A stretch of 64,000 bases of DNA, taken from Tissierella sp. (lineage in GTDB: Bacteria; Bacillota; Clostridia; Tissierellales; Tissierellaceae). Under the pieces are notes generated by a model that saw only the letters and a program-made list of their open reading frames with translations, made no database searches and was not told the origin of the DNA. The first letter of the stretch is position 1. Every line of letters begins with the position of its first letter. This document shows, one piece after another, positions 1 to 64,000 of this stretch. The translations under genes were made by a program, and so were the position numbers. The stretch covers positions 1 through 64,000 of the forward strand of contig NZ_JARIEF010000018.1 in NCBI RefSeq assembly GCF_029266915.1. The letters run 5' to 3'.

Positions 1-56
1 GACTTATGTCTATAGCCTTTTTAGGTTTCAATGGTCTTGTATAGGAGGGGTAAAAA

Positions 57-887
57 ATGGAAATTATAATTAAACCTATATTAGTAACAGGAGGACTTGG
101 ATTATTATTTGGAATACTTTTATCTATAGCATCCAACGTATTTGCAGTAGTTATAGATCCTAAAATTGGTGCAGTTCTTGATGCTCTTCCAGGGGCAAAC
201 TGTGGAGCTTGTGGTTTTCCAGGTTGTGAAGGACTAGCTGGAGCCATAGCTGAAGGAAAGGCACCCGTAAATGCTTGTCCTATAGGAGGGCAGGAGGTAG
301 CTGATAATGTAGCAGACATAATGGGTCTTCAAGGTGCAAATGTTGCAAAAAATGTTGCAGTTGTGCTTTGCCAGGGAGATAATGATAAGGCAAATATAAA
401 ATATCATTATGAAGGAATCAATGACTGTAGAGTTCAAAGTAGATTGTCTGATGGATGCAAGTCATGTACATATGGATGTCTGGGCTGTGGAACTTGCTAT
501 GATGTTTGTCCTTTTGATGCAATAGATATGATAAATGGATTAGCGGTTATAAATAAAGATAAATGTACAGCTTGTATGAAGTGTATAGATATTTGTCCAA
601 AGAAAATAATAGAATTAGTTCCTTACGATAATAATTACATTGTAAAATGTAAAAGTGAAGATAAGGGAAAAGTTGTTAGACAAAATTGTTCTATAGGATG
701 TATAGGATGTAAGATATGTGTTAAGAATTGTCCGGTAGATGCAATCGACTTTGATAATGCTTTAGCTGTTATAGATTATGAAAAGTGTATAAACTGTGGG
801 ATTTGTGAAGAAAAATGTCCTACAAAATGTATAACTGTTCATCAAAATAAAGTTATAGCTCCAGAAAAAGAAGAAGCGCTTGTATAA
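57..887 (+). CDS. rnfB: Electron transport complex subunit RnfB (multi-[4Fe-4S] ferredoxin-like)
   Basis: N-terminal membrane anchor, GANCGACGFPGCEGLA Fe-S motif, multiple CxxCxxCxxxCP clusters. Confidence 0.93.
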   Translation: MEIIIKPILVTGGLGLLFGILLSIASNVFAVVIDPKIGAVLDALPGANCGACGFPGCEGLAGAIAEGKAPVNACPIGGQEVADNVADIMGLQGANVAKNVAVVLCQGDNDKANIKYHYEGINDCRVQSRLSDGCKSCTYGCLGCGTCYDVCPFDAIDMINGLAVINKDKCTACMKCIDICPKKIIELVPYDNNYIVKCKSEDKGKVVRQNCSIGCIGCKICVKNCPVDAIDFDNALAVIDYEKCINCGICEEKCPTKCITVHQNKVIAPEKEEALV

Positions 888-912
888 AAAAATATAGAAG
901 AAAAGTTATATC

Positions 913-950
913 AAAAAACTAATATAGTCCATGGATTATATTAGTTTTTT
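913..950 (+). terminator. Rho-independent terminator after rnfB
   Basis: Inverted repeat AAAAAACTAATATA...TATATTAGTTTTTT. Confidence 0.75.
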
Positions 951-1085
951 ATTTTAAAAATCTGAAACACATGTTTATCTATATACCTAGGTTTGCATAA
1001 AGTTTTTCTTAATTGTAACTTGTAAAAAAAAAGTTTAAATGGTAAACTATAGTAAGTATAATATGAAATAAAGTAAATCTAAAGG

Positions 1086-1475
1086 ATGTTAAAGATGACA
1101 AAGGGAGATAAAGTTTTAATAGTTTTTGTTGTAGTTTTGACATTGATTTCTTTAGGATTTATAAAAAAGCAAGCTCTCTCAGATGAGAAAAAATTTATAA
1201 GTATTCAGGTAAATGGTGAACAGGTAAAAAAGATAATATTCGACAAATCCATTATCGGAAAAAAGTTTGCTATTGAAAGTGAATACGGATATAATTTAGT
1301 AGAAATCGGAGATGAAGAAGTCAGAGTTATAGAAGCAAGTTGCCCGGATAAAGTAGATGTGAAACAAGGTTTTATTTCTAAAATAGGTGAGAGTATTATC
1401 TGCCTTCCAAATAGAATGGTAATAGAAATAAAAGGTATAGAACAAGAGGAACAGATAGATATTATGAATTATTAG
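1086..1475 (+). CDS. NusG domain II-containing protein
   Basis: 129 aa, N-terminal TM, NusG_II-like C-terminus; usual neighbour of rnf and Gx transporter genes. Confidence 0.7.
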   Translation: MLKMTKGDKVLIVFVVVLTLISLGFIKKQALSDEKKFISIQVNGEQVKKIIFDKSIIGKKFAIESEYGYNLVEIGDEEVRVIEASCPDKVDVKQGFISKIGESIICLPNRMVIEIKGIEQEEQIDIMNY

Positions 1476-1486
1476 GAAGAGATAGA

Positions 1487-2008
1487 ATGAATAATTTAAA
1501 AAAGAATATATTTTTATCGATATTAGTTTCTATTGGACTTGCCTTAAGTGTTCTAGAAGCCTCGATACCTCTGCCGGTTGCAATTCCTGGAGCACGTCTT
1601 GGTTTATCAAATATGGTGGTGCTTATAACTTTAGTTGTATTTGGATTCAAAGAAGGATTAATTGTATCGAGTCTTAAAAGTATTGTACTTATGCTTGTAA
1701 CTGGAAGTGTTTCAAGTTTTATATATAGCTTTTCTGGAGCTATAATCAGCTGCATTGTTATGTATATAGTGTATAAAAACTTTAGCAAGATCTTTAGCAT
1801 AATAGGGGTCAGTATTTTTGGCGCACTGTCTCATAACTTTGCTCAAGTGACTGTAGCTAGTATTATGCTAAATAACTCTAGAATATATACTTACTTGCCT
1901 TTTTTAATGTTAACTAGCATTTTTACTGGATATTTTGTAGGCCTTTCATCGATATATATTATCCGTAATTTAAAGAAGAACTTTAGTGTCTTACTAAAAA
2001 TTAATTAA
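1487..2008 (+). CDS. Gx transporter family / heptaprenyl diphosphate synthase component I-like membrane protein
   Basis: LEASIPLPVAIPGARLGLSNMVVLITL motif, hydrophobic. Confidence 0.8.
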   Translation: MNNLKKNIFLSILVSIGLALSVLEASIPLPVAIPGARLGLSNMVVLITLVVFGFKEGLIVSSLKSIVLMLVTGSVSSFIYSFSGAIISCIVMYIVYKNFSKIFSIIGVSIFGALSHNFAQVTVASIMLNNSRIYTYLPFLMLTSIFTGYFVGLSSIYIIRNLKKNFSVLLKIN

Positions 2009-2020
2009 AAAGGAAGAAAA

Positions 2021-2611
2021 ATGAAACCAATAATATTAGCATCATCTTCACCTAGAAGAAAAGAAATATTTGATCGATATAACTTTGATTATAAGATTAT
2101 AAAACAAGATATTGAAGAAATAGTCACAGAAGAAGACACACCCGAGCAGCTTGTTATGAGCCTTAGCTTTAGAAAAGCTCATAGCATAGCTAAGTCGAAT
2201 CCTAAAGCTATAGTAATAGCAGCAGATACGGTGGTTGTCTATAGAGGTAAGATTCTCTCTAAGCCTAAAGACAAGGAAGATGCTTTTAGAATGTTAGAGA
2301 GTTTAAGTGGAGAAACTCATGAAGTTATAACGGGAATAAGTATAATAAATGAAGAGACAAACACAAAGATAGTTGACTGGGAGAAAACAAAAGTGAAATT
2401 TAGAGAATTAAATAAAGCTACTATAGAGACATATATATCTTCAGGAGAACCCTTTGATAAAGCTGGTTCTTATGGAATACAAGCAATAGGGGCTCTATTA
2501 GTTGAAAAAATAGATGGTTGCTATTTAAATGTGGTAGGTATGCCTTTAGTGAAACTAGATAAGTTACTTAATAAATATTTTGACATAAGTATTATAAATA
2601 TGAATAGGTAG
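2021..2611 (+). CDS. maf: Maf-family nucleoside triphosphate pyrophosphatase
   Basis: ILASSSPRRKEIF and ADTVV motifs. Confidence 0.93.
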   Translation: MKPIILASSSPRRKEIFDRYNFDYKIIKQDIEEIVTEEDTPEQLVMSLSFRKAHSIAKSNPKAIVIAADTVVVYRGKILSKPKDKEDAFRMLESLSGETHEVITGISIINEETNTKIVDWEKTKVKFRELNKATIETYISSGEPFDKAGSYGIQAIGALLVEKIDGCYLNVVGMPLVKLDKLLNKYFDISIINMNR

Positions 2612-2619
2612 GTGTTTAT

Positions 2620-3327
2620 ATGGATAATGCAGTTGATTTTGAAAGAAAGTATACTTTAAAGGAAATGCCAGTAAGCGAAAGACCAAGAGAAAAGCTTGTG
2701 AACTACGGAGCAGAAAGATTGTCTAACGCAGAACTTATTGCTCTTATAATAAGAACCGGTCACAGAGATGATACTGCGGTAGATGTAGCAAACCGGATAC
2801 TATCTATAGATGAAAAGGGACTGAGTCACTTAACCAATATATCTATAAGAGAATTGACGAAGATAAAAGGTATTGGAATTTGTAAAGCCTCTCAAATAAT
2901 AGCAAGTATTGAAATAGGAAAGAGAATAAATAGATGGTCAGCCCAGGAAAAAATAAAAGTTACTTCACCTGATATATTGGTAAATTTAGTATCAGATGAA
3001 ATGAGGTTTTTAAATAAAGAACATTTTAATATAGCTATATTAGATACTAAAAATCAAATATTGTCTATAGAAAATATATCTGTTGGAACTTTAAATGCTT
3101 CAATTGTTCATCCAAGAGATGTTTTTCATGCCGCAATAAATAAAAGCGCAAACTCAATTATTTTGTTACATAATCATCCAAGTGGCGATCCTGCTCCTAG
3201 TGATGAAGATATTAATATAACTTCAAGACTGGTAGATGCAGGAGACTTGATTGGCATAAAAGTATTGGATCATATAATAATTGGTGATAATAGATATGTA
3301 AGTTTTAAAGAAAAGAATTTAATTTGA
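2620..3327 (+). CDS. radC: DNA repair protein RadC (JAMM domain)
   Basis: HNHPSGDPAPSDEDI JAMM motif, N-terminal HhH. Confidence 0.95.
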   Translation: MDNAVDFERKYTLKEMPVSERPREKLVNYGAERLSNAELIALIIRTGHRDDTAVDVANRILSIDEKGLSHLTNISIRELTKIKGIGICKASQIIASIEIGKRINRWSAQEKIKVTSPDILVNLVSDEMRFLNKEHFNIAILDTKNQILSIENISVGTLNASIVHPRDVFHAAINKSANSIILLHNHPSGDPAPSDEDINITSRLVDAGDLIGIKVLDHIIIGDNRYVSFKEKNLI

Positions 3328-3347
3328 ATGTTGAAGGGAGAAAATAA

Positions 3348-4379
3348 ATGGGAGTTTTCAGTTTTTTTAATAAAGATATGGGGATAGATTTAGGAACAGC
3401 TAACACACTAGTATATGTAAAGGGTAGAGAAATAGTAACGAGAGAACCTTCAGTAGTTGCTATCCAAACGGAGACTAGACAGGTGCTGGCAGTAGGGGAA
3501 GAAGCAAAAAAAATGATAGGTAGAACACCAGGAAACATTATAGCGATTAGACCATTAAAAGATGGAGTTATAGCTGATTTTGATGTTACTCAAAGTATGC
3601 TCAAGCATTTTATAAAATCAGCATATAAGAGAAGATCACTTTTTCAGCCTAGAGTTGTAGTTTGTGTTCCAAGTGGTGTGACCGAGGTAGAAAAAAGAGC
3701 AGTAGAAGAGGCCGCAATTCATGCAGGAGCCAGAGAAGCTTATCTTATAGAAGAGCCAATGGCAGCAGCTATTGGAGCGGGTCTTCCAGTACAAGAACCT
3801 ACAGGAAGTTTGATTGTAGATATTGGAGGAGGAACAACAGAAGTTGCTGTTATTTCTCTTGGAGGAATAGTAACAAGCAGATCTATCAGAGTAGGTGGAG
3901 ATGAACTAGATGAGTCTATAGTAAGTTACATTAAAAAAGAATATAGCTTGATGATAGGTGAGAGAACAGCGGAAGAGATAAAAATCAATATAGGTTCAGC
4001 TGACGGCGGAACTGAAAAGAGAGTTATGGATATAAGAGGAAGAGATCTTATAAGCGGACTTCCTAAGACTTTAGAAATAACTTCAGATGAAATATACGAA
4101 GCTTTAAGAGAACCGGTTTATAATATTATAGAGGCTATCAAAATAACTCTTGAAAAAACTCCACCAGAACTTGCTTCAGATATAATTGAACAAGGTATAA
4201 TGTTAACAGGTGGTGGTGCCCTTCTTGACGGAATAGATAGACTGATAATGGAAGAAACAGGAATGCCAGTTAAAATAGCAGATGAGCCACTTGATTGTGT
4301 AGCTATTGGAACAGGACTTGCGCTGGATAATATAGAAGTGCTTAAGAAAACTCTATACAGCAGTAAAAAATTAAGATAA
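3348..4379 (+). CDS. mreB: Rod shape-determining protein MreB
   Basis: [34 protein letters not shown]. Confidence 0.97.
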
Positions 4380-4390
4380 CAGGTGATGGA

Positions 4391-5227
4391 ATGTATTTTT
4401 TCAAGAAATACAAAAATAGAATGATAGTAGGAACAGTTGCTGTCATTCTTATTATTATAATTGGTTCAACAAACAATAGAATTGGAGATATTACAAGAGG
4501 GGAAAACTTTCTGGGTAATATCTTTAATCCTATAAATAAACTCTTCTACAGTGTTGGAAATAAAATCTCTCATTCACTAGGCAATGCAGGAGATTTATTT
4601 ACTTTACAAGAAGATAAGGAAAAGTTGGAGACCGAAGTTTTAAAATTAAAAGATAAAAATAGGAGTTTAGAAAATATAATTGCTAAATCAGATTTTCTTA
4701 AAGCAGAAGCTGAAATATTAAAAACTACTGACAAAAACTTAGTTCCAGCCCAGGTTACTAGTAAAGAACCAGGAAACTGGTATAACAAGTTTATGATAGA
4801 TAAAGGCACAAAGCATGGAGTCAAAAAAGGAACAGTAATAATACAAGGGATAGAGTCTGAAGATGGAGTAATACAAGAAGGACTCATAGGTATAGTTATA
4901 GATGCGGGAGACAATTGGGCTCAAGTTTCTAGTTCTATTGATGAGCAAAATAGTGTGTCTTTTAAAATAATAAGAACACAAGATGGCGGAATAATTAAGG
5001 GAAGTTTTGATAGCACTATGGAAGGCTATTTGTTTGACAGAAAAGCAGATGTTACAATTGGAGATGAACTCTACACTTCCGGACTTGGAAAGGCCTATAA
5101 GAAAGATCTATATATAGGAAAAGTAGAAGATGTTATCCAATTAGAAGAAGAACTTATGAAGAAGATTGTTGTAAAACCAGCTATTGATTTTAAAAAAATA
5201 TATAAAGTTTTTGCAATAATAGAATGA
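4391..5227 (+). CDS. mreC: Rod shape-determining protein MreC
   Basis: N-terminal TM, coiled coil, position between mreB and mreD. Confidence 0.93.
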   Translation: MYFFKKYKNRMIVGTVAVILIIIIGSTNNRIGDITRGENFLGNIFNPINKLFYSVGNKISHSLGNAGDLFTLQEDKEKLETEVLKLKDKNRSLENIIAKSDFLKAEAEILKTTDKNLVPAQVTSKEPGNWYNKFMIDKGTKHGVKKGTVIIQGIESEDGVIQEGLIGIVIDAGDNWAQVSSSIDEQNSVSFKIIRTQDGGIIKGSFDSTMEGYLFDRKADVTIGDELYTSGLGKAYKKDLYIGKVEDVIQLEEELMKKIVVKPAIDFKKIYKVFAIIE

Positions 5228-5241
5228 TATGGGGGATATAA

Positions 5242-5742
5242 GTGTTAGTTATTTTTATGATTATAATAATTATATCAAATTTAATATTGCAAGGAAGCGT
5301 TCTGCCTTTTTTTGATTTCTTAGTTTTTTTACCAAATCTAGGTTTGATTTCTGTAGTTGTAATTTCCATATTTGAGGGGAAATACTATGGAGCTTTTTTT
5401 GGTCTTTTCATGGGCTTGCTTCAAGATGCCTTGTTTGCAGATGTTATAGGGGTAAATGCACTAATCTTTTTTCTAATAGGTTATGCTTTAGGATTTTTAA
5501 AAGATTCATTAAACAATGAAAATTTAATCCTACCTATTATTTTTACAGCTCTGGGAACTATAATTTATAATGCTATGTACTCACTATCAATGTATTTCTT
5601 ATCTAAAGATATATCGCTTGAGATAGCATTTGAAAGAATTTTTTCTATTGAGATTCTTTATAATTGTATCTTGGCATTTGTTTTTTATAAAATATTTGTA
5701 AAATTCTTTCGTACTAATTCTCTTAATTTCGGAAGGCGATAA
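5242..5742 (+). CDS. mreD: Rod shape-determining protein MreD
   Basis: Small polytopic membrane protein downstream of mreC. Confidence 0.88.
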   Translation: MLVIFMIIIIISNLILQGSVLPFFDFLVFLPNLGLISVVVISIFEGKYYGAFFGLFMGLLQDALFADVIGVNALIFFLIGYALGFLKDSLNNENLILPIIFTALGTIIYNAMYSLSMYFLSKDISLEIAFERIFSIEILYNCILAFVFYKIFVKFFRTNSLNFGRR

Positions 5743-5753
5743 GGTGGTAAATT

Positions 5754-8700
5754 ATGGATTTAAAAGATAAAATAACCAACAGGTTCAACATAATAATGGC
5801 TGTAATTGTTGTTATGATAATTGCACTGTCTTTGAGATTGGCTGTTTTGACTATAGCTCAAGGAGAATATTATAGGGATCTGTCTGATAATAAAATAATA
5901 AAAAATGTATATAAGGCACCTATTAGGGGCGAGATAAAAGACAGAAATGGTAAACTTCTAGCTGGAAACAAGCCATCTTTTACAGTACAGATGTTAAAAG
6001 ATCAGGTAAATAAATTGGAAACAGAAGAAAAAAATAAAGTTTTTTTAGATTTAATAAGATTTTTAGAAGAAGATGGAGCACCCTACATAGATGATTTTCC
6101 AATAGTGCTAAACCAGTTAAAATATATTGATGAAGCCGATTATGATAGAGAACTCTATAGCCCTATAGATAAAATAGTAGATATAATTGCAGAAAAAGAA
6201 TTGTTGGGAGAAGTTTTAGAGTTAACATATGTTGATGAGTCTTATCCGGAACATTATGATTTTATTGTTATAAATAGAGCTATAAATGCCTTAAAAGATA
6301 AAGGTATAGATATGCCTGTAGAAACGGATATTTTAGATGATAAACTTAATATTGAATTTAATGAAGAAAAAGATATAGAAACTTTTAAAAAAGAAAATAA
6401 TTTATCTGCTGGAGATACACCAATGACTTCAGTTTTAAAACTAATAGCAGATGATAAGGCGGTTGTTAAAAAAGTTGTAGACCATTCTATCTCTAGAAAA
6501 TTGGTATACGATTTACTCCATGCTAAAGGGTTGATCGAAAACATAGAACTAGATGACTTTTCTATATCTTTTGAAGAAGAATATGTAGATCATAAAAGAA
6601 AAATGATGAATAGTTTTTCTGAAATTACAAAAGATTCATCAGCAGAAGATGACTTTATAAATATGTTTTATAATACATCAATAAAGAATTTTTTACAATC
6701 AAGTGTTAAAAAAGAAACTAAAGGTAAGAAAGAAGAATTTATATTTCCAGGTGAAATACTTTTTGATTCTTTAGAGAAAGCTAAGATAAATATTCCAGTA
6801 GAAATAAAAACATCAAATGATGGAACAGTAGAATATCAGTACACTGACAAAAAAAATTCAAGTGAAGTTCCAGCTATTGATTTTCTGATAGAGAGAATAG
6901 GTAGAACTGAAACATTTAAAGAGTTTATGCTTGCAGATCAGATAAGACCTCTTGCTCAGAAACAACTCTTAAGTGATGGAGTAAATCCTAAAATCTCAGT
7001 ATCTGAGGGCTATGAATATGTAAGTATCAATAACTTAAAAGAATTTTATTCTGGAAATAAGATAAAAGAGGGAAGCAGCGTAGAAGAAGCTTTTAAGCAG
7101 CTTAGGAAAAAATATAAAATAGATGAAAAACTGAGCACATATGAAGTAAGAGCTATATTTGTAATGTATAATCAGTTGATAAAACAAGGATATTTAGCTT
7201 ATCAACCTATATATATAGCTTATGGAATAAAAGAATCTACTGTAGCCAAGATAGAGGAAAGTATGGTAAACACTGAAGGAATAAATATAAATATAGAACC
7301 TGTTAGGTATTATCCACAAGGTAAGCTAGCAGCTCATATGTTAGGTTACTTGGGAAAAATAAGTCAGCCCAATGAAATAAAAGAATATATTGATGAAAAG
7401 AAATATTCTCCTAGTAGTTTAATTGGTAAAACGGGTATTGAACAGAGTTTTGAAGCTAACTTAAAAGGACAAGGTGGAATTAAGAAACTGGAAGTAGACT
7501 CCTCTGGAAACAGCACTCATACGCTAGAAGAAGAGAAATCTATTCCGGGAGATAACTTGTATTTGACTCTTGATATGGATGTACAGAGAGTCGCAGAAGA
7601 ATCGCTTGAAAAGACCTTAAAAGAGCTTCAAAGAGGTGGAACCTATACCAGTAAATGGGGAGACTTTAAATTTGGTACAAATAAAGGCAAGGGAAGACCT
7701 TATGTAAATGCTACATCAGGAGCGACTGTAGCGATAGATATTAAGACTGGGAAAGTGATTGCAAGTGCAAGTTTTCCTTCATATGATCCAAACTTATTTT
7801 CTACTGGAATAAACAGTACTGACTGGGAAAGTCTGTTTCCTGAAGATGAGAAAGATACTCTGGCTCCAAGACCCCTTTATAATATTGCAACTCAAACTGC
7901 CGTATCACCTGGTTCTACATTTAAGATGATAACTGGACTTGCAGGACTTGAGAAAGGACTGAGTGCTGATTATGCAATAAGAGATATGGGATTTGTTGAA
8001 ATTGGAGATAGGCCCTTTAACTGTTTGCTTTGGACAACTTCAAGACGAACTCATGGCTATGAGAACATATACGACGCCTTGAGAGATTCATGTAACTATT
8101 ATTTCTATACTCTAGCAATGGGACAAAACCAAAAAACAGGTGAAGGTATTCCAATAAAGCTAGAAATTGAAGATATAATAGATATGAGCAATAAATTTGG
8201 TTTAAGTGAAAAAACAGGAATAGAGATAAATATTCCATCAGAATCTTCAGGAACTGTTCCAAATCCGGACAGGAAAATTGCAAATACTAAGGCTATTTTA
8301 AAGAGAATATTAGATTCTCAGATAGAAAAAACATTTAAAAAGGATTTTGAATATACTCCCGAAGATAAGGAAGAGGCAATAGATGAGATAATTTCTTGGC
8401 TGGAGTATGATGTGCCTTTAACCTATACTCAAGTTATGAAAAAACTTATAGATTTAAACATAGATCCAGATGCTAAAATAACTCATGGAGCCAAGTCTAC
8501 ATCGGAAGATATTGCCAGCGCTATAACTTTTACTTATGTAAATTTTGCAGGCTGGAATATAACAGATACTCTTAGGGTTACTATAGGTCAGGGACAAAAT
8601 GGCTACACTCCAATACAAGTTGCCAATTATGTTGCAACCCTTGCTAACGGAGGCTATAAACATAAACTGACCTTGATTGACAGTATAAAAAACTATAGCA

Positions 8701-9101
8701 ATACAGAAACAGTTTATGAGTATAAAGAAGAATCAGAGCGAATAGAGCTCAAGGATTATGGAAACTTAGAAGATATAAAAAAAGGAATGCTTAAAGTAAC
8801 TAAAGAAGGTGCTTATAGATCTGTATTTGAAAAACTTCCAGTTGATGTCGGAGGTAAAACAGGTACTGCTGAAAATGATAGTATAAATCCAAGCACTCAA
8901 GAAAAATATGATGATTTTTCTTGGTTTGTAGGATTTGCACCTTATGATGACCCTCAGATAGCTGTAGCTACTGTAATCTTCCAGGGAGGAAGCGGAGGAT
9001 ATTCAGCTCCGATGACCAGGGACATCATAGCAGAATATTTAGGACTCAATAAGGGTGAAGAAGAAGAAATGACTCCTTATGAAAACTCGCTTAAAAGATA
9101 G
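5754..9101 (+). CDS. mrdA: Penicillin-binding protein 2-like transpeptidase (large, 1115 aa)
   Basis: SPGSTFKM (SxxK), DSCNYYF (SxN), GGKTGTAE (KTG); downstream of mreBCD. Confidence 0.9.
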   Translation: MDLKDKITNRFNIIMAVIVVMIIALSLRLAVLTIAQGEYYRDLSDNKIIKNVYKAPIRGEIKDRNGKLLAGNKPSFTVQMLKDQVNKLETEEKNKVFLDLIRFLEEDGAPYIDDFPIVLNQLKYIDEADYDRELYSPIDKIVDIIAEKELLGEVLELTYVDESYPEHYDFIVINRAINALKDKGIDMPVETDILDDKLNIEFNEEKDIETFKKENNLSAGDTPMTSVLKLIADDKAVVKKVVDHSISRKLVYDLLHAKGLIENIELDDFSISFEEEYVDHKRKMMNSFSEITKDSSAEDDFINMFYNTSIKNFLQSSVKKETKGKKEEFIFPGEILFDSLEKAKINIPVEIKTSNDGTVEYQYTDKKNSSEVPAIDFLIERIGRTETFKEFMLADQIRPLAQKQLLSDGVNPKISVSEGYEYVSINNLKEFYSGNKIKEGSSVEEAFKQLRKKYKIDEKLSTYEVRAIFVMYNQLIKQGYLAYQPIYIAYGIKESTVAKIEESMVNTEGININIEPVRYYPQGKLAAHMLGYLGKISQPNEIKEYIDEKKYSPSSLIGKTGIEQSFEANLKGQGGIKKLEVDSSGNSTHTLEEEKSIPGDNLYLTLDMDVQRVAEESLEKTLKELQRGGTYTSKWGDFKFGTNKGKGRPYVNATSGATVAIDIKTGKVIASASFPSYDPNLFSTGINSTDWESLFPEDEKDTLAPRPLYNIATQTAVSPGSTFKMITGLAGLEKGLSADYAIRDMGFVEIGDRPFNCLLWTTSRRTHGYENIYDALRDSCNYYFYTLAMGQNQKTGEGIPIKLEIEDIIDMSNKFGLSEKTGIEINIPSESSGTVPNPDRKIANTKAILKRILDSQIEKTFKKDFEYTPEDKEEAIDEIISWLEYDVPLTYTQVMKKLIDLNIDPDAKITHGAKSTSEDIASAITFTYVNFAGWNITDTLRVTIGQGQNGYTPIQVANYVATLANGGYKHKLTLIDSIKNYSNTETVYEYKEESERIELKDYGNLEDIKKGMLKVTKEGAYRSVFEKLPVDVGGKTGTAENDSINPSTQEKYDDFSWFVGFAPYDDPQIAVATVIFQGGSGGYSAPMTRDIIAEYLGLNKGEEEEMTPYENSLKR

Positions 9102-9204
9102 TTTTTAAAATAATTCTAAATTGCTTTAATATAAACGTACGTTTTATATTAATTTGACATTGTTTATAGTATAATGAAAATGGTATTATAGAGGAGGATT
9201 ATTA

Positions 9205-9867
9205 TTGGCTAATCCAATTATTAAGTTTAAAGGAGTACATGAAGGATTGCTTATAACTATAGAAGGCTCTGATATAGAACTTATAAAAGAAGAGTTGGAT
9301 AAAAAGATAAGTGAAACCTCTAAGTTTTATCAAGGTATTAGATTTCTAGGAGTAGAGAGCAAGTCTCTGACTCAAGAAGAAATCTTGGATTTAAACTTAT
9401 TATTAAGATATAAATATGAGCTTGATATAAGTTTAAAAGATATATTTAAAGATGTATTTCATCATTCAGAAGAAAAAACCTATAAAAAAGATGAAAAAGA
9501 TAGTGAAAACTTTATAAATGAAATGCAAGAAGAAATGACTAAGTTTATTTATGGGACACTTAGATCTGGACAAGAAGTAGCATATGAAGGGCATGTAGTT
9601 GTTGTAGGAGATGTAAACCCAGGTGCAGTTATAAAAGCAAATGGAAATGTAGTTATACTTGGAAATCTAAGAGGTATAGTTTATGCAGGACTTGGAGGAG
9701 ATAGAAGCTCCATAATTGCAGCTTATAAGTTGCTTGCAAGTCAGCTCAGGATATGTGATGTTATAGGAAGAGCACCTGATGAAACAGAGTTCCACTATAA
9801 GGTTCCAGAAATTGTAAGACTTAAAGATGGAAAACTAGAAATTGAACCTTATTTACCTAATCGATAA
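9205..9867 (+). CDS. minC: Septum site-determining protein MinC
   Basis: C-terminal GHVVVVGDVNPGAVIKANGNVVILGNLRGIVYAG beta-helix signature. Confidence 0.95.
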   Translation: MANPIIKFKGVHEGLLITIEGSDIELIKEELDKKISETSKFYQGIRFLGVESKSLTQEEILDLNLLLRYKYELDISLKDIFKDVFHHSEEKTYKKDEKDSENFINEMQEEMTKFIYGTLRSGQEVAYEGHVVVVGDVNPGAVIKANGNVVILGNLRGIVYAGLGGDRSSIIAAYKLLASQLRICDVIGRAPDETEFHYKVPEIVRLKDGKLEIEPYLPNR

Positions 9868-9900
9868 GAAAAAGTGTTTACTCGAAAGGAAGGATAATAT

Positions 9901-10713
9901 ATGCAAAATGAACATGAGGGAACAGCTATAGTAATAACCTCTGGAAAAGGAGGAGTAGGAAAAACTACTACAAGTGCAAATATTGGTACGGCGCTTGCCA
10001 TGTTAGATAAATCAGTAGTTGTAGTTGATGCCGATATTGGACTTAGAAACTTAGATGTTGTTATGGGCCTGGAAAATAGAATAGTATATGATATAGTTGA
10101 TGTAGTAGAAAAAAATTGCAGATTAAAACAAGGTCTTATAAGGGATAAAAGATTTGAAAAACTTTTCCTACTTCCAGCAGCTCAAACAAAAGATAAATCA
10201 GCTATTCAACCAGCGCAGATGGTAGAACTTGTAGGAGAGTTGAAGAAGGAATTTGATTTTATAATAATAGATTCACCTGCAGGTATAGAACAAGGGTTCC
10301 AATATTCTATAGTAGCCGCAGACCATGCGCTAATCGTTACTACTCCTGAAATTTCAGCAGTAAGAGATGCTGATAGAGTTATAGGTCTTTTAGAAGCAAG
10401 TGGAGTTGAAAATCCAAGACTTATAGTTAACCGTATAAGAACTGATATGGTTAAAAGAGGAGATATGATGAATATAGAAGATATCTCTGATATACTTGCT
10501 ATTGACTTAATAGGTGTTGTACCTGATGATGAAGAAATTGTTATTTCAACCAATAAAGGAGAACCAGCTGTTATAGAGGCACGTTCTTTAGCTGGAAAAG
10601 CTTATATGAATATAGCAAAGCGTCTAATAGGTGAAGATATACCGCTGTTAGATTTAGAAGTTGGAGAAGAAAGTAAATTTAGTAAGATAATTAAATTATT
10701 ATTTGGGAAATAG
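9901..10713 (+). CDS. minD: Septum site-determining protein MinD
   Basis: TSGKGGVGKTT deviant Walker A. Confidence 0.97.
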   Translation: MQNEHEGTAIVITSGKGGVGKTTTSANIGTALAMLDKSVVVVDADIGLRNLDVVMGLENRIVYDIVDVVEKNCRLKQGLIRDKRFEKLFLLPAAQTKDKSAIQPAQMVELVGELKKEFDFIIIDSPAGIEQGFQYSIVAADHALIVTTPEISAVRDADRVIGLLEASGVENPRLIVNRIRTDMVKRGDMMNIEDISDILAIDLIGVVPDDEEIVISTNKGEPAVIEARSLAGKAYMNIAKRLIGEDIPLLDLEVGEESKFSKIIKLLFGK

Positions 10714-10723
10714 GAGGGATACT

Positions 10724-11005
10724 TTGGAATTTCTAAAGATATTTGGAAGAAAGAAAGAACAAAGCAAGAATGTAGCAAAAGAAAGGCTCAAGCTAGTATT
10801 GGTTCATGATAGATCTGACTTATCACCTCAGTTTTTAGATAAGATAAAAACTGATATTATAAAAGTAATTTCGCAATATGCAGATATTGATGAAGAGGGT
10901 TTAGATATTAAGATAACTAAAATGAAAAAAGATAATAATACAACACCAGTATCAGCACTTGTTGCTAATATTCCTATTATCAAAGTTAAAGACTCAGCTA
11001 AATAG
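10724..11005 (+). CDS. minE: Cell division topological specificity factor MinE (TTG start preferred over the ORF-track start 10703)
   Basis: MinE-like protein; AGGAGGG SD 5' of TTG at 10724. Confidence 0.9.
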   Translation: MEFLKIFGRKKEQSKNVAKERLKLVLVHDRSDLSPQFLDKIKTDIIKVISQYADIDEEGLDIKITKMKKDNNTTPVSALVANIPIIKVKDSAK

Positions 11006-11090
11006 ATTTTTAAAATCTAAAGATACATAAATTGAAGTTTTAAAAGATGAGACTAGTAAATTTCAATTGAACTATATTTAAACAAAGAAG

Positions 11091-11123
11091 TAAACCTTGA
11101 TTTTATTATTAAGGTTTATTTTT
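11091..11123 (+). terminator. Putative terminator after minE
   Basis: AAACCTT-N12-AAGGTTT followed by T-rich tract. Confidence 0.6.
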
Positions 11124-11211
11124 GATTCAAAAAGAACTGAAACTTATTTTATAGATGACTAATTTACGCCTAAGTGATAAAATAATAAATAAAGGTAAAG
11201 GGGTGAGTTTT

Positions 11212-13059
11212 ATGGTGGATAAAGATAAACTAGACAGGGCTTTAAAAAGAGTGGATAAACCTGCTAGATATATTGGAATGGAAATAAATTCTACAAAAAA
11301 ACAATTTAAGGATCAAGATGTAAGCTTTGCATTTTCATACCCTGATTTATATGAAGTTGGGATGAGCCATTTAGGATTACATATATTATACAATTTAATA
11401 AATGAACAAGAAGGTTATATCTGTGAGAGGGTTTTTTGTCCTTGGATAGATATGGAAGAGGCTATGAGAGAAGAGAAGTTGCCTCTATATAGCCTTGAGA
11501 ACAAGGAAGAGATAAGGAACTTCGATTTTCTAGGATTTACTCTTCAATATGAAATGAGCTATACTAATATATTAAATATGCTGGATTTGGCGGGGATACC
11601 ATTTTTATCTGAAGATAGGGATGATAGTTTACCCCTTTTAATAGGAGGAGGTCCATGTGCTTTTAATCCGGAGCCCATAGCAGACTTTTTTGATATTTTC
11701 TTAATAGGTGAAGGTGAAGAAAGAACTCTGGAAATCATGGATCTATATAAGGAATCTAGGTTGAAGAAATATGATAAAAATGAATTTTTAAAAGAGCTAT
11801 CAACTCTTCAAGGGGTATATATTCCAAAGTTTTATAGCTTAGAATATAATCAAGACGGGACTATAAAGACAAGAATAGCAAAAGATGGAGCACCCGAGAA
11901 GATTGTAAAAAATAGAGTAGCAGACTTAGAAAACATGTACTACCATGACAAGATGATAATACCCTATATAGAAACCGTTCATGACCGAGTTGTTTTTGAA
12001 CTTTTCCGCGGATGTACAAGGGGATGCAGATTTTGTCAAGCTGGTATGATCTATAGGCCTATTAGAGAAAGAAGTCCTCAAAAACTTAAAGAAATAGCGG
12101 GAAAAATAGTAGAAAGTACTGGTTACAAGAATATTTCACTTTCTTCACTTAGCTCTTGTGACTATTCACAGATTGAATTTTTAATAAAAGAGCTGGTTGA
12201 GGAATATGAAGAGGACAATGTAAAGATAAATCTTCCTTCTATACGACTGGATTCCTTTAGTATAGATGCCTTAAAAGAGTTGGAGAAGGTAAAGAGGGGC
12301 GGGCTAACATTTGCCCCAGAAGCGGGCAGTCAAAGACTGCGGGATGTAATTAACAAGGGTGTAGATGAAGAAGATCTTATAAATGCAGTTAGTTATGCTT
12401 TTAGTGAAGGCTGGTCGAAAATAAAGCTTTACTTTATGATAGGCCTTCCGACTGAAACTGACAGTGACCTGCTTGGAATAAAGGAACTTTCCTATCAAGT
12501 CAAAGAGTTGTTCTTTGGCAGACCCAAGGAAGAGATAAAGGGAAGTTTTGTATTAACATCAAGTGCTTCATCTTTTGTACCCAAGGCTTTTACTCCATTT
12601 CAGTGGGTGGGACAAGACTCTGTAGAAGAACTTAAAAGAAAAACACTTTTAATAAAAAATTCAATAAAAGATAAGAAGATTAACTTTAACTATCACGATC
12701 CTAAAACTAGTTATTTGGAAGCTATATTTGCCAGAGGAGACAGAAGATTAGCGCCTGTTTTAGTTTCAGCTTTTGAAAAAGGATGCAGGCTTGATGGCTG
12801 GGGAGAACATTTTAAGTATGATTTTTGGCTCGAAGCTTTGGCTGAAAATGGAGTTGATGGAGACTTTTATGCAACTCGTACTAGAGATGTTAGTGAAAAT
12901 CTTCCCTGGGATTTTATAGATTGCGGAGTAAGCAAGCAATATTTGATTGATGAATACAGAAGAGCCTTAAATGAAGAACTTACCCATGACTGCAGAGAAA
13001 CCTGCAATGTTTGCGGAATAGAAGATTGTGAGATGAGAGGTGTCAGCTTTGAAACTTAG
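11212..13059 (+). CDS. TIGR03960-family B12-binding radical SAM protein
   Basis: CTRGCRFCQAG radical SAM motif; start moved to ATG 11212 behind AAGGGGTGAG SD. Confidence 0.88.
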   Translation: MVDKDKLDRALKRVDKPARYIGMEINSTKKQFKDQDVSFAFSYPDLYEVGMSHLGLHILYNLINEQEGYICERVFCPWIDMEEAMREEKLPLYSLENKEEIRNFDFLGFTLQYEMSYTNILNMLDLAGIPFLSEDRDDSLPLLIGGGPCAFNPEPIADFFDIFLIGEGEERTLEIMDLYKESRLKKYDKNEFLKELSTLQGVYIPKFYSLEYNQDGTIKTRIAKDGAPEKIVKNRVADLENMYYHDKMIIPYIETVHDRVVFELFRGCTRGCRFCQAGMIYRPIRERSPQKLKEIAGKIVESTGYKNISLSSLSSCDYSQIEFLIKELVEEYEEDNVKINLPSIRLDSFSIDALKELEKVKRGGLTFAPEAGSQRLRDVINKGVDEEDLINAVSYAFSEGWSKIKLYFMIGLPTETDSDLLGIKELSYQVKELFFGRPKEEIKGSFVLTSSASSFVPKAFTPFQWVGQDSVEELKRKTLLIKNSIKDKKINFNYHDPKTSYLEAIFARGDRRLAPVLVSAFEKGCRLDGWGEHFKYDFWLEALAENGVDGDFYATRTRDVSENLPWDFIDCGVSKQYLIDEYRRALNEELTHDCRETCNVCGIEDCEMRGVSFET

Positions 13060-13717
13060 AATAAAGTTTAATAAGATGAATTATTTAAAATATATATCCC
13101 ATCTTGATTTAATGAGACTTTTTGAAAGAACATTCAATAGAATAAATCTGCCTATAGAATATTCAAATGGATTTAATCCTAAGCCTAAAATATCTATAGC
13201 AAGTCCTCTTTCGCTTGGAATTGAAAGTGAAGAAGAATGGATGGATATAGATGTTTTAGAGGAAATAGATCTGGAAGCCTTTATGGAGGATGCAAACAGT
13301 GTCTTGCCCGATGATATCCAAATACTCCATAGTGAGTATATAGAAGATAATACTCCTATAGCTGCTTTAATTACCTGGGCCTGCTATGATAGTTCGTTTT
13401 TACTCCTAGAAGATTTATCCCAAGCGGATATATTATCGAAACTAGATAATTGGATTTGCAAGGATGAAATACTTATAAAAAGACATAGGAAAAAAGGAAG
13501 ACGAAAAATTTTAGTTACAGAAAATATAGTAGATCTAATGAAAGAAGTTAGGATTAAAACTTTCAACCAGGGAAAGATTGTTTTAAGCGCAGTTCTTAAA
13601 ATTGGAGAAAGTGGAACCTTAAGACCTAAGGATTTTATAGATGCTTTTATAGAGGATAATGACTTAAAAGTTGACCCTGCAAGCATAAGTTTTAAAAGAA
13701 CAGGGCAAAGAATTTAA
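13040..13717 (+). CDS. TIGR03936-family radical SAM-associated (DUF2344) protein
   Basis: KYISHLDLMRLFERTFNR...NGFNPKPKISIASPLSLG; overlaps the TIGR03960 gene. Confidence 0.88.
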   Translation: MSALKLRIKFNKMNYLKYISHLDLMRLFERTFNRINLPIEYSNGFNPKPKISIASPLSLGIESEEEWMDIDVLEEIDLEAFMEDANSVLPDDIQILHSEYIEDNTPIAALITWACYDSSFLLLEDLSQADILSKLDNWICKDEILIKRHRKKGRRKILVTENIVDLMKEVRIKTFNQGKIVLSAVLKIGESGTLRPKDFIDAFIEDNDLKVDPASISFKRTGQRI

Positions 13718-13728
13718 AGGAGAGATTT

Positions 13729-14952
13729 ATGAACACTATTTTTATAGATTCAGATGAAGAAAAAAATCATATAGCAATAGTAGAAGAGGAAACATTGGTA
13801 GAATATTTTATTGAATCTAAGTCTGAAACTAAAACTTTAGGAAACATATATAGAGCTAGAGTTGAAAATGTTTTAAAAGGTATGGAAGCAGCCTTTGTAA
13901 ATATAGGAGAAGCAAAGAACGCATATCTTTATCTTACAGACGCTATGACTAGAGGAGATAGATTTTCAGATAAGGAATATTCTATTAATGATCTGGTAAA
14001 AACGGGTGATGAAGTAATAGTTCAGGTTATAAAAGAAGCATTAGGAAGCAAGGGAGCAAAGATAACTACTAATCTTTCTATCTCAGGAAGAAATATAGTT
14101 ATAACACCCTTCCAAAAAGGGATTAATATATCTAAAAAAATAAAAAGTAAGGAAGCTGTAAACCTCCTCAAATCTATTGGAGATGAGTTTAAAGGAGATA
14201 ATGTTGGAGTTATATTTAGGACTGCTGCAGGGAATGCTGATAGAGACATTATAATAGAGGAATATAAGCACCTACTAGCTTCCTATAAATATATAGAAAG
14301 TCAGAGAAATTTCCTTCCGACTCCAAAACTTATATATAAGGAAGCTGGATTAGTAGAAAAGATAGTAAGGGATAATTTTAATAAAGAAAACTATCAGATT
14401 GTCGTAAATACTGAGGCTATATATTATGAACTTTTAGAATTAGAAGAAAAAGCAGGCATGGAACTTAAAGGTAAGCTCATTTTAGATAAAGATTTAGATT
14501 TTAAATATAACAGCCTCATACAAAAAGGACTTACTATAGCACTTTCAAGAAGTGTAAAGCTTAAAAGTGGAGGATCTATAGTCATAGATCAAACTGAAGC
14601 TCTGACTGCAATAGATGTAAATACCTATAAATATGTTGGCAGCACATCCTTTGACAGTACTATTATAAATACAAATATAGAAGCAGCAGAGGAGATTGCC
14701 AGGCAGATAAAGCTTAGAAATATAGGCGGAATAATAATAATAGATTTTATAGATATGATCTCAGACGGAGATAACAAGGATCTTATGAATGCTTTGGAGA
14801 AATATTTTAGGAGAGATAAAAACAAACCATATATAGTTGATATAACAAAACTTGGACTTGTTGAAGTTACTAGAAAGAAGGAAAGGCCTACTCTTGAAAG
14901 AGAAATGATGATTAAATGCTCTGCCTGCGAAGGGCGAGGAAGGATAAGGTAA
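13729..14952 (+). CDS. rng: Ribonuclease G/E family protein
   Basis: S1-like N-terminus, catalytic DQTEALTAIDVNTYKYVG, C-terminal CSACEGRGRI zinc link. Confidence 0.9.
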   Translation: MNTIFIDSDEEKNHIAIVEEETLVEYFIESKSETKTLGNIYRARVENVLKGMEAAFVNIGEAKNAYLYLTDAMTRGDRFSDKEYSINDLVKTGDEVIVQVIKEALGSKGAKITTNLSISGRNIVITPFQKGINISKKIKSKEAVNLLKSIGDEFKGDNVGVIFRTAAGNADRDIIIEEYKHLLASYKYIESQRNFLPTPKLIYKEAGLVEKIVRDNFNKENYQIVVNTEAIYYELLELEEKAGMELKGKLILDKDLDFKYNSLIQKGLTIALSRSVKLKSGGSIVIDQTEALTAIDVNTYKYVGSTSFDSTIINTNIEAAEEIARQIKLRNIGGIIIIDFIDMISDGDNKDLMNALEKYFRRDKNKPYIVDITKLGLVEVTRKKERPTLEREMMIKCSACEGRGRIR

Positions 14953-14961
14953 ATTGGATTA

Positions 14962-14997
14962 AAAAAAACTCTTTTTTATAAAAAAGAGTTTTTTTAA
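14962..14997. terminator. Bidirectional terminator between rng and permease
   Basis: AAAAAAACTCTTTTTTATAAAAAAGAGTTTTTTT. Confidence 0.8.
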
Positions 14998-15001
14998 TTT
15001 A

Positions 15002-16396
15002 TTATTTAATTGTTGATGGTATAACTGTTTCTGTTGTTTTAAGAATTTCGACTGATTGTTTTGTTGGTTTCTTTTCTCTTAAAGCTAAGTTCATTACTAG
15101 TGCTGCTATTGTACCAGTACTTATCCCAGAGGAAAACAACATCTTTAACCCGTTGGGAAGATTGTTTATTATCTCAGGTCTTACAGTTACTCCAAGACCT
15201 AGGGCTAAAGCTACAGCCATTATTAATAGATTTCTATTATTCATCTTTACACGACTTAAGGTTTTAATTCCCGATGCTGCCACCATACCAAACATTACAA
15301 CACCAGCTCCACCTAAAACTGGTTGTGGCATAATTGCAACTACAGCACCAAGCTTTGGAAAAACACCCATTATCATAAGTATAATACCTGCAACTACAAC
15401 TACAAATCTACTTGCAACTTTTGTCATTGTAATAAGTCCTACATTTTGACTAAAGGAAGTATTAGGACTTGCGCCGAATATACCAGCTATAAAGCTTCCA
15501 ACTCCGTCTGCTAATATTCCTGAACCAATCTCATCATGTGTTAACTCTTTTCCTGAAGCTTCTCCTACAGCTATCAAGCATCCTATCGTTTCAATAGTAG
15601 TAACTAAGTATGCTGCTATAAAAGGCACCACGGCGGCTAATCTAAAACTTATTCCATATTTGAATAATTTGGGAAGTTCAAACCAGCTAGCATTGCTTAC
15701 TGCGCTGAAATTTAACATTCCTAGTGGATATGCTATTATATATCCAATAACAAGTCCAATCAAGACTGAAGCTGAACTAAACATACCCTTAGAATAATGA
15801 TTTAAGCAAAGTATAATTGACATTACTACCACAGCTAAAGCGATATTTCTAAGGCTGCCATAATTAGCTGAACCAAATCCTCCTGCTGCCCAGTCCATAG
15901 ATACAGGAATAAGGGTTAATCCTATTAGAGTAACAACAGTTCCGGTTACTATAGGAGGGAAGAACTTCATTAAAGGCTTTATAAACCTACTTAAAATCAT
16001 CTCTATAAATGAACCGAGCATAGCGCCACCAAACATTGCAGGTATTCCCATTGTAGATCCTATAGCTATTAATGGAGCTACAAATGTAAAGTCTGTACCC
16101 ATAATGCAAGGAACTCTTGCCCCTACAGGTCCTATTCCTTTAGCTTGAATAAATGTTGCTATTCCTGCTACAAATATAGCAGCACTAACAAAGTATGCTA
16201 CATCTTCAATAGGAAGACCAAGAGCGGTTGCTACAACTAAAGGTACAGCAACTATTCCTCCGAATGCTGCTAATATGTGCTGAAATCCTAATAAGATAGC
16301 TAACCCTAATGGCATACGATCATCTATCTTATATAGAATTTCTAATTCATCCTCCTTAGTATCACTAGCGTGATGATTAATGATTTGATCTGACAT
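15002..16396 (-). CDS. Nucleobase:cation symporter-2 family (uracil/xanthine permease)
   Basis: 464 aa polytopic; GFQHILAAFGG and GxxPNTSFSQNVGLI motifs. Confidence 0.88.
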   Translation of the reverse strand: MSDQIINHHASDTKEDELEILYKIDDRMPLGLAILLGFQHILAAFGGIVAVPLVVATALGLPIEDVAYFVSAAIFVAGIATFIQAKGIGPVGARVPCIMGTDFTFVAPLIAIGSTMGIPAMFGGAMLGSFIEMILSRFIKPLMKFFPPIVTGTVVTLIGLTLIPVSMDWAAGGFGSANYGSLRNIALAVVVMSIILCLNHYSKGMFSSASVLIGLVIGYIIAYPLGMLNFSAVSNASWFELPKLFKYGISFRLAAVVPFIAAYLVTTIETIGCLIAVGEASGKELTHDEIGSGILADGVGSFIAGIFGASPNTSFSQNVGLITMTKVASRFVVVVAGIILMIMGVFPKLGAVVAIMPQPVLGGAGVVMFGMVAASGIKTLSRVKMNNRNLLIMAVALALGLGVTVRPEIINNLPNGLKMLFSSGISTGTIAALVMNLALREKKPTKQSVEILKTTETVIPSTIK

Positions 16397-16591
16397 AATA
16401 TGTATTCCTCCTGAAATTAAAATTTACCAATTTTGGTATATTACGATAGTATCAAATAATATAAATTAATTATATGTGTATATTATATAACAAACTAATA
16501 TTATTTTATTAAATAGCTAAGCAAAATTTATATAGATTATACAATTTTTAGATTAAGATAATAAATCTAAAAAACATTCTAAAAGAATTTG

Positions 16592-16620
16592 TTGACAATT
16601 AAGATTCCATTTGATAAAAT
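16592..16620 (+). promoter_or_regulatory. Sigma-A type promoter for rplU operon
   Basis: TTGACA - 17 nt - TAAAAT. Confidence 0.75.
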
Positions 16621-16629
16621 GTTAAGGTA

Positions 16630-16692
16630 TGAAGCCGCTCAATGTGGGTCTAAGTGTAAGATCACCTGACATTGGCGAGACTTGTTTAGAGG
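16630..16692 (+). ncRNA. Ribosomal protein L21 leader
   Basis: Structured GAAGCCGCTCAATGTGGGTCTAAGTGTAAGATCACCTGACATTGGCGAGAC immediately upstream of rplU; resembles the L21 leader family. Confidence 0.6.
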
Positions 16693-16705
16693 AGGTGCCG
16701 TCATA

Positions 16706-17017
16706 ATGTATGCTGTTATAGAAACAGGTGGAAAGCAATATAGAGTACAAGAAGGAGATGTTCTTTTTGTTGAAAAACTAGATGTTGAAGAAGGAGAGAC
16801 TATTAACTTTGATAAAGTTCTTCTTATGTCAAAAGATGGTGATTTAGTTGCTGGAAAACCATATGTAGAAAATGCAAAAGTTGAAGCTAGCGTTTTAACT
16901 CAAGGAAAAGCTAAAAAAATCATAGTTTTCAAGTATAAAGCTAAGAAAAACTATAGAAAAAAGCAAGGCCATCGTCAACCGTTTACTAAAGTAAAAGTTG
17001 AAAAGATCGTTGGTTAG
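16706..17017 (+). CDS. rplU: 50S ribosomal protein L21
   Basis: [18 protein letters not shown]; start at ATG 16706 behind GGAGGTG. Confidence 0.97.
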
Positions 17018-17019
17018 TT

Positions 17020-17370
17020 ATGATTAAAATTAAGTTGTTTAGTGATTCCGCAGGTAACATCAAACAATATGATATAAAGGGTCATGCAAACTTTGCTCCA
17101 TTTGGAGAAGACATAGTATGTGCGGCAATTTCTGTACTATCCCAAACAACACTTATGGGACTTGTAGATGTTTTACAATTAAAAGAAAAAGAAATTTTTT
17201 ATAAAATAGATGATGCTGGATACTTAAATGTAGAATTAAAAACTATAAAAGATGAAGAGGATTTTAAAGCTTCTCAGATACTTTTAAAAACTTTTAAACT
17301 CGGAATTGAATCTATTCGGGAGAATTATCCGGATAACGTAAAAATAGAGTACAGGAGGTGCGATAAATGA
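17020..17370 (+). CDS. prp: Ribosomal-processing cysteine protease Prp
   Basis: [23 protein letters not shown] catalytic His/Cys; located between rplU and rpmA. Confidence 0.93.
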
Positions 17371-17657
17371 TTAAATTGAATTTGCAATTATTTGCTTCTA
17401 AAAAAGGAGTAGGTAGCTCAAGAAACGGTAGAGATAGTGAATCTAAAAGATTAGGTGTTAAGCGTGGAGACGGACAACCTGTTTCATCAGGAAGCATACT
17501 AGTTAGACAAAGAGGAACTAAAATCCATCCTGGTACCAACGTAGGTAAGGGTAGCGATGATACTTTATTCGCGACTGTAGATGGAGTAGTTAAATTTGAA
17601 AGATTAGGCAAGGATAGAAAAAAGGTTAGTGTATATCCTTCAGAAGAGTTAGCATAA
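17367..17657 (+). CDS. rpmA: 50S ribosomal protein L27 with Prp-cleavable N-terminal extension
   Basis: [30 protein letters not shown]. Confidence 0.97.
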
Positions 17658-17690
17658 AATAAGCTTACCTAAAGGTAAGCTTATTTTTTT
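17657..17690 (+). terminator. Terminator after rpmA
   Basis: AATAAGCTTACC TAAA GGTAAGCTTATT + T-tract. Confidence 0.85.
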
Positions 17691-17808
17691 AAATATTTAT
17701 CTAATGAAATTACTGGAGTCAAAAGCTAGATTCTGGTAATATATTTAGAAAATACAGCTAATAACTAAGAAACATTAAAATAGAAAGATTTAATATAAGG
17801 GTGATAAA

Positions 17809-19071
17809 ATGTTTATAGATAAAGCCAATATTAATTTAAAAGGCGGTAAAGGTGGTAACGGTGTAGTAGCATGGAGACGTGAGAAGTTTGAACCAGCGGG
17901 GGGACCTTTTGGTGGAGACGGAGGAAATGGAGGATCCATTATCTTAAAAGCCGATGAGGGTATAAGAACTCTTATGGACTTTAGATACAAGAGAAACTAT
18001 GCTGGAGAAAATGGAGAAGATGGAAGAAGTAAAAAGCAATCCGGAAAAGCCGGAGAACATATAATTATAAAGGTTCCAGTTGGAACAATAGTTAAAGATG
18101 AACCAACAGGACAGGTTATAGTTGACTTAAAAGAAAAGGGACAAGAGTTTATAATAGCAAAAGGCGGAAGAGGCGGACGAGGAAATGCAAGGTTTACAAC
18201 TGCAACTCGACAGGCTCCGGCATTTGCAGAACCAGGAACAAAGGGAAAAGAGAGAGATATAACTCTTGAATTAAAACTCCTAGCAGATGTAGGACTTATA
18301 GGATTTCCTAATGTTGGAAAATCAACTTTTCTTTCTATGGTTTCAGCGGCAAAACCTAAAATTGCAAACTATCATTTTACGACACTGCAGCCAAATCTTG
18401 GTGTAGTAAGAGTTGAAGATGAAAAGAGTTTTGTTATAGCAGACATACCAGGACTTATTGAAGGAGCATCTGATGGAGTAGGACTTGGCCATGAATTCCT
18501 GCGACATGTTGAGAGAACTAGAGTTTTGGTTCATATAATAGATGTTTCCGGAGTAGAGGGAAGAGATCCAGTCGAGGACTACCATACTATAATGAATGAA
18601 CTTATAGAATACAATCCCAAGCTGAAGGACAAGCCTCAAATAATAGTTGGAAACAAGATGGATATACCAGGAGCTGAAGACGGGCTGGAAAAGCTTAGGG
18701 CAGAATTTAAAGATACAAAAGTTTACTCACTATCTGCTGCAACTAGTAAAGGTGTAAATGAGCTAAAATACGCCATATGGGAAGTTCTTTCAAATACTGA
18801 AGTAGAATATGAGAGCTTTGACGATGAGATGTATGTAGAAGTTAAACCAAGTAGAGAAGTAGTAGTAAAAAAAGAAAACGAACATTATTTTGTAGAAGGA
18901 TTAGGAATAGACTATCTCCTGGAATCTGTGTATTTTGATGATTCAGATTCGCTTAGACATTTCCAGGAAACTTTAAGGACTATGGGTATTATAGAGAAAC
19001 TTGAAGCCCTTGGAATAGTTGAAGGAGAAACGGTTGTAATCGGTGGATATGAGTTTGAATTCTTCCACTAA
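17809..19071 (+). CDS. obgE: GTPase ObgE/CgtA
   Basis: Glycine-rich Obg fold, GFPNVGKSTFLS G1, C-terminal OCT domain. Confidence 0.97.
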   Translation: MFIDKANINLKGGKGGNGVVAWRREKFEPAGGPFGGDGGNGGSIILKADEGIRTLMDFRYKRNYAGENGEDGRSKKQSGKAGEHIIIKVPVGTIVKDEPTGQVIVDLKEKGQEFIIAKGGRGGRGNARFTTATRQAPAFAEPGTKGKERDITLELKLLADVGLIGFPNVGKSTFLSMVSAAKPKIANYHFTTLQPNLGVVRVEDEKSFVIADIPGLIEGASDGVGLGHEFLRHVERTRVLVHIIDVSGVEGRDPVEDYHTIMNELIEYNPKLKDKPQIIVGNKMDIPGAEDGLEKLRAEFKDTKVYSLSAATSKGVNELKYAIWEVLSNTEVEYESFDDEMYVEVKPSREVVVKKENEHYFVEGLGIDYLLESVYFDDSDSLRHFQETLRTMGIIEKLEALGIVEGETVVIGGYEFEFFH

Positions 19072-19097
19072 AATAAGTGAAGAAAAGGAGAAATATT

Positions 19098-19391
19098 ATG
19101 TTAACAGGAAAACAAAGAAGTCATTTAAAATCAATAGCTCATAATTTAGATCCCCTATTTCAATTAGGTAAAAATGGATTAAGTGAAAACTTTCTAAAAC
19201 AGGTAGATGAAGCTCTTGAAAGTAGAGAATTGGTTAAGATAAATATATTAAACAACAGCGATATGGAAACTGAAGAGCTCTCTAGAGAGTTAGTTAAAGT
19301 ATTGGGTGCTGAATTTGTACAAAATATAGGTAATAAAGTTATTATCTATAGAGAATCAGAAGAAAACAAGCAGATAAAATTACCTAAATAA
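19098..19391 (+). CDS. yhbY: YhbY-family CRM-domain RNA-binding protein
   Basis: MLTGKQRSHLKSIAHNLDPLFQLGKNGLSE; ATG 19098. Confidence 0.92.
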   Translation: MLTGKQRSHLKSIAHNLDPLFQLGKNGLSENFLKQVDEALESRELVKINILNNSDMETEELSRELVKVLGAEFVQNIGNKVIIYRESEENKQIKLPK

Positions 19392-19410
19392 TATTTAGAG
19401 GTGCTGGAAT

Positions 19411-20010
19411 ATGAAAATAGGAATAATGGGAGGAACTTTTAATCCGATTCATCTGGGACATTTAGTCTTGAGTGAACATATAAGAGAAGAAATGGGATTA
19501 GATAAGATTATATTTATTCCTACAGGTCATCCTCCCCATAAGGATAACAGTGAGGTGATAGAGGGCTATCATAGAAAGGCTATGGTAGAGCTTTCTATAG
19601 GTGATAACCCCTGCTTTGATTTATCTGATATAGAACTTAAAAGAATCCAAAAGAGCTATACTATAGATACTATTTATGAACTTAAAGAACTCTATAAAGA
19701 TGATAGGCTGATTATGATCATAGGAGGGGATTCTTTAATAAATATAGAATCTTGGAAAGAAGCTGAAAAGCTTTTAAGGGAGATAGAATTTGTAGTAGCG
19801 GACAGAGTGCTAAGAGAAAAAAAAGATATAGTAGAAGAGATAAAGAGATTAAACAACAAATATGAAGCAGATATAAAATACTTTGATACTCCTTTGATAG
19901 AGATTTCATCTACTGAGATAAGAGATAGAATGCGAAGTGGTAAATCTATTAAATATTTAGTTAAAGAAGAAGTCTATAGATATATATTGGAGAAGGGCTT
20001 ATATATATGA
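19411..20010 (+). CDS. nadD: Nicotinate-nucleotide adenylyltransferase
   Basis: GIMGGTFNPIHLGHL, ISSTEIRDRMRSGKSIKYLV. Confidence 0.95.
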   Translation: MKIGIMGGTFNPIHLGHLVLSEHIREEMGLDKIIFIPTGHPPHKDNSEVIEGYHRKAMVELSIGDNPCFDLSDIELKRIQKSYTIDTIYELKELYKDDRLIMIIGGDSLINIESWKEAEKLLREIEFVVADRVLREKKDIVEEIKRLNNKYEADIKYFDTPLIEISSTEIRDRMRSGKSIKYLVKEEVYRYILEKGLYI

Positions 20011-20054
20011 AGTTTTTAATGTTTTTTTGACAAATACACCTTTTAAACTATAAA

Positions 20055-20636
20055 TTGAAAGAGGGTATTATATTGATAGAAAAGATTAAGCAGGATTTAA
20101 AACAAAATATTTCAAAAGATAGATATGAGCACACCTTGAGAGTAGTTAACATTTGCAAGGAACTTGCAGAGCTTTATGGGGAAGATTTAGAAAAGACTAA
20201 AATAGCAGCTCTTCTGCATGATAGTGCTAAGTTTATATCTAAAGACAAGGTATTTGAAATGGCTAGAGATTTAAATCTTCTAGATGATGATATTTATTTA
20301 TATAATAAAGAAATAATACATGCATCCCTTGGAGCTGCACTTGCAAAGATTAATTATGGTATAGAAGATGCAGATATATTAAATTCTATAAGCTATCATA
20401 CAACTGGAAGAGCTGGCATGAGTCTTCTTGAAAAGATAATTTTTATAGGAGACTATATAGAGCCAAGCAGGGAATTTGATGGAATACAAGAGATAAGAGA
20501 TTTGGCTTTTAAAGACTTGGATGCAAGTTTATTGCTAGCTTTAGATACAAATTTAAAGTTTTTGCTAGATAGGAAAAAACTTATATCAAAAGATACTATA
20601 GAAGCTAGAAACTATTTCATGATAGAAAACTTATGA
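20055..20636 (+). CDS. yqeK: YqeK-family HD domain (bis(5'-nucleosyl)-tetraphosphatase, symmetrical)
   Basis: HTLRV...AALLHDSAK, SYHTTGR. Confidence 0.92.
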   Translation: MKEGIILIEKIKQDLKQNISKDRYEHTLRVVNICKELAELYGEDLEKTKIAALLHDSAKFISKDKVFEMARDLNLLDDDIYLYNKEIIHASLGAALAKINYGIEDADILNSISYHTTGRAGMSLLEKIIFIGDYIEPSREFDGIQEIRDLAFKDLDASLLLALDTNLKFLLDRKKLISKDTIEARNYFMIENL

Positions 20637-20766
20637 TAGAAAAAACTTATGATAGAAAAATTCTATGATAGAAAACTTATGATAGAAAAAACTTATGATA
20701 GAAAAATTCTATGATAGAAAAACTTATGATAGAAAAATTCTATGATAGAAAAATCCTATCATAGGA
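20619..20766 (+). repeat. Tandem repeat array, about 9 copies of a 14-16 bp unit (ATGATAGAAAA-ACTT/ATTCT)
   Basis: ATGATAGAAAA occurs 9 times consecutively; spacing alternates in a higher-order pattern; begins inside yqeK stop region. Confidence 0.95.
20740..20764 (+). other. Hairpin terminating the repeat array
   Basis: CTATGATAG AAAAATC CTATCATAG, 9-bp perfect inverted repeat. Confidence 0.7.
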
Positions 20767-20793
20767 AAATTAGAGAATGAAGGAGGAAAATAA

Positions 20794-21138
20794 ATGATAA
20801 ATGTTGAAGATAAACTAGCGATAGTTAAAAAAGCCTGTGAAGATAAAAAAGGAATAGATATTAAGGTTTTAGATATCAAGGATTTAACTAGTATAGCAGA
20901 TTATTTTGTAATAGTAAGTGCAAACGCATCTACTGGATCAAAGGCTATTGCAGATGAAATAGATAATCAACTTTCAGAAGCAGGCTATGGAGAAATATCA
21001 AAGGATGGTTATCAAGGAGGAAGATGGATTTTACTTGATCTTTCTGATATAATTGTTCATATATTCCATAAAGAAGAAAGAGAATATTATAATCTTGAAA
21101 GATTATGGACTGAAGATTTTCAAAAAGACGAAGAATAA
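20794..21138 (+). CDS. rsfS: Ribosome silencing factor RsfS
   Basis: DIKDLTSIADYFVI, WILLDLSDIIVHIFHKEEREYYNLERLW. Confidence 0.95.
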   Translation: MINVEDKLAIVKKACEDKKGIDIKVLDIKDLTSIADYFVIVSANASTGSKAIADEIDNQLSEAGYGEISKDGYQGGRWILLDLSDIIVHIFHKEEREYYNLERLWTEDFQKDEE

Positions 21139-21155
21139 GAGAGGAGATGTAAACA

Positions 21156-21539
21156 ATGAAAATTGAGCTATTATCTACAAAAGAAGCGCCAGGAGCAGTA
21201 GGGCCTTACTCACAAGGGAGCAAATCAGGAAATATGATATTTACATCAGGTCAACTTCCTATAGATCCAGAAACAGGAGAACTTTTAACGGGAGATATAA
21301 AAGCCCAGGCAAGAAGAAGCTTAGATAATATTAAAGCAGTTTTAAAAGCAGGAGGAGCAACTCTTGAAGATGTTGTAAAGGTAAACATCTATGTAACTGA
21401 TATAGATAAGTTTTCTCTTATAAATGAAGCATACAGTGAGTACTTTAGTACTCATAAGCCAGCTAGAGCTTTAGTTGAAGTTTCAAGACTTCCTCTTGGA
21501 GGAGAAATAGAAATAGAAGCAGTAGCAATAAAATCATAA
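21156..21539 (+). CDS. ridA: RidA family Rid (2-iminobutanoate/2-iminopropanoate) deaminase
   Basis: APGAVGPYSQG, VNIYVTDIDKF, RLPLGGEIEIEAVA. Confidence 0.93.
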   Translation: MKIELLSTKEAPGAVGPYSQGSKSGNMIFTSGQLPIDPETGELLTGDIKAQARRSLDNIKAVLKAGGATLEDVVKVNIYVTDIDKFSLINEAYSEYFSTHKPARALVEVSRLPLGGEIEIEAVAIKS

Positions 21540-21563
21540 GTACAAATATATAGACATAAATAT

Positions 21564-21604
21564 AAAAAATCTCTCTACCATTATGGTAAAGAGATTTTTT
21601 TTAT
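21564..21604. terminator. Bidirectional terminator between ridA and dacF-like gene
   Basis: AAAAAATCTCT-CTACCATTATGGTA-AGAGATTTTTTT. Confidence 0.8.
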
Positions 21605-22878
21605 TTATATCTTGAATAATGTCGTCTGTTTTTTCTTTTGCCGAAAACAAACATGCCTCTGATAAGGATTAAGAATACTATTATAAGACCTATCAGTAAA
21701 TACCATTTATCTATTAAAAATTCCAGTAGTTTATTTTTAGGAACCGATTTTATTTCTATTGTAGAGACAATATCTTCTTTTGCAATAAGATTGCCGTCTA
21801 AATAATATTCTGCACTTCCTAAAACATCCCCTTCAGCAATGGGGGGACTTATTTTATCTTTAAATTTCAAATTCTTTTTTATACGGTCGATTTCATCTGT
21901 TTTTAAAAGATAATAAACATCTTTATTTAAAACAGCAGAAGCATAAGGAAGGGACCCGTCTTCTATATTTATATTTTCTATAAATTCGTTGGAATGACCT
22001 AAGAAAGTAGGGTGAAAGTTATCAAATCCATAATCAAGAAGTTTTACAGTGTCAGCATAAACCTGTTTGCCTTGTGATTTAAGAACTATGGCTATCATAT
22101 TTTTGCCATCTCTTTGGGCATAACTTACTAAACAATGTTTAGCCTCAGGAGTAGTTCCGGTTTTTATACCCTTAATACCTTCGTACTTAATTGGAACAAT
22201 CTTACCATCTAGATCCATGTTTTCTCTTCCATACAAAAATTTGTTTGTAGTATGTAAAAGTCTAGCTTCCTTTTTCTTGTTTGTAGGAGGAATAGTATAT
22301 TCTCTTTTAGAAACAAAGGATCTGAAAACTTCATTTTCCATAGCATATCTCGATATTAAATATAAATCTGATGCAGTAGTGTAATGATTATCATCATGTA
22401 ATCCATTTGGATTGACAAAATTAGTATTCATAGCTCCAAGTTCCTTGGCCTTTGCATTCATAAGCCCAACAAAGCCCTCTATAGAACCTGAAATGTGCAT
22501 CGCTATAGCATTAGCAGCATCGTTGGCCGAAGCTACTATAAGACCGTTTAAGAGGTCTTCAAATCTCACTTTTTCCTTGTAGTCTAGAGCTATATGACTT
22601 CCCTCTGTCAATTTTATTGCATCATCATCCATTTCTACAATATCATTCATCTTTCCAAGTTCAATAGCAAGAATTGCAGTCATAATTTTAGTAGTACTTG
22701 CAGGATAAAATCGTTCATTAGAATTTTTTTCATAGAGGATTCTATTTGAATCATAATCCATAAGCAAGATGCCCTCTCCAACTAATTTTAAATCATCGCC
22801 ATCTGCAAAACTAACAGGAACTATAAGCAAACTAAATATCATAAAAAACAAAAAATATTTCATAGCAAATTTCTTCAT
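21601..22878 (-). CDS. dacF: D-alanyl-D-alanine carboxypeptidase (PBP5/DacF family)
   Basis: YPASTTKIMTAI (SxxK), SANDAANAIA (SxN), KTGTT; signal peptide and C-terminal TM. Confidence 0.92.
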   Translation of the reverse strand: MKKFAMKYFLFFMIFSLLIVPVSFADGDDLKLVGEGILLMDYDSNRILYEKNSNERFYPASTTKIMTAILAIELGKMNDIVEMDDDAIKLTEGSHIALDYKEKVRFEDLLNGLIVASANDAANAIAMHISGSIEGFVGLMNAKAKELGAMNTNFVNPNGLHDDNHYTTASDLYLISRYAMENEVFRSFVSKREYTIPPTNKKKEARLLHTTNKFLYGRENMDLDGKIVPIKYEGIKGIKTGTTPEAKHCLVSYAQRDGKNMIAIVLKSQGKQVYADTVKLLDYGFDNFHPTFLGHSNEFIENINIEDGSLPYASAVLNKDVYYLLKTDEIDRIKKNLKFKDKISPPIAEGDVLGSAEYYLDGNLIAKEDIVSTIEIKSVPKNKLLEFLIDKWYLLIGLIIVFLILIRGMFVFGKRKNRRHYSRYK

Positions 22879-23023
22879 TATTTCACCTTCCTTTTATAAT
22901 GATTTCATTATATCAAAGAAAGATGAATAAAATAAGACTTTATTTAATATTTTTAAAGGAAAATCGAAAACAATGTAGAACTATTAGTAAAGAAGTTAAA
23001 ATTATATAAGGAGATTGATAAAA

Positions 23024-23740
23024 ATGAAGTCTTACTTTACAAAAAAGGAACAAATCGTTATACTTATAGTTGTTGGTATTATAGTATCTATAGTGGGATA
23101 TAAGTTTTTTTTCAGTAAAATTTTAGCAGATAAGAGGATTAAAAACGACATAGTTATAAATGCTGACAAGCTAGATAATAAAAATATAGCGGAAGATGAT
23201 AAAGATGTTGAAGTAAATCAGGAAAAAGAAAATGCAGAGCAAATACATATCGCTCAAATCCCGCAAGAAAATATAATAGTTCATATAAGTGGTCAGGTTA
23301 AAAACCCCGGAATAGTAGAACTTGAAAATGGTCAAAGACTTATAGATGCTGTAGAGTTCTTGGGAGGACTCACAGACCAAGCGGACGGTGATAGGATAAA
23401 TTTAGCTAAAAAACTTCAAGATGAAGAAAAAATATATATTCCTAAAATAGGTGAAGAACTAAGTCCAGAGCTTGCATTAATTCAAACTCCAACTACTAGC
23501 GATCAAGTGCAAACATTTGCAAGTAAAGATAGTGGAGCAGATGTTTCTGGAAAATTAGATATAAATACATGCAGTAAAGATTTATTAAACACACTACCGG
23601 GTATAGGAGAAGTACTTTCAAATAGAATTATAGAATATAGAGAAACTAATCTATTTAAGACTATAGAGGATATTATGAATGTATCTGGCATAGGAGCTAA
23701 AAAGTTTGAAGGAATAAAAGAACTTATAATAGTAAAGTGA
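23024..23740 (+). CDS. comEA: ComEA family protein (SLBB + helix-hairpin-helix DNA-binding)
   Basis: N-terminal TM; VHISGQVKNPGIVELENGQRLIDAVE; LDINTCSKDLLNTLPGIGEVLSNRIIEYR. Confidence 0.92.
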   Translation: MKSYFTKKEQIVILIVVGIIVSIVGYKFFFSKILADKRIKNDIVINADKLDNKNIAEDDKDVEVNQEKENAEQIHIAQIPQENIIVHISGQVKNPGIVELENGQRLIDAVEFLGGLTDQADGDRINLAKKLQDEEKIYIPKIGEELSPELALIQTPTTSDQVQTFASKDSGADVSGKLDINTCSKDLLNTLPGIGEVLSNRIIEYRETNLFKTIEDIMNVSGIGAKKFEGIKELIIVK

Positions 23741-23751
23741 GGTAATGATAA

Positions 23752-24786
23752 ATGTCAAAAAGACTTACACAACTTACAAAAACTTCAGGATGAGGTGGTA
23801 AAATCGGTCCTGATATATTGGCGCAAGTTTTGCGTCACTTACCTAAAACAGTAGATGAAAATTTAATAGTAGGGCTTGATACAGCAGATGATGCAGCAGT
23901 ATACAAGATAAATGATGATTTAGCTATAATTCAGACCTTGGACTTTTTCACCCCCATGGTAGATGACCCATTTGTATTTGGACAGATTGCAGCTGCTAAC
24001 TCTTTAAGTGATATCTATGCTATGGGAGGAGAGCCAACTCTTTGTATGAATATTGTTTGCTTTCCAGATTGCTTAAAGCCCGAAGTATTGGCAGAGATAC
24101 TTAAAGGAGGGCTAGATAAAGTAAAAGAAGCTGGAGCAATACTTGTAGGAGGACATTCTGTAACAGATGAAGAACCAAAATATGGTCTTTCTATTACCGG
24201 GTTTGTTCATCCGGATAAGGTTCTTACAAACAGCGGAGCTAAAGCTGGAGATGTTCTTATAATTACAAAACCCCTTGGTATTGGAATTATAAATACTGCA
24301 ATAAAAGGTGATTTAGCAGATAAGGAAACTTATGATGAGGCAGTTGAAGTTATGACAACTTTAAATAAATTTGGAAAATTAGCAGTAGATGGACTCTTTG
24401 GAGTTAGTAGCGTAACAGATATTACTGGATTTGGACTGCTAGGACATGCTCTAGAGATGGCTGAAGGAAGCGATGTAACTATAAACTTAAACCATAAACA
24501 AGTTCCGCTAATTAAAAATGCAATAGAGTATGCTAGTATGGGCCTTGTTCCGGCTGGAACTTATGCTAATAAGACTCATATAGGAGATAAAGTTTCTTTT
24601 AAAGAATCTATAAAAGAGTCAATGAAAGATGTACTCTACGATCCTCAAACATCGGGAGGTCTTCTTATATCAGTTAGTCAAGAAGATTCAAAAACAGTGC
24701 TTGAAAGACTTAAAGATTCTAAACTTCCCTTTGCCTTAATAGGAGAGGTAGTAGAACGAGAAAAATATTTTATAAATGTGAAATAA
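23752..24786 (+). CDS. selD: Selenide, water dikinase, selenoprotein form (Sec encoded by UGA at 23791-23793)
   Basis: ATG 23752 reads in frame [32 protein letters not shown] into the 23818..24786 ORF; Sec aligns with the catalytic Cys of SelD; behind a GGTAATG-type leader after comEA. Confidence 0.93.
23819..23837 (+). promoter_or_regulatory. Putative bacterial SECIS hairpin for selD
   Basis: TGGCGCAA GTT TTGCGTCA: 8-bp stem (one G.U), 3-nt loop starting with G, about 33 nt 3' of UGA. Confidence 0.75.
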
Positions 24787-24806
24787 TATAAATAGGAAGT
24801 GATCTT

Positions 24807-26228
24807 ATAAATACAAAACTTTTTAAAGCTATTCCAAAAGTAGATGAAATATTAGAAAAAGAAATAATAAAAGAACTCCTGGCGATGATACCTAGGGCGA
24901 CAGTTATAGATACTATAAGAGAGGAATTAGATAGTATTAGAAACAAGATAAAGAGCGGAGAAATGGATGAAGAGATTTTTAAAGAATATATAGATACTCT
25001 AGGACAGAGGATCTATGATATATCTACTGATAAGAACTCATATAATCTTAAAAGAGTTATAAATGCTACCGGAATTGTACTTCATACAAATCTAGGAAGA
25101 TCTCTTTTAAATGAAGAAGTATTGGAAAATATAAGAAATACATCCATAAACTATTCTAATCTAGAATACGATATAGATTCTGGAAGCCGTGGATCAAGAT
25201 ATTCTCACATAGAAGATATAGTCCAGAAGATAACGGGAGCGGAGAGCTGCTTGATAGTAAACAACAATGCTGCAGCAGTCCTTCTTGTTTTAAGTACTAT
25301 GGCAAAGGATAAAGAAGTAATAGTTTCTAGAGGAGAGCTTATAGAGATAGGAGGCTCCTTTAGAATTCCTGATGTTATGGAACAAAGTGGAGCAAAACTT
25401 GTAGATGTAGGTGCTACAAATAAAACCCACTTAGATGACTATGAAAGAGCTATAGGTGAAGACACCGCAGCTCTTTTAAAGGTTCATACTTCTAATTATC
25501 GGATAATGGGCTTTACTTCAGATGTAGACTCAGCACAATTATATGAGCTTAAAGAAAGATATAATATTCCTTTAATAGAAGATTTAGGTAGCGGAGTCCT
25601 TATAGATCTTGAAAAATATGGTATGGAACATGAACCAACTGTACAGGAATCTGTTAAAAAGGGTATAGATATAGTTACCTTCAGCGGAGATAAACTGCTT
25701 GGAGGACCGCAGGTAGGGATTATTGTAGGTAAAAAAGAGTATATAGATAAGATGAAGAAGAACCCGCTTACCAGAGCCTTTAGAGTGGATAAGTTAGTAA
25801 TATCAGCGCTTGAAACTATCTTAAGCTATTATATAGATGAAGGAGACGCAGTTAAAAAAATCCCAACTCTTAGAATGCTAACTATTCCAATAGAGGAGTT
25901 GGATGAAAAAGCTATAAACTTAAAAAAAGTTTTATCACTTTTAGAAGAAGCTAAAGATTTGAACATAGATATAGCAGATAGTGAGTCAGAAGTAGGGGGA
26001 GGATCTCTTCCGCTTGTAAAACTTCCAACTAAAACGATAACTATAAATTCAGACTTGTTTAGCACCTCAAAAATGGAAGAGACACTCAGAAAATCCGATG
26101 TTCCGGTTATAACTCGTGTATATCGAGACAAACTTTACTTTGACCTGAGAACTATAAGAGACGATGAGTTTGAAATATTAGGGCAAGCTATAAAAGAAAT
26201 GTGCAGCACTCTTAAGGAGAGTATATAG
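24807..26228 (+). CDS. selA: L-seryl-tRNA(Sec) selenium transferase; apparent AUA start (ORF track starts internally at 24885)
   Basis: PLP-fold GDKLLGGPQVGIIVGK; conserved N-terminus (I/M)NTKLFKAIPKVDEILEKEIIKELLAMIPRATVIDTIREEL reads in frame upstream of 24885; SD ATAGGAAGTGAT 7 nt before ATA. Confidence 0.9.
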   Translation: MNTKLFKAIPKVDEILEKEIIKELLAMIPRATVIDTIREELDSIRNKIKSGEMDEEIFKEYIDTLGQRIYDISTDKNSYNLKRVINATGIVLHTNLGRSLLNEEVLENIRNTSINYSNLEYDIDSGSRGSRYSHIEDIVQKITGAESCLIVNNNAAAVLLVLSTMAKDKEVIVSRGELIEIGGSFRIPDVMEQSGAKLVDVGATNKTHLDDYERAIGEDTAALLKVHTSNYRIMGFTSDVDSAQLYELKERYNIPLIEDLGSGVLIDLEKYGMEHEPTVQESVKKGIDIVTFSGDKLLGGPQVGIIVGKKEYIDKMKKNPLTRAFRVDKLVISALETILSYYIDEGDAVKKIPTLRMLTIPIEELDEKAINLKKVLSLLEEAKDLNIDIADSESEVGGGSLPLVKLPTKTITINSDLFSTSKMEETLRKSDVPVITRVYRDKLYFDLRTIRDDEFEILGQAIKEMCSTLKESI

Positions 26229-28139
26229 ATGAAACATATAATTATAGGAACAGCAGGTCATATTGACCATGGAAAGACAACGCTTATAAGAGCGATAACA
26301 GGCAGAAATACTGACAGGCTTAAAGAAGAACAAAAAAGAGGTATATCCATAGAACTTGGATTTACCTATTTTGATTTGCCCAATGGAGAAAGAGCAGGGA
26401 TTATAGATGTTCCGGGCCATGAAAAATTTATAAAAAACATGCTAGCAGGAGTAATAGGAATAGATATAGTAATGTTAGTTGTAGCTGCTGATGAAGGAGT
26501 TATGCCCCAAACTCTGGAGCATCTTTCTATATTGGATCTTCTTGGAATTAAAAAAGGTTTTGTTGTTATAACTAAGACTGATTTAGTTGACGAGGACTGG
26601 TTGGAGCTTGTAGAAGAAGAGATAAGAGAAGAAGTAAAAGGAACATTTCTTGAAGACTCTGCATTTATTAAAGTATCTTCAACAAAAGGTGACGGCATAA
26701 AAGATGTAATAGAAAAAGTGATGGAGTATTCATCTCAGCTTGAAGAAAAAGAAGATACCGATCTTGCCTATTTTCCAATAGATAGATCGTTTGTTATGCC
26801 GGGATTCGGAACAGTTGTTACAGGAACGCTACTTTCGGGTAGAATAAGTGTAGGGGATGAAATGGAAATCTTTCCTGAAGAGATTGTGGGCCGTGTGAGA
26901 ACTCTACAAGTCCATGATGAGGACCAGAATGATGCCTATGCGGGCCAGAGAGTTGCTATGAATATAGCAGGTATAAAAAAAGAAGAAGCTCCTCGTGGAA
27001 GCGTTATAGCTCCTATAGGCACACTTAAAAAAACTATGATGCTGGATGTGAAAATAAAGCTTTTAAAGCATTTAGATAGAAGTATACCAAATCGTACCAG
27101 GGTAAGGTTATATATAGGAACAAAGGAAATTCTCTGCAGACTAGTCCTGCTAGATAGAGACGAACTGCTGCCAGGGGATGAAACATTTGCCCAGCTTAGG
27201 CTTGAAGAAGAAATAGTGGCTAAGAGAAAAGATAGATTTATAATCAGGTTTTACTCACCGATGTTTACGATAGGTGGGGGCGAAATAGTTGAAACTAACC
27301 CAAGCAAGCATAAGCGATTTGATGAAAAAATTGTAAATGAACTTGAAATAAAATCAGATGGAAGTAAGGAAGAAGTTTTAGAACAGGTTATCCTGGATAA
27401 GAGTTCTGAATTTGCATCTTTAAAAGAGCTTGTATCTTATACTGCTCTAGTTGAAGATGTTTTAACCCAAAGGATAGACGAATTAATCTCACAAGATAAG
27501 GTTATAAAATTTACTCTTACAAAAGATGAATATATTATCCATCGAGAGTATTTTGAAACAATAAAAAATAATATAGAACAGGAATTAAAAGAGTTTCACC
27601 TTAAAAATTCTTTGAAAACTGGAATGTCTAAAGAAGAAATAAGAAGCAGATTTTTAAAATATGCTCCTTCAAAACTTGGAGAGGCTATAATAGATAGATT
27701 TGTAAAGATGGATTATTTAGTCCAAGATAAAGAGTTTATAAGATTGAAAGACTTTGAAATTAAACTTAATGATAATCAATTAGATTTAAAGAATAAAATA
27801 AATGCTCTAATGAAGAAAAATGCTTACAATACTCTTAAAAGAGAAGAGATGATCTCTGAATTAGATATTAAAAAAGATGAATTTGATGAAGTTTTTAATT
27901 ATCTAGTAAATATAGAAGAGATTATTAGATTAAATGAAGAAATCTATTTATCTAAAGAAGATACTGAGAATTCCTTAGAACGTGTTAAAGCGTTTATCCA
28001 AGAAGAAGGTTCTATATCTATAGCAGAATTTAGGGACCTCTTAAAGAGCAATAGAAAAGTTTCGCTACTGCTTTTAGAATACGCAGATCAAATGAAGGTA
28101 ACATTAAGGGATGAAGATAAAAGAGTGCTATATAAGTAA
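26229..28139 (+). CDS. selB: Selenocysteine-specific elongation factor SelB
   Basis: GTAGHIDHGKTTLIRAITG, DVPGHEKFIKNML; winged-helix C-terminus; follows selA. Confidence 0.97.
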   Translation: MKHIIIGTAGHIDHGKTTLIRAITGRNTDRLKEEQKRGISIELGFTYFDLPNGERAGIIDVPGHEKFIKNMLAGVIGIDIVMLVVAADEGVMPQTLEHLSILDLLGIKKGFVVITKTDLVDEDWLELVEEEIREEVKGTFLEDSAFIKVSSTKGDGIKDVIEKVMEYSSQLEEKEDTDLAYFPIDRSFVMPGFGTVVTGTLLSGRISVGDEMEIFPEEIVGRVRTLQVHDEDQNDAYAGQRVAMNIAGIKKEEAPRGSVIAPIGTLKKTMMLDVKIKLLKHLDRSIPNRTRVRLYIGTKEILCRLVLLDRDELLPGDETFAQLRLEEEIVAKRKDRFIIRFYSPMFTIGGGEIVETNPSKHKRFDEKIVNELEIKSDGSKEEVLEQVILDKSSEFASLKELVSYTALVEDVLTQRIDELISQDKVIKFTLTKDEYIIHREYFETIKNNIEQELKEFHLKNSLKTGMSKEEIRSRFLKYAPSKLGEAIIDRFVKMDYLVQDKEFIRLKDFEIKLNDNQLDLKNKINALMKKNAYNTLKREEMISELDIKKDEFDEVFNYLVNIEEIIRLNEEIYLSKEDTENSLERVKAFIQEEGSISIAEFRDLLKSNRKVSLLLLEYADQMKVTLRDEDKRVLYK

Positions 28140-28156
28140 TTCTATGAAATAGAATT
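28138..28156 (+). other. Short inverted repeat between selB and response regulator
   Basis: AATTCTAT GAA ATAGAATT, 8-bp perfect stem overlapping selB stop. Confidence 0.6.
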
Positions 28157-28172
28157 GTGAGTGAGGTGAACT

Positions 28173-28871
28173 ATGAAAAAATCTATACTAATTGTAGACG
28201 ATGATAAAAACTTCGTGGATAGTTTAAAATACAACTTAAGTGAACACAATTATAAACTTGATTGTATATCCAGTTGCAAGATCATGATGAAAAAGATAGA
28301 AGAGAAACAATATGATTTGATTCTATTAAATGAAGCTATAGAAGGCATAGATGGTGTAGAAATGTGCAAAGTAATACGCAAGCGATCGACTATACCTATA
28401 ATTATGTTGTCTAATAATAATGATGAAATGCCTAAAATTTTAGCTTTTGAATATGGAGCAGATGATTATATGATAAAGCCCTTTAATTTTTTAGAACTTA
28501 AAGCTAGGATAAAAACTATATTTAGAAGAATGGATTATAAAATAAATAGTGAGCCCAAACATATATTTAAAATAAACAATTTTACCATAGATTTTTTAAA
28601 AAGAAATATAAGCATAGAAGATAAAGATATAAACTTTACGGGTAAAGAGTTCGATCTTTTCTATGTACTTTCTTCTAATGCCGGAAAAGTATTCTCCCGA
28701 GAAGAACTCTTAGATGCTGTTTGGGGGTATAATCACTATGGTGATATTAGAACAGTAGATGTTCATATAAGAAGAATAAGAGAAAAGATTGAAACTGATA
28801 CAGAAGAAACACAATATATAATGACTAAGTGGGGAGAGGGATACTACTTTAATGATATTTTGATTTCTTAA
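28173..28871 (+). CDS. Orphan OmpR/PhoB-family response regulator with Asn in place of phospho-acceptor Asp
   Basis: ILIVDDDKNF...YDLILLNEAIEGIDG (N53)...ADDYMIKPF; winged-helix FTGKEFDLFYVLSSNAGKVFSREELLDAVWGY; no adjacent kinase. Confidence 0.93.
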   Translation: MKKSILIVDDDKNFVDSLKYNLSEHNYKLDCISSCKIMMKKIEEKQYDLILLNEAIEGIDGVEMCKVIRKRSTIPIIMLSNNNDEMPKILAFEYGADDYMIKPFNFLELKARIKTIFRRMDYKINSEPKHIFKINNFTIDFLKRNISIEDKDINFTGKEFDLFYVLSSNAGKVFSREELLDAVWGYNHYGDIRTVDVHIRRIREKIETDTEETQYIMTKWGEGYYFNDILIS

Positions 28872-28907
28872 TAAGAAGTAGAAAATAATATTGTTATTAA
28901 AATCCAT

Positions 28908-28963
28908 ATGAGTCAAGCATAAATTTTGCAACTAAAATCAGTGTGAAACTACCCTTGACTCAT
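28908..28963. promoter_or_regulatory. 10-bp inverted repeat overlapping putative tRNA-Sec promoter
   Basis: ATGAGTCAAG - 36 nt - CTTGACTCAT. Confidence 0.65.
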
Positions 28964-28983
28964 AATCCTATCTATGCTAAGAT
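28955..28983 (+). promoter_or_regulatory. Putative promoter of tRNA-Sec
   Basis: TTGACT - 17 nt - TAAGAT, about 30 nt upstream of the tRNA 5' end. Confidence 0.55.
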
Positions 28984-29012
28984 AGTCTAGTAGCAATTCC
29001 TCATAGAGATAT

Positions 29013-29109
29013 GGGGGTAGATGAGTTCTGGTGGGCTCTCTGGTCTTCAAAACCAGCGCGAGGCGTTAAGAGCGTCTTGGGTGGGTTCGATTCCCACGTA
29101 CTCCCGCCA
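29013..29109 (+). tRNA. selC: tRNA-Sec (anticodon TCA), CCA encoded
   Basis: Anticodon arm CUGGU CUUCAAA ACCAG; 6-bp D-stem GAGUUC/GGGCUC; long variable arm GAGGCG...CGUCUU; T-arm GTGGG TTCGATT CCCAC; acceptor GGGGGTA/TACTCCC; GCCA 3' end. Confidence 0.95.
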
Positions 29110-29396
29110 AAGAGCAATACCAAAGGTTACAGAGTTTATCTGTAGCCTTATTTTTATGTTTTTAATTAATTTAGTATACTAGTTTTATTGAAATATTAAA
29201 GTGACAAAACTAGTAAATAGTATCTAGAAAAGAAGAGCTAATTTATAGTTTTTAAAGTCAAATAAATATTAAAATAAAAAAGTTTTAGAGGTCTTATTTA
29301 GAGGTCTTATATAGATAGAATTAAGAGTTAGATTGAAACGGTTTTATGAATTGTGCAAATATTTAAAATGGCTATTCCCTTTTAAAAATATAAGTG

Positions 29397-29428
29397 ATAT
29401 AATATCAATTAGGCAATTGATATTATAT
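29397..29428. promoter_or_regulatory. Perfect 14-bp inverted repeat overlapping probable -10 of first AGCS gene
   Basis: ATATAATATCAATT AGGC AATTGATATTATAT. Confidence 0.75.
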
Positions 29429-29459
29429 TGTCAATAGAAATTAAAGGGGGAGTTAAGCA

Positions 29460-30830
29460 GTGGATATTCAAGCATTTGTAGATGCAGTAAATGGTGTTGT
29501 ATGGGACAAAATATTAATATATGTTCTGATGGGCACCGGAATTTTTTATACTATTTATTTAGGATTACCGCAGTTCAGCAAGATAGGAACGGCGTTTAAG
29601 GTTACATTTGGAGGAGTTTTTTCTAAGAGGGAAAAAACTGACGATGGTGAGATGTCACCTTTCCAAGCACTTGCTACGGCAATAGCAGCTCAGGTAGGAA
29701 CAGGAAACCTTGCCGGAGTAGCTTCGGCAATAGCAGCAGGAGGACCGGGAGCAATATTTTGGATGTGGGTTAGTGCCTTCTTCGGAATGGGTACTATCTT
29801 CGCAGAGGCAGTACTAGCTCAAAAGTATAATGAAAGAATTGATGGAGAGATGACAGGGGGACCTGCTTACTACCTATCAAAAGGATTAAAAAATAAGGCA
29901 TTAGGTAAAACTTTAGCGGCAATATTTGCAGTTCTTATTATAATTGCTTTAGGATTTGTAGGAAACATGGTTCAGTCAAACTCAATAGCTGATGCAGTGC
30001 ACGCAGCTTTTGGAATAAATAAACTCATAATAGGTATTGTAGTTGCAATTTGTGCGGCACTTATTCTTATAGGTGGAGTTAAGCGTATAGCTTCATTTGC
30101 AGAACTAGTAGTACCTTTTATGGCGGCGTTATATATAATTGGTGGTATAGTAATATTAGCTAAAAATGGTGGAGCAATTCTTCCAGCATTTAAGAGTATA
30201 TTTGTAGGAGCATTTACTACACAAGCAGCAATAGGTGGTGCCGTAGGTATTACTGTTAAGCAGGCTGTAAGACTTGGTATAGCTAGAGGACTATTCTCTA
30301 ACGAAGCTGGTATGGGTTCTACTCCTCACGCTCACGCAGTAGCAAAGGTAGATCATCCGGCCCAACAAGGTATGGTTGCAATGGTTGGAGTTATTATAGA
30401 TACTTTTGTAGTTTGTACTTTTACCGCTCTTGTAAACATAGTTACAGGATCTTATCTAGAAGGTCTTAATGCAGCTGCTATGACTCAGAGAGCATTTGAA
30501 TTAGGTCTTGGCAGATTCGGAGTAGTATTTATAGCAATAAGTTTATTCTTCTTTGCATTTACAACCATAATAGGCTGGACTTTCTTTGGAGATGCAAACG
30601 TAAAATATCTATTTGGTAAAAAAGGTTCAACGATTTATAAATTAGTCGTGCTTCTATTTATAGTTCTTGGCGCTACTTTAAAAGTAGATCTTGTATGGGA
30701 CTTAGCAGATATGTTTAACGGACTTATGGTTCTTCCAAACGTTATTGGTTTATTACTGTTAGCTCCTCAGGCTAGAAACTTACTAGTAGACTATGATAAA
30801 AACTTTGTTACCAGATTAAAACCTCAATAA
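29460..30830 (+). CDS. Alanine/glycine:cation symporter family protein (AGCS), copy 1 (GTG start)
   Basis: GTGNLAGVASAIAAGGPGAIFWMW, GLFSNEAGMGSTPHAHA. Confidence 0.95.
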   Translation: MDIQAFVDAVNGVVWDKILIYVLMGTGIFYTIYLGLPQFSKIGTAFKVTFGGVFSKREKTDDGEMSPFQALATAIAAQVGTGNLAGVASAIAAGGPGAIFWMWVSAFFGMGTIFAEAVLAQKYNERIDGEMTGGPAYYLSKGLKNKALGKTLAAIFAVLIIIALGFVGNMVQSNSIADAVHAAFGINKLIIGIVVAICAALILIGGVKRIASFAELVVPFMAALYIIGGIVILAKNGGAILPAFKSIFVGAFTTQAAIGGAVGITVKQAVRLGIARGLFSNEAGMGSTPHAHAVAKVDHPAQQGMVAMVGVIIDTFVVCTFTALVNIVTGSYLEGLNAAAMTQRAFELGLGRFGVVFIAISLFFFAFTTIIGWTFFGDANVKYLFGKKGSTIYKLVVLLFIVLGATLKVDLVWDLADMFNGLMVLPNVIGLLLLAPQARNLLVDYDKNFVTRLKPQ

Positions 30831-30857
30831 ATAAAATAAAGCAAAATAAATAAATAA

Positions 30858-30899
30858 AAACAGATCAAAGAGTTTAAATTCTTTGATCTGTTTTTTTTG
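30858..30899 (+). terminator. Terminator of AGCS copy 1
   Basis: AACAGATCAAAGA GTTTAAAT TCTTTGATCTGTT + T8. Confidence 0.88.
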
Positions 30900-31182
30900 T
30901 TTAGTAAGATGCTAAGGAGATTTTATAGTAAATATAAAGTCTATGAGTTTGTAAAATAGATTGTTACAGATTAAAAGGTAAAAAATATAAGCATTAAAAT
31001 TTATAAGTTATAGAAGGCAAATATAGAGTAAATCTCAGTTGTAAAAGTCAAAATTATCAGAGAATATTTTATGAAATATGTAATATTAGGGAAAACGATT
31101 TTGTTTTTTAAAACTTAAGTGATATAGTATTAACTAGGCATTGCGAATTAAATGCCAAAAAACTTTAAGGGGGAATTAAATA

Positions 31183-32556
31183 ATGGATGTTAAAGCATTC
31201 GTAGATGCAGTAAATAGTGTCTTATGGGACAATATATTGATATATGTTCTCATGGGAGCTGGAATTTTTTATACTATTTATTTAGGATTACCGCAGTTTG
31301 GTAAAATTGGTAAAGCATTTAAGTTTACATTTGCTGGGGTTTTCACAAACAGAAAGAAAACAGCAGAAGGTGAAATGTCACCTTTCCAGGCACTTGCTAC
31401 AGCAATAGCAGCACAAGTAGGAACAGGTAACCTTGCGGGAGTAGCTTCAGCTATAGCTGCCGGAGGACCAGGAGCAATATTTTGGATGTGGGTTAGTGCC
31501 TTGTTCGGAATGGCAACTATATTTGGTGAGGCGGTACTAGCTCAAAAATATAACGAAAGAATTGACGGGGAGATGACAGGGGGACCTGCCTACTATCTTT
31601 CAAAAGGAATAAAAAACAAGACAGTAGGTAAAGTTTTAGGAGCTTCATTTGCAGTTCTTATTGTAATTGCCTTAGGATTTGTAGGAAATATGGTTCAAGC
31701 AAACTCAATAGCAGATGCAGTTAACACAGCATTTGGAATAAATAAAATTGTTATAGGAGTTGTAGTTGCAATTTGTGCAGCACTTATTCTTATAGGTGGA
31801 GTTAAGCGTATAGCTTCATTTGCAGAACTTGTAGTACCTTTTATGGCGGCATTATATATAATTGGTGGTATAGTAATACTAGCTAAAAATAGTTCAGCTA
31901 TAGGACCTGCTTTTAATAGTATATTTGTAGGAGCTTTTACTACACAAGCAGCTATAGGAGGGGCCATAGGTATAAGTGTCAAGCAGGCAGTAAGGCTTGG
32001 TATAGCTAGAGGACTATTCTCTAACGAAGCTGGTATGGGTTCTACTCCTCACGCTCATGCGGTGGCAAAGGTAGATCATCCGGCCCAGCAAGGTATGGTT
32101 GCAATGGTTGGAGTTATTATAGATACTTTTGTAGTTTGTACTTTTACAGCTCTTGTAAACATAGTTACAGGATCTTATCTAGAAGGACTCGATGCAGCTG
32201 CTATGACTCAGAGAGCATTTGAAATTGGTCTGGGTAGATTCGGAGTAGTATTTATAGCGATAAGTTTATTCTTCTTTGCATTTACAACTATAATAGGTTG
32301 GACTTTCTTTGGAGATGCAAACGTAAAATATTTATTCGGTAAAAAGGGATCAAATATTTACAAGGCAATTGTACTTGTATTTATAGTTATTGGTGCTAAC
32401 TTAGAGGTAGGACTTGTATGGGATTTAGCAGATATGTTTAACGGACTTATGGTTATTCCAAACATTATAGGTTTATTAATATTAGCTCCTCAAGTTAAAA
32501 AGATACTAATAGACTATGATACAAATTTTGTTACTAGATTAAAACCACAGCAATAA
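31183..32556 (+). CDS. Alanine/glycine:cation symporter family protein (AGCS), copy 2
   Basis: Long near-identical blocks shared with 29460..30830 product. Confidence 0.95.
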   Translation: MDVKAFVDAVNSVLWDNILIYVLMGAGIFYTIYLGLPQFGKIGKAFKFTFAGVFTNRKKTAEGEMSPFQALATAIAAQVGTGNLAGVASAIAAGGPGAIFWMWVSALFGMATIFGEAVLAQKYNERIDGEMTGGPAYYLSKGIKNKTVGKVLGASFAVLIVIALGFVGNMVQANSIADAVNTAFGINKIVIGVVVAICAALILIGGVKRIASFAELVVPFMAALYIIGGIVILAKNSSAIGPAFNSIFVGAFTTQAAIGGAIGISVKQAVRLGIARGLFSNEAGMGSTPHAHAVAKVDHPAQQGMVAMVGVIIDTFVVCTFTALVNIVTGSYLEGLDAAAMTQRAFEIGLGRFGVVFIAISLFFFAFTTIIGWTFFGDANVKYLFGKKGSNIYKAIVLVFIVIGANLEVGLVWDLADMFNGLMVIPNIIGLLILAPQVKKILIDYDTNFVTRLKPQQ

Positions 32557-32569
32557 ATAAAAAATATTT

Positions 32570-32612
32570 TAGCAGATCAAAGAATTTAAATTCTTTCATC
32601 TGCTTTTTTATT
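32570..32612 (+). terminator. Terminator of AGCS copy 2 (homologous to copy 1 terminator)
   Basis: AGCAGAT C AAAGAA TTTAAA TTCTTT C ATCTGCT + T-tract, one C/C mismatch. Confidence 0.75.
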
Positions 32613-32736
32613 AAAGTTGAAAATTATATAAAAACATAAAAATATAAATTATATTAAGATAGTGGTTAATATAATTCTTCTTCTGTGATACAATAAACTC
32701 ATAAATATATTAAATAAAAAAGGGGTAATTATTAAA

Positions 32737-33609
32737 ATGTATTCTGAAAAGAATGAAAGTAAAGATTGGTCATTATTTATTAAGAGGTTGCTATTTATAT
32801 TTTTAGCAAATATACTTTGCACACTGGCTTTTAATGGCTTTTTAGTTCCTGCTAAACTTCTAAGCGGTGGAGTTGGAGGACTGGCTATAATGATTCAGTA
32901 TTTAACAGGGATCTCTTCTGGTATCATAGTTTTTGTTATAAATATTCCTATATTTTTAGTAGGAGCAAAGATGGTAGATAAAGATTTTGCTATCTATGGA
33001 TTTATATCCATGATTATGTTTTCTATTCTTCTGACGCTGACAGATGGCATAGCAAAATATATCCTAATAGAAGATGTAGTTCTTCGAGCTATATTTGGAG
33101 GAGTAATAAATGGAGCAGGCATGGGGCTTCTTTTTCGAAACAGATCATCTCAAGGTGGACTGGATATAGTAGCGGCTGTATTAAAGAGAAAATACAATAT
33201 GAATATTGGTTCGGCTCTTATGATGCTTAACAGTGTTATTATAGCTATGGCTTCTATACTTTTTGGACTAGATAAAGGTCTTTATACTCTTCTATCGATG
33301 TATATTGCATACCAAGTTCTGGATAAAGTACAAATTGGTTTTAGTAATAAGAAAAATATTGTTATAGTTTCTGATAAGCCTGAAGAAATTGCACAGGAAA
33401 TACTAGTGAGTCTTAAAAGAGGGGTAACATATTTAGATGGTATGGGTGCATATTCTAAAGAGAATAAGCATATTATATACTGTATAATAATTTCAAAAGA
33501 AGTTGTTACTGTTAAGAACATTATAGATAAGATAGATCCGACAGCTTTTTTAATTATTACTGATGTTGTAGAAGTTAAAGGAAGTGGATTTAAACAGATA
33601 GGAATATAA
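32737..33609 (+). CDS. YitT family membrane protein (DUF161/DUF2179)
   Basis: GGVGGLAIMIQYLTG, NRSSQGGLDIVAAVLKRKYN, C-terminal DUF2179-like region. Confidence 0.9.
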   Translation: MYSEKNESKDWSLFIKRLLFIFLANILCTLAFNGFLVPAKLLSGGVGGLAIMIQYLTGISSGIIVFVINIPIFLVGAKMVDKDFAIYGFISMIMFSILLTLTDGIAKYILIEDVVLRAIFGGVINGAGMGLLFRNRSSQGGLDIVAAVLKRKYNMNIGSALMMLNSVIIAMASILFGLDKGLYTLLSMYIAYQVLDKVQIGFSNKKNIVIVSDKPEEIAQEILVSLKRGVTYLDGMGAYSKENKHIIYCIIISKEVVTVKNIIDKIDPTAFLIITDVVEVKGSGFKQIGI

Positions 33610-33631
33610 ATTTTTAATAATATATAAGTAT

Positions 33632-33667
33632 TTAAAACAGACTAAAATTAATTTTAGTCTGTTTTTT
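33632..33667 (+). terminator. Terminator after yitT-like gene
   Basis: AACAGACTAAAATTAATTTTAGTCTGTTTTTT. Confidence 0.85.
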
Positions 33668-33869
33668 AAAGAAATAATACCATATAATCAAGCAATATGC
33701 TTATTTAGATAAATTTAGGGTATAGATATACTAGAGTTAATGGAACAAAAGTGAGAAAATTTATTGCTGCTAGAAGAGAACAAGATTTTAAGTTAAAAAA
33801 TTTTTTAAATTTAAAGAGACTATTAAACATTTATTGCTAGAATAAAATATAAATAGGAGGAATAAATTA

Positions 33870-34829
33870 GTGAAAAATAAAATTGAACAAACTTCAGCTA
33901 ATGCATCATCATCACCTAGATTTGTAAATATGGGGTCATTTATGAGGATGGAAAGAATAACAGAGTTAGAAGGATTAGACTTTGCAATAGTTGGAATACC
34001 TTTTGATACAGCTGCTTCTTTTAGAACGGGAGCTAGATTTGGACCACTTGGAATTAGAAATATATCTACAATGATAAAGCCAAATAACGCAATATTAAAT
34101 ACGAATCTGTTGGAAGAATTAAAAGGTGGAGATTATGGAGATATAAATATAGTTCCAGGATATATCCATCCAAGTTACGATATTATAGAGGAAGAATTAA
34201 CTAAGATATTAAAAGCTGGAGTTATACCAATCTCTTTGGGAGGAGATCACTCTATAACTCTTGCAGAATTAAGGGCTATTCATAAAGAACATGGTCCAGT
34301 TTCACTTGTTCAGTTTGACTCGCATGCAGATTTAAATGAAGAAGTTTTTGGTGAGAGATATAGCCATGGTACACCCTTTAAAAGAGCTATAGAAGAAGGT
34401 CTTATAAATCCTGAAACCTCTATTCAAATAGGTCTTAGGGGTTCTTTATATGATTTAGATGAACATAAGGTAGCAGCTGAACTGGGATTAAAACTTATAC
34501 CAGCTCATGAGATGAGAGAAATGGGATTTAAAGAGGTTATAAAGAAGATTAACGAGAGAGTAGGCGAGAGCAAAACATTTTTTACTTTTGATATAGATTT
34601 TGTAGATCCTGCTTATGCACCTGGAACGGGAACACCAGAAGTTGGAGGATTTACTTCTTATGAAACTTTAGACCTGATAAGAGGAATCAAGGATTTAAAC
34701 TTTGTGGGATTTGATCTAGTAGAGGTAGCACCTCCTTACGATTTTGGAGAAATAACCTCACTTCTTGCGGCAAATATTGTATTTGAATTTTTATCAATAT
34801 TAGCCTATAAAAAGAAAAATAAAAAGTAA
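33870..34829 (+). CDS. Ureohydrolase (agmatinase/arginase family); substrate unassigned
   Basis: SLGGDHSIT, QFDSHADLN, FDIDFVDPAYAPGTGTPEVGG metal-binding motifs. Confidence 0.88.
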   Translation: MKNKIEQTSANASSSPRFVNMGSFMRMERITELEGLDFAIVGIPFDTAASFRTGARFGPLGIRNISTMIKPNNAILNTNLLEELKGGDYGDINIVPGYIHPSYDIIEEELTKILKAGVIPISLGGDHSITLAELRAIHKEHGPVSLVQFDSHADLNEEVFGERYSHGTPFKRAIEEGLINPETSIQIGLRGSLYDLDEHKVAAELGLKLIPAHEMREMGFKEVIKKINERVGESKTFFTFDIDFVDPAYAPGTGTPEVGGFTSYETLDLIRGIKDLNFVGFDLVEVAPPYDFGEITSLLAANIVFEFLSILAYKKKNKK

Positions 34830-35030
34830 AGCAGATAGAGAAATATGAATTTATAGATATAATATCTTTTTAAATTAATTTTATGCCTTATATTATATAA
34901 TGCTGGATTTAAAAAAGAAAAACAAGAAGTAATAGCTAGTTATAATATTTATTTTACAAATATAGTGTATATTTGAACGGATTTGTTATATACTAGATAG
35001 AGATTAGAAAAAATAAATTAAATGAATGTA

Positions 35031-35076
35031 AATAATAGAGCATTTAATTCACATTTGTGATTTTTGCTCTATTATT
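35031..35076 (+). promoter_or_regulatory. Leader hairpin upstream of DEAD-box helicase (attenuator or cold-responsive 5' UTR)
   Basis: AATAATAGAGCA...TGCTCTATTATT 12-bp perfect stem with nested TCACA/TGTGA hairpin. Confidence 0.6.
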
Positions 35077-35100
35077 TTATTTATAAAGGAGAAATTAATT

Positions 35101-36420
35101 TTGTTGATAGAAGATTTAAATTTAATTGAGCCAATTCAGAGAGCATTAAAGTCTGAGGGCTATACGGAGCCAACACCTATACAAGTTAAAGCAATACCAG
35201 AACTACTTAAGGGGCGTGACCTTCTTGGATGTGCTCAGACAGGTACTGGTAAGACGGCAGCTTTTGCCCTGCCTATACTTCAAGCTTTAGTAGAAGATGA
35301 TGAAAAAATAAAAGGAAAAAGAGTTACAAAAGCGCTGGTAGTTGCACCGACAAGGGAACTTGCTATTCAAATAGCAGCTAGCTTTAAGGCTTATGCAAAA
35401 AATATAGAAATAAGGACAGTACCAATCTATGGTGGTGTGTCTCAAAAACCACAAGAAAAAAGATTGGCTAAAGGTGTAGAAGTAATCGTTGCAACACCAG
35501 GAAGACTTCTTGACCTTATAAACCAAAAGATTATAAGTCTTAAGCATATAAAATACTTTGTACTAGATGAAGCTGACCTTATGCTGGATATGGGTATGTT
35601 AAAGGATGTTAAAAAAATTATAACCTATATACCTAAGGAGAAACAAACTATGTTTTTCTCAGCTACCATGCCAAGTGAAATTGAAAAACTTGCAAATCAA
35701 ATATTAAAAGATCCATTAAAAGTAGTTGTCTCACCAGTATCATCTACAGTTGATATAATAGAGCAGGAGTTTTATTATGTAGACAGAAACAATAAGACTA
35801 ACTTGCTTATACATCTTTTAAAAAATAAAGAAATAGAATCTGCTCTAGTTTTCTCAAGAACTAAGCATGGTGCCAATAAAATAGTCAAGCAATTAGAGCA
35901 AAGTGGAATAAATGCAGAAGCTATTCATGGTAACAAGTCTCAAAATGCAAGACAGCTTGCCTTAAATAACTTTAAAGCAAAAAAGACAAGAGTCTTAGTA
36001 GCAACAGACATAGCAGCTCGTGGTATTGATATAGAAGAGCTATCCCACGTAATAAACTTTGACCTTCCTGAAGTTGCTGAAACTTATGTACACAGGATTG
36101 GAAGAACGGGACGTGCAAGTCATGGTGGAACTGCTATATCTTTCTGTGCACATGCTGAAAAACCTTTGCTAATGAGTATTGAGAAGTTAACAGGTAAAAA
36201 AATTAAAGAAATTGGCGAACATCCTTATCCTTTAATGGATACAAGAGCTGAAGAAAAAAAATCAAACTCAAGGAGAGGTGGTTCTGGTCAATCAAAGGGA
36301 AGATCAGGAGATAACTTTAGACGAGATAAAAAGACTACAGACTCTAAAAAGGACGACCGAAAAGACGGAAATTCTTGGAGAAAACATAGAACCAATAAAA
36401 AGAAACAAAGTTTTAAATAA
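35101..36420 (+). CDS. DEAD-box ATP-dependent RNA helicase (RhlE-like)
   Basis: AQTGTGKTAAFALP, VLDEAD, SAT, HRIGRTGR; basic C-terminal tail. Confidence 0.94.
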   Translation: MLIEDLNLIEPIQRALKSEGYTEPTPIQVKAIPELLKGRDLLGCAQTGTGKTAAFALPILQALVEDDEKIKGKRVTKALVVAPTRELAIQIAASFKAYAKNIEIRTVPIYGGVSQKPQEKRLAKGVEVIVATPGRLLDLINQKIISLKHIKYFVLDEADLMLDMGMLKDVKKIITYIPKEKQTMFFSATMPSEIEKLANQILKDPLKVVVSPVSSTVDIIEQEFYYVDRNNKTNLLIHLLKNKEIESALVFSRTKHGANKIVKQLEQSGINAEAIHGNKSQNARQLALNNFKAKKTRVLVATDIAARGIDIEELSHVINFDLPEVAETYVHRIGRTGRASHGGTAISFCAHAEKPLLMSIEKLTGKKIKEIGEHPYPLMDTRAEEKKSNSRRGGSGQSKGRSGDNFRRDKKTTDSKKDDRKDGNSWRKHRTNKKKQSFK

Positions 36421-36426
36421 GATAAC

Positions 36427-36456
36427 TTAAACCAAGCTCTAGAGTTTGGTTTTTTT
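36427..36456 (+). terminator. Terminator after first helicase
   Basis: AAACCAAGCTCTAGAGTTTGGTTTTTTTT. Confidence 0.75.
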
Positions 36457-36522
36457 TATGCTATAATAAAAATAATGGTAAAAACTTAAATTAAGTTAAA
36501 TAGAAAAAAGGAAGTTGATAGA

Positions 36523-37968
36523 ATGAAAAGTAAAGATTTTAATGAGTACGATTTAAGCGATGAAATATTAAGAGCTATAGAACTTTTAAATTATAAAAGT
36601 CCCACACAAGTACAGCGTAAAGTTATTCCGGCGGCTCTTAAAGAAAAAGATATAGTTGTAAAGTCTCAGACAGGAAGTGGTAAAACTGCATCTTTTGCAA
36701 TTCCGGTAAGTGAGATGATAGATTGGGAAGAAAACAAACCCCAGGCTTTAGTTCTTACGCCTACCAGAGAACTTGCTATGCAAGTTGGAGAAGATTTTTT
36801 TAATATAGGAAGATTTAAAAGACTGAAGGTTGTTCCAGTTTATGGAAGGGCGCCCTTTCGTAAACAAACGCAGGTACTAAAGCAAAAGACTCATGTAGTA
36901 GTTGGAACTCCAGGAAGGGTTATAGATCATATTGAAAGGGAAACACTTGACGTTTCCATGATAAAATATCTCATAATAGACGAAGCTGATGAAATGTTTA
37001 ATATGGGATTTTTAGAACAAATTGAAACTGTTATAAGTGCGCTACCAAAAGAAAGGATGACTATGTTATTTTCGGCAACACTTCCAAGTGATATAGAAAA
37101 CCTATGTCAGAGATATATGAATAAGCCTGAATATATAGAAATAGAAAATGAAGATGTGACAGTTGAGAAAATAGACCAATGGGCCTACCTGGTAGAAGAG
37201 AGAGAAAAGATGGAGCTCTTAAAAGATTTAACAGTTGTTGAGAGTCCTGATAGTTGTATAATCTTTGCCAATACTCGTGAAAAAGTTGATCAAATATATG
37301 ATGAGCTTGAAGATAAAGACTATACTTGTGATAAAATCCACGGCGGAATGGAACAAGAAAGCAGAACAAGTGTCATGGAGGACTTCAGAGCTGGATACTT
37401 TAGGTATCTTGTAGCAACAGATGTTGCAGCCAGAGGAATAGATATAGATGGTATAAGTCATATTATTAACTATGACGTGCCGCTGGAGAGAGAATCTTAT
37501 GTTCATAGAATAGGCAGAACTGGACGAGTTGGTAAAAAAGGTAAGGCTATAAGTTTTATAAGTAAAAGAGATGAAAGGCTGGTAAGGGAAATTGAAGCAT
37601 ATATTGAAAAAGAAATCTTGGTAAGAGAAAGACCCCAAGATCAGCTAGTAGATAGCTTAAGAGAAGAATTTGAAGATAAAAAGAGAGAAAGACCAGAGCT
37701 AAAAGAACTTAAGGGTGAGGAGTTAAGCAAGGATATAGTGAAAATACACATAAATGCAGGCCGTAAAACCAAGATGAGACCAGTTGACATTGTTGGAACT
37801 CTCTGCAATCTCCCCGGCATGACAGCCGATGATATAGGTATAATAAATATTATGGATATATCAACTTTTGTAGAAATTTTAAATGGTAAGGGTGAGATGG
37901 TCCTGGAACAACTTCAAACTACAACTATAAAAGGAAGACTTAGAAATGTCAATCTAGCCAATGAATAA
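36523..37968 (+). CDS. DEAD-box RNA helicase with DbpA-like RNA-binding C-terminal domain
   Basis: SQTGSGKTASFAIP, IDEAD, SAT, HRIGRTGR; C-terminal INAGRKTKMRPVDIVGTLCNLPGMTADDIGIINIMDISTFVEI. Confidence 0.94.
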   Translation: MKSKDFNEYDLSDEILRAIELLNYKSPTQVQRKVIPAALKEKDIVVKSQTGSGKTASFAIPVSEMIDWEENKPQALVLTPTRELAMQVGEDFFNIGRFKRLKVVPVYGRAPFRKQTQVLKQKTHVVVGTPGRVIDHIERETLDVSMIKYLIIDEADEMFNMGFLEQIETVISALPKERMTMLFSATLPSDIENLCQRYMNKPEYIEIENEDVTVEKIDQWAYLVEEREKMELLKDLTVVESPDSCIIFANTREKVDQIYDELEDKDYTCDKIHGGMEQESRTSVMEDFRAGYFRYLVATDVAARGIDIDGISHIINYDVPLERESYVHRIGRTGRVGKKGKAISFISKRDERLVREIEAYIEKEILVRERPQDQLVDSLREEFEDKKRERPELKELKGEELSKDIVKIHINAGRKTKMRPVDIVGTLCNLPGMTADDIGIINIMDISTFVEILNGKGEMVLEQLQTTTIKGRLRNVNLANE

Positions 37969-37995
37969 GTTTTATAGATGAAGGAGTGAGTAAAC

Positions 37996-38226
37996 TTGAA
38001 AAATCATACAAAAAAATTATTGGCTCCTGTTGTTATAACTATTTTAATAGTATTATATTTGATATTCTATATGGTTATAGGGTCAATTATCACGGAGATG
38101 CCCTTATATTTTAAGGCTCTAGTAGTTGTAATTCCTATTGGCTTAATAGTTTTAAGTGTTTATATGCTATTTGAAAGAATAGATGAAATAAAAGGAGGAG
38201 AAGAAGATGATCTTAGTAAATACTGA
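37996..38226 (+). CDS. Small two-TM membrane protein of unknown function
   Basis: 76 aa, two hydrophobic segments, overlaps downstream YbjQ start. Confidence 0.7.
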   Translation: MKNHTKKLLAPVVITILIVLYLIFYMVIGSIITEMPLYFKALVVVIPIGLIVLSVYMLFERIDEIKGGEEDDLSKY

Positions 38227-38518
38227 TTATATTACAGGAAAAGAATTTGAAATGCTAGGACTTGTTAAGGGAAGTACTATCCAGTCTAAGAATGTGGGAC
38301 GTGATATCTCCCAGGGTCTAAAAACTCTCATAGGAGGAGAACTTAAAGCTTATAATGAGATGATGAACGATGCAAGAGCTCTTGCTACAAAGAGAATGAC
38401 AGAGGAAGCAGATGCTATGGGAGCAGATGCAATTATAAATATTAGATATGCATCTGCCGCAGTTATGCAGGGAGCAGCAGAAGTTATGGCTTATGGAACA
38501 GCTGTTAAATTCAAGTGA
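38207..38518 (+). CDS. YbjQ/UPF0145 family protein
   Basis: DYITGKEFEMLGLVKGSTIQSKNVGRDISQGLKTLIGGELKAYNEMMNDARALATKRM. Confidence 0.92.
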   Translation: MILVNTDYITGKEFEMLGLVKGSTIQSKNVGRDISQGLKTLIGGELKAYNEMMNDARALATKRMTEEADAMGADAIINIRYASAAVMQGAAEVMAYGTAVKFK

Positions 38519-38547
38519 AGGCTAAGCTAATGGATAAAGAAGCTTAG

Positions 38548-38730
38548 AACTTTAGGAAATTGAGAATAAAAGGGGAAGTGGCTAAGATTTATAATGATGT
38601 ATATGGACAAGACACAGAATTCTTTAAACTATATACGACCTTGGAATCTTATAAGACAACTATAGATGAAGAAACGGTTATAATGCTTCCTATAGATTCA
38701 CCCTACCTTCAATATTTAAAAGGAAACTAA
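38548..38730 (+). pseudogene. C-terminal remnant of an SPFH/HflC-type protease modulator
   Basis: Frame-1 reading: KGEVAKIYNDVYGQDTEFFKLYTTLESYKTTIDEETVIMLPIDSPYLQYLKGN*, matching the conserved HflC C-terminus pattern; rest of gene absent. Confidence 0.7.
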
Positions 38731-38751
38731 AATTATAAAATGGATAAAAAA

Positions 38752-38776
38752 AAGACTAGAATTATATTCTAGTCTT
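38752..38776. terminator. Bidirectional terminator
   Basis: AAGACTAGAAT TAT ATTCTAGTCTT flanked by A/T tracts. Confidence 0.75.
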
Positions 38777-39970
38777 AAAATATGTTTTTATTTCTTTATA
38801 AAACATTTCAACTACCCGATCTATTATAGTAAGAGAGGTGCTTCCTTGAATCTTTTCTTCATTACCACCGCCTTTTACTATAATCTTTTCGGAAATTGAA
38901 TTGAACATACTCTTCAAATCCAAATCTAGATTTGAACTTCTACTTATTATAAAACTTCCATTATTTTCTTCTTCAATTTTATAAATCTGAATTAGGTTAT
39001 CAGTCTTATTTAACTGAGAAGCAATAAGATTTAGTTCTTTTTTATCAATATCTTCCATAACTTCCATTATATAGTCAATTCCATCAATATTCTTTTTTTC
39101 TTCGAGAAAGCTTTCTGCCTTGAATGAAATGATTGTTTCTTGCAAGAGGATCTTTTCTTTTCTTAAAGCTTCTCTTTCATCTTTTAATAAATTAAATCTT
39201 TCTAAGACTTCTCCTGATCCACAAGCGAGAGAAAGAGCCACTTCACTTATAATTTTAGTTTTATTGCCATAGTCTTCTAAGGCTCTGTTACCGCATATAA
39301 AGCTTACTCGAGTATTTCCCTTATACTTCTCCCACTTTACTATTTTAATCAAACCTATCTCACCTGTACTGCTTACATGGGTACCGCAGCAAGGAGAAGA
39401 ACTTATATTATCTATAGAGACTATACGTATCTCTTTTTCATCTTCGGATACTTTAGAGAGATCCTCATCTTTTAGAGTGCTTCTATCTAAGGTCTTATTT
39501 ATAACCTTGAAGTTTGACTGAACTATTTTGTTTGCTAGAATTTCTATCTGTGAAATAGTATTTTGGTCCATATCTGCCAAATTTACATCTATTGTTATGT
39601 AGTTTTCTCCCATATGAAAACCTATAGTTTGTGCATTGAAAAGATTTTCAAAAGAGGCAGACAAGATATGCTGACCTGTGTGCTGTTGCATTAGATCGAA
39701 TCTATTTTTCCAATCTATTTTAAGAAGAACCCGGCTTTCGTCTATTTTTTCTTCAACTACATGGATTATATCGTCTCCTTCTTGGTAAACGTCTATAACT
39801 TTTTTATCGTTAATACTACCTAGGTCTCGGGGCTGACCGCCTGAGAGATCAGGAAAAAATATAGTTCTATCTAGCTTTATATGAAAATTTTCATCTTGGG
39901 ATGAACTCTCTATTATAGTTGCATTTATTTCCTTTAAATAGGGATTGTCAATATATGATTTTTTAGTCAA
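38762..39970 (-). CDS. Alanyl-tRNA editing protein (AlaX-L type, DHHA1)
   Basis: QQHTGQHILSASF and CCGTHVSSTGEIGLIKI editing-site motifs. Confidence 0.92.
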   Translation of the reverse strand: MTKKSYIDNPYLKEINATIIESSSQDENFHIKLDRTIFFPDLSGGQPRDLGSINDKKVIDVYQEGDDIIHVVEEKIDESRVLLKIDWKNRFDLMQQHTGQHILSASFENLFNAQTIGFHMGENYITIDVNLADMDQNTISQIEILANKIVQSNFKVINKTLDRSTLKDEDLSKVSEDEKEIRIVSIDNISSSPCCGTHVSSTGEIGLIKIVKWEKYKGNTRVSFICGNRALEDYGNKTKIISEVALSLACGSGEVLERFNLLKDEREALRKEKILLQETIISFKAESFLEEKKNIDGIDYIMEVMEDIDKKELNLIASQLNKTDNLIQIYKIEEENNGSFIISRSSNLDLDLKSMFNSISEKIIVKGGGNEEKIQGSTSLTIIDRVVEMFYKEIKTYFKTRI

Positions 39971-40055
39971 TTAAATATCCACCTTTCAAATTTTCTTCAG
40001 CCTAATCCTACATGATTGTGATATAATATTTAAAATACATCTTTTAGGAGAGCTT

Positions 40056-42482
40056 ATGAAAAGATCTTTTACTAACCTATTAATATTTTATATTTTTGGT
40101 ATATTTATATTTTATAGTGTTGAGATTCCTGACTGGTTAATAATTTCTTCTTTTATAATTACAATCTTGTATTTATCTTATAATATAATAAAATCATCTT
40201 TAAATCAAAGTATTTTATTGAGTTTTATGTTTATACTTGGTATTTCTATGAGTTTTTTAAATTCAAGTGGAGATTTAGAAGCTTTTTCTCAGAAAGAAGT
40301 TCCTATAAAGGCAGTCGTTGAAGATCTAGAGAAAAAGACTGAGGAGTTTGAAAAATATAATATAAAAGTAATAGAAGCAGATGGCAGGAAGATCTATAAG
40401 GAAAGATCAATTTTAACTGTTATAGGACACAAGGATCTAAGGCTTGGAAGCACTATTGTTTTTAAAGCTAAGACCAGAATACCAGATGAAAACACCAATC
40501 CAGGACTTTTTAACCATAAACTCTATCTTCAAAGTAAAAAAACATATACCACTATGAGTGTGGATTCAAATGTTCTAGAGATCCTAAATCAAGAGAAGAT
40601 TGGATTTAGATACAGACTTAAGGAAAACTCGATTAGAAAGATAGAGTCCTTATTTAAGCCTTATTTAAATGAAACTAATAATTCGCTTGTAACGTCTATA
40701 ATCCTAGGAGACAGCTCTTACTTAGAAGATTCAAACAGGGAGCTCTATAGGGATATGGGCCTGGCTCATGTACTAGCTGTATCAGGACTCCATATAGGTA
40801 TAATTACCAGTTTCTTAATGTTTATATTTTCAAGGCTGGGCATCAAGCTAAAGACAAACGTACTTATAACTTTAGTATTTATATGGAGCTATGGATATAT
40901 TATCTCTTATCCGCCTTCGATATTGAGGGCTAGTTTGCTCTTTTCATTTCTCTACCTATCGAGGATTATACATAAGCCCTACGATTCTTTAAATATATTA
41001 AGCTTAGCTGGTATTATACTTCTCCTTATAAACCCTTATAGCTTATTTTCTATAGGATTTCAGCTGTCCTTTGCAGCCAGTGCGTCGATTATAATCTTTA
41101 CAGAAAGAGTAGGTCATATATTTTATCCTCTTAAAGGAAAATTTATAGATACACTCTCCAGCCTTATAGCTGTGAACTTAGGAGTAAGTCCTTTGCAGAT
41201 TTTTTACTTTAATAAATTTTCTATATTAGGAATACTAGCTAATATAATAATTGTTCCAATTCTTTCTTTTTCTCTTATTCTAGCATTTATAATGATTGCT
41301 ATAGAGTTTGTATATGCAGGACTAAATTCTTACCTAGGATGGGTATTAAATACCAGCCTTAATATCCAGTTCTTTCTATTAAGATTAATAGATCGCTCAC
41401 CAATAAATATAATAAGAGTTTTTAGTCCAGACAAGATCACCCTGGCCTTAATATTTTTATTTATCTTTATAATATTTGATCTGGTAGATATTAAATCTTT
41501 TAAGCTTCCTATGCAAAGAGTTATAGTTGTTTACTTAAGCTTACTGATAGTTTTAAACTTTCTAAGTATAAAAGAAAATATGGAAATTCACTTTATAGAT
41601 GTAGGACAAGGTGATAGTATATATATTAGAAGTGGAAAAAAGGATATACTAATAGACACCGGCGGAAGTATATTTAAAAGCAATAATATCTCTCAAAGAA
41701 TAGTTCTCCCCTATCTGGAAAAGTTAGGAGTTAGAAAGCTTGATGCTATATTTATATCTCACTTTCATGAAGATCACTCTCAGGGTCTTCCTATGCTGCT
41801 TGAGAGCTTCAAGGTAGGTCATATATTTGCAAGCCATGAGCCCCAGGGCGACTATGAAGGGATTATAAAAGATGATAGGTTTAAGATTCTAAGAGCGGGA
41901 GATAGTATAGATATTGATAAGAATACAAGTTTTAATGTAGTGTGGCCTCGAGATGATATGGAAGGGGAATCCAATCTTAACAATAAATCTATGGTAGGAG
42001 TTCTAAAATATAGGGGACGGAAGATATTTCTTACTGGAGATATGGAAGAGGAGGCTGAAGCAAGTCTAATAGATAGAGTAGAAGAAGTCGACATACTAAA
42101 AGTAGCCCACCACGGAAGTTCTACTTCCTCAACTAGAGAATTTATAGAAAAATTAAATGCTAAAGCAGCAATTATATCTGTAGGTAGAAATAATATGTAT
42201 AAGCACCCAAGTGAAAAAACAGTAAACGATCTTGAGGAAATAGGAAGTGAGGTTTATAGAACAGATAGAGATGGTCTTGTTAAGTTAACAATAGATGATA
42301 GTATCTACATAGAGCCTTATTTGATAGATGGGAAAAAACAAAAAAGAAGAATAGAAGATTATATTCTCTATAATGAAGGCTACTTTTTATCTAATAGCTT
42401 ATTTTTATTTATTTCATATTTACTTATAAAAAGATATGCACAGGAGGAATTGACAGATGATTTACAAAGAGTTTTTTTCTAA
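40056..42482 (+). CDS. comEC: DNA internalization-related competence protein ComEC/Rec2
   Basis: LAHVLAVSGLHIGI competence domain; C-terminal FIDVGQGDSIYI...SHFHEDHSQG metallo-beta-lactamase. Confidence 0.95.
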   Translation: MKRSFTNLLIFYIFGIFIFYSVEIPDWLIISSFIITILYLSYNIIKSSLNQSILLSFMFILGISMSFLNSSGDLEAFSQKEVPIKAVVEDLEKKTEEFEKYNIKVIEADGRKIYKERSILTVIGHKDLRLGSTIVFKAKTRIPDENTNPGLFNHKLYLQSKKTYTTMSVDSNVLEILNQEKIGFRYRLKENSIRKIESLFKPYLNETNNSLVTSIILGDSSYLEDSNRELYRDMGLAHVLAVSGLHIGIITSFLMFIFSRLGIKLKTNVLITLVFIWSYGYIISYPPSILRASLLFSFLYLSRIIHKPYDSLNILSLAGIILLLINPYSLFSIGFQLSFAASASIIIFTERVGHIFYPLKGKFIDTLSSLIAVNLGVSPLQIFYFNKFSILGILANIIIVPILSFSLILAFIMIAIEFVYAGLNSYLGWVLNTSLNIQFFLLRLIDRSPINIIRVFSPDKITLALIFLFIFIIFDLVDIKSFKLPMQRVIVVYLSLLIVLNFLSIKENMEIHFIDVGQGDSIYIRSGKKDILIDTGGSIFKSNNISQRIVLPYLEKLGVRKLDAIFISHFHEDHSQGLPMLLESFKVGHIFASHEPQGDYEGIIKDDRFKILRAGDSIDIDKNTSFNVVWPRDDMEGESNLNNKSMVGVLKYRGRKIFLTGDMEEEAEASLIDRVEEVDILKVAHHGSSTSSTREFIEKLNAKAAIISVGRNNMYKHPSEKTVNDLEEIGSEVYRTDRDGLVKLTIDDSIYIEPYLIDGKKQKRRIEDYILYNEGYFLSNSLFLFISYLLIKRYAQEELTDDLQRVFF

Positions 42483-43497
42483 ACTTAAAAAGGAAGATTT
42501 AGACAATTATTATCTTTTTTTAGGTGATGAAGAATATATGATGAAGCTTGCACTAGAAGAAGTTAAAAATAAATATGTAAGTGATGACTTTGAAACGCTA
42601 AATTACACTATTATTGATGGAAAAAATGCTAATTTAGATACACTTATAAATGCTTCAGAGACGCTACCATTTATGTCTGAAAAGAAAGTGGTAATTTTAA
42701 AGGACGTTTCTAATTTTTTAACAGAATTAGATGATAGATCCAAAGAAGAGTTATATCGATACATAGATAATTTAGGAGATTTTTTAGTTCTTATTTTTAT
42801 GGACTCAAATTCAAGCCTTAGAAAAAATACAAAATTTTATAAGTTAATAAAGAAACATGAAAGACAGGTTGAATTTACAAAACTTATGGGATCTGATATG
42901 AACAAGTGGGTTAATACAATAGCTAGGAGAAATGGAAAAACTATTCTTCCAGTAAATATAAAATATTTTATAGATCAAACCTCTTATAATAGTAAAAATG
43001 TTGATTTAAATCTTTATGATTTAGAAAATGAATTCCTAAAGATAGCAGACTATGCTAAGGCTGAAGAAATTACAAAAGACGATATAGATAATACAATTAT
43101 AAAAACTATTGATACAAATATATTTGAGTTTTTAGAGGCATTTAGCAGTAAAAATCCGGAGAGATCGTTAAATCTCTTTAATCAAATGTATCTTTCGGGC
43201 GAACCAGTACAAAGAATGTTTTTTATGATGATAAGGCAGATAAGGATGATACTCGGATATGTCGTCTATAGGACTAAAGGCTATGATAATAATAGTATAC
43301 AAGAAAAACTAGCTATAAAACCCTACGAATTTGGTAAAATAAGAAATCAGGCAAGTGGATTTAAACTAAAGGAATTGGAAAATATAATGAGAAGGCTTTT
43401 AGAAATAGATCTGGCTATGAAGTCAACGATGACTGAAGATAAGCTCCTGGTAGAGACTTTTTTAGTAGAAATGGGAAACGGTATATATGATAAATAA
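42457..43497 (+). CDS. holA: DNA polymerase III subunit delta
   Basis: HolA-like architecture; between comEC and rpsT as usual in Firmicutes. Confidence 0.93.
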   Translation: MIYKEFFSKLKKEDLDNYYLFLGDEEYMMKLALEEVKNKYVSDDFETLNYTIIDGKNANLDTLINASETLPFMSEKKVVILKDVSNFLTELDDRSKEELYRYIDNLGDFLVLIFMDSNSSLRKNTKFYKLIKKHERQVEFTKLMGSDMNKWVNTIARRNGKTILPVNIKYFIDQTSYNSKNVDLNLYDLENEFLKIADYAKAEEITKDDIDNTIIKTIDTNIFEFLEAFSSKNPERSLNLFNQMYLSGEPVQRMFFMMIRQIRMILGYVVYRTKGYDNNSIQEKLAIKPYEFGKIRNQASGFKLKELENIMRRLLEIDLAMKSTMTEDKLLVETFLVEMGNGIYDK

Positions 43498-43511
43498 TAG
43501 AATATAATAAA

Positions 43512-43539
43512 TAAAACTTCGGATACCCGAAGTTTTTTA
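43512..43539. terminator. Bidirectional terminator holA/rpsT
   Basis: AAAACTTCGGATACCCGAAGTTTT. Confidence 0.8.
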
Positions 43540-43540
43540 A

Positions 43541-43804
43541 TTACATTGCGTTATTTAATTTTTTTGTTAAATGACTTAGTCTTCTAGAAGATGCATTTTT
43601 ATGAATTATGTTGTTATGAGTAGCTCTTTTAAGCTTTTTATCAATTACTTTAAGTAACTCTCTAGCTTCTTCAGTGTTACCTGCTTCAATAGCACTATCA
43701 AATTTCTTTACAGAAGATTTTATAGATGTTTTTCTAGCTTTATTTAATTCAGTTCTATATTTAGCAACTTCAATTCTTTTTTTAGCTGATTTTATATTAG
43801 CCAA
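43541..43804 (-). CDS. rpsT: 30S ribosomal protein S20
   Basis: MANIKSAKKRIEVA-type N-terminus (ATT-TTA-GCC context; ORF track has 43541..43819), KNASSRRLSHLTKKLN. Confidence 0.93.
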   Translation of the reverse strand: MANIKSAKKRIEVAKYRTELNKARKTSIKSSVKKFDSAIEAGNTEEARELLKVIDKKLKRATHNNIIHKNASSRRLSHLTKKLNNAM

Positions 43805-44028
43805 TACGTTCACCTCCAAATTAATCTAACAAAAATATTTTATCATGTAAGAATGAAAAATGCAAGTGAAAATATTTAAAATCCCACTCAAATCTAGGTT
43901 AAAAAATAAAAACTATAAAATCATGGATATAAAAGTTATACAGCTAGACCACATAGCTTGCTTTTTAAAATAATATTTTAAATATTGTATATAAATGGTA
44001 TAATATAAGAATACAGGAGGAGATTGGA

Positions 44029-44601
44029 TTGATAAATACTGAAAATGATGAAAATGATTCTAAAAAAGATAAAGGTAAAAAAGAAGAGATGATAGATTGG
44101 ATAAAGAGCATCTCATTTGCCATAATAGTTGCAGTTTTGATAAATACTTTTTTGTTTAATTCTACCTATGTGCTTGGAAACTCTATGCAGCCTACTCTTC
44201 ACCCAAAAGACAGATTGTTTGCTGTAAAAGCGACCCTGTTTTTTAAAGGACCTGAGAGAGGTGATATAGTTATTTTAAAGGCGCCTGATGATCCTAAAAA
44301 AGATTATATAAAAAGAATAATAGGAGTTGAAGGAGATTTAGTTGAAATTATAGAAGGAAGAGTATATGTAAATGAAAAGCTGCTTGAAGAAGATTATATA
44401 GAACAAGATTCTTACACTCACATATATAATACAGATATTTGGGAAGTTGGAGAAGATGAAGTTTTTGTATTAGGAGACAACAGAGAGAAAAATGCCAGTA
44501 AGGATAGCAGGACATTTGGAGTTATAGATGTAAAGGATGTAAAAGGTATTACCGGATTTAGATATTTTCCTATAAATGATAGATTTGGATCTATAGATTA
44601 G
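44029..44601 (+). CDS. lepB: Signal peptidase I
   Basis: GNSMQPTL Ser motif, DYIKRIIGVEGD, GDNREKNASKDSRTFG. Confidence 0.95.
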   Translation: MINTENDENDSKKDKGKKEEMIDWIKSISFAIIVAVLINTFLFNSTYVLGNSMQPTLHPKDRLFAVKATLFFKGPERGDIVILKAPDDPKKDYIKRIIGVEGDLVEIIEGRVYVNEKLLEEDYIEQDSYTHIYNTDIWEVGEDEVFVLGDNREKNASKDSRTFGVIDVKDVKGITGFRYFPINDRFGSID

Positions 44602-44631
44602 ATATTTAAACTTTAATAGAGGATAGGCTTA

Positions 44632-44677
44632 AAATAAAGGATAGCTCTAATAAAACTGGGGTTATCCTTTATTCTAA
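44632..44677 (+). terminator. Putative terminator after lepB
   Basis: AATAAAGGATA-N-TATCCTTTATT. Confidence 0.65.
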
Positions 44678-44748
44678 TAGTGTTTTACATATAGATGAAA
44701 ATTTGCTATAATTACTTAGAATGAATTAAAGGAGGAAGAACACCTTAG

Positions 44749-46572
44749 ATGAATAATAATAATAATAACAATAATAAAAAGAAAAATATAAGGAATTTCT
44801 CTATAATAGCCCATATAGATCACGGTAAGTCTACTCTTGCAGATAGACTTATAGAAAAAACAGGAATGTTGACTTCGCGTGAGATGCAGTCGCAAGTATT
44901 GGATAATATGGATTTGGAAAGAGAAAGAGGTATTACGATTAAATTAAAGGCAGTTAGACTTGACTATAAGGCTAAAAATGGAGAAGAGTACATATTAAAC
45001 CTTATAGATACTCCTGGACATGTCGATTTTACCTATGAGGTTTCAAGATCTCTAGCAGCATGTGAAGGGGCTGTTTTAATAGTAGATGCAACACAGGGAA
45101 TAGAAGCTCAGACGTTAGCAAACGTATATCTTGCTTTAGATCAGGACTTAGAAATACTTCCGGTAATAAATAAAATTGACCTTCCAAGTGCAAGACCTGA
45201 AGAAGTTAAAAAAGAAGTGGAGGATATTATAGGGATAGATTGTGAAGAAGCTCCTTTAATATCAGCTAAAAATGGAACAAATATAGAAAGTGTCTTAGAG
45301 GCAATAATAGAAAAAATACCAGCGCCAGAGATGGATACAAAAGCTCCTCTTAAAGCTTTAATCTTTGACTCTATTTATGACTCCTATAAAGGTGTTATAT
45401 GTTATGTAAGGATAGTAGAGGGAACTGTAAAACCAGGTACTGAGATACAACTTATGGCAACTGGAAAAACTTTTGAAGTAGCAGAAGTTGGAGTTATAAC
45501 TGGAGAGCATATAGTTTTAGACAAGCTTGAAGCTGGAGATGTAGGATTTATAACGGCTAGTATAAAAAATGTTAAAGAAGCAAATGTAGGAGATACTATA
45601 ACCTCAAAGAATAATCCGACAAAAGAAGCTCTTCCAGGATACAAGGAAGTTGTACCAATGGTTTACAGTGGTATATATCCATCTGAAGGAGAGGACTTTA
45701 ACTCAGTGCGTGAAGCTCTTGAAAAGCTTCAGGTAAATGATGCAGCACTTGTTTTTGAACCAGAGACATCAGTTGCCCTAGGATTTGGATTTAGATGCGG
45801 ATTCTTAGGCCTGCTCCACATGGAGATTATTCAAGAAAGACTTGATAGAGAGTTTAACTTAAATATAATAGCAACTGCTCCAAGTGTTATCTATAAGGTA
45901 ATAAAAAAGGATGGAAGTATGGTTGAAATTCAAAACCCAAGCAATCTTCCGCCGCAAGATGAAATAGACTATATGGAGGAACCAATTGTTAATGCATCTA
46001 TAATGAGCCCAACGGAATATGTTGGAACTATAATGGAACTTTGTCAAAACAAGCGAGGCAACTTTATAAATATGGAATATTTAGAAGAAACAAGAGTAGT
46101 TCTTCACTATGACCTGCCTTTAAACGAGGTTATATACGATTTCTTTGATGCTCTTAAATCAAAGACACGAGGGTATGCTTCTTTTGATTATGAATTAAAG
46201 GGATACAAAAGATCAGATCTTATAAAATTAGATCTTCTTATAAACGAAGAATCAGTCGATGCCTTCTCACTTATAGTTCATAGAGATAAGGCTTATGAGA
46301 GAGGAAAGAGTATAACAGAAAAGTTGGTAGATGAGATTCCAAGGCATCAGTTTACCATACCGATACAAGCAGCTATTGGATCAAAAATAATAGCTCGTGA
46401 GACTATTCGTGCCCTTAGAAAAGATGTTACAGCTAAGTGTTATGGAGGAGATATCTCCCGTAAGAGAAAATTATTAGAAAAACAAAAGCAAGGTAAGAAA
46501 AGAATGAGACAAATTGGTTCAGTAGAAGTTCCTCAAGAGGCATTTTTAGCTGTTCTTAAATATGATGATTAA
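44749..46572 (+). CDS. lepA: Elongation factor 4 (LepA), poly-Asn N-terminus
   Basis: [24 protein letters not shown]; full-length LepA. Confidence 0.97.
44751..44778 (+). repeat. AAT trinucleotide microsatellite encoding poly-Asn in lepA
   Basis: GAATAATAATAATAATAACAATAATAAAA. Confidence 0.85.
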
Positions 46573-46584
46573 ATAGAAATGATT

Positions 46585-46616
46585 AAAATACCTACCTTTA
46601 AAGGTAGGTATTTTAA
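46585..46616 (+). terminator. Terminator-like hairpin after lepA
   Basis: AAAATACCTACCTTTAAAGGTAGGTATTTT. Confidence 0.75.
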
Positions 46617-46631
46617 ATTAGGAGGAAGGTC

Positions 46632-47771
46632 ATGGACAATATAGGAATTTATATTCATATTCCATTTTGCAGGGCTAAGTGTTACTACTGTGACTTTACA
46701 AGTTTTGCAGGAAAAGAAAATATAATAGATAGATATATAGATAATCTTATAGGAGAATTAGGACTATATAAAGATAAGGTTAAAGATAAGAAAATATATT
46801 CTATATTTATTGGTGGGGGGACCCCTTCGCATATAGACGAGAAACATATAGTTAGAATAATGAAGTTTATTCGAGAAAACTTTAATGTAGATGATCTTGA
46901 AGAAGCGAGTATAGAAATAAATCCGGGCACTTTAGATAAAAATAAGGCTCAAGCCTATAAAGATGCAGGAATAAATCGAGCTAGTATGGGAGTGCAGACC
47001 TTAAACCCGGATCATCTTAAAAAAATAGGAAGAATACACGATGAAAAGCAAGTTTATGAATCTTATGAAACGCTAAGAAGAGCTGGATTTGATAATATAA
47101 ATTTAGATTTCATATTTGGGCTGCCAGATGAAACTATAGAAGATGTCTCAAAGAATTTAGATCTTATAGAAGAAATTAAACCTGAACATATATCTTATTA
47201 TGGACTTATACTAGAAGAAGGTACTGTGCTATACAAGCTAGAAGGCAAGGGAGAGCTCAATATTCCAAGTGATGAAAAAGAGCGGGAGATGTACTATCTT
47301 ATAAAAAAGAGACTGAAGTCTATGGGCTATCTTCACTATGAGATATCAAACTTTTCTTTAAGGGGAAGAGAATGCAAACACAATGTGCTTTATTGGAACA
47401 TACTTCCCTACATTGGAGTTGGACTATCAAGTCACTCTTATTATGGAGGAAAAAGATATTGGAACCATGATAATTTCCAGGATTATTTTAAAGCTATAGA
47501 TAAGGGGGAGCTTCCCATAGAAGGAGAAGAGAAATCTACTCTTAAAGATGAAATATCAGAGTTTGCTATAATGGGTCTTAGGTTTATAGATGGAATAGAT
47601 AAGCAAATATTTAGAGATAGATTTGGCAAAAGTATAGAATACTACTATAAAGAAGCAATTAAAGATCATATAGAAGATGGATTGCTAGAAGAAAATGAAA
47701 GAAGCATAAAACTTACAGACAAGGGACTTGACCTTTCAAATAAGGTAGAAGTAGACTTTTTATTGGAATAA
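46632..47771 (+). CDS. hemW: Radical SAM heme chaperone HemW
   Basis: YIHIPFCRAKCYYCDFTSF; GGGTPS. Confidence 0.93.
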   Translation: MDNIGIYIHIPFCRAKCYYCDFTSFAGKENIIDRYIDNLIGELGLYKDKVKDKKIYSIFIGGGTPSHIDEKHIVRIMKFIRENFNVDDLEEASIEINPGTLDKNKAQAYKDAGINRASMGVQTLNPDHLKKIGRIHDEKQVYESYETLRRAGFDNINLDFIFGLPDETIEDVSKNLDLIEEIKPEHISYYGLILEEGTVLYKLEGKGELNIPSDEKEREMYYLIKKRLKSMGYLHYEISNFSLRGRECKHNVLYWNILPYIGVGLSSHSYYGGKRYWNHDNFQDYFKAIDKGELPIEGEEKSTLKDEISEFAIMGLRFIDGIDKQIFRDRFGKSIEYYYKEAIKDHIEDGLLEENERSIKLTDKGLDLSNKVEVDFLLE

Positions 47772-47844
47772 AATAATAAATTCTACTTTTTTTCTTTTAT
47801 CTCTTGACAAAGCTCTGAAAAAATGATAATTTATTAATATGGTC

Positions 47845-47871
47845 TTAGCACTCTAAGAGATAGACTGCTAA
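47845..47871. promoter_or_regulatory. CIRCE operator (HrcA binding site), one mismatch
   Basis: TTAGCACTC - N9 - GACTGCTAA (consensus GAGTGCTAA) upstream of hrcA; TTGACA at 47804. Confidence 0.93.
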
Positions 47872-47905
47872 CAACATCCAAGATATGGATTCCGAGGTGA
47901 AAATA

Positions 47906-48961
47906 ATGTTGGATGATAGAAAATTAAAAGTTCTATATGCTATTATTAATAGTTATATAGATACAGCTGAACCGATAGGTTCTAGAACTATTTCAAAAAA
48001 CTTTGACTTAGGAGTTAGTTCAGCTACAATAAGAAATGAAATGTCAGATTTAGAAGAACAGGGATTTTTAAATAAACCTTATTCATCTTCTGGAAGAATA
48101 CCTTCTGAAAAAGCTTATAGACTTTATGTAGATGAAATAATGAAATCACATATTTTCAGCAAAAAAGCTTCAGAAGATGCTCATATGAAGAGTTTATTAA
48201 CTAAAGAAAACGCCCACATAGAAGAGATAATGCAAAACGCAGCCAAGATACTCTCTGTGTTTACAAACTATACTTCTATAGTAGCATCACCAAAATTTCA
48301 AAATAGCATAATAAAACAAATTCAATTGGTATCTCTAGAAGGATTAGGGGTACTTATAGTAATAGTACTAAATAATGGGATAATAAAAAATCCTATGTAT
48401 AAATGTAGCGAAAAGATTGATTCTGATGATTTAAATATTATATCTAATATTATAAACGAAGAATTAAGAGGTATTAATCTAGAAGAACTATTTATTAAAT
48501 TAGAAAATGGATATTCATATAGCCAAGATAAGCGAGAAGCAAATAGATATAAAAAAATAATAGATATGATCTATCCAATACTTTTAGATTCTATAGAAGA
48601 TCTTATTTCTATAGAGTTATATTTTGAAGGCCTTACTAATATTTTTAATTTCCCCGAATATAGAGATGTAGAAAAAGCTAAATCTCTTATGTCATTTATA
48701 GAAGATAAAGATTTAATCTTAAATATGCTGGCTAATACATCTTTAAACGAGGGTGTAGACATTATAATAGGAAATGAAAATATATATTCTCCAATAAAAG
48801 ATATAAGTATAATAACAACAACTTATAAAACTGGAGATAAGATCTTTGGAAGAGTAGGACTCATTGGACCTATGCGGATGGACTATGTTAATCTGATCAA
48901 TACTTTAAAGGTTTTTTCCAAAGATATCAATCAAGCAATAAATTTTTTATTGGATGAATAG
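47906..48961 (+). CDS. hrcA: Heat-inducible transcription repressor HrcA
   Basis: MLDDRKLKVLYAIINSYIDTAEPIGSRTISK; ATG 47906 behind GAGGTGA. Confidence 0.95.
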   Translation: MLDDRKLKVLYAIINSYIDTAEPIGSRTISKNFDLGVSSATIRNEMSDLEEQGFLNKPYSSSGRIPSEKAYRLYVDEIMKSHIFSKKASEDAHMKSLLTKENAHIEEIMQNAAKILSVFTNYTSIVASPKFQNSIIKQIQLVSLEGLGVLIVIVLNNGIIKNPMYKCSEKIDSDDLNIISNIINEELRGINLEELFIKLENGYSYSQDKREANRYKKIIDMIYPILLDSIEDLISIELYFEGLTNIFNFPEYRDVEKAKSLMSFIEDKDLILNMLANTSLNEGVDIIIGNENIYSPIKDISIITTTYKTGDKIFGRVGLIGPMRMDYVNLINTLKVFSKDINQAINFLLDE

Positions 48962-48994
48962 ATATAGATAAATAATTAAATCTGAGGTGAGAAA

Positions 48995-49561
48995 ATGAAA
49001 TTTAATAAAGAAGACAATGAAGAAAAAGATTTAAAAGAAGAAGATGAAAAATCAGAAGACGAAAAAGTAGAAGAAGAATATGGGGTCAATAAGGAAGAGA
49101 CAGTTTTCGCTAGTGACGATGAAGAACTAGACAAAGTTTTAAAAGAAAATGAAGAACTTAATACTAGATTTCAAAGACTACAGGCTGATTTTATAAATTA
49201 TAAAAAAAGAGTAGAAAAAGAAAAAGAAGGATTAATAAGCTATGGTATGGAGTCATTAGCTTTTGATTTATTGCCTATCCTCGATAACTTTGAAAGAGCT
49301 CTAGAGACTGAACAAGATAAAGAAGATCCATTCTTTAAAGGAATTCAAATGATTCAAGATGGACTACTTGGTGTACTAGAGAAAAACAATATAAAAGAGA
49401 TGGATTCTTTAAACAAACCTTTTAATCCTGAGATTCATCATGCTGTTGGCATGGAAGACTCAGAAGAACATGAAAAAGATATAGTAATTAGAGTTCTTCA
49501 AAAAGGGTATACTATGAAAGAAAAAGTTATAAGACCAGCAATGGTTATGGTATCTCAATAG
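48995..49561 (+). CDS. grpE: Nucleotide exchange factor GrpE
   Basis: RLQADFINYKKRVEKEKEG; FNPEIHHAVGMED. Confidence 0.95.
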   Translation: MKFNKEDNEEKDLKEEDEKSEDEKVEEEYGVNKEETVFASDDEELDKVLKENEELNTRFQRLQADFINYKKRVEKEKEGLISYGMESLAFDLLPILDNFERALETEQDKEDPFFKGIQMIQDGLLGVLEKNNIKEMDSLNKPFNPEIHHAVGMEDSEEHEKDIVIRVLQKGYTMKEKVIRPAMVMVSQ

Positions 49562-49622
49562 TAAAAATAAATAAAACTATATAAAAATAAAAAATAATTT
49601 GTTAAATTGGGAGGAAATATAA

Positions 49623-51464
49623 ATGGGAAAAATAATAGGAATTGATTTAGGAACAACAAACTCTGCTGTAGCTGTAATGGAAGGTGGAGAAGCGATAATA
49701 ATACCTAACGTTGAGGGAAACAGAACTACTCCTTCAGTAGTAGCATTTACAAAAGACGGTGAAAGATTAGTGGGGGAAACTGCAAAGAGACAGGCAATAA
49801 CTAACCCTGAGAGAACAGTTCAATCAGTAAAAAGAGAAATGGGTACAGATTACAAGATAAGCATAGACTCTAAAGACTATACACCACCTGAGTTATCAGC
49901 TATGATTCTTCAAAAAATAAAAGCTGACGCTGAAAGCTATTTAGGAGAAACTGTAACTGAAGCTGTTATAACAGTTCCAGCATACTTTACGGACAGCCAA
50001 AGACAAGCAACTAAAGACGCTGGAAAGATTGCAGGACTTGAAGTTAAGAGAATCATAAACGAGCCAACTGCAGCAGCACTTGCATATGGCATGGATAAAC
50101 AAGAGGGACAACACAAGATCATGGTATTTGACCTAGGTGGAGGAACCTTTGACGTATCTATCCTTGAACTCGGAGACGGAGTATTTGAAGTTCTTTCTAC
50201 AAGAGGAAACAATACACTTGGTGGAGACGACTTTGATAATAAACTAATAGAATATATAAATGATGCATTTAAAAAGGAAAATGGTGTGGATCTTACGAAA
50301 GATAAGATGAGTCTTCAAAGATTAAAAGAAGCTTCAGAAAAAGCTAAAAAAGAATTATCTTCAACTATGTCTACAAGCATAAACCTACCATTTATTACAG
50401 CAACACAAGCAGGTCCAGTTCACTTAAACATGGATATAACTCGTGCAAAATTTGAAGAACTTACTTCAGAATTAGTAGATAATACTATGGAACCTGTTAA
50501 ACTTGCTCTTAAAGATGCAAATTTAAAAGCTGGAGATATAGAAAAAGTATTATTAGTAGGTGGATCTACTAGAATACCAGCTGTTCAATCAGCAGTTAAA
50601 AACTTAATTGGAAGAGAACCACAAAAAGATATAAACCCAGATGAGTGTGTTGCACTTGGTGCAGCTATACAAGGTGGAGTTTTAAGTGGAGAAGTTAAAG
50701 ACTTACTACTTCTTGACGTAACACCACTTTCATTAGGACTTGAAACACTTGGTGGAGTAACTACACGACTAATAGAGAGAAATACAACTATTCCTACTAA
50801 GAAGTCTCAAACATTTACAACAGCAGCAGACAATCAAAATTCCGTGGATATTCATGTTCTTCAAGGTGAAAGAGAAATGTCTAAAGACAACACTACACTT
50901 GGAAGATTCCAGCTTGACGGAATACCAACAGCTCCAAGAGGAGTTCCTCAGATAGAAGTTACTTTTGATATAGATGCTAATGGTATAGTAAATGTTAGTG
51001 CTAAAGACTTAGGAACTGGAAAAGAGCAAAGAATAACTATAACATCTTCATCAAATCTTTCAGAAGATGAGATAGATAAGAAAATCAAAGACGCAGAGAG
51101 ATTTGCAGAAGAAGATAAAGCTAAAAAAGAAACTATAGAAGTTAGAAATACAGCAGATACACTAGTTTATCAAACAGAAAAAACTATGAAAGATCTAGAT
51201 GATAAGATCTCAGAAGATGAAAAAACAACAGTAAACACTAAATTAGACGAATTAAAGAAAGCATTAGAGTCTGATGATATGGGAGATATAAAAGCAAAAA
51301 CTGAAGAACTTAATACAGAGTTCTATAAAATCTCTGAAAAAATATATGAAAACACTAATCCAGAAGGACAAGCAGGAGCAGAAGGACAAGAAAGTGCACC
51401 TGAGGACGATGTAGTAGAAGGAGATTATGAAGTGGTAGATGAAGATGAGGTAGATGGAGAATAA
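49623..51464 (+). CDS. dnaK: Molecular chaperone DnaK
   Basis: [24 protein letters not shown]; complete Hsp70. Confidence 0.98.
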
Positions 51465-51500
51465 TTAATATGTAAAGATTAATTAGCAATTAAGAAAAAT

Positions 51501-51545
51501 AAATTTCAAAGCTAAATCAACTGATTTAGCTTTGAAATTTTTAAT
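51501..51545 (+). terminator. dnaK-dnaJ intergenic 19-bp perfect hairpin (terminator/attenuator)
   Basis: AAATTTCAAAGCTAAATCA AC TGATTTAGCTTTGAAATTT then TT. Confidence 0.75.
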
Positions 51546-51581
51546 GCTAAGATTACATATTTAAGAAAGCGGGGAAATTTT

Positions 51582-52685
51582 TTGAGAGATTATTATGAAA
51601 TATTAGGATTGGAAAAAAATGCAAGTGAAGATGAAATTAAGAGCGCCTATAGAACTATAGCTAAAAAATTTCATCCAGATTTAAATCCAGATAATGAAGA
51701 AGCAGAAAAAAGCTTTAAAGAAGCTACTGCAGCTTACGAGATATTAAGGGATCCAGAAAAAAGATCTCGTTATGATAGATTTGGTCATAGTGGAGTAGAC
51801 CCAAATTCTCAAGGATTTGGCGGATTTGGAGATATATTTGAAGATATATTTGATATCTTTGGTGGAGGTGGAGGACACTCTAGAAGAAGACAAGGTCCAA
51901 TGCAGGGTGAAGATTTACGATATGGCCTAAATATAGACTTAAAAGATGCTGTTTTTGGAGCAGAAAAAAGTATTCATATTAATAGACAAGAAGAGTGTAC
52001 TACATGTCATGGAGATGGAGCCAAGCCTGGAACTGATAAGAAAACATGCACTAGGTGTAATGGATCGGGAGAAGTTAAATTTGCCCAGCAAACTCCATTT
52101 GGTCAATTTGTAAGAAGTGCCCCTTGTGATACATGTGAGGGAAGTGGGGAAATTTTTGAAGAAAAATGTGAAACTTGTCACGGCAGTGGAAAAGAAAATA
52201 AAACTAGGGAAATAAAAATAAATATTCCTCCCGGAGTAGATAGTGATTCTGTAATATCTATGAGAGGTGAAGGAGAAGCTGGTGAGAAAGGTGGACCAGC
52301 AGGAGATTTATATGTTTATATAAATGTAGAAGAAGATCCAGTCTTTAAAAGAGAACGCAATAATATATTTATAGAGATACCTATTACTTTCCCAGAAGCG
52401 GTACTGGGTTCTGAAATAGAAGTACCAACACTTGAAGGAATTGAAAAGTTTGATCTTCCTAAGGGAACTCAAACTGGAACTCAGTTCAGACTTAAGGATA
52501 AAGGTGTTCCTAACTTAAGAGGCGGAGGTAAGGGAGACTTGTACTTTGAGGTAGTAGTTCAAGTTCCTAAAAAGATAGATGAAAAACAAGAAGAGCTTCT
52601 TTTAGAATTCTCTAAGGGAATGGGAGAAGAACTTCATACAAATAAAAAGAGTTTTTTCGATAAAGTTAAAGACGTATTTAAATAG
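51582..52685 (+). CDS. dnaJ: Molecular chaperone DnaJ
   Basis: RDYYEILGLEKNASEDEIKSAYR, HPD, four CxxCxGxG zinc motifs. Confidence 0.97.
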   Translation: MRDYYEILGLEKNASEDEIKSAYRTIAKKFHPDLNPDNEEAEKSFKEATAAYEILRDPEKRSRYDRFGHSGVDPNSQGFGGFGDIFEDIFDIFGGGGGHSRRRQGPMQGEDLRYGLNIDLKDAVFGAEKSIHINRQEECTTCHGDGAKPGTDKKTCTRCNGSGEVKFAQQTPFGQFVRSAPCDTCEGSGEIFEEKCETCHGSGKENKTREIKINIPPGVDSDSVISMRGEGEAGEKGGPAGDLYVYINVEEDPVFKRERNNIFIEIPITFPEAVLGSEIEVPTLEGIEKFDLPKGTQTGTQFRLKDKGVPNLRGGGKGDLYFEVVVQVPKKIDEKQEELLLEFSKGMGEELHTNKKSFFDKVKDVFK

Positions 52686-52686
52686 G

Positions 52687-52722
52687 AAACTATCATCTCC
52701 CAGGAGATGATAGTTTTTTTAC
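52687..52722 (+). terminator. Terminator after dnaJ
   Basis: AAACTATCATCTCC CAG GAGATGATAGTTTTTTT. Confidence 0.85.
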
Positions 52723-52767
52723 TAGAAAACAAGTCTTCTTTAAGCTATAATTAAGGAGACAATAAAA

Positions 52768-53700
52768 ATGGGAAGTGTTTATATGAAATGGACAGAAATA
52801 AAAGCTACAATAGCAAAGAAAGATGAAGAACTCGTTTCAGGTATATTTTATAATATAGGAGCAGCGGCATTAGATATAGAAGATCCCAATGATCTTATAG
52901 ATCTATCAAATCAAAAAGAAGGATGGGACTTTTTTGGAATAAATTTAGAAGGCTTAAATCTAGAAGAAATAATTATTAAAGCATTTTTTTCTGAAGAAGA
53001 AGATATAGACGCTATTATCGCTTCATTTAAAGCGCAGATAGAAGCGGAAGGTCTTGGGGTTATTACGCTAGATGAAATAGAAGATGAAGATTATTTAAAC
53101 AATTGGAAGAAATATTTTAAGCCCTTTAAAATAGGAAAAAATATAATTATAAAACCTTCTTGGGAAAACTATGAAGAAGAAAAAGAAGACATAATAATAG
53201 ATATAGATCCAGGTATGGCTTTTGGTACAGGAACACACGAAACTACTTCGCTATGTATAGAAGCTTTAGAAGAGCATGTAAAGGATGGAGACACAGTTTT
53301 TGATATAGGTTGCGGAAGTGGTATTCTTAGTATAGTAAGCGCAAAGCTAGGTGCGAAAGATCTAGTTGCTATAGATCTTGACCCAGCTTGTGTAAGGATA
53401 TCCAAGGAAAATATAGCTCACAACAATCTAAGTGATAAGATAGAAGTCAAGCATGGAGATCTATTAGAAGTATTGGAAGGAAAAGCAGATGTAATAGTTG
53501 CTAATATAATAGCAGAAGCTATTCTCAGTATAACTGCTACTGTAAAAAATTATTTAAAAGAAGATGGAATCTTCATAGCATCTGGAATAATCTTAGATAA
53601 GAGAGATAGTGTTCTAGAATCTTTAAACATGAATGGATTTAAATTACAAGAAATAAAAACACAAGGCGAATGGGTATGTATAATATCTTCTAAGGAATAG
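52768..53700 (+). CDS. prmA: Ribosomal protein L11 methyltransferase
   Basis: DPGMAFGTGTHETTSLC, VFDIGCGSGILSI. Confidence 0.96.
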   Translation: MGSVYMKWTEIKATIAKKDEELVSGIFYNIGAAALDIEDPNDLIDLSNQKEGWDFFGINLEGLNLEEIIIKAFFSEEEDIDAIIASFKAQIEAEGLGVITLDEIEDEDYLNNWKKYFKPFKIGKNIIIKPSWENYEEEKEDIIIDIDPGMAFGTGTHETTSLCIEALEEHVKDGDTVFDIGCGSGILSIVSAKLGAKDLVAIDLDPACVRISKENIAHNNLSDKIEVKHGDLLEVLEGKADVIVANIIAEAILSITATVKNYLKEDGIFIASGIILDKRDSVLESLNMNGFKLQEIKTQGEWVCIISSKE

Positions 53701-53705
53701 GTGAT

Positions 53706-54461
53706 TTGATGCATAGGTTTTTTGTGGATAAAGAAGCAATAGACAATAAAAAGATAACTATAGAAGGAAAAGACTTTAATCATATTAAAAATGTACTGAG
53801 AATGACGATCGGTGAGGAAGTAGAAGTTTCTTCTAAAGGGAATGTATATTTAGGAGAAATAAAATCGATTCTAGAGGCAAGTATAATAATTAATATATTA
53901 GAAACTAGATCAAGAAGGTCTTATAATGATATCGAAATTACTCTATTCCAAGGATTAGCCAAGGGCAGTAAGATGGATTTGATAATTCAAAAAGGAACAG
54001 AAATAGGTATTAAAAACTTTTATGGAGTTTCAACCCATAGGACTATAGTTAAAATAAATGATGAGAAAAAAGAAAAAAGTCGTCTAAAAAGGTGGAATGC
54101 TATAGCTGAAGAAGCAGCTAAGCAATCTAAACAAAGATACATTCCAGAAGTAAAGGATATTATAAGCTTTAAAGAGATGCTCGAATTATTAAAAGCTGAT
54201 GGAGCTGTTATAGTTCCCTATGAAGATGAAATGAATATTTCTATTGGAGAAGTTTTAAAGAAAATAAAAGAAGAAAATATAAAAAAAATAAATTTAATTA
54301 TAGGACCAGAAGGTGGTTTTGAAAAATATGAAGTAGAAGCTATAAAAAATGTCGATGGACTAGTTGTTTCTTTAGGATCTAAAATACTTAGAACTGAAAC
54401 TGCAGGTCTAGTAGCAGCTACAATAATATTTTATGAACTTTCTGGGTTAGGAGTGATTTAA
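53706..54461 (+). CDS. rsmE: 16S rRNA (uracil1498-N3)-methyltransferase RsmE
   Basis: IIGPEGGFEKYEVE, SLGSKILRTETAGLVA. Confidence 0.96.
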   Translation: MMHRFFVDKEAIDNKKITIEGKDFNHIKNVLRMTIGEEVEVSSKGNVYLGEIKSILEASIIINILETRSRRSYNDIEITLFQGLAKGSKMDLIIQKGTEIGIKNFYGVSTHRTIVKINDEKKEKSRLKRWNAIAEEAAKQSKQRYIPEVKDIISFKEMLELLKADGAVIVPYEDEMNISIGEVLKKIKEENIKKINLIIGPEGGFEKYEVEAIKNVDGLVVSLGSKILRTETAGLVAATIIFYELSGLGVI

Positions 54462-55756
54462 TGAAAAAAGTAGCATTTCATACTCTGGGATGTAAAGTAA
54501 ATCAATATGAAACCGGGGCTATGGAGAAGTTGTTTGAAGATAGAGGTTATGAGATAATAAGTGAAACAGAAGCTGCCGATGTTTATGTAATAAATACATG
54601 TACAGTTACTAATCTTTCAGATAGAAAGTCCCGACAATTTATTAGGAGGGTAAAAAAATTAAATGAAGATTCAGTCGTAGCGGTAGTAGGCTGCTATTCT
54701 CAAGTGTCGCCTGAGGAAATTGAAGACTTGCCTTTCGTAGATGTTATAATGGGAACTACTGAGAGAAACAGGATAGTAGATCTTTGTGAGATGGCTAAGC
54801 AAGAAAGCAGAAAGTTTAATATAGTAAAAGATATTAGAACGAATAAGGAATTTGAAAAGCTTGAAATAGATAATGTAAACTCTAAAACAAGGGCTTATAT
54901 AAAAATTCAAGATGGGTGTAATCAGTACTGTTCATACTGTATTATACCTTATGCTAGAGGACCTATAAGAAGTAGAGGATTAGAAGATATCGTAGAAGAA
55001 GCTCAGGCTCTTTCGCTAGCTGGGTTTAAAGAACTAATCCTAACTGGTATCCACGTTGCATCTTATGGAAAAGATTTAAAAGAGCTTTCACTTATTAATG
55101 TTATAGAGCGAATAGCTGAAATAGAAGGTATTGAAAGAATAAGACTCAGTTCAGTTGAACCAAATTTAATAGATGAAGAGTTTATGAAGAGAATAGTTGC
55201 AACAGGTAAAGTATGTGACCATTTCCATCTCTCACTTCAAAGTGGATCTGACAGTGTCTTAAAGAGGATGAACCGGAAATATACGGCAGCAGAATTTAAA
55301 GAAAAAGCTGATATTATAAGAGAATTCATGCCCCATGCAGGACTTACTACTGATGTTATAGTGGGTTTTCCCGGTGAAACAGATGAAGAGTTTTTAGAAA
55401 CTATTGAATTTGTAAAGGAAATTCAGTTTTCAAAGATTCATGTATTTAAATATTCGCCAAGAAAAGGAACCCCTGCGGCCGATTCTAAAGAGCAGATAAA
55501 TGGATTGGTTAAAAATGAAAGAAGTAAAACACTAATTAGCTTAGCGGAGACACTTACAGAAGCTTTTAACTCTAAATTTTTAGGAAAAAAACTAGAAGTC
55601 CTGTTTGAAGAAGAAAATCCAGCTAGAGCTGGAATGTATGAAGGATACACTACTAACTATATAAGAGTTAAGGCTATGAGCAATACTGATATGATAGGCA
55701 ATATAAAAGAAATCCATATAATAGATTACCAGGAAGAAATATTAATAGGCGAATAA
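54461..55756 (+). CDS. mtaB: tRNA (N6-threonylcarbamoyladenosine37-C2)-methylthiotransferase MtaB
   Basis: TLGCKVNQYETGAM, DGCNQYCSYCIIPYARG. Confidence 0.95.
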   Translation: MKKVAFHTLGCKVNQYETGAMEKLFEDRGYEIISETEAADVYVINTCTVTNLSDRKSRQFIRRVKKLNEDSVVAVVGCYSQVSPEEIEDLPFVDVIMGTTERNRIVDLCEMAKQESRKFNIVKDIRTNKEFEKLEIDNVNSKTRAYIKIQDGCNQYCSYCIIPYARGPIRSRGLEDIVEEAQALSLAGFKELILTGIHVASYGKDLKELSLINVIERIAEIEGIERIRLSSVEPNLIDEEFMKRIVATGKVCDHFHLSLQSGSDSVLKRMNRKYTAAEFKEKADIIREFMPHAGLTTDVIVGFPGETDEEFLETIEFVKEIQFSKIHVFKYSPRKGTPAADSKEQINGLVKNERSKTLISLAETLTEAFNSKFLGKKLEVLFEEENPARAGMYEGYTTNYIRVKAMSNTDMIGNIKEIHIIDYQEEILIGE

Positions 55757-55784
55757 AAGAATTTTTTAAAAGGAGGTGTAAAAA

Positions 55785-56126
55785 ATGGATGATTGTCTAT
55801 TTTGTAAAATAGCAAATAGAGAAATACCTAGTGAAATTTTATATGAAGACGAAGAAATAGTTGCATTTCCAGATATTAATCCAACCGCTCCAGTTCATAT
55901 TCTAATTATTCCTAAGCTACACATTGCCTCTAGTGACGACTTAAATGAAGAAAATTCTTATTTAGTTGGCAAGATCTTTTTAGTGGCCAAAAAACTAGCA
56001 AAAGACATGGGTCTGGATGAGGGCTATAGACTAGTAAACAACTGTAAGGAAGATGGAGGACAAACTGTAGATCATATTCACTTTCATTTATTAGGTGGAA
56101 GAAAGATGTTATGGCCGGCAGGTTAA
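55785..56126 (+). CDS. HIT family (histidine triad) protein
   Basis: CLFCKIANREIPS; HIHFHLLGGRKM. Confidence 0.95.
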   Translation: MDDCLFCKIANREIPSEILYEDEEIVAFPDINPTAPVHILIIPKLHIASSDDLNEENSYLVGKIFLVAKKLAKDMGLDEGYRLVNNCKEDGGQTVDHIHFHLLGGRKMLWPAG

Positions 56127-56234
56127 AAAGATTCTTGAATTAAATTAAAATTTAATGTATAATAGATGAGTATCAAAGTTCTACCAGATAAAAGTAATGC
56201 AACATTTTAACGGGTAGAGGGGAGGGAAACAAAC

Positions 56235-56417
56235 ATGTCAGAAACAAAAGTAGGAGAAAACGAATCTTTAGAGAGTGCTTTAAAAAGATTTAAAAGACAA
56301 TGTGCACGCTCTGGAGTAATAGGGGAAGTAAGAAAAAGAGAACACTACGAGAAACCAAGTGTAAGAAAAAAACTTAAATCTGAAGCAGCTAGAAAGAAAA
56401 AAAATAAAAAGTTTTAA
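56235..56417 (+). CDS. rpsU: 30S ribosomal protein S21
   Basis: [41 protein letters not shown]. Confidence 0.96.
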
Positions 56418-56448
56418 TTGAAAAAGATTTTAATGAGAAGGTGAAAAT

Positions 56449-56892
56449 GTGTCCCTTGAAAAAAGACTAATGGAAGATTTCAAAACCTCCATGAAAAACA
56501 AAGATACTGTTAGAAAAAATACTATAACTCTGGTAAGAGCAGCTATAAAACAAATTGAAATTGATGAAAGAAGAGAAGTTCCAGAGATGGAAATTATTGG
56601 AATCATCTCTAAGCAATTAAAAGAAAAAAGAACTGTAATTGAAGAATTTCAAAGAGGGAACAGACAAGACCTTATAGATACTACAAACCAAGAGATAGAT
56701 ATTCTTTTAGATTATCTTCCCAAGCAACTTTCAGAAGAAGAAGTAGAAAATATAGTTGAAGAAACTATTAAAGAAACAGGAGCTTCTTCTATGAAAGATA
56801 TAGGACTTGTGATGAAAAGTGTTATGCCAAAGGTAGAAGGCAAAACAGATGGAAATGTAGTAAGTAAAATCGTAAAGAATAAATTAACTTAG
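56449..56892 (+). CDS. yqeY: GatB/YqeY domain-containing protein
   Basis: 147 aa YqeY-like; downstream of rpsU. Confidence 0.93.
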   Translation: MSLEKRLMEDFKTSMKNKDTVRKNTITLVRAAIKQIEIDERREVPEMEIIGIISKQLKEKRTVIEEFQRGNRQDLIDTTNQEIDILLDYLPKQLSEEEVENIVEETIKETGASSMKDIGLVMKSVMPKVEGKTDGNVVSKIVKNKLT

Positions 56893-56917
56893 CCTGGAAT
56901 AAAATCCAGGCTTTTTT
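56893..56917 (+). terminator. Terminator after yqeY
   Basis: GCCTGGAATAAAATCCAGGCTTTTTT. Confidence 0.82.
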
Positions 56918-57145
56918 ATAACCATTTAATTCTAAAAAATAAATGTTGATCCAAGACTAAGCTTTAAGAAGAGTTACCTATGGAACTTTCATTAAAGCTT
57001 TTTTTATATATTATTATAGGTTAAATTGAATAATTAAACTTATAACAATTGGGTAAATATAGTATATAATGATAAATAGATTAAGATTTATTTTTTAGAA
57101 TATATTTATAAAATTATTTAATAGATTTAAAATGGGGGTGGATTT

Positions 57146-58429
57146 ATGAAGAAGACAAGAATTTTACTAGTACTACTTATATTGTTAATGGTTTTTAGTT
57201 CTATGAGTTTTGCAGATGAAAATCCAGATGTTTATGTTGTTCCAATAAATGGTGAAATAAACAGAGCTACCGCTAACTTTGTAAAGGATGCAATCAAAGA
57301 TGCCAATGAAAAAGGACCTAAGGCTATAATATTTGAGATTAACACATATGGCGGTTTGGTAGATCAAGCAATTGAAATCAAAGATGCTATACTATCTACA
57401 AGTATACCTACTATAGCTTTTGTAAACAACAAGGCAGTATCAGCTGGAGTTTTAATAACTATAGCAAGTGAAAATGTAGTTATGGCACCAAATGCTACTA
57501 TAGGCTCTGCTGAAACTATACCAAACACAGAGAAAAATCTATCATTTTGGAGATCGGTACTTAGAGATACAGCCGTTTATAGAGGAAGAAACGAACAGAT
57601 AATCCAGGCAATGGCAGATAAGGATATTGAGGTAGATGGATTAAATAAAAAGGGAAAACTTGTAAACTTAACATCAAAAGAAGCACTAGAATATGGTATA
57701 ACAGATCATATATCTGATGATTATAAGGATATATTAGCTAAGTTTGATATAAAAGATGCCAATATAAAAGAATATAATGAAGGATTGCAGATAAAATTAG
57801 CCAAGTATATCTCAACACCTGCCCTGAGCAGTTTTCTCTTGACTCTGGCATTTGTAGGACTTATAGTAGAGCTTCTAACCCCGGGTTTTGGAGTAGGAGG
57901 AACAATTAGTATATTGGGATTTGGACTTTATTTTGCAGGAAACATACTAGCTGGAAGTTCAAATTGGACATCTCTTGCTCTGTTTGTAACAGGCTTTATA
58001 CTAATAGTAATAGAAGCTATAGTTCCGGGATTTGGATTGCCTGGTATAAGCGGTACTATACTCGTGCTAGTAGGAATAGTATTGGCTACAGATTCTATAG
58101 CAGTAGCACTTCTTTCTTTAAGCATCGCGATTATTATCACTACAATATTAACTATCATCTTGCTTAAAATTGGGTATAGAAGCAAATTGCTAGACGGTTT
58201 TATTTTAACCGGTGAAGATAAAAAACAGGAAGTTTATATAGGCTCTAGATCTAAAGGTTATTATTTGAAAAAGATAGGAGTAACAGTTACGGAACTTCGC
58301 CCGTCAGGGTTTATAAATATAGAAGGTGAAAGAATAGATGCTCTTTCTGATGAGGGATTTATAGCGTCAGGTTCTTCTATTGAAGTAATTAGGGTCGAGG
58401 GTTCAAAAATATTTGTAAGGAGGATATAA
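57146..58429 (+). CDS. NfeD family membrane-bound ClpP-class serine protease
   Basis: Signal peptide; INTYGGLVDQAIEIKDAI...NNKAVSAGVLI; NfeD C-terminal TM and OB domains. Confidence 0.92.
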   Translation: MKKTRILLVLLILLMVFSSMSFADENPDVYVVPINGEINRATANFVKDAIKDANEKGPKAIIFEINTYGGLVDQAIEIKDAILSTSIPTIAFVNNKAVSAGVLITIASENVVMAPNATIGSAETIPNTEKNLSFWRSVLRDTAVYRGRNEQIIQAMADKDIEVDGLNKKGKLVNLTSKEALEYGITDHISDDYKDILAKFDIKDANIKEYNEGLQIKLAKYISTPALSSFLLTLAFVGLIVELLTPGFGVGGTISILGFGLYFAGNILAGSSNWTSLALFVTGFILIVIEAIVPGFGLPGISGTILVLVGIVLATDSIAVALLSLSIAIIITTILTIILLKIGYRSKLLDGFILTGEDKKQEVYIGSRSKGYYLKKIGVTVTELRPSGFINIEGERIDALSDEGFIASGSSIEVIRVEGSKIFVRRI

Positions 58430-58432
58430 ATT

Positions 58433-59425
58433 ATGTTTGAAGCGGGATCAGTAGTTTTACCAATAATTATAGCTATAGTAATTATAATAATAGTTATGTT
58501 ATTTTTTACATTTATTCCAGTTGGATTATGGATAACAGCTTATTTCTCAGGAGTTAAAGTCAAGATACTAACGCTAGTAGGAATGAGACTTAGAAGGGTA
58601 GCACCAAGTAGGATAGTTAATCCTATGATAAAGGCTACAAAAGCGGGACTAAACTTAGATGTAGACTCATTAGAGGCTCATTACTTAGCAGGGGGAAATG
58701 TAAATACCCTGATAGATGCTCTTATAGCTGCGCAAAGAGCAGAAATACCTCTAGATTTTGACAGGGCAGCTGCTATAGACTTAGCAGGAAGAAATGTTCT
58801 TGAAGCGGTGCAGGTAAGTGTTAACCCTAAGGTTATAGAGACACCTCTGATTGCAGCAGTATCTAAAGATGGTATAGAAGTAATAGCTAAAGCTAGGGTA
58901 ACAGTTAGAGCTAATATTGAAAGACTTGTCGGAGGAGCTGGAGAAGAGACTATCATAGCTAGAGTAGGAGAGGGAATTGTAACTACAGTAGGTAGTTCAA
59001 ACAGCCATAAAGATGTATTAGAAAATCCAGATAGTATTTCAAAAAATATATTAGGAAAAGGTCTTGATGCTGGAACTGCATTTGAGATTCTTTCAATAGA
59101 TATAGCAGACGTTGACGTAGGAAGAAACATAGGAGCAAGATTACAGATGGACCAGGCAGAAGCTGACAAGAGAATAGCAGAAGCTAAAGCAGAAGAGCGA
59201 AGAGCGATGGCAGTAGCAAAAGAGCAGGAAATGAAGGCAGAAGTTGAACACATGAGAGCTAAAGTTGTAGAGGCTGAAGCCGAGGTTCCGCTAGCACTTG
59301 CAACTGCTTTAAGAGAAGGAAAGCTTGGAGTTATGGATCATTATAATATGAAAAATGTATTAGCAGATACTAATATGAGATCTTCAATATCCAAAATGAC
59401 AGATCAAGACAAAAAGGATAAATAA
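58433..59425 (+). CDS. floA: Flotillin-like protein FloA
   Basis: SPFH-type: [32 protein letters not shown]...[12 protein letters not shown]. Confidence 0.95.
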
Positions 59426-59454
59426 GATAAATAAGATAATTAGGATGTGAGATT

Positions 59455-59979
59455 ATGGGATCCTTAGTATTTTTTGCTTTTATAATAGGTATAGATTTAC
59501 TATTTAAGAGTATGAAAGACAAAAAAAAGATAGAAGCAATAAGACAAAAAAAGATGCAAGAACTTAAGAATAAACCGATTAATCAATCTTCTAATTCAGT
59601 ATCATCAAGCATTAAAAGAGAAGAATTAAAGGAACAAAATCGATATATCGGAGATAAGAAGTCAGATTTTCACGGAGAAGGACAATCTTATAGAGATGAG
59701 CATGAAGGGTATAGAGAACGATATGATGATAGATATAAATCTATACAAGAGAGTTATACTAAAGATATAGATGATAAAAATCATAGTCTTTATGATCCAA
59801 ACGCCATAGAAACAAGCTCCAAGAAGCAATATAAAGAACTTGATATAAGAGACTATGGAAGAGATAAGAATACAGTTGAGATACCAGTTCCTAAAGCATC
59901 TACATTTAAAAAAGATGTTTTAAATGGAATAATATTTGCAGAAATCCTAGGAAAGCCAAAGAGTCTGCAGAAAAGATAG
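59455..59979 (+). CDS. Hypothetical protein: N-terminal TM plus charged Tyr/Asp/Arg-rich tail
   Basis: Co-directional with nfeD-floA; no recognised domain. Confidence 0.7.
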   Translation: MGSLVFFAFIIGIDLLFKSMKDKKKIEAIRQKKMQELKNKPINQSSNSVSSSIKREELKEQNRYIGDKKSDFHGEGQSYRDEHEGYRERYDDRYKSIQESYTKDIDDKNHSLYDPNAIETSSKKQYKELDIRDYGRDKNTVEIPVPKASTFKKDVLNGIIFAEILGKPKSLQKR

Positions 59980-60002
59980 TTTAAAACTTATGACTATGAG
60001 AT

Positions 60003-60045
60003 ACACTTTGAGGTTGATTCAACTTTAAAGTGTATTTTTATATTC
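60003..60045 (+). terminator. Terminator after floA operon
   Basis: ATACACTTT...AAAGTGTATTTTTA. Confidence 0.7.
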
Positions 60046-60371
60046 TAATATCCTCTACGTACTATCAAGCTTTTATAAATTCGAAAAACTCAAGAATACA
60101 GAATAAATGAGACACGGAGTATAGTCTCATAAGTATAAAAATATGGAATTATTGTAAGTAATATGTTATTATTAAAGATAAAGTGTTTAGGTTAAATCTA
60201 TATAAAATCTAGATATAATTATCGAAAATAAATCTAAATGATATACAATATAATAAGTTTCTAGAGTAGAGATAGAAGATTTTATTTATATTCTAGCTTT
60301 TCGTAAAAGTACTCGTGAGTTTAATCTGTAATAGTTAAAAAATAATAAAACTACTAATTGGAGGCGGAAAT

Positions 60372-61391
60372 TTGATAAAAGGAAATGAAGAAAATAAAGC
60401 TAGTAAAGAAGAAGGTAAAGCTAACAAAGAGGAAAATAAAGAAATAGAAATCTTAATTGAGAACAATAATATGATAAATGAAATATTCGGAAGTTTAGAT
60501 GAAAATATCAATTGGATAAAAGAAAAGTTAAATATAAATATTTTTTTAAGAGATGGTAGAGTTAAAATTGTTGGTATTGAAAAAGATGTTGAATTAGGTG
60601 AAAAGCTAATACATGATTTAATACAAGTAATAAAATCACAAAAAAAGTTAGATAAACACGATCTTATCTATACGCTAGACTTGGTATTAAATGGTGAAGA
60701 AGGAAGAATTAGTGAGTTACTGAATGAAATTATTATGGTAACAGCAAGTGGTAAGACACTAAAGCCGAAAACCCTAGGACAAAAAAGATATCTAGATGCA
60801 ATTAAAAAACGTGATGTTGTCTTTGGTATAGGACCTGCTGGTACTGGTAAAACCTATCTAGCTATGGCAATGGCTATAAAAGCTTTTAAAAACAAGGAAG
60901 TAGATAGAATAATACTTACAAGGCCGGCAGTAGAAGCGGGAGAGAATCTAGGATTTCTACCGGGTGACCTTCAAGAAAAAGTAGATCCATATTTAAGACC
61001 AATATACGATGCTCTATTTGATATAATGGGTTCAGAAAACTATCTTAGGTATTTAGAAAAAGGAGTTATTGAAGTAGCTCCTCTAGCATATATGAGAGGT
61101 AGAACCTTGGACTCAGCTTATGTAATTTTAGATGAGGCCCAAAACACTACAAATGAACAGATGAAGATGTTTTTAACCAGACTCGGCTTTGGTTCCAAAG
61201 CAATTATAACAGGAGATATAACCCAGATAGACTTACCGAGGGGCAAAGAATCTGGACTTAAAACAGCGATTAAGATTTTAAGTGATGTAAAAGGTTTGGA
61301 GATGATCCATTTATCAAAGGCAGATATTGTAAGGCATCCCCTAGTTCAAAGAATAGTAGCGGCGTATGAAGAATTTGAAAAGGATAAATAG
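60372..61391 (+). CDS. PhoH family ATPase (TTG start)
   Basis: GIGPAGTGKTYLAMAMA, LDEAQNTTNEQMKMFLTRLGF. Confidence 0.95.
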   Translation: MIKGNEENKASKEEGKANKEENKEIEILIENNNMINEIFGSLDENINWIKEKLNINIFLRDGRVKIVGIEKDVELGEKLIHDLIQVIKSQKKLDKHDLIYTLDLVLNGEEGRISELLNEIIMVTASGKTLKPKTLGQKRYLDAIKKRDVVFGIGPAGTGKTYLAMAMAIKAFKNKEVDRIILTRPAVEAGENLGFLPGDLQEKVDPYLRPIYDALFDIMGSENYLRYLEKGVIEVAPLAYMRGRTLDSAYVILDEAQNTTNEQMKMFLTRLGFGSKAIITGDITQIDLPRGKESGLKTAIKILSDVKGLEMIHLSKADIVRHPLVQRIVAAYEEFEKDK

Positions 61392-61404
61392 AATATAAAA
61401 AGGA

Positions 61405-61884
61405 ATGATTTGCATGGAAGTTTTTCTTGATAACAGGCAATCCAAAATTACTATAGAAGAAGGAATATTACAGCTTCTTAAGTTAGTAGTAAAGACGAGT
61501 CTAAAAGTTCTGGAGATGGAAGATGAGTATGAGGTTTCTATATCATTTGTAGATAATGAAGAAATTAGAGATCTAAACAGAGACTATAGAGGTGTAGACT
61601 CTGCGACTGATGTACTATCTTTTCCAATAGATGATGATATGCCAGTTCCCATTCCTCTCCTTGGAGATATTATTATTTCCCTTGAAAAAGCACTTGAACA
61701 GTCAAGAGAGTATGATCATAGCCTCGAGAGGGAGATAGCATATTTAACTGCCCATAGCATGCTCCATCTTTGTGGATATGATCATATGGAAGCTGATGAA
61801 AAAAAAGATATGAGGGACATGGAAAAAGAGATTATGAAGGAGCTAGGAATTTTCAAAGATTCAAAAAAGGATAAAGGGATATGA
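61405..61884 (+). CDS. ybeY: Endoribonuclease YbeY
   Basis: DSATDVLSFP; HSMLHLCGYDHMEADE. Confidence 0.96.
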   Translation: MICMEVFLDNRQSKITIEEGILQLLKLVVKTSLKVLEMEDEYEVSISFVDNEEIRDLNRDYRGVDSATDVLSFPIDDDMPVPIPLLGDIIISLEKALEQSREYDHSLEREIAYLTAHSMLHLCGYDHMEADEKKDMRDMEKEIMKELGIFKDSKKDKGI

Positions 61885-62594
61885 AGAAAAAGTTTAATAG
61901 AAATATAATTGATAGCTTTAATCATGCAGTTTCCGGTATAATTTTATCTATAAAAACTGAAAGAAATATGTTGATTCACTATATAGGTGCAATACTCGTC
62001 CTCTTTGCAAGTTTATTTTTTGATTTTTCAAGAATGGAATTTTTAATTCTTTTATTTGCAGTTACACTTGTAATAGTTATGGAACTTATGAATACTGCTA
62101 TAGAAAAAACGGTTGATATGATAACGGTTGAATACCATCCTCTGGCAAGGCTTGTAAAAGATATTGCAGCAGGAGCGGTACTTATTTCTGCTATGAATGC
62201 TTTTTTAGTAGGATATTTATTGTTTTTTGATAGATTGAATACTCTTAGTGGGTTGATAATATTTAAGATAAGAAGTTCAAGCATTCATTTAACATTTGTA
62301 AGTCTTATCTTAGTAGTGCTCTTAACAATAGGTCTCAAGGCTAGATTTTACAGGGGTCATGGAACCCATTTTCAAGGAGGTACAGTAAGCGGTCACTCGG
62401 CTGTATCCTTTTGTATAGCCACAATAGTGGCGGTCTTATCAGAAAATATGCTTGTTATTACAATGACTTTTGCGCTGGCCTTGCTTGTGGGTGAGAGTAG
62501 GATAGAAGGCAGAATCCACACTTTATCAGAAGTAATATTGGGTGCAATACTAGGAACTATAGTAGGAATTCTTATATTTCAAATTATTGGGTAA
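61881..62594 (+). CDS. Diacylglycerol kinase fused to PAP2-type phosphatase domain
   Basis: N-terminal DgkA-like MELMNTAIEKTVDMI; C-terminal GGTVSGHSAVSF PAP2 motif. Confidence 0.9.
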   Translation: MKKKFNRNIIDSFNHAVSGIILSIKTERNMLIHYIGAILVLFASLFFDFSRMEFLILLFAVTLVIVMELMNTAIEKTVDMITVEYHPLARLVKDIAAGAVLISAMNAFLVGYLLFFDRLNTLSGLIIFKIRSSSIHLTFVSLILVVLLTIGLKARFYRGHGTHFQGGTVSGHSAVSFCIATIVAVLSENMLVITMTFALALLVGESRIEGRIHTLSEVILGAILGTIVGILIFQIIG

Positions 62595-62606
62595 GGGAGA
62601 TTTAGT

Positions 62607-64000
<1,394 letters not shown>

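Follow-up and report, generated by a model that had tools for sequence, protein, structure and literature searches.

Response regulators (RRs) that lack at least one of the conserved receiver residues (the acidic pair DD, the phospho-acceptor D, T and K) are classed as atypical, and a recognizable receiver without the acceptor D is an aspartate-less pseudo-receiver; how pseudo-receivers are activated in bacteria was called a mystery in a 2025 review (PMC12632262). Asn accounts for 16% of the acceptor substitutions in pseudo-receivers (PMC4395418). HP1043 (HsrA) and ChxR have degenerate receivers, form α4–β5–α5 dimers and bind DNA without phosphorylation (PMC3960148). CosR carries Asp51 where the adjacent kinase CosS exists and Asn or Ser in species without CosS (PMC3938529), and Campylobacter CosR/CosS is the direct and nearest precedent for the kinase-less RR described here. 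A search of a library of open-access papers found no described RR in sel loci.

The 64-kb stretch of DNA analysed here (the window) belongs to a draft genome that is 88.9% complete with 6.8% contamination. An ORF on its forward strand (28173–28871, 232 residues) matches Response_reg (8.9e-23) and Trans_reg_C (3.4e-27), and this succession of a receiver and a winged-helix domain places the product in the OmpR/PhoB family. The receiver (residues about 3–118; 28179–28526) reads ILIVDDD...YDLILLNEAIEGIDG...IIMLSNNND...DDYMIKPF, with Asp9, Asp10 and Lys102 present, Ser80 at the Thr position and Asn at the phospho-acceptor position 53. The dimer-face residues, which we take to be equivalent to those of ArcA, are all kept (K88, D97, D98, E108, R112 and R119, the last just beyond the receiver stretch). 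The DNA-binding domain (28623–28850) has the recognition helix RTVDVHIRRIREKI, which differs from that of the kinase-bearing orthologs by a single L to I change. The predicted fold is that of a normal two-domain RR (mean pLDDT 81), and MtrA (2gwr) was its top match among solved structures. By virtue of Asn53 the protein is an atypical RR with an aspartate-less pseudo-receiver (PMC12632262). A motif scan of all six frames found no histidine kinase in the 64 kb. The earlier note on this DNA had reported the Asn at the acceptor of an intact OmpR-family regulator, the retained acidic pocket residues and Lys, the intact winged-helix domain, the lack of a nearby kinase and the position between selB and the tRNA-Sec gene; each of these observations is borne out by the domain matches, the receiver reading, the motif scan, and the ORF and tRNA calls with selD, selA and selB upstream.

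The RR lies 33 bp past selB (26229–28139) and about 140 bp ahead of selC, the tRNA-Sec gene, which was called by both ARAGORN and Rfam (29013–29109/29105). Upstream, and like the rest of the locus on the forward strand, are selA (24885–26228), selD (23752–24786) and a comEA-like gene (SLBB and helix–hairpin–helix; 23015–23740), which is the conserved upstream neighbor of the RR throughout the class. SelD itself appears to be a selenoprotein: reading the UGA at 23791–23793 as Sec extends its N-terminus, and the plain ORF call begins too late, at 23818. The tRNA gene has its own σA-like promoter upstream (TTGACT at 28955). A perfect 10 bp inverted repeat (ATGAGTCAAG and CTTGACTCAT, arms 36 bp apart; 28908–28963) overlaps the −35 box of selC with its second arm; it was not seen in the spacer of the congener G001, where another inverted repeat sits. 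Two tandem AgcS-type amino-acid carriers of 456 and 457 residues (29460–32556) and a tandem pair of DEAD-box RNA helicase genes (35101–37968) are found downstream of selC. Divergent from comEA is a D-alanyl-D-alanine carboxypeptidase gene (21601–22878). Since many relatives have a minus-strand ORF of similar size at this position beside comEA, the intergenic region between the two genes is a candidate target of the regulator.

A candidate σH-type promoter (AGGA-N17-GAAC; 22957–22981, forward strand) precedes comEA. It was compared with the σH-type consensus AGGA-N17/18-GAAT reported for an acetogen in PMC12456013, where its similarity to the B. subtilis and C. difficile sequences is noted. Of 33 regions, 14 carry this consensus ahead of comEA (0.4 in shuffled sequence), and 10 of 22 selB–RR gaps of at least 40 bp carry the relaxed form AGGA-N17/18-GAA (0.9 expected); the element is a lead only, because it was first noticed in these sequences and then checked against the consensus, and because the genomes are related. 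No WalR-type or MtrA-type operators were recognized by eye in the selB–RR gap, only the σH-like element. In family f1 this gap is about 30 bp or less, so that the RR seems to depend on an upstream promoter.

Orthologs with 48–58% identity to the window RR occur in nearly all of the 60 genomes searched and directly follow selB in 53, the window's genome counted; these 53 take in one genome in which the RR is cut by the contig end (G022) and two in which selB is broken (G025 and G054). The order comEA–selD–selA–selB–RR recurs across the searched genomes, often with tRNA-Sec next, and this adjacency together with the conserved reading frame indicates that the arrangement is not due to chance. One further record, JAAYNG010000087.1 (Tissierellia bacterium), combines the same gene order with an acceptor that is also Asn. 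G026 (L075, G026:C100) has, next to a second tRNA-Sec gene, an additional and divergent copy of the RR whose acceptor is Glu.

Outside families f1, f2, f6 and f19 of the order, a histidine kinase is encoded downstream of the RR, usually together with a GerMN lipoprotein (Pfam Germane, PF10646). The kinase is present at all 24 kinase-type loci of the order and at 65 of 68 loci sampled from the class; of the remaining three, one ends at a contig edge and two show no kinase nearby. DD, D, T and K are all kept in these 92 kinase-type RRs (24/24 in the order and 68/68 in the class sample). At the 68 sampled class loci the RR–kinase pair adjoins comEA in 40 cases and selB in two, leaving 66 without an adjacent selB. 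The kinase-bearing RR scores best against the YycF/WalR, RpaB and MtrA models and its kinase against WalK. Two genomes, G008 and G030, have their best RR match at another locus, where the gene sizes suggest walRK–yycHI.

In families f1, f2 and f6 and in the record JAAYNG010000087.1 the kinase is absent, and the five-residue pocket is complete in none of the 31 RRs of this set, which comes mainly from the window's family. The acceptor is Glu in 16, Asp in nine, Asn in three, Gly in two and unread in one; the second acid is kept in only three, Lys102 always and Ser/Thr80 mostly. Family f19 has no adjacent kinase yet retains an intact pocket in both of its RRs, which would fit a more recent kinase loss. 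A tree of SelD, SelA and SelB groups f1 with f6 in a single clade; on this tree the kinase must have changed three times, with at least two of the changes required by well supported branches. All six dimer-face residues are kept in 24 of the 31 kinase-less RRs, the window's included. Within the kinase-less set, receivers share on average 56% and DNA-binding domains 69% pairwise identity, and the corresponding means in the kinase-bearing set of the order are 83% and 85%; as divergence times differ between the sets, only the contrast between domains is meaningful. For close kinase-less pairs, dN/dS is 0.03–0.18 in the receiver and 0.005–0.06 in the DNA-binding domain. This purifying selection in near relatives and the intact frame led us to reject a pseudogene in the window. 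Kinase loss as a by-product of lost sporulation was also rejected, since many kinase-less genomes have Spo0A and some kinase-bearing ones lack it. The window's genome (G000), the assembly of which is only 89% complete, gave no Spo0A_C match, and the congener G001 has one.

The best explanation as a whole, to which we assign a probability of about 75%, is kinase loss and pocket decay in an RR that was retained as a phosphorylation-independent regulator. The RR would descend from a canonical clostridial two-component system (RR, WalK/PhoR-like kinase and usually a GerMN lipoprotein) downstream of comEA; in the window's order the stretch with comEA and the RR also holds selDAB and usually selC. 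Kinase and lipoprotein were lost before the window's family and its sister family diverged, and independently in one or two further lineages; the pocket of the retained RR then decayed, with the acceptor Asp replaced by Glu, Asn or Gly and the second metal ligand lost. Such an RR may dimerize without phosphorylation through the retained α4–β5–α5 face, may bind the ancestral DNA sites, and may be controlled by its amount rather than by a kinase, possibly via the σH-type promoter of a comEA–selDAB–RR unit. The window RR probably acts by binding DNA independently of phosphorylation. As for its targets, kinship to MtrA/WalR-type regulators makes envelope genes, by analogy only, a more plausible guess than selenium genes. 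The earlier note had envisaged a phosphorylation-independent regulator dedicated to selenocysteine. The first half of this interpretation stands by inference, from the missing acceptor and adjacent kinase and the clade-wide loss of the pocket, together with a dimer face and a DNA-binding domain that the clade has mostly kept; the second half is not supported.

That the RR is dedicated to regulating selenocysteine incorporation or Sec-linked metabolism, perhaps as a role newly gained in a kinase-less family in which it became tightly joined to selB, seems to us quite improbable. Such a role would agree with the start of the RR within about 30 bp of selB in the window's family, from which the two are probably co-expressed, and with the presence of both RR and selB in 25 of the 28 genomes of that family. 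Against it, the RR and the sel genes are not consistently retained together. The congener G001 keeps selDAB (79–84% identical) and tRNA-Sec beside mere fragments of the RR, of which the start region, the GADDY-to-FRRM region and the C-terminus are recognizable in a selB–selC spacer of about 200 bp, and G055 and G047 have sel genes without the RR; G003, from the window's own family (only 87% complete, but with comEA and RR contiguous), and G058 of f19 have comEA–RR without sel genes. As each has been lost without the other, their adjacency is not a functional requirement either way. In most of the class, moreover, the canonical RR has comEA but no sel genes as its neighbor, which also argues against the dedicated role. 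The sel genes thus form a cassette that can be removed from the stretch between comEA and the RR, and either insertion or repeated loss may have produced this arrangement. The recognition helix is shared with the kinase-bearing orthologs, so that the DNA targets of the RR are probably older than its linkage to sel genes. The earlier note had named relatives with Asp53 plus a linked kinase as evidence against its proposal, and such relatives occur at the 24 kinase-bearing loci of the order as well as in the class sample. Capture of the kinase-less RR by the sel operon in the window's family, so that the expression of certain Sec-dependent genes would follow the level of selDAB transcript, with subsequent loss in G001 and reversion in G003, is in our view the least probable reading of all. 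The locus also cautions that a gene can stay next to sel genes in about 50 genomes without necessarily sharing a function with them.

Phosphorylation by another kinase is possible for some members, because nine kinase-less RRs have Asp at position 53 and the pocket of f19 is whole, and the retention of Lys102 and, mostly, Ser/Thr80 is compatible with it. We nevertheless consider it unlikely that an unlinked kinase or acetyl phosphate still acts on the acceptor-keeping relatives and that Asn53 in the window is a lineage-specific constitutive state: the same nine RRs have S, G, N or K in place of the second metal-binding acid, Glu occupies the acceptor position in most of the family, and the N51D reversion in Campylobacter still gave no phosphorylation by a related kinase (PMC3938529). 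Very unlikely, too, is a receiver that, as in RitR or JadR1, has come to sense some other signal, either a ligand or the redox state via cysteines. In favor of this, RitR of Streptococcus pneumoniae is likewise an OmpR-type regulator with Asn53 at the acceptor (PMC4395418), and the title of 5u8m assigns it to a family of redox sensors in streptococci. All members of the kinase-less set have Cys65, to which the window RR adds Cys31 and Cys35. Among the other kinase-less members, however, Cys31 is absent and Cys35 rare. RitR differs in its cysteine C128 (titles of 5u8k and 5vfa), for which no counterpart is shown here. Cys65 is equally conserved in the kinase-bearing orthologs of the order and hence is not a new sensor, which speaks against a cysteine redox switch peculiar to the kinase-less clade.

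What gives the finding its value is that kinase loss and pocket decay form a graded series. The ortholog sets of the order comprise kinase-bearing RRs with an intact pocket, kinase-less RRs with an intact pocket (f19), partially decayed pockets, acceptors replaced by Glu, Asn or Gly, and one decayed gene, and the recognition helix is the same in nearly all members; with so matched a series, the route from kinase-controlled to kinase-free regulation is directly testable. The kinase-bearing form resembles MtrA–MtrB–LpqB and WalR–WalK in its model scores and its GerMN lipoprotein, LpqB being a lipoprotein of the same kind, and the fold of the window RR points to MtrA as well. Unlike curated members of either group, the canonical ortholog reaches only 277.5 bits of the 340 set as the cut-off for YycF (NCBIfam NF040534) and 243.6 of the 300 for MtrA (NF040689), with 210 and 196.8 bits, respectively, for the window RR, and a WalR or MtrA identity was rejected on these scores. 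With HP1043 and ChxR the window RR shares the character of an atypical OmpR/PhoB RR; its retained dimer-face residues and DNA-binding domain suggest that it may also dimerize and bind DNA as they do, and the identity to HP1043 is only 22% over the fold match. The parallel with CosR/CosS is closer, both being OmpR-type with a conserved DNA-binding domain and a variable receiver (PMC3938529). The lineages are unrelated, and CosR is essential in C. jejuni, whereas an RR of the window type has decayed in a congener. Unlike CosR/CosS, moreover, the present case involves two to three kinase losses over four families, together with the loss of a lipoprotein partner.
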